From a virus, in the IMG/VR virus record IMGVR_UViG_3300027749_000306, positions 1-34,415 of that record: 34,415 bases of DNA. The stretch is one strand, 5' to 3'. The position numbers were made by a program, and so were the translations under genes. Positions 1 to 34,415 of the stretch are shown piece by piece; within the stretch, counting starts at the first letter, position 1; each line of letters opens with the position of its first letter. The notes below the pieces were generated by a model, which worked only from the letters and a program-made list of their open reading frames with translations, did not search any database and was not told where the DNA came from.

Positions 1-501
1 CACTGTCTTGTAGTCAAGCACAGTGTATCCGGTCGTCGCGGCGGGACCAGTCAGTGATTCACTGATAGTATCGCCCGCCCAATCGGTGCCGGTGATGTAA
101 ATTGTCTTGGCGCTTTCATCGCTGACGGTCGTAAACAGAACGCGGCGCGCTGTATCAAGCGTCGCAATTGCGTTACCGTAAATCGTAGTGGAGGAAAGCG
201 TCTGAGACGTGCTCAACAAATACGTTCCAGCGCCGCCGGTGCCAGTCAAGTTACCAATAACAGTGGCGCCGTTTAAAACACCAGCGCCCGACACGGCCTG
301 ACCGAGCGATATAACGCCAGACGACACGGCAGTAATGGTTAAAGTGGTGTTGGAGATAGATCCAGTCCCCACAAAACCGGCAGACGCAAGCGTGCCATTC
401 AACGCCAACTGGCCGTTAGTAACGGCGGGCGTTTGAGATGTGGAAATATTGTTAGCGGCTGCGGTAACAAGAGGTCCAACACTAACAACTACAGGGCGCA
501 T
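1..501 (-). CDS. Virion structural protein, 3' end outside window (partial)
   Basis: Open minus-strand frame of 167 codons from the ATG at 501-499 that runs off the left edge with no stop. The protein starts MRPVVVSVGPLV and is rich in Thr, Ser, Gly and Ala. Residues about 35-90 form a repeat-like module (GTLASAGFVGTG ... VSGAGV ... GTGGAGTYLLSTSQT) of the beta-rich kind common in phage tail and virion proteins. The 411-aa protein at 1326-2561 has a similar module, and both also have a D-x-x-G-x-x-x-SE stretch, so the two may be distant paralogues. The start is one base beyond the stop of the 56-aa gene, as expected in the virion operon. Exact role unknown; a head-tail or tail component is an inference from position and composition. 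Confidence 0.75.
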   Translation of the reverse strand, partial: MRPVVVSVGPLVTAAANNISTSQTPAVTNGQLALNGTLASAGFVGTGSISNTTLTITAVSSGVISLGQAVSGAGVLNGATVIGNLTGTGGAGTYLLSTSQTLSSTTIYGNAIATLDTARRVLFTTVSDESAKTIYITGTDWAGDTISESLTGPAATTGYTVLDYKTV

Positions 502-502
502 T

Positions 503-673
503 TTACTTACCTTTATGACCTTTGCGAGCAACTGCCGCGTTATCAATCAGATTTGGATAAGGCCGGCCGGCTGCTCTCGCACGCGCTTTGGCCTGAGAAA
601 TGTGCTTTTTATCCAAATGCTTTACATGGTGATCTTCAGGAAGTTTTGTCTTCCAAAAAGGTTTGTCAGTCAT
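503..673 (-). CDS. Small basic phage protein, 56 aa
   Basis: Short gene read from the minus strand: ATG at 673-671, TAA at 505-503. The product begins MTDKPFWKTKLPEDHH and ends ARKGHKGK; it is rich in Lys, Arg and His. Its start lies one base after the stop of the 80-aa gene and its stop one base before the next ATG, so it is tightly packed between two same-strand genes. The composition matches other basic proteins of this virion cluster (116-aa and 429-aa proteins). It could be a minor DNA-associated virion protein, but nothing in the sequence proves this. No recognised domain. Confidence 0.7.
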   Translation of the reverse strand: MTDKPFWKTKLPEDHHVKHLDKKHISQAKARARAAGRPYPNLIDNAAVARKGHKGK

Positions 674-674
674 A

Positions 675-917
675 TTAACACCCCCACTTGCGCAAAGATT
701 TGTTAATACGGCTATCCGGATCAGCGGCCGCCGCCGAACCTGTTAACTTACGTTTCATCCCCGTCATACGCTCACAAAACGACTTGTGACGTGGATTACT
801 GGAATCTTTCGTCGGTGCTTTTAAATTATGGCCTTCGGCACGAGCAGATTGCCGACCGCGCTCATTTAAACCACCGGATGGGCTTTTGCCCTCTTTGCGA
901 GTCCAAGCAGCAGTCAT
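675..917 (-). CDS. Conserved small basic phage protein, DUF6321-like
   Basis: 80-aa product beginning MTAAWTRKEGKSPSGGLNE and containing a DPDSRINKSLRKW ending. From memory this pattern (TAAWTRKEGK, SGGLN, FCxRMxGMKxKLT, DPDSRINKxLRKW) is a widespread small protein family of short-tailed and marine phages, classed as DUF6321; function unknown. I chose the ATG at 917 over an upstream in-frame start at 929 because the GAGGTG Shine-Dalgarno lies a few bases before it. Highly basic and Ser/Lys-rich, without membrane segment. Located in the virion operon directly after a hairpin that follows the 116-aa gene. Confidence 0.8.
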   Translation of the reverse strand: MTAAWTRKEGKSPSGGLNERGRQSARAEGHNLKAPTKDSSNPRHKSFCERMTGMKRKLTGSAAAADPDSRINKSLRKWGC

Positions 918-934
918 TTGACACCTCATTGAAA

Positions 935-957
935 GGCGGGGCCATTAAGACCCCGCC
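935..957 (-). terminator. GC-rich hairpin after the 116-aa gene
   Basis: GGCGGGG at 935-941 pairs with CCCCGCC at 951-957 around a 9-base loop. On the minus strand it lies just after the stop of the 116-aa gene and is followed by only TTTC, so it may be a weak terminator, an attenuator or an mRNA 3'-end stabiliser. Confidence 0.5.
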
Positions 958-964
958 ATTAGTT

Positions 965-1315
965 TTAGTCCATTTCTTCGTCGCGGTGACCCTTGGGAGC
1001 CACGCCCTTGTGAGCTGACGACAGCGGGTTCATGTTTGAACCAGTGCGACCACCAGACTTACGGGGCTTACGACCGGCGTGATGACCGGCGTGCTCACCA
1101 TGAATGTGGCCAACGTGCTTAACGTGACCGCCATGCTTGCGCTTGGCACGACCACCGTGCTTGTGCTCTTCAGCTTCTTTCACGACGTGAGAACCAGCAC
1201 CCGCGTAAACTTCCTTAGGTGCCTTATCCTTAACAACGACACCGCCAGTTTTATGAGCGGCACGGGGGTGCTTGTGCTCATGCATGCTGTGGTGATGACC
1301 TTTGTGACCCTTCAT
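965..1315 (-). CDS. His/Lys/Gly-rich virion-cluster protein, 116 aa
   Basis: Product starts MKGHKGHHHSMHEHKH and is extremely rich in His, Lys and Gly, with repeats of the type HGG/KHGGH in the middle. It includes a VYAGAGSHVVKEAEEHK segment followed by basic GG repeats and ends with NPLSSAHKG. The segment AGRKPRKSGG also occurs in the 429-aa protein (6579-7868), linking the two. A strong Shine-Dalgarno AAGGAG precedes the ATG at 1315. I recall related proteins in other phage structural clusters, but no known function. The charge suggests DNA or RNA contact inside the head and the His content may bind metal; both are inferences. No membrane segment or signal peptide. Confidence 0.75.
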   Translation of the reverse strand: MKGHKGHHHSMHEHKHPRAAHKTGGVVVKDKAPKEVYAGAGSHVVKEAEEHKHGGRAKRKHGGHVKHVGHIHGEHAGHHAGRKPRKSGGRTGSNMNPLSSAHKGVAPKGHRDEEMD

Positions 1316-1325
1316 GGCTCACTCC

Positions 1326-2561
1326 TTAGAAGTTGTAGTACTGAGTAAGACCGAACAAGCCAGTTGCGGACTGGACATTGTAGGCCTGCGGGATCTGGCG
1401 GAAGACATACTTGTTCGTGCCAGTAGAGGGCGTGAGATTGACACCTGAAGAATTAGCAAGGTCAATCGTGCCACGAACATCGCCCGTTGTGGCGGACGGT
1501 GTAGTACGATCAGCAGGCAAAAAGCCGTTTGCAGCAAAAGCAGTGTTAACACCCATAGTGGTTTGAGACGCACCAGAGTTAACAACAACTTCAGCGGCAG
1601 TGTCCGAGCGAATCGGAAGGCCGACAATTGCCGTTGTACCGACGGAGTAAGCGTGAGTCGTATCAGCCGTACCGCCCGAAAGCACTACAGACTTGATATA
1701 CTTGAACGCTTTTTTGCCGCTTACTGCACTACCTGCCGTAATCGTAATGGCTTCAGACATAGGATACCCGTAAATATCGTAGCCGTTAACCGTTGCGGTT
1801 GCGTAAGTAGCACTTGCTGCAGCTGTAACGCTGACAGCACGGCCAACCATAGCCATCGGATTCCAAAGCCAAACCGAAGGCGACTGGATGTTTGTCGGAA
1901 TAGCGCAAGATTGCACAGTCGGATAAGCCAAAGTGACTGTACCGGATGTGAATGTTACGTTTTGACTCAGCTGATAAGTACCAGTTTGTCCATTACCAAC
2001 TGAAGATGACGTCCCTGTCGTTGTAATCTGAGAACCGATATAAACGCCAGAAGACACACCAAGTGTACCGCCTGTGACCGTAGTAGAAGCCGACAGAAGG
2101 ACCATACCAGGACCAATTGGCATCCCGCTGTTTGCAGTAACAGTCAACACGCCGCTTGTGGCGGACGCAGTGACCGAAGCATAAGCATCAAGAGCCAAAA
2201 CCGTGTCCGTGGCGCCTGTATCCGAACGAGTAAACACCGACGAATAATAGACACCTGTGGTCGCGGAGTTAGTTGAAACAAGCGTAAGAGTTGCGCTTGT
2301 TGGGTTTGCAGACGCAACAATTGCGGCAGCTGCGTTTGTGTACGGCACGCCAGTGAACGAAACAATGTCACTGAAACCATACCAACCAAAATCCGGAGCG
2401 TTTTGCGCTTCACCAGGGTAATAGGTGAAAGGAGTGCGCGGATCAAGAATCCCGCCCCCCGCATAAAACAGCGAGGAGCCAAGATCAGGGTTATAGTCCG
2501 CAGGCTGGTTTGGGTTTTGACCGAACACAACCACAGGACCGGAGAATGCTGTGATAGACAT
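1326..2561 (-). CDS. Virion structural protein, 411 aa
   Basis: Begins MSITAFSGPVVVFGQNP and lies just downstream of the major capsid gene in transcription order. The N-terminal 60 residues (YNPDLGSSLFYAGGGILDP ... FGWYGFSD) look like a conserved core. The centre (about 125-215) is a Thr/Ser/Gly-rich beta module with MPIGPGMVLLSAST and GQTGTYQLSQNV, resembling the module in the gene at 1-501. The C-terminal third contains NGYDIYGYPMSEAITIT and ends in FRQIPQAYNVQ ... YYNF. Low charge and a very high share of small polar residues are typical of surface or tail-adjacent virion proteins. A good Shine-Dalgarno, AAGGAG, precedes the ATG. Exact role not determinable. Confidence 0.8.
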   Translation of the reverse strand: MSITAFSGPVVVFGQNPNQPADYNPDLGSSLFYAGGGILDPRTPFTYYPGEAQNAPDFGWYGFSDIVSFTGVPYTNAAAAIVASANPTSATLTLVSTNSATTGVYYSSVFTRSDTGATDTVLALDAYASVTASATSGVLTVTANSGMPIGPGMVLLSASTTVTGGTLGVSSGVYIGSQITTTGTSSSVGNGQTGTYQLSQNVTFTSGTVTLAYPTVQSCAIPTNIQSPSVWLWNPMAMVGRAVSVTAAASATYATATVNGYDIYGYPMSEAITITAGSAVSGKKAFKYIKSVVLSGGTADTTHAYSVGTTAIVGLPIRSDTAAEVVVNSGASQTTMGVNTAFAANGFLPADRTTPSATTGDVRGTIDLANSSGVNLTPSTGTNKYVFRQIPQAYNVQSATGLFGLTQYYNF

Positions 2562-2578
2562 GACGCCTTCTCCTTAAC

Positions 2579-3493
2579 TTACGAGGTTGGGAACGAGCCG
2601 TAGATCGAACGCCAGTTGTAGTAGCCGAATGAGTAACGCTCGTAACCCTTAACCAGCAAGTTATCGGTCACAAAATCGACTTGCATATCGGTTTCGAAGG
2701 CCACGCGCTCCATGTATGACAAGCCGTCAATGTTGGTCAGCAAGAACCAAGCATAAGAGGAAGTCAAGAAGTCGTTGACCAAGTAACCTTCTGACAGGCC
2801 ACCGGCCGTCGAAAGTATTGCGTTGACATCATTATCTGCAGTACCTGGACGCAATTCAGTCTTAGTAAGACGAATTGCAACAGGCTCCAGCTGAGGCGGA
2901 ACAATCAACTTACGACCGCGAGCAAAGATCTTCAAGTTCGCCTGATCGCGGAAGTTTGTACGAATGGCAATCATTGCGTTGAGCAATGTTGCTTCGTTCA
3001 AGTCAACCTGCGTGGTAGGCGTATTGGCGACCGTGTTGCCGTCGATAGGATGCGCAGTGGAGCAGAGTGCCACACCGTCACCACCAACTGCAGAGTTGTA
3101 GGTCTGCGCGGTGTTCAGAATGTTTGCGCCATAGATTTCCTTGGTCTGGTGGAAAGATTCCACGAGGCCGAGGTTCGAAGGCTGGAACTGGGTTTTGTAG
3201 AGGTTGTCATCGATGGCCTTGCGTGTGATCGCATAACCCAGAGCAATTTCAGTGTGCTCTTGGTTATAGATGTAACGCTCACCGGCTGAGTTGTCGAAGG
3301 AGGTCTGGCCGCCTTCGGTCTTCAGCTGGGCCAGACCGAGGTAACGCATTTCAGCGGTACGTTCGAGGGCCATTTTCGATTCGTGTTTCGTAAAGATCTT
3401 GTCGTATTGCGACGGGATCTGCTCATATTTGCCTTCAACTCCACGGAGACCGGGGAGGAGAAGGTCTTTGATGGCACTAAGATTAACAGCCAT
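2579..3493 (-). CDS. Major capsid protein
   Basis: 304-aa protein beginning MAVNLSAIKDLLLPGLRGVE. Features expected of an HK97-fold major head subunit of the Mu gpT-like sort are visible: an N-terminal arm, an early segment KYEQIPSQYDKIF with a charged patch, the ALGYAITRKAIDDN helix region (about 88-101), a long helical stretch with FHQTKEIYGANILNTA, a YLVNDFLTSSYAWFLLTN strand, and a C-terminal YSFGYYNWRSIYGS. Position fits: scaffold-like gene upstream, decoration-like gene immediately before it. The length is normal for this type of capsid protein without a fused protease. Preceded by AGGAG at suitable distance. Identification rests on pattern recognition and synteny. Confidence 0.88.
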   Translation of the reverse strand: MAVNLSAIKDLLLPGLRGVEGKYEQIPSQYDKIFTKHESKMALERTAEMRYLGLAQLKTEGGQTSFDNSAGERYIYNQEHTEIALGYAITRKAIDDNLYKTQFQPSNLGLVESFHQTKEIYGANILNTAQTYNSAVGGDGVALCSTAHPIDGNTVANTPTTQVDLNEATLLNAMIAIRTNFRDQANLKIFARGRKLIVPPQLEPVAIRLTKTELRPGTADNDVNAILSTAGGLSEGYLVNDFLTSSYAWFLLTNIDGLSYMERVAFETDMQVDFVTDNLLVKGYERYSFGYYNWRSIYGSFPTS

Positions 3494-3508
3494 TGGTCCT
3501 TACTCCTG

Positions 3509-4117
3509 TTAGATCGCTGTGAGCTGCTTGGTCGCGACGTTGTTAAACGCAACGATGACGTAGTTATAAGCGCCCGAAGAATAGCCACCAGCAACGGTCT
3601 GAGTACCGTTAGTGCCAGGAGGATCAACAACGAGGCTGATAATACGGAAAGGCAGGGTGTTGGTGGTATTGATGGTGGAGCTATCAACGTAAGCGCCAGA
3701 AATACCGTTTGAGGTGTTGCCGGTGCCGATAGCAAAACCAATGTTGGCGTTCACGCCAGCAAGGGTAATACCAGTGGAGTCGGACTGAACGAGGAACTTG
3801 GCGTTCGGGTCGTTGATGATGTAAGCTTCGACATAGTTGCCGGAAGCGACATCGGAACCGGGCCAATAGTTTGACCAAACAGTACGCTTTTGAGAGACTG
3901 AAAGATACTTGCAGCCAGCGAAGATACCACCGACACCGTTAGCGGCCGAGTTGCTCGACGCTTGGGCATAAGTGCCATCTGTGAGGGCCACGACGGGGTC
4001 GCCAAAGTAAATGGCGCCAGCATTGTACTGAACTTGAACAGCTACCTGTTCATACGTCGGTGCAGAGCCTGTGCCACTGTACTGACGGAAACCGAAAGGC
4101 GCATTAGTGTTCGCCAT
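3509..4117 (-). CDS. Capsid decoration-like structural protein
   Basis: 202-aa protein starting MANTNAPFGFRQYSGTG, with IYFGDPVVALTDGTYAQ, a GIFAGCKYLSVSQKRTVWSN segment (about 85-104), YWPGSDVASG and VEAYIINDPNAKFLVQ. This pattern is familiar from phage proteins encoded next to major capsid genes and usually annotated as structural or head decoration proteins. It is rich in beta-forming and small residues with low charge, consistent with an exterior capsid protein. It is the first gene after the hairpin-rich leader at 4141-4255 and has a strong AAGGAG Shine-Dalgarno, so its expression with the capsid gene is probably set there. The precise location on the capsid is inferred. Confidence 0.78.
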   Translation of the reverse strand: MANTNAPFGFRQYSGTGSAPTYEQVAVQVQYNAGAIYFGDPVVALTDGTYAQASSNSAANGVGGIFAGCKYLSVSQKRTVWSNYWPGSDVASGNYVEAYIINDPNAKFLVQSDSTGITLAGVNANIGFAIGTGNTSNGISGAYVDSSTINTTNTLPFRIISLVVDPPGTNGTQTVAGGYSSGAYNYVIVAFNNVATKQLTAI

Positions 4118-4140
4118 GACGGGTTCTCCTTTTTACGGGA

Positions 4141-4255
4141 GTTTCCGGTCATCGCGCAGCGTGGCGATTAGGAAACGGGGAAAAGTTTAACTTCTCACAT
4201 CGCGGAGAAGGATCTTGGACTTCCACGCATCGTGGGGAAGTTATGCAAAAATAAC
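4141..4255 (-). promoter_or_regulatory. Multi-hairpin leader of the capsid operon
   Basis: Four consecutive inverted repeats lie between the terminator at 4276-4295 and the decoration/capsid genes. They are GTTAT/ATAAC (4240-4255), CTTCC-type stem (4220-4240, with an inner CCACG/CGTGG), CTTCTC/GAGAAG (4191-4210), and a two-part stem GTTTCC/GGAAAC (4141-4176) enclosing ATCGC/GCGAT (4151-4168). In the capsid mRNA these would form a structured 5' leader ending about 20 nt before the start codon. A promoter is expected here because a terminator precedes it, but I could not pick convincing -35/-10 boxes. Role as mRNA stabiliser or protein-binding leader is inference. Confidence 0.5.
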
Positions 4256-4275
4256 ATAAGCCATGCAAAAGTAAA

Positions 4276-4295
4276 GGGGGCCAAAAACGGCCCCC
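4276..4295 (-). terminator. Rho-independent terminator between scaffold-side genes and capsid operon
   Basis: GGGGGCC (4276-4282) pairs with GGCCCCC (4289-4295) around a 6-base loop. Read on the minus strand it is followed by TTTACTTTT. It lies directly after the stop of the 206-aa gene and would lower transcription from the upstream head genes into the capsid genes. Confidence 0.75.
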
Positions 4296-4305
4296 CTCAA
4301 ATTCG

Positions 4306-4926
4306 TTATTCTGGGATTGGCATTGCCTCGAAGCCCTTTTTGATTTTGGGCTTCACTTGCGCGTGGTCGCGGGTCATTGTGCCGTCTGGAGCCTGCGACA
4401 ATTGCTGCTCCTTCTGGCGCACTTGATCGCGCGCATTACGCAGGTCGAGGCGCTTAACTTCTTCCGTAATGACCGCCGGACGCTCCATCAATATCATGCC
4501 TTTGCGCTCAATGGTGGCGTATTTCTCACCGATTGGCATCATTTCGGGGTGGCGATTAGTCGGCACAGCCTCCCAACCCGTGTGGGCCAATTGGGTCTGG
4601 TAAGTCGGATCTTCTTGACCCAACACAGACTTCATCTTCCACTCGTAAGACCAACCAGGAGGCGGCTCAGGCGTGGCAAAGTTATCTGTGCCACGATCAA
4701 GACTGCCAAGGTTACCCATAAGTTCTGCGGCGCGGCGTTCCGCACGAACGCGGGGGTCTTCGTCACGCATGGGTTGCCTCATAGGTGCGCGTTTAATGGG
4801 AGCCTCGGCGTCAAGGGCGACAGTCTCTGTCACCGTTGTCGTCAATGACTCTTCTTTTGGCACGGGTTTTGCAAAGAGAGATGTTTTGCGCGTCCGTTTT
4901 GCTGGTGCAGGTTGTTGATTTTCCAC
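4306..4926 (-). CDS. Conserved head-region protein, 206 aa
   Basis: Begins with a GTG start preceded by AAGGAG eight bases away; product starts MENQQPAPAKRTRKTS. The first 60 residues are basic and Pro/Thr-rich and look disordered. The core from about 90 has PPPGWSYEWKMKSVLGQEDP, a GWEAVPTNRHPEMMP block and GMILMERPAVITEEV, a combination I recall from conserved phage proteins encoded near scaffold and capsid genes; no function is known to me. The C-terminus is a charged helix (RNARDQVRQKEQQL). It lies 11 bases after the scaffold-like gene and is followed by a terminator, so it closes this transcription segment. Confidence 0.75.
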   Translation of the reverse strand: MENQQPAPAKRTRKTSLFAKPVPKEESLTTTVTETVALDAEAPIKRAPMRQPMRDEDPRVRAERRAAELMGNLGSLDRGTDNFATPEPPPGWSYEWKMKSVLGQEDPTYQTQLAHTGWEAVPTNRHPEMMPIGEKYATIERKGMILMERPAVITEEVKRLDLRNARDQVRQKEQQLSQAPDGTMTRDHAQVKPKIKKGFEAMPIPE

Positions 4927-4937
4927 GATAATTCTCC

Positions 4938-5849
4938 TTAAAGTTTGCCTTCGAGCTGTAAAGCCCGCTTGTTTTCAGCATATTCTTGGTCAGTCATTTT
5001 CAATGATCTGGCCATTTCACGCTCGTCGGCAGTCAAACGCACAACATTTGGGCGTGTGCCTGGCGTTGCAGTTCGACTCACTGGCGCCGCCGGTGGTGAC
5101 GTGCGACGCTGGACGACCTTGGCGGCCTCGTAAGTGGGGTCAGCGACTTCAACTGCCACAGGTGCCGACCGATTGACCTTCAACGTGTCCTCAATTACGT
5201 CAAAATAGTCGTCACTGTCAGGCGCCAAGCCGTCAGCCATTGCCAAATTGTGGGCGGCAATCATCTTCTGGAACAGGCGCTGGTCAGTGGCAAACTGCGG
5301 GTGCTGACGAATCCACGCGGCAGACCGTGGCGACAATTGCGACGCCAAAGTCTCAACCGGATCAAGCGGCTGCTGGTACTGAGGCACGGCCTCTTTAACC
5401 TGCGACTCCATAGCCGTCTTGCCATTTTCAAGTTGCAGCAATTTGGCCGAGTTGTCCGCCATACGCTGCTGGATCTCAGCCGCCCGATCGTAATCACCGA
5501 CCGACATAGCGTCGCGGTAATTGGCTTTCAGGTAGTCAGTTTCTTGCCGCACGTTAACAATGGCATTGTTAATTAGCGTCAAATTGGTGTTGCTGACTTC
5601 ATTCTTGGCTTCAAACTCGCGTTGCGCTGCCTCACGCGCACGCTTGTCTGCCTCGGCGCGCGCAAGTTTTTCCTGCTCAAGCTGGAATTTTAACTCGCGA
5701 ATACCAATTTCAGGCGGCATTTCAGGCGCAGCGGCCTGAGATCCAGCCTCTTCAGTCTTGGCAACTTCGACCTCGATTTCGCCTTTCGGTGCCTCTTCAG
5801 GCACCTTCAAGTCAATTTCAATTTGCTCTTCGGCTTGCTTTTTGGCCAT
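4938..5849 (-). CDS. Scaffold-like protein
   Basis: 303-aa, strongly acidic at the N-terminus (MAKKQAEEQIEIDLKVPEE). It has a long predicted coiled coil at about 50-170 containing LKFQLEQEKLARAEADKRA and later EIQQRMADNSAKLLQLE. The second half has a LASQLSPRSAAWIRQHPQF motif and a C-terminal helix (LTADEREMARSLKMTDQEY). Such composition (acidic, helical, coiled coil, small basic C-terminus) and the position just before the capsid genes match phage head scaffold proteins. The conserved C-terminal helix would be the capsid-binding end by analogy. AAGGAG precedes the ATG. Assignment is by composition and synteny rather than a diagnostic motif. Confidence 0.72.
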   Translation of the reverse strand: MAKKQAEEQIEIDLKVPEEAPKGEIEVEVAKTEEAGSQAAAPEMPPEIGIRELKFQLEQEKLARAEADKRAREAAQREFEAKNEVSNTNLTLINNAIVNVRQETDYLKANYRDAMSVGDYDRAAEIQQRMADNSAKLLQLENGKTAMESQVKEAVPQYQQPLDPVETLASQLSPRSAAWIRQHPQFATDQRLFQKMIAAHNLAMADGLAPDSDDYFDVIEDTLKVNRSAPVAVEVADPTYEAAKVVQRRTSPPAAPVSRTATPGTRPNVVRLTADEREMARSLKMTDQEYAENKRALQLEGKL

Positions 5850-5860
5850 GATTTATCTCC

Positions 5861-6256
5861 TTACCATACCATGTCTGGGTGAGGGATCGTGCCGCGCACG
5901 TTGGTGTCATCCAAAATGCGGCACAGGACGCCGTTAACCGTAATGCTCCAACCGTCAGACGGCTTAAACACCACCCAGTCTTCCAATTTAATGTCAACGT
6001 CCTTGAACCAAGAATTGCTGTCATCAACGAAAGCCATTGGCCCCATATTGATCACAAGTCCGACTTTCCCTTGGATTTTATCTTCCGAAGTCGTCACATC
6101 TGTCAGGAAAATACCGCTCTTGGTTTTCTGTGGCCGCACATAAACAGCGCACAAAACTTGATTGTTAAATAGTTTAAAGTCCGTGTATCCACTCCCCAAT
6201 GCGTCAAAAATTGCCTGCTTGGGGTCTTTCTGGTGGTCCATGATCATGTGTGGCAT
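5861..6256 (-). CDS. Phage GroES-like co-chaperonin
   Basis: 131-aa protein. From residue 28 it follows the GroES fold order: FKLFNNQVLCAVYVRP (first strand, in place of PLxDRVLVK), a mobile-loop-like segment with KTKSGIFLTDV (usual GGIxLPD), KIQGKVGLVINMGP (usual GxVxAVGxG), DIKLEDWVVFKPSDGW (usual VKVGDxVLFxKYxG) and VNGVLCRILDDTNV (usual dGxEYLIxxexDIL). The length exceeds host GroES (about 95 aa), with an extended N-terminus and C-terminal tail. By analogy with T4 gp31 it may retune host GroEL for folding the capsid protein; location beside the scaffold gene supports this. AAGGGA Shine-Dalgarno before the first of three nearby Met codons at 6256. Confidence 0.8.
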   Translation of the reverse strand: MPHMIMDHQKDPKQAIFDALGSGYTDFKLFNNQVLCAVYVRPQKTKSGIFLTDVTTSEDKIQGKVGLVINMGPMAFVDDSNSWFKDVDIKLEDWVVFKPSDGWSITVNGVLCRILDDTNVRGTIPHPDMVW

Positions 6257-6268
6257 GTTGATCCCTTT

Positions 6269-6469
6269 CTAATGCCGGTTAGTAATAGAACGCGCCTCGT
6301 CGCAAAGCTCGAAAACATTGCGAAGAGCAGATAGCTGGCCAGTAACGTGGCGGTAGTCTGACATGTCGTTGATGGTAGTCCCATGCGACAATACTTGTAA
6401 AAGGCGATAAATTTCCGCCTCTACTAATTTTCTAAGCTCTTGTTCAAAGAAGTCCGAATAACTTAACAT
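6269..6469 (-). CDS. Small helical phage protein, 66 aa
   Basis: Product MLSYSDFFEQELRKLVEAE..., mostly helical, with GQLSALRNVFELCDEARSI at the C-terminus. The pattern of a two-helix hairpin with a conserved GQLxxLR segment is common among small proteins of phage head modules; function unknown. An in-frame GTG at 6475 would add two residues, but GAGG sits at proper distance from the ATG at 6469, so I use the ATG. It lies 12 bases upstream of the GroES-like gene and follows a hairpin that ends the 429-aa gene. Confidence 0.7.
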   Translation of the reverse strand: MLSYSDFFEQELRKLVEAEIYRLLQVLSHGTTINDMSDYRHVTGQLSALRNVFELCDEARSITNRH

Positions 6470-6514
6470 TGCCACCTCTGCCCTCTACATGGTGGTTCCC
6501 TCTCTATATTACTA

Positions 6515-6549
6515 GGGTGGCTGACACGAGAGGGATCAGCCAGCCACCC
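6515..6549 (-). terminator. Long hairpin after the 429-aa gene
   Basis: GGGTGGCTG (6515-6523) is the exact inverse of CAGCCACCC (6541-6549) around 17 bases that can pair further (GCTGA/TCAGC alternative). On the minus strand it follows the gene ending at 6579 and is followed by TAGTAATATAG, without a T run. It may be a processing site or a weak terminator. Confidence 0.45.
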
Positions 6550-6578
6550 CACTCAATTAACGACACCGATATCGCTAA

Positions 6579-7868
6579 TTAAGCCTTGTGTCCGTAAGCT
6601 TTGATCTTTTCCATACGGCCAAGACCGCCACCTGCGGCGTGATCAATAATGTGGGTTGTGCGACCGCCACGCTTGCGGCCCATCAATCCCGCCAACTGCG
6701 GAGGCAAGCCAGCCGGTGCGCCACCCATAGGAGCGCCGCCCATAGGAGGAGCTGCCGGAGGAGGAGCCGCAGGCTGCGGAGCAAAAGCCGGCATCGGAGG
6801 ACGCGGAGGCATTGCACCGGTGGGAGGAGGCACTGGCGCACCGCCCATGTCAGGGTGGCCCATATTGATTACAATGTGGGTCTTGCCAGTTTTGCCGCCG
6901 TGCTTGCGGGCCATGCGACCGCCAGGCACAACGCCAGGCACTTTGTGCGGATAATTCTCGCCAGAGAATACTTCGCCGCCCTTCTTCTTGCCGGTGCGAG
7001 CCGACGGCTTCACCATTTTGCGAATGAGCGCCTTGTCCTCGGCAACGTCAGGATGCTCCGCCTTGCCGCCCTTCTTCAACCCAATTACCGAAGACTTGGC
7101 AGGGTTAAACGACATGACGTTCTGCGGGACAATGTTGTTGCGGTTGTCAGGTGCAACGGTTGCACTTGCCGGCATCATCGGGCCGCCGTCCATCTTGTGC
7201 GCACGGCCGCCCTTTTTCATGGGGCGAATCATGGGGGGAGCCATTGGAGTTGCGCCAGCGCGAGGCATTGCGCCCATGCCCTTAGCCGCCGCAGCATTGC
7301 GAGCGCCAAGCATAGCCGCAACTTTAGCCTTGCGACCCATCATTGGGCCACCGATGTTTTTCTGGGTGCGGCCGCCGCTGCAACGGTCTTCCTTGCGGGC
7401 GCCTGTCGATGTCGTAATGTCATCGCCCGGCAACGCATGAGAACGATTGCGCATTGCGCGAATATCATCAGGCATGTCAGGAGGAGTGGGGACCGAGCCA
7501 CTTGTTGCGTGCTTGGTGCGGCCGCCCTTCTTGTAACCGCCAACGTGCTTGTCACCATCTTCGCGGTAACTGTTAGCCTTGCGCTCGTCACGATTCATCA
7601 ACACGTCAACCCACGGCATTGCCTTGCCGCCGCTCTTGCGTGGCTTGCGGCCAGCGTGCTTGTGCGACTCATGGCCCTCTGCCTTCAACACCTTGCCACC
7701 GCGCTTGTAAGTGCGCTTGACCAGCGGCTGCATGCCGGTCTTGGCTTCCGTATTCAACGGCTCTGGCGGTGTCCAAGTGGACGAGTCCACCTTCTGGTGC
7801 GGGTCGGTGGTCATCCGACTCGCTTTAGCTTTCATCGCCTTGCGGGCGGTCTTTGCCATCTCTGACAT
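6579..7868 (-). CDS. Lys/Gly/Pro/Met-rich repetitive virion-cluster protein, 429 aa
   Basis: Starts MSEMAKTARKAMKAKAS after a GGAG Shine-Dalgarno. The whole protein is low complexity and basic, with about ten copies of a short K/R-x-GG-K/R motif (KRGGKV, KKGGR, KKGGKAE, RKHGGK, RKRGGR) separated by Pro/Ala/Met-rich linkers, and a near-pure Pro/Ala/Gly stretch at about 350-395 (PPPAAPPMGGAPMGGA). It shares HAGRKPRKSGG with the 116-aa protein at 965-1315. It lies between the 1040-aa virion protein and the co-chaperonin gene. Related KGGR-rich proteins are common in phage head modules, in my experience without assigned function. A nucleic-acid-binding head protein is plausible from charge; no enzyme motif is present. 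Confidence 0.75.
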   Translation of the reverse strand: MSEMAKTARKAMKAKASRMTTDPHQKVDSSTWTPPEPLNTEAKTGMQPLVKRTYKRGGKVLKAEGHESHKHAGRKPRKSGGKAMPWVDVLMNRDERKANSYREDGDKHVGGYKKGGRTKHATSGSVPTPPDMPDDIRAMRNRSHALPGDDITTSTGARKEDRCSGGRTQKNIGGPMMGRKAKVAAMLGARNAAAAKGMGAMPRAGATPMAPPMIRPMKKGGRAHKMDGGPMMPASATVAPDNRNNIVPQNVMSFNPAKSSVIGLKKGGKAEHPDVAEDKALIRKMVKPSARTGKKKGGEVFSGENYPHKVPGVVPGGRMARKHGGKTGKTHIVINMGHPDMGGAPVPPPTGAMPPRPPMPAFAPQPAAPPPAAPPMGGAPMGGAPAGLPPQLAGLMGRKRGGRTTHIIDHAAGGGLGRMEKIKAYGHKA

Positions 7869-7886
7869 TGCAGTTCTCCTAGGATG

Positions 7887-10800
7887 TTACGGGCGTCCCC
7901 GTGCAAGCTGCTTGGCAACATTCACGGCATCCTGAGCAGCAACAGGGCCGAATCTTGAGGAAATTTTAAGAGCGCGAGATATGACGCTGCCACCGCTTGC
8001 GTATTCTTCAACATTTGATTCGGGCAATGCATCTCGACGCGGCAACATAGGCGTTTCTTTGGTAACATTTTGCGCTCGCTGATATGAACCAGTTGTTGGC
8101 TTCCCAAGACTTTTACCAGCTTCGCTTGCCCATGCAGGACGTTTGAATCCGCCTGCCAAATCAATAATTTTATCAATCGCATCGGAATGTGAAATTTCAC
8201 CGGCAGCATATTGTTTCCAAACATTTTTTGCCGATTGCATTAATGCAGGGCTTTTGTTTGTGAACAATGTGCGAATAGCTTCCCATGTCACAGATTGCAT
8301 TTCAGAAGGATGAACACCTCTAGCCCATGCGGCTTGCCTAACAGCCTCTGCATGCATTGGATAATCACCTGAAGCGCCAGTATTTCCTGTTTTTTTAGGA
8401 GGATCGTAACCTTTTATCCAAGGCTCACCCTTAGCCTCCATCTTGGCTTGGGCTTCAGAACTTGGTGATGTACCAAAATTTTGATGTACAACTTTAGACG
8501 AAGAGCCATGCGGTAAAAATTCACCCGCAGCAACGGCATGTGTGTCAACAACAACCGCATTTGGATCATGTGGGTTCGTAATTGCGTTATAAAATTCACG
8601 AACTTTGTGTTGATTGCCAACTTGTTGATTAATATTTTCCAACGATGGATCGCGAAAAATGCTAATTGCTTTTTGAATTGGGTTGTATCCATACCACATT
8701 GATGTGTCTGAACCAGATCCACTTTTGTTTTGTTTTGTTCCTAAAAATTCGCCAGTTGGACTTATTGATAAATATTCTCGTGGGTTATGCGCTTCGTCAA
8801 AAGCACGCACCCACATGGCGGCTTTTTTCTCGCCATCTGGCTCCGCAAGAACTTCGCGCAAAGTTTTGCCTTGCAAATCGCTCCAACTAACGCCTTGAAC
8901 ATTTTTGGTTGATTTAATTTCTGGTAAACCTTTGTCACGCACAATTTGCGTCATGCCATCTGTCCACAGCGTGTCTTGATGATGGCGCATAGTATCCATA
9001 ACGCGCTCTGCAAGCGTGACGTTATTGTCCCAAGGATTTTGAGGAGATAAAACAGCCATCATGCCATGAGCGGCGCGAGGTTCAATTCCATGTTCTGCGG
9101 CATATGCATTGCCAACTTCATGCGCGGAACGATACCAATAACGGCTTGTTTGTCGCTGCTCAGGAGGAGTTCTATCCCAAAGAGCAAGCAAATTTTTTAC
9201 ATAAAAATCTGTAACCTTTTTCAACGCTTCAGAGGGCGTTGGATTCTGACCTTCCATCGCAGGCGACCACAATGCAGGATGTTGATTATACATCCGCATT
9301 GCGGTTTCTTCTAAATTTTGTTGAGAGTGCGATGATGGCGAAATATCATTGCGAGCTTCACCTGCTAAAGGTGGCCCTTTGTACTCTTTAGTAGTTGTCG
9401 GCATTAAAGCCGAAACCGTGTTAGGATGTGGTTGTCCTGGCGACAATGTGTCGCCAAAACTTATTTCGCCTTCGTGTCCGCCGCCTTGTCTTTGGGCTTC
9501 GGTAATGAGTTCGCCAAGGCGGTTTTGTGCTTTGGTTTTAAGAGAATTGTAGGTTTTTGATGCGGATGTGGATAGAGGGGATGACCCGCCTGAAATAGGC
9601 CTAGAACTGCCATAATTTTCTCCGTGTTCTGGAAATGATATATTTGTTGGATAGGACGAAACATTGTAACGACCACCAAGGGCTTTGTCAATTTTATACG
9701 AATTTTCTAACGCTTCTTCACCGCTATTTCCTGAAATAATATCCATCGTGCCCTTGCCGATGTCAGTCGAATGACCATCGGCAAAACCTTGTTTATGTAA
9801 AGTTTCATAAACCGCATGCGCTTCTGCAGGAGTTACATTTTCTGGTAAATGTATGCGCACCACACCGGCCGGAAAGCTGTTTTCAAATGGTTCCGCATGC
9901 GCGCCCATCATGGCGTCCTGACGGAAAAAATCACCCAGTGTATTTAAAGCAGGTGCAATGTGGTTTGGATCATATGGCTCAAATGTAAAATTGGGGTTTG
10001 TATGCCCCCCAAAACCACCCAAACCTTCACGCACTTCACCGGTAATACCAGTCAATCTTTGCAAATCACTAATGTGTTCGCCAATCATTTTATTTGAAAT
10101 GGCTTGTTTAGCTTGAGGATGAAGAGTTTCCCATTCTTGCTGTTGAACCTCATCCCATGTTTTGCCAGGAGCAATTTCAAAATATGCTTTAGGAGGCTCT
10201 TGTTTTACAGGCTGTTGAGGTCCATAATTTTCATGCGGCCCATACAATTCATGCGGCCCATACACTTCCGGCTCTTTTGCAATATTTTTTGCAGCTTGTA
10301 TTGCGCGTTCTGTTTCACCAGCTTTTGCAGGCAACCCAGCCATTGCCAGTTTTGCACCGGCAACAGCCTTCAACGCGCTTGCGATATTAACAGGGTCAGT
10401 CAAAAATTGGCTGCCTGCGCCGATCAATTGCGCCACTACCGATGGTTTTTCAGAAATTTCACCGGCATGCTTGGCACGCTCGACCATTTCTTCATAACCA
10501 AATGGCGTTTTGGCATCAAAATCAGGACGTTTGCCGCTTAAAACATCTTTTGCCATACCAACAAAATGCGCTGTTTCAGGAACAAACGAACCAAAACCGG
10601 CACCAACCATCATCGCGGCATCTTTGACGTCTTGCCCTGATGGCAGCATTTCGGAAAATGTCTGGCTGGGGCGCGCCTCATCATAAGCCATGCGGGTGCG
10701 CGCAGCAGCCGAATCCGTAATCTGCATGGGGTCTTGAATCTGATATAGCCGGTTGTATGATTCCATTGGCGAAACTTGCGTATCCCTTTGGGCTGCGCGG

Positions 10801-11009
10801 GCCGCCTCAATAGCAGAACGAACTGTTGGGAACGGATTATAAGAAAAATCACGAGGTGCAAAAGTTGAACCATCACGAATATTTGGCACAATAGGAATTT
10901 GGCTAAAATTAAAATTGCCAACATCTTGATCTTGCATAGGATCTGTCTCGCCGCCGTCAGCGTAATGACTGCGGGCAATCATCAGTGCGCGTCGGATGTC
11001 CCTGCTCAT
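7887..11009 (-). CDS. Very large virion-associated protein with a possible enzymatic domain, 1040 aa
   Basis: Start MSRDIRRALMIARSHYADGG; the ATG overlaps the portal stop (ATGA). The N-terminal 200 residues contain hydrophobic Gly/Ala helices (MVGAGFGSFVPETAHF). Around 245-265 a seven-residue repeat (YGPHELYGPHENYGPQQ) forms a linker. Residues about 590-900 form a compact region with TSRYWYRSAHEVGNAYA, HGMMAVLSPQNPWDNNV, VVVDTHAVAAGEFLPHG and MHAEAVRQAAWARGVHP, resembling an uncharacterised phage domain (possibly DUF7178) whose His/Asp-rich motifs suggest catalysis. The C-terminus has YASGGSVISRALKI, a GG motif echoed in other virion proteins here. DNA between about 8.1 and 10.7 kb is visibly A+T-richer than the portal and terminase genes. 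Probably packaged or ejected; inference. Confidence 0.75.
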   Translation of the reverse strand: MSRDIRRALMIARSHYADGGETDPMQDQDVGNFNFSQIPIVPNIRDGSTFAPRDFSYNPFPTVRSAIEAARAAQRDTQVSPMESYNRLYQIQDPMQITDSAAARTRMAYDEARPSQTFSEMLPSGQDVKDAAMMVGAGFGSFVPETAHFVGMAKDVLSGKRPDFDAKTPFGYEEMVERAKHAGEISEKPSVVAQLIGAGSQFLTDPVNIASALKAVAGAKLAMAGLPAKAGETERAIQAAKNIAKEPEVYGPHELYGPHENYGPQQPVKQEPPKAYFEIAPGKTWDEVQQQEWETLHPQAKQAISNKMIGEHISDLQRLTGITGEVREGLGGFGGHTNPNFTFEPYDPNHIAPALNTLGDFFRQDAMMGAHAEPFENSFPAGVVRIHLPENVTPAEAHAVYETLHKQGFADGHSTDIGKGTMDIISGNSGEEALENSYKIDKALGGRYNVSSYPTNISFPEHGENYGSSRPISGGSSPLSTSASKTYNSLKTKAQNRLGELITEAQRQGGGHEGEISFGDTLSPGQPHPNTVSALMPTTTKEYKGPPLAGEARNDISPSSHSQQNLEETAMRMYNQHPALWSPAMEGQNPTPSEALKKVTDFYVKNLLALWDRTPPEQRQTSRYWYRSAHEVGNAYAAEHGIEPRAAHGMMAVLSPQNPWDNNVTLAERVMDTMRHHQDTLWTDGMTQIVRDKGLPEIKSTKNVQGVSWSDLQGKTLREVLAEPDGEKKAAMWVRAFDEAHNPREYLSISPTGEFLGTKQNKSGSGSDTSMWYGYNPIQKAISIFRDPSLENINQQVGNQHKVREFYNAITNPHDPNAVVVDTHAVAAGEFLPHGSSSKVVHQNFGTSPSSEAQAKMEAKGEPWIKGYDPPKKTGNTGASGDYPMHAEAVRQAAWARGVHPSEMQSVTWEAIRTLFTNKSPALMQSAKNVWKQYAAGEISHSDAIDKIIDLAGGFKRPAWASEAGKSLGKPTTGSYQRAQNVTKETPMLPRRDALPESNVEEYASGGSVISRALKISSRFGPVAAQDAVNVAKQLARGRP

Positions 11010-13402
11010 TTTATCCCCTTACCGCTATCGCCCAACAGCGGCTCCTCATTGGCCTCAAGGCGTTGAATCATGTCAGGTTTGACAATCTGGTTAAATGTCT
11101 GAATCTCTTGCGGGTTCTGCGACAACTCAAGCCCCATCTTCACCGCCTCCAACCGCTCGCGGCTCTCACGGTCGCGCATGCGGTTCATGGCGTCTAGCTC
11201 CGAGTCACGGCCACGCTGCGCAATCTCCGCCTGCTGCACCTGCAAGTCCATTACCTTAGTCGGATCAGCCTGACCGCCCGCCTGCAGCTGCTGCGCCTCA
11301 GCCATAATGCGCATGGTTTCGGCCTGCGTGCGTTTAACGTCAGCCGCCACCTGCTGCTGTTTAAGCTGCGAGTCGGTCGAGTCCTGCATGGCCTTTGCCG
11401 ACGCGGCCGTGGCCGACGCCTGCGCTGTTTTGGCTCTTGACTCCGAATCTTGTTTTTTAATCGCCAACTCGGCGATTTCTTTCATAACCATTGGGTTCTT
11501 CATCATGTCTTCAGCGCCGCCCTGCTTAAAGAACTGATCTGGATTATTCCAGCCCATCGTCTGCAACGCCGCCGTGTCAATCGCCTTGCCGTCATACATG
11601 TCAGGAGACGCGGCCTGCAATTGCTTCAGGCCCGTGATCTTCATCACGCGCTGGCTGTGACTCGCAGTGTTGGGATCTGCCTGCGGTGTCAATTCATAAT
11701 CTTCAATCGCTTTCAGGAACGTATCCTCATCCCACTTGTAAGCGGGTTTGCGATTGCGCTGCCAGAACGATTCGGGGTTCTCTTTGAACGTCCGCACCAG
11801 CAGCCGGAACTCTTCAGCCTGCGCCGCGTGCATGCGCTTATGCACGGCATTCATGACCTTCGTGGCTTGATCAATCATCGCCAACGTCGTGCCAACAGGC
11901 GCGTCAGCGCGCCCCTCGCCAACTTGTTGCTCAGACGTGCCACCAATCCGCATACCCGTTTGGGCCATGTTTTCGGTCAATGTCATCAGGCCGCCGCCAA
12001 CGTCCTTATAAGGAAGCGGCATGATCGCCTCGTTAAGCTTCATGCCGTTGGTCTTAATCAACGCGCCACCGCCAGGCGGCACGCGGAAGATGTTGGTGTT
12101 CTGGCGTGCGCCGTTGTCGGCCATGAGGAAGCCAGGGAAGTTGGCGTACATGCCAGCATCCAACATCTCACGCCAAGCAGCCGTCAAAGCATTCGTCGTA
12201 TTACCCAAGATGTGCAACAGACCAATGTCGTAAAAGCCCATGCCTGGAACAAACGTATACTTGACGAAATTGATCCGCGCTTCAGGAAGTTCTTGATCAT
12301 CTTCATCGTAATTGCGAACAATACTTAAAATCTTGCGGGACGATACGTCGATGGTGACGCGGTACGGTATTTCTAAACCGCTCTCATGACCCTTATATTT
12401 ATGCTCAAATCCCTTCAAATCCAGTTCGCAATAGATCTCATAGATCTCACGGTCGCGGTCTTCTGGATTGTTTGACTCGTTCGATATGCCCTGCTGCGCG
12501 TTTTTCTCCAACTGCACGCTGTCGAGGTTCGGCATCTTAGCGGTTGACAACTCGGTGTCGCGATAAACGCCAAGGATTTGCAGGCGCTTGACCGTCGAAT
12601 TGCGCATCATCGAGCGGTGCGTAATGCGCTTGGCATTGCTCAAGTCAGTTGCCGCGTTATTGACAATTAAGTCGTCAGCGTCAACCGTCTCGCTTACCGG
12701 ACGATTTCGTAACGGACAAAAGTAAACCTTCTTGAACGCCGTGCCGCCAAAGCCCAACATCAACAGCATCTTGTCGGTGTCGGGGTAATAGCTCTGGTCG
12801 GTGACCGTCAGGAAGTGGTTTAGGTCGCGCTCCAATGCCTGCGCCAGCTCGTCCTGCGCCAGCGTCGCGTTAGACCCGTCGTCGCGGATCTTAACCGGAC
12901 CGTCGGTCGGCAACAACTCGCTGCGAGCATTGGCTTGAAACCGCAGGCAGGCCTCAAGCAGGAGCGGGTGCCGCACCTTGCTCATGCCCTCGATCGGCGC
13001 GCCGTCGCTGGCGCCTTGCTGACCAGGGATCTCGATCTTCAAGCCCAACAGCTTGATGCCCTGCGCCCTGTCTTCAATCCAGTCCTTGCGGCTCTCAATG
13101 TCGTCGCTCACGCCGCGCATCAGCATCTCGGAAATGCGGCCCAGCTCCATGTCGTCGATGTCGTCAACAAGGTTGTCAAACCAACCGCCGCGCGGCTTGT
13201 CAGCGCCGGGGTTAATCGGTTTGCCGTCTAAACTGATCGTAATAGACCCGTCATCATGCTCAATTTGCAAGGCGTCGCCACTGGCCTGCGGCATCTTGCC
13301 GCCCTCAATAATCTCGATTTCAGGCGCGCCGGTCTGCGGAATACGCGGCTGGTTGTCGTCCAAAAGACGCAAATTTGGCGATAAGCCTGTCGCTAGTGGC
13401 AT
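11006..13402 (-). CDS. Portal protein, podovirus-like
   Basis: 798 aa, starting MPLATGLSPNLRLLDDNQ; it forms the dodecameric DNA gate at the head vertex. Visible support: WIEDRAQGIKLLGLK (early helix), VRHPLLLEACLRFQANARSELLP (about 165-187), DKMLLMLGFGGTAFKKVYFCP, VDADDLIVNNAATDLSNAKRI, the FVPGMGFYDIGLLHILGNT block and ALTAAWREMLDAG. The C-terminal 200 residues are a long Gln/Ala-rich helical region (ATAASAKAMQDSTDSQLKQQ), like the barrel or tail of long podovirus portals. Length near 800 aa fits P22-type rather than siphovirus portals. It overlaps the neighbouring genes at both ends (ATGA at its stop; its start overlaps the 67-aa gene), and lies directly downstream of the terminase genes, the usual order. 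Confidence 0.87.
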   Translation of the reverse strand: MPLATGLSPNLRLLDDNQPRIPQTGAPEIEIIEGGKMPQASGDALQIEHDDGSITISLDGKPINPGADKPRGGWFDNLVDDIDDMELGRISEMLMRGVSDDIESRKDWIEDRAQGIKLLGLKIEIPGQQGASDGAPIEGMSKVRHPLLLEACLRFQANARSELLPTDGPVKIRDDGSNATLAQDELAQALERDLNHFLTVTDQSYYPDTDKMLLMLGFGGTAFKKVYFCPLRNRPVSETVDADDLIVNNAATDLSNAKRITHRSMMRNSTVKRLQILGVYRDTELSTAKMPNLDSVQLEKNAQQGISNESNNPEDRDREIYEIYCELDLKGFEHKYKGHESGLEIPYRVTIDVSSRKILSIVRNYDEDDQELPEARINFVKYTFVPGMGFYDIGLLHILGNTTNALTAAWREMLDAGMYANFPGFLMADNGARQNTNIFRVPPGGGALIKTNGMKLNEAIMPLPYKDVGGGLMTLTENMAQTGMRIGGTSEQQVGEGRADAPVGTTLAMIDQATKVMNAVHKRMHAAQAEEFRLLVRTFKENPESFWQRNRKPAYKWDEDTFLKAIEDYELTPQADPNTASHSQRVMKITGLKQLQAASPDMYDGKAIDTAALQTMGWNNPDQFFKQGGAEDMMKNPMVMKEIAELAIKKQDSESRAKTAQASATAASAKAMQDSTDSQLKQQQVAADVKRTQAETMRIMAEAQQLQAGGQADPTKVMDLQVQQAEIAQRGRDSELDAMNRMRDRESRERLEAVKMGLELSQNPQEIQTFNQIVKPDMIQRLEANEEPLLGDSGKGIK

Positions 13403-13596
13403 GTGTAATTGTCCTCTGGTCCAAGCGTCTCGACCTCTTCGACGAACCGCCTCAGCCCTTCCTGCGCCGCATCATTATCAGATTTCGCCTTAATCGTATA
13501 GATTCGGAAATAATCGTAAGGCGGCTGGCCGTGAACTTGGACATTCCAGTGGTTTTTCTCGTCTGCTTCGTCAACAATGGCCCAAGCTTTGATCAT
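13393..13596 (-). CDS. Small conserved hypothetical between terminase and portal, 67 aa
   Basis: Starts MIKAWAIVDEADEKNHWNV at 13596, one base after the terminase stop (TAA at 13600-13598), and its last 10 bases overlap the portal start. A longer frame beginning at 13677 would lie inside the terminase gene; the position after the stop favours the short start. The protein has an alternating strand pattern (MIKAWAIVDE, WNVQVHGQPPYDYFRIYTIKAKS) then an acidic helix (AAQEGLRRFVEEVE). Translational coupling with terminase and portal suggests a role in packaging or portal assembly, but no family is recognised. Confidence 0.65.
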   Translation of the reverse strand: MIKAWAIVDEADEKNHWNVQVHGQPPYDYFRIYTIKAKSDNDAAQEGLRRFVEEVETLGPEDNYTCH

Positions 13597-13597
13597 T

Positions 13598-15223
13598 TTA
13601 CACCGCATATAATGGGGGAGCAGGCTTGCCGTAGCTCCGCTTGAAGGAATCAATTTCAGCCAAACGCTCCGGCCCACGGGTCAGCAGGCCAATCTCACGC
13701 AAGTGGCGCAACGCCATCGAAACGGTGTCGGTGAGGTCATCGTACTTGGTTTTTGGGAAATTGGAAACTTGGTTAATAACGGTCTGCGCCCAGTCCTTAT
13801 CGGGCGCGTAAATCATGCCCTCGGCAAACAGGTGGCTGATTGAGTGCAGGCGCGCCACTTTGTCGATGCGGCCGGTCGGGATCAGCTGCACGCCGAACAG
13901 CTCGTGGTTGTAAAGGCGGCGGATCTCTTGGTGAACGGACAGGCCAGCGGCCGCCGATTCGATTAACAGCTTGTCAACTTTAAGCTTTTTGCAATCGCCG
14001 GCCACCCTTTCGACCAGTTTGGAGATCGGCAACCGTTCTTGCCACGCATACATCAGCATGACCTTCGGGATCGCCTCGACGTCCTGATAGCCCTCAAGGT
14101 CAGGCAATTCCTCGCCCTTCTTGCCATACCGATCAACGTAGCGCGTGGCGCGCACCTTTGGGTCGCCGCTGAATATGCCCCAGACCGTCATCGCGCTGTA
14201 GTCTGATTCCTGCTTCTCGCCGTAACTCGTGTCGAGGCTGGCCATGATAAAGTCAAATGGCGGATATTGGTTGTCGGGCGCGTCCCATAGTAGCCAGTCC
14301 TCGGTCGGAATAATGCCGCCACCGCGCGGCGACGGCGACTGTTGCATTTGGCCGGCGAACGCGTACTCGCCGCTGACGCGGCGGTCGCGATCAACGACGG
14401 CCTGCGAGAAGCGCGAGGGGAATAGCAGCTCGCCTGGGATCTCGCGCACGTCAACGGCGCCCAGCTTAGTCGGAAAGGCGCGGTCGGGATCGTACAGCAT
14501 CGGCAGCATGATGTAGTCGTAGCCCAAATTGCGGTCGAGGATCACGCCGCTGATGTCTTCCTCGTGCAGGCGCTGCATGATGACGACGATCGCCGACCGC
14601 TTGGGATTGTTGAGGCGCGAGGGGATTGCTTCGAGGAATGTGGTGATTTCTGCCTCGCGCTGCACTTCCGACGCCGCCGAGTCAACACTGTGCGGGTCGT
14701 CGATGATCACGCGGTCGCCACGAATACCGGTGAGGCTTGTCATCGCGGTCGCGATGCGGAAGCCTTGCGCGGTATTAACGAAATTCAGTTTTTCGTTTTG
14801 ATCACGCGCCAGCTGCACCCGATCGCCCCACAGCCCTTGATACCACTCGGATAGGATTAACTCACGCATGCGGCGCGAGTCGCGGGATGACAGGTTCTCG
14901 ACTTTGTGCGCCGCACAAACGTAACGAAGGTGGGGCATGTTACGCGGCCCCCACTCCCAAGCCGGCCAGAAGACGTTCACCAGCAGCGACTTCATCGATC
15001 CTGGCGGCACGTTAATCAGCAGGCGATTATATGGCGAGCCATCTTCTAATGTGATGCCGTCGGTGATAGCTTCGAGATGCTCGCAAATAAAATCAACGTG
15101 CCAGTTATGTTGATACTTTGAACCAGGTTCGACGACGTGCCAAGCTTTACGAATAAACGCCGCCAGTGATCGCTCACACACCTGCTGCTCTGCCGCGCGC
15201 GACAGCTGCAGGATCTTATTCAT
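13598..15223 (-). CDS. terL: Terminase large subunit
   Basis: 541-aa DNA-packaging motor and nuclease. ATPase domain: Walker A VPPGSMKS at about 72-79, Walker B RVIIDDPHS with acidic pair at about 175-176, and a coupling segment IVVIMQRLHEEDISG (about 212-226). The C-terminal RNase H-like nuclease shows MASLDTSYGEKQESDYSA with Asp at about 331 and 341, KLLIESAAAGLS (Glu about 422) and KTKYDDLTDTVSMAL (Asp about 495-499), the acidic set expected for metal-dependent cleavage. Length is typical. The start overlaps the small-subunit gene end by 8 bases, a common coupling. Confident assignment from motifs and order. Confidence 0.95.
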   Translation of the reverse strand: MNKILQLSRAAEQQVCERSLAAFIRKAWHVVEPGSKYQHNWHVDFICEHLEAITDGITLEDGSPYNRLLINVPPGSMKSLLVNVFWPAWEWGPRNMPHLRYVCAAHKVENLSSRDSRRMRELILSEWYQGLWGDRVQLARDQNEKLNFVNTAQGFRIATAMTSLTGIRGDRVIIDDPHSVDSAASEVQREAEITTFLEAIPSRLNNPKRSAIVVIMQRLHEEDISGVILDRNLGYDYIMLPMLYDPDRAFPTKLGAVDVREIPGELLFPSRFSQAVVDRDRRVSGEYAFAGQMQQSPSPRGGGIIPTEDWLLWDAPDNQYPPFDFIMASLDTSYGEKQESDYSAMTVWGIFSGDPKVRATRYVDRYGKKGEELPDLEGYQDVEAIPKVMLMYAWQERLPISKLVERVAGDCKKLKVDKLLIESAAAGLSVHQEIRRLYNHELFGVQLIPTGRIDKVARLHSISHLFAEGMIYAPDKDWAQTVINQVSNFPKTKYDDLTDTVSMALRHLREIGLLTRGPERLAEIDSFKRSYGKPAPPLYAV

Positions 15224-15689
15224 CGTCGTCCTCGTCGTCCGCGCGGCCGTTCAGCGCGATGTCGAGGATCTCTAACTCCTCGTCCGACAAGTGAGACAGA
15301 TCAACGCGCTCAATCTGCACCGGTCCGCCGTTCGGTCCAGACACTTCGGTCTTTGTCCGCGTTGAGTAACGTGGCGCAATGCGCTCCGCGACCCACTGCT
15401 CGAAGCCAACCTCGATTTTGAGCAGGTTTGGATCAACGCCGGTTTGTTGGGCTTTTACGACTTTTTCGCGGACTTTCGACAAGCGCACTTCTGTGAGCGT
15501 CTCACGCGCGCGCGCGCATTGTGTGTCAAACTCAGGGTATTCGTTTAGCCAACGAAACACAGTTCGTCTATTTAATTTTAAAATATCGCATGATTCGACC
15601 AAGTCGTGACCTTCGACCATCAGATCACAAATCTGGTCGGCAAGTTCTTGGGTAAACTTTGAAGGCGGTCCTGGTTTTAATTTAGCCAT
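15216..15689 (-). CDS. terS: Terminase small subunit
   Basis: 157-aa DNA-recognition subunit beginning MAKLKPGPPSKFTQELADQ. A helix-turn-helix of the terminase/transposase type occupies about 12-60 (ICDLMVEGHDLVESCDILKLNRRTVFRWLNEYPEFDTQCARA). A coiled oligomerisation segment follows, then GPVQIERVDLSHLSDEELEIL and an acidic tail (DDEDDDE) that could contact the large subunit. In-frame ATGs exist at 15695 and 15689; the GGAG upstream is correctly spaced for the second, so I use 15689. First gene of the leftward virion operon, divergent from the early genes. Confidence 0.88.
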   Translation of the reverse strand: MAKLKPGPPSKFTQELADQICDLMVEGHDLVESCDILKLNRRTVFRWLNEYPEFDTQCARARETLTEVRLSKVREKVVKAQQTGVDPNLLKIEVGFEQWVAERIAPRYSTRTKTEVSGPNGGPVQIERVDLSHLSDEELEILDIALNGRADDEDDDE

Positions 15690-15702
15690 ATGCATTCTCC
15701 AT

Positions 15703-15717
15703 TGCTATAAAATAGCA
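15703..15717. repeat. Inverted repeat upstream of the terminase operon
   Basis: TGCTAT (15703-15708) and ATAGCA (15712-15717) are perfect inverted arms around AAA. It lies just upstream of the terminase small-subunit ribosome site, in the divergent region, and is followed on the plus strand by six T. Operator for the leftward operon or a weak terminator are both possible. Confidence 0.4.
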
Positions 15718-15756
15718 TTTTTTGCCAATTTTTCAACGCCCCAAATTTTTTTATAA

Positions 15757-15812
15757 AAAAATGAAGTTTTTTCATTTTTGTTGTTGACATTGTGAAGATA
15801 CTTCATTAAATT
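15757..15812 (+). promoter_or_regulatory. Early promoter module 1 with paired TGAA-N5-TTCA operators
   Basis: TTGACA at 15784-15789 is followed after 17 bases by TAAATT (15807-15812), a plausible sigma-70 promoter for the gene at 15850. Two inverted repeats of the form TGAA-N5-TTCA flank the -35 box: 15762-15774 (within a longer AAAAATGAA/TTCATTTTT palindrome) and 15793-15805, the latter inside the spacer. Their starts are 31 bp apart, about three helical turns. A near-identical module lies at 16495-16545. A repressor or activator dimer binding both sites is inferred. Confidence 0.65.
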
Positions 15813-15849
15813 CAAATCATCAAATGACATTAACCAAATGGAGACTAAA

Positions 15850-16062
15850 ATGCGTTACAACACCATGAAAATTGAAAATGACGGAATGAATCGCGATCAC
15901 GGCTCGCTCTATGACCGTGGTGGTGCTGACAGCTATTACGGCCGCAAAATGACACCTCACTACTATGTTGGCAGCAGCCGCGTCACTGACCTGACGGACG
16001 AGCAGATTGCTGAGTACCGCGCTGGTTATGTTGAAAACACTGACCTCAAAGATTGGGGCTGA
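15850..16062 (+). CDS. Small conserved phage protein, DRGGADSYYGR type, 70 aa
   Basis: First rightward gene. Product MRYNTMKIENDGMNRDHG..., with the block YDRGGADSYYGRKMTPHYY, then VTDLTDEQIAEYRAGYVEN and a terminal DLKDWG. This DRG-x-AD-x-YYGR / PHYY / T-EQ-I-x-EY-x-GY layout is a small protein family I recall from many aquatic phages; function unknown. A longer in-frame start at 15838 exists, but its ATG overlaps the GGAG ribosome site, which is spaced correctly for the ATG at 15850. Expression is presumably from the operator-bearing promoter just upstream, suggesting an early gene. Confidence 0.8.
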   Translation: MRYNTMKIENDGMNRDHGSLYDRGGADSYYGRKMTPHYYVGSSRVTDLTDEQIAEYRAGYVENTDLKDWG

Positions 16063-16064
16063 TT

Positions 16065-16148
16065 ATGAAAAGCTTTTTGTGGGATGTGTTTGAACTCGCT
16101 GGGATTGCCACCTTTGTGGCGGCAATTCTCCTTATCATCAATTTTTAA
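16065..16148 (+). CDS. Single-pass membrane mini-protein, 27 aa
   Basis: Begins two bases after the previous stop: MKSFLWDVFELAGIATFVAAILLIINF. Residues about 10-26 are an unbroken hydrophobic helix, so it should insert in the inner membrane with a short N-terminal tail. Its stop shares one base with an upstream ATG of the next gene. Preserved spacing in the operon supports a real gene; short length limits confidence. Function unknown. Confidence 0.5.
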   Translation: MKSFLWDVFELAGIATFVAAILLIINF

Positions 16149-16159
16149 TGGAGATTAAC

Positions 16160-16483
16160 ATGGGCAAGGCAAAGAAAAACGACATCATCGCTATTGAGGA
16201 AACCTGCAGCATGACCAACCTGCACAGCACCACCAAAACTTATGAGGTTTTGTTTTTGGCGCGCGTAACTCGCTCTGATCGTCAGGGCATCGTGCAGGAG
16301 TTTAAAAAAATTGGCGGCACCAAGTGCAAGGCAGAGCGCCCTTACCGCGTGATGACCATTGACAATGCCGACAAGCAGGCACTGGCGCAGGTTTTGGCTG
16401 AGAAGCTTGAGGCTGAACCAAACAAAAACTATTACAACAACCCTAAATTGCTGATTGACGCTATTTTGACTGGCGTCGCGTAA
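16160..16483 (+). CDS. Hypothetical early protein, 107 aa
   Basis: Product starts MGKAKKNDIIAIEETCSM; no recognised family. It has an alpha/beta pattern: a strand-rich N-terminus (TTKTYEVLFLARVT), a helix (RQGIVQEFKKIGG), a second strand (YRVMTIDN) and C-terminal helices (ADKQALAQVLAEKLEAEP). The start at 16160 is chosen because ATGGAGATTAAC precedes it, with GGAG as ribosome site; the ATG at 16148 overlaps that site. The same 15 bases, ATGGAGATTAACATG, recur at the gene starting 16588. Lies in the early operon between the two promoter modules. Confidence 0.72.
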   Translation: MGKAKKNDIIAIEETCSMTNLHSTTKTYEVLFLARVTRSDRQGIVQEFKKIGGTKCKAERPYRVMTIDNADKQALAQVLAEKLEAEPNKNYYNNPKLLIDAILTGVA

Positions 16484-16494
16484 AAATAAAAAAG

Positions 16495-16545
16495 TGAAGT
16501 TTTTTCATTTTTGTTGTTGACATTATGAAAATACTTCACTAACCT
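16495..16545 (+). promoter_or_regulatory. Early promoter module 2, near-copy of module 1
   Basis: TTGACA at 16517-16522, 17-base spacer, then TAACCT at 16540-16545. TGAA-N5-TTCA sites occur at 16495-16507 (identical 13-mer TGAAGTTTTTTCA to module 1) and 16526-16538, again 31 bp apart and flanking the -35 box. The linking sequence TTTTTGTTGTTGACAT is also shared. It drives the gene at 16588. The second -10 box is weak, so activator dependence is possible. Confidence 0.65.
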
Positions 16546-16587
16546 ACAAACACTGACTTAAACCTTATGACATTTATGGAGATTAAC

Positions 16588-16905
16588 ATGTCAAACATCA
16601 CCGCACTCGTAGACGACTTCGCCGCCATCGACGCTCAGGTCAAGGAATTGACCAAGCAGCGCGATGCAATCAAAAAGCAGCTGCTGGAAGTGGCTGTATT
16701 TATGGCCAACGACAAAATGATTGAGTCCGCAACCTTTGCTGGCACAAAGGCTGACGTGGTCATTACCAAGACTTTCCCCACCACGTTCAGCAAGGATCTG
16801 GCGCAGACGCTGTTGTCGGCTGAGGACTTTGTCCGCTGCCACGCAACGGCCATCAAGCCGACCCTGACGCCTCGCGTCGTGGCCAAGTCCCCCGCGTTCG
16901 CGTGA
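16588..16905 (+). CDS. Hypothetical early protein with N-terminal coiled coil, 105 aa
   Basis: Product MSNITALVDDFAAIDAQVKEL..., with a coiled-coil helix at about 5-38 (AQVKELTKQRDAIKKQLLEVA). A strand region follows (ATFAGTKADVVITKTFPTTF), then a Ser/Ala-rich helix and a basic tail with Pro. This shape (coiled coil plus small beta domain) is common among small phage regulators and inhibitors, but I do not recognise a family. The start at 16588 is preferred over 16567 and 16576 because GGAG lies properly upstream. It has its own operator-containing promoter (16495-16545). Confidence 0.72.
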   Translation: MSNITALVDDFAAIDAQVKELTKQRDAIKKQLLEVAVFMANDKMIESATFAGTKADVVITKTFPTTFSKDLAQTLLSAEDFVRCHATAIKPTLTPRVVAKSPAFA

Positions 16906-16915
16906 GGGGGCTGCC

Positions 16916-17065
16916 ATGTCGAGGCTGATCAACACTTATCGCAAAGTGCCTTCTATGAAAAACCGCAGCAAGTTGCAGGCGTATTTGGAGCGGCACCCGA
17001 TGGCCATCTGCGTGGCCACTGACGCAGAAATTAACTTCCTCATATCAAACCAATTTTTAATTTAA
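16916..17065 (+). CDS. Small hypothetical protein, 49 aa
   Basis: ATG at 16916 preceded by GAGG; 10 bases after the previous stop. Product MSRLINTYRKVPSMKNRSKL... is basic in its first half, then has RHPMAICVATDAEINFLISN. The middle resembles a short helix-strand-helix unit, and similar small proteins with MAICVATxAE motifs occur in phages, but no function is known to me. The close spacing to genes on both sides supports translation. Confidence 0.55.
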   Translation: MSRLINTYRKVPSMKNRSKLQAYLERHPMAICVATDAEINFLISNQFLI

Positions 17066-17076
17066 GGAGAAATATC

Positions 17077-17277
17077 ATGACTGTAGAACAAGTTCTTGGA
17101 GCAAAATATCACGCTCGTCACTTGGCCGACCACGCAATGTTGGTTCATTACGCGGACAATTTCAATGTTATGAACTACCACGCCGCAAGAATGCATGAGG
17201 CATTTTTGGAATTGGCTGACGAAATGGGTTACGATGTCGTCCTCCGCAGCGCTGAACAGGAGCAGGAGGCGGCATGA
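17077..17277 (+). CDS. Hypothetical protein, 66 aa
   Basis: Product MTVEQVLGAKYHARHLADHA..., helical and His-rich, with FNVMNYHAARMHEAFLELADEMGY and an acidic end (EQEQEAA). A strong AAGGAG precedes the ATG. The stop overlaps the start of the HTH gene (ATGA), so the two are translationally coupled. No family recognised. Confidence 0.68.
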   Translation: MTVEQVLGAKYHARHLADHAMLVHYADNFNVMNYHAARMHEAFLELADEMGYDVVLRSAEQEQEAA

Positions 17278-17522
17278 AGGGCAGGGAATTAGGCGCGATC
17301 ATGGGGAGGCACAGTTTAACTGTGCCTGACCTCGCTCTGGTAATGGGCGTGACTAACCGCAGTGTGTTCAATTGGCTGTCTGACAACCACCAGATCCCCA
17401 ATTCGGTCAGTCTGCTGGTCAAGGCATTTGATCAGGGCATCATTACGGTGGAATGGCTTGCAAACAATTTAGAGGCATCGCCAGAGGACGAACCACCACC
17501 CAAAGGCACCCCAGCAGCATAA
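17274..17522 (+). CDS. Small helix-turn-helix regulator, 82 aa
   Basis: Product MKGRELGAIMGRHSLTVPDL... Residues about 10-50 fit a Cro/CI-like helix-turn-helix: LTVPDLALVMGVTNRSVFNWLSDN, with the recognition helix around TNRSVFNWL. The next segment PNSVSLLVKAFDQGIITVEWL resembles the later helices of XRE-type domains; the tail is Pro/Glu-rich. It overlaps the 66-aa gene by 4 bases and is followed directly by a strong terminator. It is a candidate binder of the TGAA-N5-TTCA sites at the head of this operon, an inference from location only. Confidence 0.8.
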   Translation: MKGRELGAIMGRHSLTVPDLALVMGVTNRSVFNWLSDNHQIPNSVSLLVKAFDQGIITVEWLANNLEASPEDEPPPKGTPAA

Positions 17523-17530
17523 AACGAAAG

Positions 17531-17552
17531 AGGCCGCTCAGCGGCCTTTTTT
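17531..17552 (+). terminator. Strong bidirectional terminator
   Basis: AGGCCGC (17531-17537) and GCGGCCT (17541-17547) form a perfect 7-bp stem with loop TCA, followed by six T (17547-17552) on the plus strand and by CTCTTTC on the minus strand. It separates the rightward early operon from the convergent gene ending at 17559. Confidence 0.9.
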
Positions 17553-17558
17553 GTGCGT

Positions 17559-18161
17559 TTAAAACGGCATCGGATCATTGAGGTCAGCCATTGATTGTTC
17601 AAGCGCATTCCGATCTTTCATGATATTGGTTTTGACCTGCGTGATTTCGGCGCCCTTCCAGATCTCTTTGGCCCTGACAATTTCGGGGAAGCCGGCAATT
17701 AGGCGCCCGATTTCGTCCATCGTGTAGATTTGCACCCACCGACTATCAGCCGAAACATCTTTCACATCCTCATTGTAACGCACGAGGGCGGCCACCGTGC
17801 CGTTGGATAGGGGAATTTCCCACACCGTCGGCTTGAGCCGCTCACGGCCCATTTCTGTAGCTTTACGGTCGAGAGCGAGCCAGGCGACGATCATGCGCCG
17901 TGCTTCGGTGCGGACGTCGTCGAGGGAGCCGTACCAAATCGCTCGGTCGAGCTTGTGCCGCTGCGAGTCAAACTTGGCACGCAGTTCGGGATCGACCATC
18001 AGCCGCAGCCGGTCGGCTCCCCACTTCGCCTCCATGTCCCGCGCAACGAGATCCACCTCATCGATCTCCGCCTGACCGCCGAAGTAGGTCGAGGGGTGCG
18101 ACTGCCAAGTGGGTTCAGCCGGTTTAGTCGCCGGCTGATTGCTGGTTGGTTTCTTCGCCAT
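17559..18161 (-). CDS. Hypothetical phage protein, 200 aa
   Basis: Product MAKKPTSNQPATKPAEPTWQS..., with a Pro/Thr-rich start and then a mostly helical body. Segments visible are EIDEVDLVARDMEAKWGADRLR (about 32-53), LRAKFDSQRHKLDRAIW, ARRMIVAWLALDRKATEMG (about 87-105), and RWVQIYTMDEIGRLIAGFPEIV. I recall similar proteins beside replication genes in phages but no function. Last gene of the leftward replication operon, overlapping the preceding gene by 38 bases and ending at the shared terminator. GGAG precedes the ATG. Confidence 0.75.
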   Translation of the reverse strand: MAKKPTSNQPATKPAEPTWQSHPSTYFGGQAEIDEVDLVARDMEAKWGADRLRLMVDPELRAKFDSQRHKLDRAIWYGSLDDVRTEARRMIVAWLALDRKATEMGRERLKPTVWEIPLSNGTVAALVRYNEDVKDVSADSRWVQIYTMDEIGRLIAGFPEIVRAKEIWKGAEITQVKTNIMKDRNALEQSMADLNDPMPF

Positions 18162-18462
18162 TCATGCGCTCCATTAATTTTTGGATGATCCATTCGACTT
18201 TGTCTGGGTAATGCTCGATCAAAAGCTTGTAGTCTTTGCTCGACACAACAACCCGACTTGAGCTTATCGTTATTTGCCAAACATTCTTTTTGGCTTTTTT
18301 GTAATAAAACAGTTTGAAGTTTGAAAACTTCTCATTGCTCCACCCTTCAATTTTTACAGCGTGCCAGTCGCCTTCTTTAAAAACTTCAACCTCGTCAGGC
18401 CTAACAACCAAAAATCTCAACCCAACTTTTCTGTGGCCGTCTTCAATAAGTTCAGTGCTCAT
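18124..18462 (-). CDS. Hypothetical protein, 112 aa
   Basis: Product MSTELIEDGHRKVGLRFLVV..., strand-rich with aromatic and Lys residues (FSNFKLFYYKKAKKNVWQI, then SSRVVVSSKDYKLLIEHYP) and a C-terminal amphipathic helix (VEWIIQKLMERMN). I choose the ATG at 18462, seven bases after GGAGGA, over the ATG at 18477 that overlaps this ribosome site. The 3' end overlaps the 200-aa gene. No recognised family. Confidence 0.68.
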   Translation of the reverse strand: MSTELIEDGHRKVGLRFLVVRPDEVEVFKEGDWHAVKIEGWSNEKFSNFKLFYYKKAKKNVWQITISSSRVVVSSKDYKLLIEHYPDKVEWIIQKLMERMNGEETNQQSAGD

Positions 18463-18533
18463 AACTTCGTCCTCCATGTCCCTAGGAAGTCCCTAGTTAT
18501 TTGCCTAGTAATATGAGCCGCGCCAATCGTCAA

Positions 18534-18747
18534 GGGACAAAAATCTGGACATTTGCGCGGGACACTGCGGCACTCCCCTGTAAGGGGGAGTGTCCGCGTA
18601 AGCTGTCCCTTGTGTCCCGCAAGCAAAAAGTCTTGTCGGGAAAGTGTCCCTTTCAACTGTCCCGTTACTGTCCCGCACTGTCCCGCAAAAGTTAAGCATT
18701 TGTAATCCAACAATAATTTGCCCAACTGCCAACTGTCCCGTGGGACA
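18534..18747. repeat. TGTCCC iteron cluster with hairpin, beside primase/helicase
   Basis: TGTCCC occurs at 18604, 18613, 18645, 18658, 18669, 18679 and 18734, with inverted GGGACA copies near 18533, 18560 and 18742. The last pair forms TGTCCC-GT-GGGACA (18734-18747), inside the 3' end of the primase gene. A strong hairpin, CACTCCCC (18571-18578) with GGGGAGTG (18585-18592), extendable by GCGG/CCGC, lies in the same stretch, and GGACACT/AGTGTCC offers a competing fold. Dense short iterons next to a replication gene suggest an origin or a binding array for the phage replication protein; this is inference. Confidence 0.55.
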
Positions 18748-20869
18748 CTAAGCGCTCAACAGCCCTTGCAAACGTCTTCCGCTTCGTGTCTTCGCCATTT
18801 GGGTTGCCAGCATAGTAATATTGGCGCCAAGCATTGACGTTAACGACCCGTGTGTTGGCTGGGATCTGCGACAGGCCGACCATTTCGCCACCCTCATTGA
18901 TAGCCATTCTAAGCGCCGCTAAAACCGTTTTGTCATTCGCATTGAGGGTTCGGTCGATCTTCTTTTTGGCGGGCGTTTCGGATATCTCAATCGGCACCAG
19001 AGCAAGGCTCTTGTGTTCCGGATCTATAGCACTGAGTGCTACAGTTTCCATTTGGAACATAAGCTTGAAACCGTCCTCGCCGTCCTTCTGTTTGGTCACG
19101 AGGATCTGCCCGATGCGCTCGTCCGAGTTCTCGTCGGATATGCGCGTCAGCTCCAGTTCCGCGTCCACAGCGCCGAGGAGGCTGCTGTGACCGCGTTGTC
19201 CGCGTGCCTCGTCCTTGCCGCTGTGGTGGACGATCATGACGGCGGATCCGGTCGCCTGCTGCAGGAGGCCGATGATATTAATAAAGGCGCCCATGTCCTC
19301 GGAGGTGTTTTCGTTGCCGCCGGCGAAGGCCCGCGCCAGCGTGTCGATGACAATCAGCTTCGGCTTGATGTTGTTCTTTTTGATTGAAGCAAGGAGTCCG
19401 GCTAGGTCTTCCATTGTCGAGCGCAGGTTAAGTTGGCTCTTCAGGAAATACAGGTTCGGTATCTCTGGCATGTCGTGACGCTTGCGGAGGGCGTCTAGAC
19501 GACGTTTGAGGCCAGCGCCGCCCTCACCCGCAATATAAACGACGTCGCCCGCCTCAGACTTCTTACCAAAGGCCATGAGGCCCAAGGCGACGCAGGCGCT
19601 TAGGTAAAGCGCCACAAACGATTTAAACGTGCCAGGCTTGCCGTAGAGGGCCACGAAGGCCATCATGGGTATGAGGTCTTGCAGCAGCCACTTCACCTGC
19701 TCGTCGGTAAGTTTTGTTGAAGGGATAAGGAGATACTTGTCCTTGATCTTTGGCTTTTCGTTGTCGCTGCTGAAGTTATCCTCGTCCGAATACCCAAATG
19801 CCGATTTGGGTATTGCGATAAATGGCTCTTTCGAAAACTTCAGCAAAATCTCGCCAGTTTCGGAATCGATCGTGTATTCCGTCGGGTCAAAAGGGCGAGC
19901 GGTGTCCTTTACCGAACGCTCTTCCTTGGCGTGGTCAGACACTTTATCCCACCACTGCGCGGCGGCAGTGTTCCACTTTTGCGTGAAGAGCGATATTCCG
20001 CGATTTTCCCGTTCTAGTAGAACGGCATTGTCGGTCTCAGGCTCAACAATTCGTGATTTCGTTTTCTTTTCATAGACTTCGAACGCTTTCTTCATCTCAG
20101 TTGTGAGGAATGCATCATTGATCATCGGGGCTTCGCGCCGAAGGTTAACAAGTGTCCCCCAGATCAGGCGCGTCATGTATTCCTCGCGGCCATCTTGAAC
20201 GCGGCCAGAAATCGAGATCTCATACTTCGGCGATGAAGTTTTTTCACCTTTGACGTTTGTTGTTGTCTTGCCGCCAAATTCCTCGGCGAGGTGATCAATC
20301 TCCTCGCATAGCCACTGCGGGCATTCGGCGACGTCTATTTCATGCGGGCCGTTATTCTCGGCCCAGTCGTAATTTTTGCCTGACTCGTGCAGACTGGGGG
20401 CAATGACGGCGAAGCCGCCCTGTCCGCGTATGTCGATGCCGAGGCTTGTCTTGCAGGTGGGTGCCGACCATCCGGCGGGGATCTTGAAGAAGTATTGCAG
20501 GCCACCGCCGCCAGTTTTTTGAAAGACGGTCTCAAGTTCGCCGGCTGTCTGCTGTCGGTCTTGCATGGCCTGCCACCACCCTGCCGCCGACTCGTGCCGC
20601 TGAATGTCGAGGTCGATGACGACGATGTTGGAGGCTTGGCCGGTGATGATGCCGATATTCTTTTCTTTGACGTAGTCGCCATTGGCGCCGTACCAGCGCT
20701 CGAAGGTAAGGTCGGGGACCAGTTCCTGCTGGAGCGGCCGCCACTCGACGAGCGGTCGCTTCCACTGCTTACCTTTTTGTGGGCTGACGGCGGGAACGAT
20801 TTGCCATTTAAGCGTGCGGTAAAACCTTGCCCAGTCGGCGGTGCCGCCAAATTCCAAGTCGTAATTCAT
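18692..20869 (-). CDS. Bifunctional primase-polymerase / RepA-like helicase
   Basis: About 725 aa. N-terminal Prim-Pol (AEP) region, residue numbers counted from the upstream Met: NIGIITGQASNIVVIDLD (about 75-92, DLD as metal site), KTGGGGLQYFFKIP (122-135) and DIRGQGGFAVIAPSLHESG (150-168). C-terminal RecA/RepA-type ATPase: Walker A GKPGTFKS (414-421), AGEGGAGLKRRLDAL, Walker B LIVIDTLAR (509-517) and VMIVHHSGKD (548-557). It should prime and unwind phage DNA. I prefer the ATG at 20869, one base after the methyltransferase stop, over 20881 which overlaps that gene. The 3' end contains iteron sequences and the middle a 13-mer identical to the early operator. Confidence 0.9.
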   Translation of the reverse strand: MNYDLEFGGTADWARFYRTLKWQIVPAVSPQKGKQWKRPLVEWRPLQQELVPDLTFERWYGANGDYVKEKNIGIITGQASNIVVIDLDIQRHESAAGWWQAMQDRQQTAGELETVFQKTGGGGLQYFFKIPAGWSAPTCKTSLGIDIRGQGGFAVIAPSLHESGKNYDWAENNGPHEIDVAECPQWLCEEIDHLAEEFGGKTTTNVKGEKTSSPKYEISISGRVQDGREEYMTRLIWGTLVNLRREAPMINDAFLTTEMKKAFEVYEKKTKSRIVEPETDNAVLLERENRGISLFTQKWNTAAAQWWDKVSDHAKEERSVKDTARPFDPTEYTIDSETGEILLKFSKEPFIAIPKSAFGYSDEDNFSSDNEKPKIKDKYLLIPSTKLTDEQVKWLLQDLIPMMAFVALYGKPGTFKSFVALYLSACVALGLMAFGKKSEAGDVVYIAGEGGAGLKRRLDALRKRHDMPEIPNLYFLKSQLNLRSTMEDLAGLLASIKKNNIKPKLIVIDTLARAFAGGNENTSEDMGAFINIIGLLQQATGSAVMIVHHSGKDEARGQRGHSSLLGAVDAELELTRISDENSDERIGQILVTKQKDGEDGFKLMFQMETVALSAIDPEHKSLALVPIEISETPAKKKIDRTLNANDKTVLAALRMAINEGGEMVGLSQIPANTRVVNVNAWRQYYYAGNPNGEDTKRKTFARAVERLVSHGTVGSWANYCWITNA
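20234..20246. promoter_or_regulatory. Third copy of the TGAAGTTTTTTCA operator-like 13-mer
   Basis: Exact copy of the 13-mer at 15762 and 16495, here inside the primase/helicase coding sequence and followed by TTTGACG. It could be an intragenic site for the same regulator or coincidence; the coding frame (Gly-Glu-Lys-Thr-Ser) fully accommodates it. Confidence 0.3.
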
Positions 20870-20870
20870 G

Positions 20871-22556
20871 TTATTTTCCATTTTTTATCTCAATATAATT
20901 TTGTATGCGTTTGCCGATCCAGTGCATTACAGGAACGGCCATGCTGTTGCCAAGGGCTTTATATCGCGGGCCATCGGCGGCGTTTGGGATTGCAGTGTAG
21001 TCGTCAGGAAAACCTTGCAATCGCTCACACTCGCGCGGGGTCAGGCGGCGCACTGCCATTTGTTGTGCAATTACATGACTTGGCCTGCTTGGCCTGTCTT
21101 CTCCTTCAGCGCGTAAAGTACCTGCTTTGTCATCTTCCATCCAATAACCCTGTCCACTCTCGCGTATGACAATTGGTTGCATTACGGCTGTGCCTCCTTG
21201 TGCCGCAGTTGGGTTTAACCCAGATGCGGCATCCAATGTCTTGCTGGTGATTGCATCCATATCAACATAAAACCCGCCCTCTGGCCGATCGGGCCGCTTA
21301 TTGCCGCCAAAGATATTGATTGGTTGCGCTACCGCCATACTTCCCCCACCATTTGCATCATATGCGCCAAGAGAGCGAAGCGTAGGCGACATGTCCGTTG
21401 TAGCGTCACTGCCGTAGTCTTTTGAGTTAAATGCAATTGGTTGTACTACATGCATGTTGCTATTTGAACTTAAAGTTCCAGTCGGCAGCTCACTTTCAGC
21501 CCTTGATCTGTTTGTCGCACTTGTAATTTGCGCCAAATCAAATGCTATTGGTTGCATGACAGCTGTTGTTGTGCTGTTTTGAATACCGCCTGGTGCTCTG
21601 GATAATAAAGCATTAGAAACTTCAGTGTAACTTGCAGTATTTACTGTGCCATCAGACCCATGCAATATAATACCAATTGGTTGCGCTACTAAATCTGTTG
21701 CATCTTTCCAATCGCGAGCCTTCATTGCGCTGGCAGTTCCATCTTCAACATATTCGCCAAATGCAACCATACGGGCAGCTAAAACAGCACCAGCAATCTG
21801 ATTTCTTATCGGACCATCTTTGGCACGCGCGTCTAATGTTGGATTTAATTCGGTGAAATTACCTCCAGAAGGGCCAATTTCAATGCCTCTGGCAGATCCT
21901 TTCCCCGCACTGCGGCTCGGCGCAATATCCCTGCGCACGCCTTCGCGCTCAAAAAGTATTTCTGCTGGATCGAATCCGTCTCTAGCACTTGCGACAACGA
22001 ACACACGACGGCGTCGTTGGGCCACTCCGAAATATTGGGCATCAAGGACACGCCACGCTGCTGATCTTTTGGGACCAACAACCAAACCAGCGTTTGTCCA
22101 CTTTCCCCCTGTCGGGATGAGGGGGGCATCATTTCCCGTAAGGGCGGCAAGGAAGCATCCGAAGGCGTTGTCTTTGACGGACAAGACGCCGGGGACGTTT
22201 TCCCAGACGATGATGGCAGGGGGTCGTGCTGCATCATGTCGAACATTGTCAATTGCATCGGCCAATCTCACAAATTCTAATGTTAAATTTCCACGATCGT
22301 CTGACAGCGATTGGCGCAATCCCGCCACGCTAAACGCTTGACAGGGCGTTCCACCCACTAACAAATCGGCATCAACAATCCAATCCTGATCACGCAAAAC
22401 GGTAAAATCACCGTGGCATGGCGTGTCGGGGTAATGATATGCCAATACTTGACGAGGGAATTTTTCTATTTCGCTAAATGCCAGTGGCTGCCAGCCAATG
22501 GGGTGCCACGCCACTGTTGCCGCCTCTATTCCTGAGCATACTGATAAATATTTCAT
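20871..22556 (-). CDS. DNA cytosine-C5 methyltransferase with repeated variable region
   Basis: 561-aa m5C methyltransferase. Motif I LSVCSGIEAATVAW (4-17), motif IV GGTPCQAFSVAG (68-79, catalytic Cys 72), motif VI WENVPG (118-123), motif VIII QRRRRVFVVA (180-189), motif IX TPRECERLQGFPDDY (about 506-520) and motif X KALGNSMAVPV near the C-terminus are all present, so it should be active. The target-recognition region between VIII and IX is unusually long (about 300 aa). It holds at least five units ending in V/A-x-QPI (AQPIGI, MQPIAF, VQPIAF, AQPINI, MQPIVI). The ribosome site AAGGA derives from the last word of the array at 22557-23484. Likely protects phage DNA from restriction. Confidence 0.92.
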   Translation of the reverse strand: MKYLSVCSGIEAATVAWHPIGWQPLAFSEIEKFPRQVLAYHYPDTPCHGDFTVLRDQDWIVDADLLVGGTPCQAFSVAGLRQSLSDDRGNLTLEFVRLADAIDNVRHDAARPPAIIVWENVPGVLSVKDNAFGCFLAALTGNDAPLIPTGGKWTNAGLVVGPKRSAAWRVLDAQYFGVAQRRRRVFVVASARDGFDPAEILFEREGVRRDIAPSRSAGKGSARGIEIGPSGGNFTELNPTLDARAKDGPIRNQIAGAVLAARMVAFGEYVEDGTASAMKARDWKDATDLVAQPIGIILHGSDGTVNTASYTEVSNALLSRAPGGIQNSTTTAVMQPIAFDLAQITSATNRSRAESELPTGTLSSNSNMHVVQPIAFNSKDYGSDATTDMSPTLRSLGAYDANGGGSMAVAQPINIFGGNKRPDRPEGGFYVDMDAITSKTLDAASGLNPTAAQGGTAVMQPIVIRESGQGYWMEDDKAGTLRAEGEDRPSRPSHVIAQQMAVRRLTPRECERLQGFPDDYTAIPNAADGPRYKALGNSMAVPVMHWIGKRIQNYIEIKNGK

Positions 22557-23484
22557 TTTTCCTTGCCTGCCTCGTCTCGCCCATCATTGCCAATCCACGC
22601 CTAATCTCGCCTGCCTTGCCTAATCGGACCGGACCGAACCTGGCCATGCCTCGCCTGCCTTGCCAAATTGGCCACACCTCGCCGCTCCAAATCATGCCAA
22701 ACCACGCCCGGCCTGCGATGCCATACCTTGCCGCACTTAGCCTTGACGAACCATGTCTCGCCCCGCCTGCCTTGCATAACCCCGCCGATCCAAGTCTAGC
22801 CACGCCTCGCCTGCCTTGCCTAACCTCGCCGGACGTGTCCGCATCTGGCCATGCCACGCCTGCCTTGCTATGCCTAGCCGAATCACGCCGGACCGATCCC
22901 CGCCTATCCTTGCCTGCCCTGCCGAACCAGACCGGACGATGCCTAACCTCGCCAATCCTCTCCACGCCTGCCTTGCCTTGCTGTGCCACGCCAGACCCGG
23001 CCGCTCCATGCCTCGCCTGCCTTGCCAAACCTAGTTCGGCCTGACCGTGACACGCCGTGCCGGGCCTGCCTTGCTATGCCTTGCCAGACCATACCGATCC
23101 ATACCTCGCCTGCCTTGCCCTGCCATACCGAACAGATCCCTGCCTATCCGAGCCTGCCGAGCCAATCCGTGACTTATCTGACCTTTCCTCGCCCTGCCTG
23201 CCACGCTCTTCCTCGACTAGCCTGATCCCGCCGGACCTTGCCTGCCATGCCAATCCTTACCCAACGGTGCGTAGCCTTGCGATGTCACGCCTGCCACACC
23301 TTGCCATTCACCGCCCTGCCATTCGATGCCCGTCCCTGCCTGCCATGCCATGCCAGACCGGACCGAAGCTAGCCTAAACCCGCCTCGCCTGCCGTGCCTG
23401 ACCTGAACGCGCCATACCCCGCCTCTCCTAGCCTGCCTTGCCGGACCCGTCCAAGCCTCAACAGGCCTTTCCCCGCCTGCCTTG
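22557..23484. repeat. Pentamer-phased GCCTGCC array filling an intergenic gap
   Basis: The 928 bases between the methyltransferase start and the stop of the 153-aa gene carry no credible gene. Read on the plus strand they consist almost wholly of five-base words NNNCC (for example TCGCC, ATGCC, GGACC, GATCC). A GCCTGCC anchor, usually within CGCCTGCCTTGCC, begins at 22565, 22609, 22653, 22711 (variant), 22765, 22809, 22858, 22912, 22966, 23015, 23064, 23108, 23152, 23196, 23240, 23289, 23338, 23387, 23431 and 23475. Intervals are 44, 49 or 54 bp except one of 58. Words between anchors differ from unit to unit. Several long frames on both strands are by-products of the five-base period. The minus strand has GG about every five bases. 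Function unknown. Confidence 0.92.
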
Positions 23485-23946
23485 TCAGTCAGAATTGAGC
23501 TGACGTTCAAGGCGCGCTTTGACGCGATTGACTTCCGACAGAAGGTCGTCAACTTCAGGAGCCGCCAAATTATGGAGCATCGTCGAGATTTGATTGAGGC
23601 GCATCAAAACGATTTCCAGCCGGCTTGGCGTATTTCTGGCGATGATTTGCGTGTGGTAATATCCCTCGCCACTTTTACGCGGCGCTTGCGTAAACATGGG
23701 CGCGAGAACGACTTTGTTGTCCTGACGCACAATCTCAACCGTGACGGTCTTGATCAGCTGCCGCGCCTGCTGCAGGCGGTAGTTGTGCGCGGCCTCTTGA
23801 TCGTCCCAATTGAATTGATCGTGCATGGCGGAGTTTGGATTGCTTGCGGAGCGCACCACCTCTTCGGGGGTAAGAACCCCCGATTTGGCAATGGCTTCAA
23901 GCTCTTCGCGGATAGCCGCGAGTCGTTTGCTTGAAATTCTTGGCAT
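23485..23946 (-). CDS. Conserved hypothetical protein, 153 aa
   Basis: Product MPRISSKRLAAIREELEAIA..., helical N-terminus (about 5-40, including LTPEEVVRSASNPNSAMHDQF), a central region WDDQEAAHNYRLQQARQLI, a strand region with KVVLAPMFTQAPRKSGEGYYHT, and a C-terminal coiled coil (DDLLSEVNRVKARLERQL). I recall similar proteins in phage replication clusters, of unknown function. ATG at 23946 overlaps the previous stop (TGATG); an in-frame GTG three bases earlier is less likely. Its TGA directly abuts the repeat array. Confidence 0.75.
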   Translation of the reverse strand: MPRISSKRLAAIREELEAIAKSGVLTPEEVVRSASNPNSAMHDQFNWDDQEAAHNYRLQQARQLIKTVTVEIVRQDNKVVLAPMFTQAPRKSGEGYYHTQIIARNTPSRLEIVLMRLNQISTMLHNLAAPEVDDLLSEVNRVKARLERQLNSD

Positions 23947-24575
23947 CACATTCCCTCTATTTTGAAAGTACCCCAGCCAAGTCCGGCGGAGGACTTGGAG
24001 TCGGGCCGTCCCTCACCGATGCCGACCTGCATACCCGCACGCATGATGAGGTTTGCAACGTCCTTGTCGGTGAATTGGTCGCCGTCGTAAGACACGCGGA
24101 GATTGATGTGCCACTCGCGCCATAGGGGTCGAACGCGAATGTCAATCACGCCGGTGGCGTTACGGACGTGCATGTCGTTGCGTTCCCAGTCGCCATGTAG
24201 ATGCACGAGCGGGACGCCATCGACACGGTCAAACGTGTCTGCTTCAACGAACACAGACAGTTTGGCAAGTGTCATTTTAAATCCGACGAGGCGGCAGGCG
24301 GAGATCATGGCCGCGCGAAATGCACCAGCCGGAACGCCAACATGCCCATCCACGCCAATGTGCATGGCGTTGACGCAGTCCTCGTCGAAGTCGCGGGCCT
24401 CGCGGACTTTTTTACCGCGCGCCGTTGTTCCTTCCGCCATTTTGCCCATCATCATATTTTTGGCTTTTTCGCTGAAGCGGGCCTGCACGAAGGGCGCAGT
24501 GCCGATTAGCTTAAAAGCTATTGTATTAATTTTGGGGGCGGTGATTTGGATTGCTTTAGAAGTTTTATCTAACAT
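23946..24575 (-). CDS. Conserved phage protein of unknown function, 209 aa
   Basis: Product MLDKTSKAIQITAPKINTIAF... Recognisable blocks are LIGTAPFVQARFSEKAKNMM (about 23-42), VGVPAGAFRAAMISACRLVGFKMTLAK (79-105), GVIDIRVRPLWREWHINLRV (about 141-160) and an ending GIGEGRPDSKSSAGLGWGTF. I know this layout from many phage and prophage genomes, always without function; the Gly-rich GLGWGTF end and two-domain strand pattern recall RAMP-like RNA-binding folds, but that is speculation. It sits between the resolvase and the 153-aa gene in the replication/recombination operon. AGGA precedes the ATG at 24575. Confidence 0.78.
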   Translation of the reverse strand: MLDKTSKAIQITAPKINTIAFKLIGTAPFVQARFSEKAKNMMMGKMAEGTTARGKKVREARDFDEDCVNAMHIGVDGHVGVPAGAFRAAMISACRLVGFKMTLAKLSVFVEADTFDRVDGVPLVHLHGDWERNDMHVRNATGVIDIRVRPLWREWHINLRVSYDGDQFTDKDVANLIMRAGMQVGIGEGRPDSKSSAGLGWGTFKIEGM

Positions 24576-24617
24576 TTTAGTTTTCCTGTTATTTAACTCC
24601 CTGTGCGTCAGGGTCCG

Positions 24618-24635
24618 ATTGGGGGAAGCCCCAAT
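24618..24635 (-). repeat. Hairpin at the 3' end of the resolvase gene
   Basis: ATTGGGG (24618-24624) and CCCCAAT (24629-24635) form a perfect 7-bp stem with a 4-base loop, touching the stop codon of the resolvase gene. No T run follows on the minus strand, so mRNA stabilisation or processing is likelier than termination. Confidence 0.5.
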
Positions 24636-25084
24636 TACTGTATGGTTTCGACGTAGAAGCGTGCTAACAGCGCTGCCTCCGCGCGACCATTATCCTTTTT
24701 TCTGCTAAATCCTTGATTTTCGGGCCACAATCTAATTGCCAGCGCGCGTGATTCGTCTTTGTCTGATGTCAGGCGGAAGTGCTTTTTCCAGCGCACGGGG
24801 CTAACAAGGTGATAGGGGATCATGCTGGCGGCGACGGTGCCGATCGCGATACCGTAAGCCATACCGAACTTGAAAGTGCTGGCGACGCCTTGGCCAGGCA
24901 TTGAGTGGACGGCCTCGATCATGGCCGCACTGGGATTATACTTATTGATGAGATGAAATAAACCAGCGCCATCGACCTGATTGCCGGCAACGGGCGTATC
25001 GTAGACGGACACGCGGTTTTCTTTTGGGAAGTAAAACGCGACGGCGCCAGAGATGCCAGGGTCGATGCCGAGGATGCAAGTCAT
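24635..25084 (-). CDS. RuvC-like Holliday junction resolvase
   Basis: 149-aa RNase H-fold nuclease. Visible catalytic set: LGIDPGISGAVAF (Asp 8), AAMIEAVHSMPGQGVASTF (Glu 57), a basic/acidic patch SDKDESRALA (108-117) and KKDNGRAEAALLA with Asp 131 and Glu 136. The MPGQGVASTFKFG stretch after the Glu is typical of phage RuvC-like proteins, and length matches them (about 150 aa). It would cut branched DNA formed during phage replication or recombination before packaging. The ATG overlaps the previous stop. The distal motif has RAEAALLA where many relatives have RADALLLA; Glu can serve as metal ligand. Confidence 0.85.
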   Translation of the reverse strand: MTCILGIDPGISGAVAFYFPKENRVSVYDTPVAGNQVDGAGLFHLINKYNPSAAMIEAVHSMPGQGVASTFKFGMAYGIAIGTVAASMIPYHLVSPVRWKKHFRLTSDKDESRALAIRLWPENQGFSRKKDNGRAEAALLARFYVETIQ

Positions 25085-25272
25085 GCTACTTTGTTCCTAT
25101 TATTATGTTTGGCAAAGTCTTTGTATCTGATGCGGCCGCTAGACCGCATCATGATTTCGATTTGCATATGGTAGGGAACTTTATTGCGACTACGCCACTG
25201 ACGTATAGTGTGGTCGAGGATGCCAAGGTCTTTGGCGATCTCCGCAATAATTTGCCACTGCTCAGGTGTCAC
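25081..25272 (-). CDS. Small putative DNA-binding protein, 63 aa
   Basis: Starts with GTG overlapping the stop of the GapR-like gene (GTGA), and ends overlapping the resolvase start (ATGA). The product MTPEQWQIIAEIAKDLGILDHTIRQWRSRNKVPYH... matches a short helix-turn-helix: IAEIAKDLGI then DHTIRQWRSRNKV as recognition helix. The tail is basic (RIRYKDFAKHNNRNK). Probably a small regulator or accessory DNA-binding protein; the four-base overlaps on both sides imply coupled translation. Confidence 0.72.
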   Translation of the reverse strand: MTPEQWQIIAEIAKDLGILDHTIRQWRSRNKVPYHMQIEIMMRSSGRIRYKDFAKHNNRNKVA

Positions 25273-25544
25273 TTTTTAAATTCTCTTTCCAATGCAGCTT
25301 GACCGAGGGGCGTGTCTGATAGCATGCCCAGTGCCGCCATGTAAGTTTCCATGAGGGCTTCCTCTTCCTTGCGCTGCTCGTCGGTCTTCTTGCGCAGGGC
25401 AACGACTTTACGCAAGATCTTTGGATCATAGCCATTGCTTTTTGCTTCGGTGTAGATTTCACTAATTGATTGCGTCAGTAACTTCTTTTCGTCTTCCAGC
25501 CGCTCAATGCGGTCAATAATGGATTGCAGTTGATTGTTGATCAT
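25269..25544 (-). CDS. GapR / DUF2312-like DNA-binding protein
   Basis: 91-aa protein: IIDRIERLEDEKKLLTQSIS (8-27), EAKSNGYDPKILRKVVALRKK (33-53) and EEEALMETYMAALGM (61-75). These are the hallmark blocks of the GapR (DUF2312) family, where cellular members bind overtwisted, A/T-rich DNA as coiled-coil tetramers ahead of forks and RNA polymerase in Caulobacter and relatives. The family is largely alphaproteobacterial, which helps place the host. Phage copies may handle DNA topology during replication or compete with host GapR. First gene of the leftward replication operon; AGGAG precedes the ATG. Confidence 0.88.
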   Translation of the reverse strand: MINNQLQSIIDRIERLEDEKKLLTQSISEIYTEAKSNGYDPKILRKVVALRKKTDEQRKEEEALMETYMAALGMLSDTPLGQAALEREFKK

Positions 25545-25573
25545 ATTTATTCTCCTATAGATATGATTTGCGC

Positions 25574-25602
25574 ATCTTGTGACAATTTGTCACGAATGTC
25601 AA
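25574..25602 (-). promoter_or_regulatory. Leftward promoter with operator in its spacer
   Basis: On the minus strand TTGACA (25602-25597) is followed after 17 bases by CAAGAT (25579-25574), a moderate -10 box. The inverted repeat GTGACA-ATT-TGTCAC (25579-25593) fills most of the spacer, a classic repressor position. It would control the GapR-like gene and the replication operon. Confidence 0.55.
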
Positions 25603-25611
25603 CAGCCCCTA

Positions 25612-25640
25612 TTGACGAATTATTTTGAATGCTTCATAAG
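25612..25640 (+). promoter_or_regulatory. Rightward promoter for the nuclease operon
   Basis: TTGACG (25612-25617), 17-base spacer, CATAAG (25635-25640), about 30 bases before the ATG at 25669. It is back to back with the leftward promoter, so the operator at 25579-25593 could affect both. Confidence 0.5.
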
Positions 25641-25668
25641 GGGCAAACCAAATTGAACTGGAATGTAA

Positions 25669-26421
25669 ATGAACAACCCATTTGAGAAGTACAACATCAA
25701 ACACTTGTCGCCATCACAATGCAATTTGTTTATTGCATCGCCCGCCATGTATGTCATGGAGCGGCTGATGAATGTGCGCACGCAAGTGGGCGCCGCCGCC
25801 TTTCGTGGCACGGCAGTTGAGGCTGGGATTGTTCACGGCTTGATGAATGACGCGAATCTGTTTGAGTGTCAGGCCGTTGCCAAAAAAGAATTTGATAAAT
25901 TGTCTGCACTGTCGTCAGACCCGCGCCGCGATAAAGAGTATGCGGCAATTCCGGAAATGGTTGAGCAGGGATTGTCGGAACTTTGGCCATACGGAAAACC
26001 GAGCAGCACGCAGGGCAAAATTGAATATCAGGTTGAGGGATTGGCCGTGCCACTTATTGGTTTCTATGACCTTGAGTGGGAAAATCACGGTGTGCTTGTT
26101 GATTTGAAAACAACGCACGCACTGCCGTCAAAGATCAGCACAAACCACGCACGTCAGGTGGCACTGTATGTCGCGGCGCGTGGCGACAATTTGGATGCGC
26201 GCATTACTTACGTCACGTCAAAGAAAGTCGCGACGTATCAGCTGGAAAACAAGCGCGAGCACGTCAAGGCGCTTGAGCGCGTGGCGTTAACCATACAACG
26301 ATTTTTATCCCAGAGCGACGACCCGAAGGAGTTGGCGCAATTGGTTGTCCCCGACGTTGACAGTTTTTATTTTAATGACCCCGCAACACGCCAAGCGGCG
26401 TTTGAGATATGGGGCATGTGA
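25669..26421 (+). CDS. PD-(D/E)XK nuclease (RecB-like exonuclease)
   Basis: 250-aa protein starting MNNPFEKYNIKHLSPSQCNLF. The N-terminal LSPSQCNLFIASPAMYVMERLM (13-34) is the usual SxSxL-like start of PD-(D/E)XK_1 nucleases; RGTAVEAGIVHG (46-57) gives the first Glu. GFYDLEW (131-137) and VLVDLKTT (142-149) give the Asp and D-x-K catalytic core, and NHARQVALYVAA (159-170) is the conserved QxxxY motif. Such proteins act in phage DNA recombination, often next to an SSB or annealing protein, as here. Size matches single-domain phage members without helicase. Confidence 0.9.
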   Translation: MNNPFEKYNIKHLSPSQCNLFIASPAMYVMERLMNVRTQVGAAAFRGTAVEAGIVHGLMNDANLFECQAVAKKEFDKLSALSSDPRRDKEYAAIPEMVEQGLSELWPYGKPSSTQGKIEYQVEGLAVPLIGFYDLEWENHGVLVDLKTTHALPSKISTNHARQVALYVAARGDNLDARITYVTSKKVATYQLENKREHVKALERVALTIQRFLSQSDDPKELAQLVVPDVDSFYFNDPATRQAAFEIWGM

Positions 26422-26446
26422 GCTTCGCCCGCGTGGGCAAGAGCAA

Positions 26447-26470
26447 GCCGCTGGCTAGATAGCGGCATTT
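26447..26470 (+). terminator. Attenuator-like hairpin between nuclease and SSB-like genes
   Basis: GCCGCT (26447-26452) and AGCGGC (26461-26466) form a 6-bp stem with an 8-base loop, followed by ATTTTG. A smaller GCCC/GGGC hairpin lies just before. The weak T run suggests partial termination or mRNA processing. Confidence 0.45.
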
Positions 26471-26488
26471 TGTAGAAGGACTGATAAA

Positions 26489-27133
26489 ATGGCACTTGGA
26501 TTAAATTTATCTTCTGGTGGTGGTAACTACCTTCCGATTTGCAAGTTTGACTGCCGCGCCGGTCGCATGTTCAAAAGCGACAAAGTGGACGGCTCGTGGA
26601 ACCAAGTCGATATTACAAAAAACTTTAAGGCTGTAATGGACTTAGAAAATGTCGAAGTTGGTTGGATTAAGTTTGACGGTGGCGCCCCTGACTTTGTGAT
26701 GAACCACATCAGTGAGGGACTGCCAGAGAAGCCATCCGACATGCACCGTCAGGGCGTGCGGTTGGTGATTAAATTGAATAAGAGCTGCGGCGGTGACGTG
26801 CGCGAATTAGCGGGCAATGCCAAGGCGCTCTTAGCAGGAGTTGACGCGCTCCACGACCTTTACGAGGAGGGACTCGTAAATAACATGGGCAAACTGCCTG
26901 TCGTGGCGCTCGCCGACACGGTTGCAGTGTCAACCGGAGAGGGCGCAACAAAGAGCACGAACTACCGTCCCGTGTTCGAAATTACCGGCTGGGTTGACCG
27001 CCCAGACGACCTTGTGCCGTCATCGCGTCCGTCTTCGTCACCGAAAGTGAAGGCGTCCGCACCCACGACTGGATCGACTAAAGTATCCGCGCCGAAGGCT
27101 GTCATTGCTGACGACGACGAAGACTTTGGTTGA
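26489..27133 (+). CDS. Single-stranded DNA-binding-like protein
   Basis: 214-aa protein: MALGLNLSSGGGNYLPICKFD then a strand-rich core (GRMFKSDKVDG, VEVGWIKFDGGAPDFVM, VRLVIKLNKSCGGDVREL), then YRPVFEITGWVDRPDDL. This resembles phage SSB-like proteins typically found next to exonucleases. After residue about 175 the chain becomes a disordered Ser/Pro/Ala/Lys linker and ends in ADDDEDFG, the acidic and aromatic tip typical of SSB proteins that recruits partners. AAGGA precedes the ATG. Function assigned by overall layout, the tail and the neighbour; no single diagnostic motif. Confidence 0.75.
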   Translation: MALGLNLSSGGGNYLPICKFDCRAGRMFKSDKVDGSWNQVDITKNFKAVMDLENVEVGWIKFDGGAPDFVMNHISEGLPEKPSDMHRQGVRLVIKLNKSCGGDVRELAGNAKALLAGVDALHDLYEEGLVNNMGKLPVVALADTVAVSTGEGATKSTNYRPVFEITGWVDRPDDLVPSSRPSSSPKVKASAPTTGSTKVSAPKAVIADDDEDFG

Positions 27134-27141
27134 TTGAATTT

Positions 27142-27168
27142 ATGGGAGGGGGCAACTCCTCCCATTTT
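27142..27168 (+). terminator. Terminator after the SSB-like gene
   Basis: ATGGGAGG (27142-27149) pairs with CCTCCCAT (27158-27165) around an 8-base loop, followed by TTTTAAT. Likely reduces transcription into the downstream accessory genes. Confidence 0.65.
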
Positions 27169-27185
27169 AATCAATTGGAGCAAAC

Positions 27186-27449
27186 ATGAAATTCCTTATA
27201 ACAATGAACATGCCTGGCAATACGGGCAGGCCAACGCATCAAGTCATTTGCGAGTATCCTGTTGACAGTATTGACGGGTTTATTAACGCGCTCTCAATTA
27301 ACGATTTTTTAATCGTTGACGAGTATTACCGAGATCCGCAGACTCAAAAGCACTTCAATGCCGGCGAGTTGGGATTAAACTACAGATATGTTGGCAAGGT
27401 AAAAGTGTATGATCCAAACCATGCTAAAAATATGCAGGCGGCTATCTGA
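27186..27449 (+). CDS. Hypothetical protein, 87 aa
   Basis: Product MKFLITMNMPGNTGRPTHQVI..., with an alpha/beta layout: strand (MKFLITMNM), QVICEYPVDSIDGFINALS, then FLIVDEYYRDPQT and a strand pair YRYVGKVKVYD. GGAG lies six bases before the ATG. Resembles small conserved phage proteins of the accessory region; no function known to me. Follows the terminator after the SSB-like gene. Confidence 0.68.
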   Translation: MKFLITMNMPGNTGRPTHQVICEYPVDSIDGFINALSINDFLIVDEYYRDPQTQKHFNAGELGLNYRYVGKVKVYDPNHAKNMQAAI

Positions 27450-27520
27450 CAGATTGCAGCCGTATTGGACGACAAAAATATATATCAACCAAACGTGTAC
27501 TACATTCAGGAGTAAGTTTA

Positions 27521-27865
27521 ATGGACTACCAAAACACAATGTCAAAAGCTATTTCGATCTTAAACGAAAGAAGCCGCTACGGCGACCTTATTGATGTGCA
27601 TACAGAAATTGCAAAGATTGCGTCAACGCTGATTGGTAAGGATTTATCCTTACACGACATTGCGATGATACATCATATAACTAAGTTGGTGCGCATGAAG
27701 CGCGATAAAACAAATGTGGATCATTATGTTGACGGTATTAATTATCTGGCCTTTGCTTCGGAGTTTGGAGCGGCTTCTGATGTCGAGGCAGACATAAAGG
27801 AGATGGCGGCGAAGTTTGCGCCGATGCCAAAGGCGCCAGTGCCTGACTTGATTGAGGGTAGCTAA
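27521..27865 (+). CDS. DUF6378-like phage protein, 114 aa
   Basis: Product MDYQNTMSKAISILNERSRYGDLIDVH..., all-helical. The blocks ERSRYGDLIDVHTEIAKIAS (16-35), LSLHDIAMIHHITKLVRMKR (43-62) and DHYVDGINYLAFASEF (67-82) match the phage family I know as DUF6378, where the order YG / iA / MxxxKxaR / DxxvDxxxYxA is kept. Cellular relatives of this shape resemble MazG-like helices, but catalytic Glu residues are not obvious, so I assign no activity. AGGAG precedes the ATG. Confidence 0.75.
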   Translation: MDYQNTMSKAISILNERSRYGDLIDVHTEIAKIASTLIGKDLSLHDIAMIHHITKLVRMKRDKTNVDHYVDGINYLAFASEFGAASDVEADIKEMAAKFAPMPKAPVPDLIEGS

Positions 27866-27948
27866 TGGACATGTACATGTTTTTCTCGGCGGCCCTAGGG
27901 TTTACCCTAGGATTTGTCTGCTGCGCTCTTATGCTGGACGAGTATTAA
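27865..27948 (+). CDS. Membrane mini-protein, 27 aa
   Basis: ATG overlaps the previous stop (TAATG) and its own stop overlaps the next start (TAATG). Product MDMYMFFSAALGFTLGFVCCALMLDEY has one hydrophobic helix (about 5-23) and an acidic C-terminus. Its coding DNA contains a perfect 8-bp inverted repeat CCTAGGGT-TT-ACCCTAGG (27894-27911), which may be a hairpin in the mRNA. Function unknown; the overlaps support translation. Confidence 0.55.
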   Translation: MDMYMFFSAALGFTLGFVCCALMLDEY

Positions 27949-28130
27949 TGGAAATTTTGTACGAGTGTGAGCACTGCCAATGCACGTTGATGGCGGCCGC
28001 TCACGATCGGCACGAGTTTTTTTGTTTGGGCTGCCAAAAGGAAACAGTGCCAGTGATGGTGTATGGGCTGGAGGTGTTTAATTATGGACCTGAAAGAGAG
28101 ACTGCAGTTCGCGATCAATCACAAAGTTGA
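27948..28130 (+). CDS. Small zinc-ribbon protein, 60 aa
   Basis: Product MEILYECEHCQCTLMAAAHDRHEFFCLGCQKET... Two Cys pairs (CEHC at 7-10 and CLGC at 26-29) form a short zinc-ribbon-like knuckle. ATG at 27948 shares a base with the previous stop; an in-frame longer reading from 27852 would overlap two upstream genes and lacks support. The C-terminus overlaps the next gene. Many phages carry such tiny zinc proteins; the target is unknown. Confidence 0.68.
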   Translation: MEILYECEHCQCTLMAAAHDRHEFFCLGCQKETVPVMVYGLEVFNYGPERETAVRDQSQS

Positions 28131-28281
28131 GAATTGGGAGCTTCTGTCCCAAGCTTTGGGACGTATTGACTTCCTCGAAGAAAGCTATTATGAGTTGGAC
28201 TTGGAATACCAAATATACAAATCAAAAGTTTATGAAATGAAAAAAAGGAATGATACAAATGACAAGAGATCAGGTGATTGA
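28084..28281 (+). CDS. Hypothetical coiled-coil protein, 65 aa
   Basis: Product MDLKERLQFAINHKVENWELL..., mostly helical: LSQALGRIDFLEESYYELDLEY then a basic end (KSKVYEMKKRNDTNDKRSGD). I use the ATG at 28084, eight bases after GGAGGT, rather than 28063. It overlaps the zinc-ribbon gene by 47 bases. No family recognised. Confidence 0.62.
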   Translation: MDLKERLQFAINHKVENWELLSQALGRIDFLEESYYELDLEYQIYKSKVYEMKKRNDTNDKRSGD

Positions 28282-28303
28282 GTGCGCTAAGGAGCGGACT
28301 ACA

Positions 28304-28912
28304 ATGAGTAAAGATTTTCGCGTTTTAGTCAGAGTAAAAAACAATTTACTTTTAGAGAAAATAGAAAAGGCTGGATACGATTCGATCAGTGAATTTTCCA
28401 GAGCTTGCGGCGTGGCACAAACGACTGTTGGTCATTTTGTAAACATGCAAAAATCACCCATAAATTCTCATAGCGGTGAATATAGTCAAGCATTTATGAA
28501 AATAATTGATTTTTTAAAATGCATACCGGAAGACGTATTTCCTGAAAAACTAATGGATAAAAAAATAAAGGGATACAAAAAAGAATTTAAAATAGACGCC
28601 GACGATTTGGTCTCATCTTTGCGTTCACTAACAATTGAACCAGAAAAAAAGATGATCATGGATCAAGCAGAGCAAAATTTTAAAACATTATTAAAAGAAA
28701 AAATATCATCACGGGAATATGAGATTTTAAAAATGCGATTTGGATTGGATGGCAGCGAAAAATATACACTTGAGGAGGTGGGCGAAAAATTTAATCTTAG
28801 TGGTGAGCGCGTTAGATCTATTGAAGTAGGAGCAATGAGAAAATTAAAAAGCCCATCCACTTTCAGGCAAACAAGAAGCATTTTTGAAGATTATACATCA
28901 GCGAGGAATTAA
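28304..28912 (+). CDS. Helix-turn-helix plus sigma-70 region 4 regulator
   Basis: 202 aa. N-terminal XRE-like helix-turn-helix at about 15-60: LLEKIEKAGYDSISEFSRACGVAQTTVGHFVNM, the same start I recall in alphaproteobacterial phage regulators. C-terminal about 134-186 is a clear sigma-70 region 4: LKMRFGLDGSEKYTLEEVGE then GERVRSIEVGAMRKLKSPS, nearly the RpoD pattern that contacts the -35 box. Regions 2 and 3 are absent, so it is not a full sigma factor. It may redirect RNA polymerase or act as a -35 binding regulator. ATG at 28304 follows AAGGAG; in-frame ATGs at 28250 and 28259 are alternatives. The gene is A+T-rich relative to neighbours. Confidence 0.85.
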   Translation: MSKDFRVLVRVKNNLLLEKIEKAGYDSISEFSRACGVAQTTVGHFVNMQKSPINSHSGEYSQAFMKIIDFLKCIPEDVFPEKLMDKKIKGYKKEFKIDADDLVSSLRSLTIEPEKKMIMDQAEQNFKTLLKEKISSREYEILKMRFGLDGSEKYTLEEVGEKFNLSGERVRSIEVGAMRKLKSPSTFRQTRSIFEDYTSARN

Positions 28913-28914
28913 AA

Positions 28915-29127
28915 ATGAGCGGCGAAACGAAACAACGAATCAGTGAATTAGAAGCAGATATTGCACGACTGAAGGCGGCGCAGCCAACACTGCGCGATCA
29001 GTTTGCAATGGCGGCGTTGACTGGATTAATATCAATTAATCCAGCTCCAAAAAGTTTGGTAGGCATTGCAGAATTTAGTTATTTGGCGGCCGATTCCATG
29101 ATGGAGGCCCGCACTTTGCGCACATAA
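28915..29127 (+). CDS. Small phage protein with coiled-coil start, 70 aa
   Basis: Product MSGETKQRISELEADIARLKAAQPTL..., starting with a coiled coil (5-22), then LRDQFAMAALTGLISI and EFSYLAADSMMEARTL. The second half matches a short domain common in phages (LRDxFAxxALxGLL ... YxLADAMLEAR), function unknown. ATG two bases after the sigma-like gene stop. Confidence 0.7.
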   Translation: MSGETKQRISELEADIARLKAAQPTLRDQFAMAALTGLISINPAPKSLVGIAEFSYLAADSMMEARTLRT

Positions 29128-29275
29128 AAAGTTTAGGGGGGAGTCTCCTTTCCCGCAGCCGTATTCATCAACGGGCGAGCGTTCAAGGCGCTACAAGGTA
29201 TTGTTCTGGCCCCCGTAAATTTTTCATTCCAGTGAAACAATACAAGATGAATTTTTAAAATAACGGAGATTAAAA

Positions 29276-29539
29276 ATGCCAAGGATTGAACTGACAGAAG
29301 TTGAACGCATGAAGTTAGCAAAGGCCGGAGCTGATAGCATCCCATGCACGCACGGCTGGCAGCCTATTGAAACGGCACCAAAGGATGGAAGATCCGTGTT
29401 AGTTGCTGACGCAAAATATAAAACCATTGGTATTAATTTTTGGTGCAATTACGAGAATGACTGGGATCGAGAAAGCGACTTGGTTTGGCCCACCCACTGG
29501 ATGCCTTTACCGAAGCCACCACAGGATGAATTAAAATGA
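29276..29539 (+). CDS. DUF551-type protein, copy 1
   Basis: 87-aa product: MPRIELTEVERMKLAKAGADS then GWQPIETAPKDGRSVLVAD (28-46) and a terminal WPTHWMPLPKPP. WQPIETAPKDG and THWMPLPxPP are the defining ends of the small DUF551 phage family, with a beta-rich core between. The N-terminal 25 residues are an extra helix absent from copy 2. GGAG precedes the ATG. Its last 30-odd bases form a direct repeat with copy 2 (29492-29521 and 29743-29772), pointing to recent duplication. Function unknown. Confidence 0.82.
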   Translation: MPRIELTEVERMKLAKAGADSIPCTHGWQPIETAPKDGRSVLVADAKYKTIGINFWCNYENDWDRESDLVWPTHWMPLPKPPQDELK

Positions 29540-29799
29540 CATGGCAACCTATTGAAACAGCACCAAACGACGGCACACCATTTATTGGCATACAAACATT
29601 CAAGTCAATTAAACTGGTCGCTATGGCAATTGTTAAAAGAAATCCAAAGCTACCTGAAAAAATTTGGCAGTGCTGCACATCTGTAACGATTTACAATTCA
29701 CAACCAAACGGCGAGGGAAACTATACTGCTTTGCCATTCCTTACCCACTGGATGCCTTTACCGAAGCCACCAACAACAAAGGATGAAGAAAATGACTGA
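29536..29799 (+). CDS. DUF551-type protein, copy 2
   Basis: 87-aa product beginning MTWQPIETAPNDGTPFIGIQTF and containing LTHWMPLPKPPTTK. ATG overlaps the stop of copy 1 (ATGA). The core between the two conserved ends (IKLVAMAIVKRNPKLPEKIW) differs markedly from copy 1, while the C-terminal 30 bases are identical at DNA level. So the ends are conserved or recombined and the centre has diverged. Function unknown. Confidence 0.82.
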   Translation: MTWQPIETAPNDGTPFIGIQTFKSIKLVAMAIVKRNPKLPEKIWQCCTSVTIYNSQPNGEGNYTALPFLTHWMPLPKPPTTKDEEND

Positions 29800-30007
29800 A
29801 GATTATGTGTTCCATTATCAAAAACGGGACGGGCATAAGTTGATTCACGATGTTCAAATTACGTTTTGTGAAGAAAACACCCATTTTGGGTCTGCAAATA
29901 CCTTAACCAAAATGGCAGATTTTCTTCGGGCAGTAGGTTATGATTTTGATTATATTCAAATAGTTAAAAGCCATAAAGGCATGGTCGGAGGTAAAAAAGA
30001 TGACTGA
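29792..30007 (+). CDS. Hypothetical protein, 71 aa
   Basis: Product MTEDYVFHYQKRDGHKLIHDVQ..., strand-rich N-terminus, then LTKMADFLRAVGYDFDYIQIV and a basic end. AAAGGA lies eight bases before the ATG at 29792, favouring it over the in-frame ATG at 29783. Overlaps both neighbours by 8 bases. No family recognised. Confidence 0.65.
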   Translation: MTEDYVFHYQKRDGHKLIHDVQITFCEENTHFGSANTLTKMADFLRAVGYDFDYIQIVKSHKGMVGGKKDD

Positions 30008-30230
30008 CATTGTTGAACAGTTGCGGGATTTGCTTCCGACAGAAACTGGTGGTTACGCTGCATATGATTTTCATGAACGGGCGCACAAACATGCCGCTGA
30101 TGAAATTGAACAATTGCGGAAACGGGTTGAACTGCTTGAAGGTTATTTAAACGGCGCATTAAATGTTATTGAGGGTTTTGTTCATTGCGACACAACAGAA
30201 GCCCGTAAAGCACTAAGGGGGAAAGAGTGA
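30000..30230 (+). CDS. Small coiled-coil phage protein, 76 aa
   Basis: Product MTDIVEQLRDLLPTETGGYAAY..., with AADEIEQLRKRVELLEGYLNG (33-53) as a coiled coil, a type frequent in phage accessory regions (DIVEQLR ... AADEIExLR). The end AREALRGKE-like sequence overlaps the next gene start. GGAGG precedes the ATG. Function unknown. Confidence 0.72.
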   Translation: MTDIVEQLRDLLPTETGGYAAYDFHERAHKHAADEIEQLRKRVELLEGYLNGALNVIEGFVHCDTTEARKALRGKE

Positions 30231-30634
30231 TAGACATCCTTAATGAAATGAAAGAAATGCGTGATGAAACGCAATATTCCGTGCATAAAGACATATACAC
30301 GCGGGCAGTTGAAGATATGGAGCAATTGAGAAATGAAGTTGACCAACTGCGCGCAATCAGCAGAAAGCTATATGTTGAAAAAGCGCACTTGCTTGCAGAC
30401 AAAATATCAAATGAAATTATGCGAGAAAACTACGACAAGTTGGTTTTAGAAAATGCAAAATTAAGATCCGACAATTCAAAAATGCACCAGAAGTTGGCAA
30501 AGGGGAAGCCGAAGCCTCCCCCAAAAGATCAAGCCAAGTCTTCTTCAAAAAAGTCTTCGTCTTCGTCTTCTTCCTCTTCTTCTTCGTCCTCGTCTTCGTC
30601 ATCAGACATAGTTGACGAATCAATGACTTCATAA
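30227..30634 (+). CDS. Coiled-coil protein with poly-Ser tail, 135 aa
   Basis: GTG start overlapping the previous stop (GTGA). Residues about 20-95 are a long coiled coil (VEDMEQLRNEVDQLRAIS, KLVLENAKLRSDNSKMH), followed by a basic Pro/Lys stretch (KGKPKPPPKDQAK) and about 17 consecutive Ser residues, ending DIVDESMTS. The Ser run is encoded by a TCT/TCG-type repeat that is also the acidic end of the opposite-strand gene at 30529-30774. The tail may therefore be dictated by the other gene. Function unknown. Confidence 0.65.
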   Translation: MIDILNEMKEMRDETQYSVHKDIYTRAVEDMEQLRNEVDQLRAISRKLYVEKAHLLADKISNEIMRENYDKLVLENAKLRSDNSKMHQKLAKGKPKPPPKDQAKSSSKKSSSSSSSSSSSSSSSSSDIVDESMTS

Positions 30635-30774
30635 AGAGAATTGATCAGAAGATAGAGCGAGCCAATGCGCTCAGGATATGAACGCTCAAGAAAGTCGGCG
30701 GAGAAGTCAAAGGAAATTTCTTCTGCGCCCTCTTCGTCAACGGAGACGAATGCAGTACCGATAATGCTAGTCAT
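30529..30774 (-). CDS. Acidic protein with poly-Glu/Asp tail, 81 aa
   Basis: ATG at 30774 with GGAG seven bases before it. Product MTSIIGTAFVSVDEEGAEEIS..., a possibly folded N-terminal half (FDFSADFLERSYPERIGSLYLLI), then SDDEDEDEEEEEEDEDEDFFEEDLA. The acidic tail overlaps the poly-Ser tail of the plus-strand gene by 106 bases in opposite sense. Highly acidic tails are typical of DNA mimics and chaperone-like phage proteins; this is only suggestive. Same strand as the metallophosphoesterase upstream. Confidence 0.68.
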   Translation of the reverse strand: MTSIIGTAFVSVDEEGAEEISFDFSADFLERSYPERIGSLYLLINSLYEVIDSSTMSDDEDEDEEEEEEDEDEDFFEEDLA

Positions 30775-30837
30775 GAGTAAGCTCCTGAAAACGGAAAAAG
30801 GGATTTACCATCAAAAACTACTGAACTGATATGACAA

Positions 30838-31764
30838 TCAAAAGACATATTTGTTGCGAAATGCCGGACGCCCGCGAATCAATTCACAAAATTCTGGCGG
30901 CATAAGATTAAAATCATCATCAAATGTCAGAAAAACAAAGCCAGGGCATGAACGGCTTGCCGTGCCTTCCGCATACTCAAATTGCGGCCCAAATGGATTG
31001 CCCAACATGCCAGCCTCAATGCCGTAGTGGCTGCCGCGCCTGTTCCTGACGGCCGTCAATTGCAGCTGGTGGGTGTGAGACGTCACGATATTGATGCCTG
31101 AGTGTAGGGCATTGTTCCAGCCGGCGTGAATGCCAGAGCGGAAGCGGTGGCGGATCTCGACGTCGTTAATGATGGTCGCCCAACAAAACTGCCACTCAGG
31201 AAAACGGTCTTTTAAGTGGCCGGCATAGTCTTCAAGTTCTGGCGCGGCCGACGCAAGGTAATTGTCAACGCGTATGTCGTGATTACCCATCGTCCATATT
31301 TTTTGGTTGGCGAGTGGCAGCATCTTAATGTGCGCCCTGACGGCTTCAATTTCTTCCGATATTTTGGGCGCCCTAGACCCCAAGGCGCGACTGTGGCGCG
31401 ACACGCGGGCGCCATCGAGAATGTCGCCATTGAGAACAATACAGTCTGGTTTAAGTTGCTTGGCGACCTTTGCAAAGGCCTTCCACATAATGGTTGGCTC
31501 GCCTGGCCAGATGTGGGCGTCGCCGCCAATCAATATGCTTTTTATATCGGTTTCAGGATAATGGATGGCGGGAACTACCCAATTCTGTATTTCGGTTTTC
31601 TTTTCTTCAAATAATTCTGGATATGTATCTCTTGCAATTTTTAGTCTTGATTGAACTGTCTGTCGGGGTAAGTTCATTACAAATGCCGTACCCCGTATAG
31701 ATTTGGTTTCATTATATATTTTAATGGTATGAGCCATTACCTCATCAGGCGTAAAACTTCCCAC
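30838..31764 (-). CDS. Calcineurin-like metallophosphoesterase with N-terminal HTH
   Basis: 308 aa; GTG start after AAGGA. Residues about 5-45 look like a resolvase/transposase-type helix-turn-helix (IRGTAFVMNLPRQTVQSRLKIA). The catalytic domain follows: GDAH (81-84), NGDILDG (112-118), MGNHDIR (159-165), IHAGW (212-216) and SHTHQ (229-233), the complete two-metal ligand set of the calcineurin-like phosphoesterase family. It could be a DNA/RNA nuclease, cyclic-nucleotide phosphodiesterase or phosphatase. The HTH end suggests action on DNA. Placed alone in a divergent position with its own upstream region. Confidence 0.87.
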   Translation of the reverse strand: MGSFTPDEVMAHTIKIYNETKSIRGTAFVMNLPRQTVQSRLKIARDTYPELFEEKKTEIQNWVVPAIHYPETDIKSILIGGDAHIWPGEPTIMWKAFAKVAKQLKPDCIVLNGDILDGARVSRHSRALGSRAPKISEEIEAVRAHIKMLPLANQKIWTMGNHDIRVDNYLASAAPELEDYAGHLKDRFPEWQFCWATIINDVEIRHRFRSGIHAGWNNALHSGINIVTSHTHQLQLTAVRNRRGSHYGIEAGMLGNPFGPQFEYAEGTASRSCPGFVFLTFDDDFNLMPPEFCELIRGRPAFRNKYVF

Positions 31765-31905
31765 GGTACAATTCCTTATCCGTTAAGGCTTTGCAATATA
31801 AACAATTTTATTATGTAAATAAAATGACACACATTTTTACTTTACAAATCATTTATAACATGCATTGATTTTTACATTAACAACTAATTAAAGATTGTAA
31901 AAAAC
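31765..31905. promoter_or_regulatory. A+T-rich divergent intergenic region
   Basis: 141 bases between the metallophosphoesterase and the plus-strand 67-aa gene, strongly A+T-rich. TTTTTAC occurs near 31833 and 31870, and an inverted GTAAAAA near 31899, so a pair of operator-like arms flanks the rightward start. No strong -35/-10 pair is clear to me; promoters for both directions are expected here. Confidence 0.4.
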
Positions 31906-32109
31906 ATGGTTAAAGGAAGTGTAAAATATCAAGACCTGTTTGATCAAGGTTTCATGATTATCAGGCGAGAAGAATACGAGCGGCTGATAACTGACGTAAA
32001 AATTTACGAAGAGGCGCTGCAAATCATTTCGGTTGAGCCTGGCATTTTAAATGTCGTTGCCGAAAAAATGCGCCGCCTCGCGCAGCACGCATTAAAAAAA
32101 TACCACTGA
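31906..32109 (+). CDS. Small hypothetical protein, 67 aa
   Basis: Product MVKGSVKYQDLFDQGFMIIRREEYERLI..., helical, with IIRREEYERLITDVKIYEEAL and a basic end (RRLAQHALKKYH). No good Shine-Dalgarno is visible before the ATG. A hairpin pair follows its stop. The REEYERL segment is common in small phage proteins. Function unknown. Confidence 0.6.
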   Translation: MVKGSVKYQDLFDQGFMIIRREEYERLITDVKIYEEALQIISVEPGILNVVAEKMRRLAQHALKKYH

Positions 32110-32138
32110 CCTTGGAGGCCAGTGGCAAGTTCTGCCCA

Positions 32139-32167
32139 GTTCAGGGGGAGTGGCCTGAACTTGTTTT
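32139..32167 (+). terminator. Hairpin terminator after the 67-aa gene
   Basis: GTTCAGG (32139-32145) and CCTGAAC (32154-32160) make a 7-bp stem with an 8-base loop, followed by TTGTTTT. A second hairpin (CCACTG/CAGTGG, about 32103-32125) precedes it. Probably a terminator or attenuator before the GcrA-like gene. Confidence 0.55.
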
Positions 32168-32186
32168 AACATAATAGGTGAATGAC

Positions 32187-32672
32187 ATGGATGCAATGAA
32201 AAAAGCGATACTGAACATGTGGAATAAGGGTTATTCTAGCACAATGATTGCGCAAAAGACTGGCAAAACGCGCAACGCCGTCATGGGCATTGTGTCGAGG
32301 CACCGCAATAAAAATGCAGAAAGTGTAAGATTTAGCCGCCCAGTGATGTCAGTCATTAATAAAACAAAAAAAGAAAGACCGCCCCAGCCAGTTAAAAAAA
32401 TATCAATAAGCAAAGTCAGAATACCCCTCATGTTTGAGGTGCCAACGCCTGACAAAAACATACGAATTACCGACTTAAATTATAATTCTTGCCGCTACCC
32501 CGTAACAGAATCAACGACCGTGCAAGACACGTTTTATTGCGGCCACCCCAAAGAGCGCGGCGCCTACTGTGCCTATCACGCACAATTGTGCTATACTCCG
32601 ATTGCGCTTTACAAAAGGTTGGACAATCATGATTTTGCAGCTAAATCCCGCTTTACCCCTCGACACCCCTAA
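32187..32672 (+). CDS. GcrA-like cell-cycle regulator
   Basis: 161-aa product. N-terminal helix-turn-helix: AILNMWNKGYSSTMIAQKTGKTRNAVMGIVSRHR (7-40), matching the GcrA pattern of W-x-x-G-S-x-x-IA-x-x-x-G-x-TRNAV-x-G. A basic Pro/Lys linker follows, then the RNA-polymerase-contact region ITDLNYNSCRYPV (94-106) and FYCGHPKERGAYCAYHAQLCY (116-136), with Cys 102, Cys 118, Cys 128 and His 131 placed as in GcrA. Cellular GcrA joins sigma-70 at promoters with CcrM-methylated GANTC in Alphaproteobacteria. A phage copy may bend host cell-cycle transcription. I use the ATG at 32187; an in-frame GTG lies at 32178. Confidence 0.86.
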   Translation: MDAMKKAILNMWNKGYSSTMIAQKTGKTRNAVMGIVSRHRNKNAESVRFSRPVMSVINKTKKERPPQPVKKISISKVRIPLMFEVPTPDKNIRITDLNYNSCRYPVTESTTVQDTFYCGHPKERGAYCAYHAQLCYTPIALYKRLDNHDFAAKSRFTPRHP

Positions 32673-32853
32673 GGGTAAGGCCTTGTGCCATTTTATGATT
32701 GACTACGGAGAAGAGGCAGACCTGTTGTGGGTCTGCTTTCAAGACGACACCGGCGAGTGCTGGACGTGGAGCAACAAAGACATCCGCGCTCAACAAAACG
32801 TGTCTATGGGGCGTATTAAGTTGAAAACAGATAGCCAGTCGCAAACGGGTTAG
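32629..32853 (+). CDS. Conserved small phage protein, 74 aa
   Basis: Product MILQLNPALPLDTPKGKALCHF... with DYGEEADLLWVCFQDDTGECWTW and NKDIRAQQNVSMGR. This layout (PLDTPKGxAxCHFxIDYG ... LWVxFxDxTGExWTWxNxxIRxQxN) is a small family I recall from many phages, usually near structural genes; function unknown. Start at 32629 (AAGG upstream) inside the 3' end of gcrA, and its 3' end overlaps the convergent tail gene by 38 bases. Confidence 0.82.
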   Translation: MILQLNPALPLDTPKGKALCHFMIDYGEEADLLWVCFQDDTGECWTWSNKDIRAQQNVSMGRIKLKTDSQSQTG

Positions 32854-33493
32854 GCACAGTGCCACTGCCGCCGCCTGTGGAGGCGATCGTAATGGTGCCA
32901 TTGCCATTTGTGATTGTGATGTTAGATCCGGCCGTCAAATTGGCTTTAGTCAGTCCGCCGGTCGAGCTGTTACCGATCAGGATTTGGCCGTCCGTGTAAG
33001 TTGAGTTTCCAGTGCCGCCATTTGCCACAGCGACGGGCGTTGACAGGCTGATCGTGCTTCCGGCTATAGAGATACCCGTGCCGGCCGTGGAGACCGACGC
33101 GTCGGCCTTATAGACGTTTTGACCGTCTGACCAGATAAACGTATTGGCGCTTTGCGTTGCGGTCACGCTGGCGCTGCCGCCGCTGTAAGCCGAGTTGAGT
33201 GTGACAGTGTAAGACCCGCTCGTGGTGTTGCGCACGATGTAAAAGCCGGCCACGAGCGCGGGGAATGACACGGTGACGTTGGCACTGAGTGTGCCGGTCA
33301 GCAGGATGCAGACGCTTTGCACGTTTGCCTGCGTCAGCGTGACGTTTGAGTTTGTCAGTGGCAGCGTGTAAATACCGCCGAAAGCGAGATCGATGATGTC
33401 CCAGTCGTTATTGACTGGCACGTTCCAAGAATCAACATACGAGTTGTTGCTTGGTTTTTCGATGGCCTTGTTGGTGGTATACGTCGAAACCAT
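32816..33493 (-). CDS. Tail-fibre-like structural protein, 225 aa
   Basis: Product MVSTYTTNKAIEKPSNNSYVD..., with SWNVPVNNDWDIIDLAFGG at the N-terminus, typical of tail fibre or appendage attachment segments. The middle is beta-rich (VTLTQANVQSVCILLTGTLSA, GFYIVRNTTSGSYTVTLN). The C-terminal half holds the fibre repeat signature: VAVANGGTGNSTYTDGQILIGN and LTAGSNITITNGNGTITI. These GGTG / YTDGQ-LIGN / SNITI motifs are common in phage fibres. Length is short for a complete fibre, so it may be an adaptor or short fibre. Downstream of the internal virion-type gene. Confidence 0.8.
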   Translation of the reverse strand: MVSTYTTNKAIEKPSNNSYVDSWNVPVNNDWDIIDLAFGGIYTLPLTNSNVTLTQANVQSVCILLTGTLSANVTVSFPALVAGFYIVRNTTSGSYTVTLNSAYSGGSASVTATQSANTFIWSDGQNVYKADASVSTAGTGISIAGSTISLSTPVAVANGGTGNSTYTDGQILIGNSSTGGLTKANLTAGSNITITNGNGTITIASTGGGSGTVPNPFATGYLFST

Positions 33494-33505
33494 GACCTTG
33501 ATCCT

Positions 33506-34415
33506 TTAGATTGCCTGATTAGCCACATGAAGCGCTTTGACGATGGCCTCGTCAGGAGCATTGAGTAACGGCTCGGTGTTCTTAGATACTTCCTTTTTCG
33601 CCCTCTCGGCAAGATCCATCAGCCGCTTGACTAGCATCTGTTTTTTGCTGTTGGTCACTTTACCGCCGCGAGCGTAGCCCTCAGTTGGGTAGTTTTCTGG
33701 GCGTGAAGAACCTTGCGGAGGAGGATTAGACCGCAAAGCATTGAACGCCGTTTGTTGAACAAAATTGCCGGATTTGTCTATCAAGTTGCGCGCCGCTATG
33801 TTTTCTTGAGCCAATTGGCCAAGACGTTGAATGTCTTTTTTGTCACTGGATCCAACCAAGCGCATGACTTCAGGAGCCACTTTTGACTCTGCGGCATTAA
33901 GTGCGCCCTTGCTCAATTGACCACCAATAAATGCTATAGCTACTTTAGCACTTGATGCAGGATCCATTGCACCGTGCTGTAGTAATTCATAAACTGCCGT
34001 ACCAGCGCCAGCTGTAAAACCTGGCCCCCAAGACGGCAAATTATCTAATAATGATCTTCTGTTTGTCGGGTCAGTAATAGGCGCCGTTTTGTTTAAGTAC
34101 GCTTCAGATTTGGCGCGGCCATAAATAGAATTAAAATTCTCATCACCCAAAAACAATTTGGCCCGCTGACTTAAATTAGGCTTCTCCATAAGTTTTGCTA
34201 ATTTTTCCGGACCATTGGTTTCAGCAAATTCTTTTAAAAATGATGCCACACCCTCTTGTGCCATCATTTTTTGCGCGTCATTCATTTTATTAAAGCTATT
34301 GATGACGTCTTGAGATTTAAATGCGTTAATATTTTTCATAGCATTGTAGCCGGCCTCAAGCGCGTTTGTAGCGCCCATGCCTTCGGCGGCCGCACCACGC
34401 GCTGTGGCATACTCC
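33506..34415 (-). CDS. C-terminal part of a large internal virion-type protein (partial)
   Basis: The frame stays open through the right window edge (upstream residues EYATARGAAAEG before Met at 34378), so the true start is outside the window and the Met at 34378 is probably internal. The visible 302 residues are Ala/Asn-rich and helical (ALEAGYNAMKNINAFKSQ, SSAKVAIAFIGGQLSKGALN). They end with a compact tail, GYARGGKVTNSKKQMLVKRL, then LAERAKKEVSKNTEPLLNAPDEAIVKAL, a C-terminal pattern I recall from very large podovirus internal or ejection proteins. The GG-x-V segment echoes other virion proteins in this window. Exact role inferred. Confidence 0.72.
   Translation of the reverse strand, partial: EYATARGAAAEGMGATNALEAGYNAMKNINAFKSQDVINSFNKMNDAQKMMAQEGVASFLKEFAETNGPEKLAKLMEKPNLSQRAKLFLGDENFNSIYGRAKSEAYLNKTAPITDPTNRRSLLDNLPSWGPGFTAGAGTAVYELLQHGAMDPASSAKVAIAFIGGQLSKGALNAAESKVAPEVMRLVGSSDKKDIQRLGQLAQENIAARNLIDKSGNFVQQTAFNALRSNPPPQGSSRPENYPTEGYARGGKVTNSKKQMLVKRLMDLAERAKKEVSKNTEPLLNAPDEAIVKALHVANQAI

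Follow-up and report, generated by a model that had tools for sequence, protein, structure and literature searches.

The window analysed here, an IMG/VR virus record of 34,415 bp, carries two copies of a promoter module in which a short palindrome lies between the −35 and −10 boxes. The small helix-turn-helix (HTH) protein encoded last in the operon behind them is very likely an Aca/Cro-like autorepressor that shuts off the early gene cassettes by promoter occlusion. Module and HTH protein would very probably form a self-limiting on/off switch for the first genes of the phage; we infer its binding, repression, timing and cooperativity from sequence.

To the left of position 15,700, the terminase and other long open reading frames are oriented leftward, and the replication genes also run leftward, from 25,544 to 17,559. 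The first rightward operon starts at 15,757 and ends with a terminator near 17,550, and its divergent neighbour is the terminase small subunit gene. The small rightward genes are probably early genes. The operon contains the following elements.

15762..15774, + strand: upstream operator of module 1, TGAAGTTTTTTCA, centred at about −51, with the same arms in the relatives L050 and L004
15784..15789, + strand: −35 box of module 1, TTGACA
15793..15805, + strand: spacer operator of module 1, TGAAGATACTTCA, a perfect 5-3-5 palindrome
15807..15812, + strand: −10 box of module 1, TAAATT, 17 bp from the −35 box
15850..16062, + strand: 70-aa protein, cassette 1, with homologues behind the module in L004, L050, L073, L075, L076, L077 and L107
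16065..16148, + strand: 27-codon hydrophobic peptide MKSFLWDVFELAGIATFVAAILLIINF, read from the sequence
16160..16483, + strand: 107-aa protein, missing between the two modules of L050 and first in order in L004
16495..16507, + strand: upstream operator of module 2, TGAAGTTTTTTCA
16517..16522, + strand: −35 box of module 2, TTGACA
16526..16538, + strand: spacer operator of module 2, TGAAAATACTTCA, with four of five pairs
16540..16545, + strand: −10 box of module 2, TAACCT (weak), 17 bp from the −35 box
16588..16905, + strand: 105-aa core protein, cassette 2, a coiled coil plus a small alpha/beta part
16916..17065, + strand: 49-aa protein
17077..17277, + strand: 66-aa protein, whose stop overlaps the HTH start
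17274..17522, + strand: 82-aa HTH protein, the proposed cognate autorepressor, with an Aca2/Aca10/Aca1-like fold
17531..17552, + strand: hairpin AGGCCGC-TCA-GCGGCCT followed by T5, read from the sequence (a scan gives the same stem on the minus strand)

A GGAG ribosome-binding sequence precedes both ATG 15850 and ATG 16588, which are most likely the starts of the genes behind modules 1 and 2. The 66-aa and HTH genes are likely to be translationally coupled, and the hairpin directly 3′ of the HTH gene is the predicted operon terminator. For the 105-aa protein, structure comparison yielded no convincing counterpart. A 30-aa hydrophobic open reading frame occurs in L081 and L109 at a position similar to that of the 27-codon peptide.

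TGAA-N5-TTCA occurs five times in the window (15762, 15793, 16495, 16526 and 20234) versus 0.89 expected from shuffling. Sites 15762/15793 and 16495/16526 form two pairs whose start-to-start distance is exactly 31 bp, and no such pair arose in 300 dinucleotide shuffles of the window or in 20,000 local shuffles of 15701–15850. The duplicated module with paired sites, reported in a preliminary description together with a shared first site and linker, is thereby confirmed. The flanks of the two modules are unrelated, yet their first 28 bases, through the −35 box TTGACA, agree at 28 of 28 positions. Each module has the same order: a site, TTGACA, a second site within the 17-bp spacer, and a −10 box. 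The lone fifth site, TGAAGTTTTTTCA at 20234–20246 in the Prim-Pol/helicase (primase-helicase) gene, has neither partner nor promoter and is probably due to chance. When all viral contigs were scanned for the pair geometry alone (TGAA-N5-TTCA at 31 bp), 60 distinct pairs were found, the majority in unrelated phages. Of 55 unrelated pairs, 4 had a TTGACA-like box at the matching position, against 1.9 expected; the difference is not significant, and we therefore claim no convergence. The 31-bp pairs with a TTGAC-like box in unrelated phages (L016:607, L027:6632, L033:2261 and L052:2485) are in no excess over shuffling.

The contigs L050 and L004 are close relatives of the window (96–97% identity in the protein behind module 2), and L004 has a third module. 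The preliminary description had tied its proposal to conservation in relatives; both sites are kept in L050 and L004, in surroundings that differ. In all six pairwise comparisons among the window, L050 and L004, the outer TGAA/TTCA arms show 0 of 16 changes, while up to 6 of 10 inner positions are changed, several of them towards better symmetry. The sites with altered centres in L050 and L004 read TGAAGCATCTTCA, TGAAGAAACTTCA, TGAAGTTTCTTCA and TGAAGATACTTCA. Because the arms are fixed while the centres vary, the site is a 5-3-5 palindrome. The TGAA-N5-TTCA operator described earlier is thus real, but it is better written as the 13-bp TGAAG-N3-CTTCA. This form is perfect in L004 and L050, and in the window only in copy 15793; the TTTTTT form in the window is a degenerate operator copy.

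In distant relatives, the promoter geometry is kept and the palindromes differ (CGAAA, GGAAA, CGCAA, TGGCC and TGGCG). A palindrome between −35 and −10 recurs in two to four copies per locus in many of them. With low thresholds, a permissive search for spacer palindromes of any kind returned too many chance matches. It was replaced by a stricter scan, for which shuffling gives a background of 0.18 strict modules per 10 kb, and only matches whose half-sites recur at early promoters were retained. The half-site classes are as follows.

[CT]GAA(A/G): L073–L077, L079/L107, L081 and L109
TGAAA/GGAAA: L091, L111, L112, L113 and L114
CGCAA or CGCAG: L089, L090, L093, L094, L095, L098, L099 and L115
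TGCAA: L097
TGGCC: L084, L110 and near-identical contigs
TGGCG: L083, L086 and L124 (whose contig falls in the bin of a Beijerinckiaceae MAG)

The spacer site is the constant element across the classes. An upstream site lies at 30–32 bp in the GAA and TGG classes and is degenerate or absent in the CGCAA class. Therefore, pairing is not universal, cooperativity at 31 bp cannot be general, and the spacer site is the essential element.

The earlier proposal that the 82-aa HTH protein regulates the rightward operator is supported by synteny and by covariation between half-site and recognition helix. In nearly all relatives that extend far enough, a gene of the HTH family lies downstream within the same cluster, and the 105-aa protein is its most constant neighbour. 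The alignment of the HTH family was so diverse that it could not be used to scan the collection. The half-site changes with the recognition helix in a partial Mantel test that controls for general divergence via the 105-aa protein (r = 0.61, P = 0.0002, n = 18), the P value being optimistic because the relatives share ancestry and are not independent. The correspondences are listed below.

Helix VTNR[ST]VFNWL: half-site TGAAG
Helix K..RTVQ.WL: half-site [CT]GAA
Helices KTPRTVRLWL and VTARSVNNWT: half-sites GGAAA/TGAAA
Helix S..RMVEYWR: half-site CGCAA
Helix VHERTIYKWL: half-site TGGCC
Helix VNPRTLFRWL: half-site TGGCG

A simple code is broken by L097, which has G where others have E and nonetheless has CGCAA-like sites, and by L100 (CGTAA/CGAAA). 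L098 has a CGCAA-type helix, and its operator was missed by the first scan; a targeted second search uncovered CGCAATGGTTGCG behind a −35-like box, which fulfils the prediction made from the helix. In L096 (5708–5750), a spacer operator CGAAATAGTTTCG accompanies a 105-aa protein of the CGCAA group, the HTH lying past the contig end. L080, a 59.9-kb record whose 105-aa protein is 79% identical to that of the window, contains neither the HTH nor a GAA-type pair, and its promoter ahead of the 105-aa gene is kept with the palindrome absent. It represents a natural double loss of the HTH and its operators, in a single case.

The AlphaFold2 model of the HTH protein (20 relatives) has five helices and a pLDDT of 85, with only residues 1–66 helical and confidently folded. 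Its nearest solved structures are Aca2, SO3848, Aca10, HigA2, MqsA and Aca1. The match is closest to Aca2 (Z 10.9, rmsd 0.8 over 55 residues, 26% identity), with Z 10.1 for Aca10 and 8.5 for Aca1. Many other Cro/C1-type folds score Z 7–9, so the resemblance to Aca is a fold match and not proof of descent. Profile comparisons also matched Aca2 (E = 0.0026) and, weakly, the 434 repressor; a single-sequence search of the PDB gave no match. R29, which is invariant, corresponds in the alignment to Aca2 R30, a residue key to DNA binding in that protein (PMC8434428).

We propose the following course of events. Because the −35 boxes are at or near consensus, the promoters should fire on DNA entry, and both modules would act at that point as strong sigma-70-type promoters requiring no phage activator. 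They would express two cassettes of small genes, with the 82-aa HTH protein as the last product of the second transcript. An HTH dimer on TGAAG-N3-CTTCA between −35 and −10 would then block RNA polymerase, assisted by another dimer bound three helical turns away, at the upstream site. The outcome would be a pulse, in which the early genes are on at once and are then shut off by their own last product. The relatives would share this layout, with different palindromes that fit the recognition helices of their own HTH proteins.

Other roles for the sites and the protein fit these data less well. If the HTH were an activator, it would recruit polymerase from about −51 and the spacer site would merely set a ceiling. 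In keeping with this, the distance from the upstream site to the −35 box is fixed in the TGAAG and [CT]GAA classes, in which the spacer site moves by one base, and it is constant at 22 bp in the GAA classes (d = 30 and d = 31). However, −35 boxes at or near TTGACA with 17-bp spacing make an activator unneeded, the CGCAA class dispenses with the upstream site and always has the spacer site, and L080 has a good promoter and no HTH; we consider activation improbable. An immunity repressor of a temperate phage, with the role of CI instead of early shut-off, seems equally improbable, although co-divergence of operator and regulator is the heteroimmune pattern of cluster A mycobacteriophages (PMC6550527). 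The HTH gene would be transcribed from the very promoter that it silences and has no separate maintenance promoter. In addition, a search confined to tyrosine integrases found none in the window and ten relatives of up to 60 kb, records that may be fragments, control genomes being positive. The absence of a tyrosine integrase from these records favours a Cro/Aca-like shut-off over lysogenic immunity.

Binding of the sites by another protein is more improbable still. The candidates are the XRE/sigma-region-4 protein (28250–28912), which carries HTH domains and was the other regulator considered, and a host factor. The former has no homologue in the long module-carrying relatives G002, G003 and G005, and a host factor would leave the change of the sites in step with the phage's own HTH unexplained. 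The N-terminal half of the protein at 28250–28912 contains a weak XRE-type HTH, and its C-terminus a sigma-70 region 4; the protein was found in near-identical contigs only. We give the least credence to the idea that the repeats are mere recombination linkers between cassettes, bound by no regulator. Cassette joints do coincide with modules, but the palindromy, the position between −35 and −10, the fixed arms with varying centres and the covariation with the HTH would all be left unexplained.

A different small HTH protein (25081–25272) is encoded in the leftward operon of the window, whose promoter on the − strand (25580–25602) has TTGACA followed by a spacer palindrome, TGACA-AAT-TGTCA. This HTH and palindrome may constitute another autoregulated pair, with a separate operator; relatives of the protein were found only in near-identical contigs. 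The first gene of that operon encodes a GapR-like DNA-binding protein (PF10073, 25269–25544), and a C-5 cytosine DNA methylase domain (PF00145) lies at 20871–22556 in the leftward replication gene block.

In addition to their proposed role in autorepression, the modules seem to serve as homologous joints for cassette exchange, as judged from the comparison of flanks, in which different genes join at modules and the upstream flank and downstream gene combine freely. The terminase side is joined to the 70-aa gene in the window and L050 and to the 107-aa gene in L004. The 107-aa gene is joined to the 70-aa gene in L004 and to the 105-aa gene in the window, and the membrane-peptide side is joined to the 105-aa gene in L050 and L004. 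The 107-aa gene thus appears to be a mobile cassette gene. L073 and L075 each pack four modules into about 2 kb, and additional small genes follow these modules. In the CGCAA-class relatives L089 (3160–4176) and L099 (7103–8134), a gene of about 340 aa, by its sequence a putative C-5 cytosine methyltransferase, lies between the early genes and the HTH. L124 encodes another small HTH protein, Cro/YdaS-like on inspection, at about 5220–5420, upstream of the 105-aa gene. No DNA-level relative of the operon was found among phage records beyond a 105-bp terminase match, and the 105-aa protein has no relative among the GenBank phages searched. MW202675 has a related terminase gene, and its annotation includes no obvious operon counterpart adjoining it. 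Ten cassette proteins gave no NCBIfam or Pfam match that would name an anti-CRISPR, in libraries with few Acr families.

Phage early genes are a main source of anti-defence proteins, most of which were found via a known regulator. In this poorly known aquatic phage group, the module and a matching HTH flag early-gene cassettes, and the natural series of operators and helices makes the specificity code of the HTH family directly testable. Tentatively, and with some doubt, the module may be a portable early-gene adaptor, combining promoter, operator and recombination joint, that places plugged-in genes under the resident autorepressor. If so, anti-defence or host-takeover genes would plug in behind it; the families of 70, 107, 105, 101 and 196 aa and the 27-aa membrane peptide would form an anti-defence pool, and fast change of operator and regulator would stop related phages from cross-silencing their early genes in mixed infections.

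In Aca promoters, an inverted repeat lies within the core promoter, and some families have another outside it (PMC9410906). The present operon shares the core-promoter repeat and, like those of Aca1, Aca2 and Aca10, encodes a small HTH protein last among small genes, with nearest solved folds of the Aca2/Aca10/Aca1 type. By analogy, the HTH may resemble Aca in how it works. We do not class it as Aca2 because 82 residues are too few for the long dimerisation domain at the C-terminus of Aca2 (chains of about 115–125 aa). No Acr gene was recognised among the ten cassette proteins with NCBIfam and Pfam. Unlike in acr-aca operons, the whole promoter module is duplicated, with two to four copies per locus, and several operator specificity classes exist within one phage group. 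The lambdoid Cro and 434 repressor share the Cro/C1-type HTH and the proposed dimer on a short palindrome overlapping an early promoter, whereas the divergent CI/Cro pair and tripartite operator of the lambdoid switch are absent, the terminase small subunit gene being divergent instead. Operator motif and repressor diverge together as in the repressor–stoperator system of cluster A mycobacteriophages (PMC6550527). Those stoperators are 20–30 asymmetric sites of 13–14 bp spread genome-wide, mostly outside promoters, in contrast to the two to four promoter modules in one region here; four of the five TGAA-N5-TTCA copies in 34.4 kb fall within the two modules. In archaeal viruses with Aca8, small early genes each have one shared promoter sequence, a single small regulator presumably shuts them off, and many are predicted to be anti-defence genes (PMC11065993). 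Shared early promoter copies ahead of small genes are common to both systems, although Aca8 acts with an archaeal promoter and has another fold (wHTH). Each element is therefore already known in kind: Cro/Aca autorepression, co-diverging operators and a shared early promoter. What is new is their combination, namely a duplicated two-operator module, cognate operator/helix classes in one syntenic locus, and cassettes bounded by modules.

Follow-up and report, generated by a model that had tools for sequence, protein, structure and literature searches.

A Pentamer-phased Array in a Phage Contig Is Very Probably the Guide Array of a VIPR System

The pentamer-phased tract between two genes of the window (the whole 34,415-nucleotide stretch of IMG/VR record IMGVR_UViG_3300027749_000306) is very probably the guide array of a VIPR system in a tailed phage; it would be directed against genes of competing phages and silence them by binding. 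By analogy with described systems, recognition and silencing of rival phages' genes through the array is its most likely function. The assignment draws on the grammar of the array, its linkage to two genes, the RAMP fold of the product of one of them, the homology of that product to the inferred Vipr of phage SUSP1 and a few matches that guides of relatives make when one target base is skipped. In the preprint that describes it (PMC13142463, bioRxiv 2026.04.26.720920), VIPR comprises phage-encoded RAMPs and vrRNAs of alternating GGY and NN; the NN pairs read double-stranded DNA with one base skipped, mostly at the codon wobble position, and rival elements are repressed. A sequence that had been unexplained is now tied to this recently described RNA-guided system. 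The initial annotation, made from the sequence of the window, was partly supported; it knew of no described element like the array, a view superseded by this 2026 preprint.

Organization of the array

Read in the sense of the neighboring genes (minus strand), the array consists of repeated GG-Y-N-N units whose register is reset by GGCA every 44–58 nt (Table 1). The GCCTGCC anchor of the plus strand reads GGC-A-GGC on the minus strand and thus contains a unit of four bases instead of five, and this resets the phase. The 20 anchors first reported were recovered as 19 exact copies from 22565 to 23475 and one variant at 22711. Three intervals of 54 and one of 58 were confirmed, but the ten of 44 and five of 49 in the initial annotation became nine and six on recount. 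The 58-nt interval results from a damaged stretch (ATTT) after the pairs of guide 17. Modules in the window have 8–10 full units each and one 4-nt unit; they abut, with no separate 3' tail after them, and the array runs to the ribosome site of the next gene. As first described, the array begins at the TGA of the upstream gene, which has 154 codons and not the 153 residues given earlier, and it ends in the ribosome-site region of a methyltransferase gene. The latter, which encodes a C-5 cytosine DNA methyltransferase (20871–22556, minus strand), lies directly downstream and has its ribosome site at the 3' end of the array.

TABLE 1 Coordinates and contents of the array, its guide modules (NN pairs) and the partner genes
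Feature	Position	Strand	Description
vipr (F2)	23946..24575	-	RAMP protein, 209 aa, phrog_4652, Cas7/Csm3-like fold predicted from AF2 model
vap-like accessory protein (F1)	23485..23949	-	154 codons, of which the second is an in-frame ATG; phrog_15946
Putative VIPR guide array (vrRNA region)	22557..23484	-	19 modules, GGYNN units split by 4-nt GGCA; G-rich strand is sense
Guide 1	23434..23477	-	GG AA CT GA TT CG CC AA
Guide 2	23390..23433	-	TA GA GG AT GC CA CA AC
Guide 3	23341..23389	-	GA GG TA TA TC CC CT AT AT
Guide 4	23292..23340	-	AG CG AT AT AG GG AT AA GT
Guide 5	23243..23291	-	GT AT AA TA AC TG AA TT AT
Guide 6	23199..23242	-	AA CC GG CA TA GA AG GT
Guide 7	23155..23198	-	AG GA AA CA AA AC TT TC
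Guide 8	23111..23154	-	TC TA AG TC TC AT AG AA
Guide 9	23067..23110	-	GA AT TC AT CT AA AT AA
Guide 10	23018..23066	-	CC AC GT AC CA CG TA TT AA
Guide 11	22969..23017	-	GA AT GC CG CT GT AC AA AA
Guide 12	22915..22968	-	GT GA TT GA TA AT CC CT TC AG; no target (first 9 pairs scanned)
Guide 13	22861..22914	-	AA TA GG TC CC GT TC TA AT AA; no target (first 9 pairs scanned)
Guide 14	22812..22860	-	GT AT CA GC CA CC GA TA AA; scan matches chance-like
Guide 15	22768..22811	-	GA GT TA TT TC GG TA AA
Guide 16	22714..22767	-	GG GA AT TC AA TA GC AA AT AT; ends in variant boundary unit CGCA
Guide 17	22656..22713	-	CG GT TT AT TT GC GA GT CA, then damaged ATTT; no credible target on scan
Guide 18	22612..22655	-	GA AT CA TC CC CC TA AA; scan gave chance matches only
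Guide 19	22568..22611	-	GA TA GT TT AA TG GA GA

The pentamer pattern is real and far above chance. The autocorrelation of CC in the array is 0.56 at lag 5, as compared with ~0.03–0.07 off phase, and has further peaks at 44, 49 and 54, all lags at which peaks had been predicted. CC pairs at lag 5 number 100, whereas 1000 Markov-1 simulations of this sequence averaged 34 and never exceeded 64. In 300 kb of simulated sequence the HMM array detector did not identify a single segment. The earlier statement that almost every word has the form NNNCC was too strong, since ~80% of the units keep an intact CC, and the words between anchors are not all different as was claimed: TTGCC and ATGCC recur. 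Copies of the array with 0–2 substitutions are present in three other IMG/VR contigs (L243–L245); the sequence agrees among four contigs and is therefore not a single-assembly artifact. No Rfam family was found in the interval 18000–26000, and therefore no hammerhead ribozyme there, and a blastn search of phages and plasmids with the array as query gave no match.

Partner genes and distribution among relatives

The sole family match of F2 is phrog_4652, of unknown function. In Foldseek the AF2 model of the protein, with a mean pLDDT of 91, matches Csm3 (E 9e-6, probability 1.00) and likewise other type III and type VII CRISPR RAMPs; as modeled, F2 folds like the Csm3/Cas7 RAMPs. F1 has a confident, mostly helical model that gave no match in the PDB at E ≤ 0.001. 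The P0001 scan gave identical F2 sequences only. Two adjacent SUSP1 genes, encoding proteins of 195 residues (28474–29061) and 146 residues (28031–28471), were taken as vipr and accessory gene because GGY/NN tracts flank the pair; the text of the preprint gives no coordinates for them. The F2 profile matches this inferred Vipr with an E value of 2.8e-18 (53 bits), and the tracts that flank its gene carry tails. Between the F1 profile and the inferred SUSP1 accessory protein no relation was detectable (E 0.06, in a comparison with the SUSP1 family alone).

A pattern scan of viral contigs with one anchor and the words following it gave at least 120 stretches, and among the matches listed a small HMM detector identified arrays of ~60 to 1600 bp in most of these loci. 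The same pattern in bacterial and archaeal genome contigs gave mostly chance matches, with clean anchored arrays only in L151 and L135 among those examined. The element is therefore strongly virus-associated in the collections searched, and the window itself is from a virus, in keeping with VIPR, whose carriers are mainly viruses. Arrays start mostly 0–20 nt past the stop codon of the upstream gene, and most of the genes at this position belong to two families. Profile searches showed these to form an F2–F1 operon in which the array follows F1, lies between F2 and F1, precedes F2 or occupies several of these places. In the pattern-selected set, 91 of 91 arrays, among the matches listed, lie beside F2 or F1 on the same strand. 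An unbiased set of 80 loci was fetched with the F2 protein of L004, independently of the array; 67 of the 68 viral loci with at least 1 kb of downstream room have an array nearby, and 84 of 85 nearby arrays are on the F2 strand. The two sets together give 175 of 176 arrays on the F2 strand, in agreement with the initial annotation, which took the G-rich strand as the RNA sense. F1 adjoins vipr in most loci.

Pooled over all parsed arrays, the unit has G in 94% of cases at the first position, G in 88% at the second and Y at the third (C 71%, T 21%), followed by two free bases. In the same arrays 1299 of 1608 four-nt units are GGCA, and modules have 8–12 full units in most cases, with a mode of 9. 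Near-identical arrays show few changes at any position; in diverged relatives substitutions are commonest at N, lower at both G positions and intermediate at Y. The array keeps a grammar and not a sequence, as the initial annotation had proposed, and the pattern and F2 searches of viral contigs bore out its expectation that relatives would keep the array with different words. Isolate phages with the module are Cyanophage Cy-LDV1, Mycobacterium phage Saal and Gordonia phages Pipp and Ecliptus, and sequence data by themselves show the system to be common in environmental phages. In Pipp most of the array (L241, 5608–5841) falls within gene 43, annotated as encoding a hypothetical protein and probably miscalled as a gene. 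A relative of F2 (50% identity) and an array (L353, 7062–7389) are also present in a plasmid record of Rhodoplanes serenus that includes phage genes.

Guide targets under a one-base skip

A total of 1077 distinct pooled guides were decoded and compared with 2.6 Mb of DNA. Perfect matches of at least 16 bases numbered 72 with one skipped base, as compared with none for zero, two or three. Nearly all of the 72 come from one guide of L250 (5188–5305) that fits the EDMVRVGM codons of other vipr genes, and the count of its target loci is inflated because these were fetched in part with the peptide EDMVRVGM. This guide matches at 16 of 16 positions, whereas the vipr gene of L250 itself departs from it at three of these sixteen pairings, suggesting that guides in one phage are directed at the vipr genes of others, the target site in the carrier's copy having diverged. 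A guide of L302 matches at 19 of 20 positions the DPPYN motif of a methyltransferase gene in L047, and two adjacent guides of L259 match at 18 of 20 positions each a single tape-measure gene of L260, at sites 126 bp apart; the names of these two target genes are a reading of the translations, with no database match behind them. In the L250, L302 and L259 matches the skipped base is at the codon wobble position throughout. With up to two mismatches and one skipped base, 12 distinct guides had matches, against 8–19 for shuffled guides; there is no pooled enrichment, and support from targets therefore rests on the few individual matches.

Five guides of the window were scanned against viral contigs and gave zero, zero, three, two and nineteen loci, none a credible target; the nineteen loci represent five unrelated gene sets. 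A match at 18 of 18 positions between a window guide and L333 was rejected as a target, being antisense to a gene in an unrelated-looking prophage contig. Guide patterns of the Rhodoplanes and Aureimonas relatives, searched in ~790 genomes, gave 0 matches, and 5 against 2 control matches.

Proposed mechanism and alternative explanations

In the proposed mechanism, the operon of vipr, the vap-like gene and the array would be transcribed into a G-rich RNA along which the Vipr RAMP would oligomerize, one subunit for each five-nt GGYNN unit. The protein would hold GGY, and the two N bases would read double-stranded DNA with one target base skipped between pairs. The four-nt GGCA would break the register and separate independent guides of 8–10 full units, and the guides would be directed against genes of competing phages, which would be bound and silenced where codon motifs are conserved, the skipped base falling at wobble. 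That the array is transcribed, that its RNA forms a complex with the protein and that this complex binds and silences DNA are steps carried over by analogy from PMC13142463; one subunit per unit and GGCA as a guide boundary are our own proposals.

The window shares with VIPR a small phage-borne RAMP gene, a second small gene and flanking non-coding GGY/NN pentamer tracts, and a few decoded guides of relatives fit genes of rival phages with a one-base skip in wobble phase. The 9–16 repeats per guide of VIPR are matched in the window only when the 4-nt unit is counted. SUSP1-type (type II) VIPR has an invariant structured 3' tail on each guide, whereas the window has none, and the discrete tailed tracts of the SUSP1 region contrast with one continuous run of 19 modules punctuated by GGCA. 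This tail-less, GGCA-punctuated layout may represent a distinct VIPR variant; it may also already be among the types of the preprint, which refers to seven of them and to "staggered arrays with overlapping vrRNAs." At somewhat below even confidence, we would suggest a VIPR variant outside the described layouts, with tail-less, polycistronic arrays that each hold many independent guides, in which the GGCA slip unit marks or drives processing and some guides are directed against conserved codon motifs of rivals, including vipr, the carrier's own copy having escaped. GGCA-punctuated arrays give many directly decodable guides per phage, and targets in rival phages are therefore predictable. Class 1 CRISPR-Cas systems, with their Csm3/Cas7 RAMPs, share with the window the predicted fold of F2 and the periodic protein-RNA register expected from it. 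However, the window lacks CRISPR repeats and spacers, no cas family was found by Pfam among the 20 window proteins tested, and there is a single minimal RAMP with a noncontiguous guide code.

Long tracts that offer one unit to each protein could also suit a DNA filament, and the arrays sit within gene operons, as might be expected if the array were a DNA-level binding track (a partition, origin or packaging site) coated by F2 or F1 rather than a source of guide RNA. This reading is very unlikely: F2 is predicted to have the fold of an RNA-guide RAMP, the near-constant placement of arrays on the F2 strand would be needless for a DNA site and therefore counts against it, some of the decoded guides match, in codon phase, motifs in the coding sequences of rival phages, and vrRNAs were detected in the SUSP1 system according to PMC13142463. 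Among the roles that the initial annotation had offered, a structured RNA or protein-binding track came nearest to the truth. Nothing in the analysis supports a replication origin, a packaging element or two-layer quadruplexes, nor is there support for a methylation landing pad; the methyltransferase is one of many neighbors, and the constant partners are the two upstream genes.

Arrays in which only 60–70% of the units are intact could be taken as a functionless low-complexity repeat, decayed or coding, or as an assembly artifact. We consider this less probable still, in view of the five-base phase that runs through all frames (the array is non-coding, as first annotated) and the recurrence of the grammar and gene linkage in ~150 loci, as well as among isolates from several phage groups. 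The agreement among four contigs also argues against it. The least probable explanation, given almost no weight here, is a type III toxin-antitoxin-like pair in which the repeat RNA is the antitoxin for F1 or F2. A small gene does lie beside a repeat RNA, but ToxI-type repeats are near-identical and upstream of the toxin gene, whereas in the present case N bases vary among units and the array usually lies downstream. Furthermore, no toxin family was found for F2 in Pfam, PHROGs or NCBIfam, and for F1 PHROGs gave only a family of unknown function (phrog_15946).

Elsewhere in the window, a RuvC-like Holliday junction resolvase (24635–25084, minus strand) adjoins vipr, and a Prim-Pol/AAA primase-helicase is encoded at 18692–20881 on the minus strand. 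The nearest phage records for the primase-helicase and the terminase are mixed, many of them alphaproteobacterial. The gene block on the opposite strand includes a PD-(D/E)XK nuclease family protein (25669–26421, plus strand) and a sigma-70 region 4 domain protein (28250–28912, plus strand).
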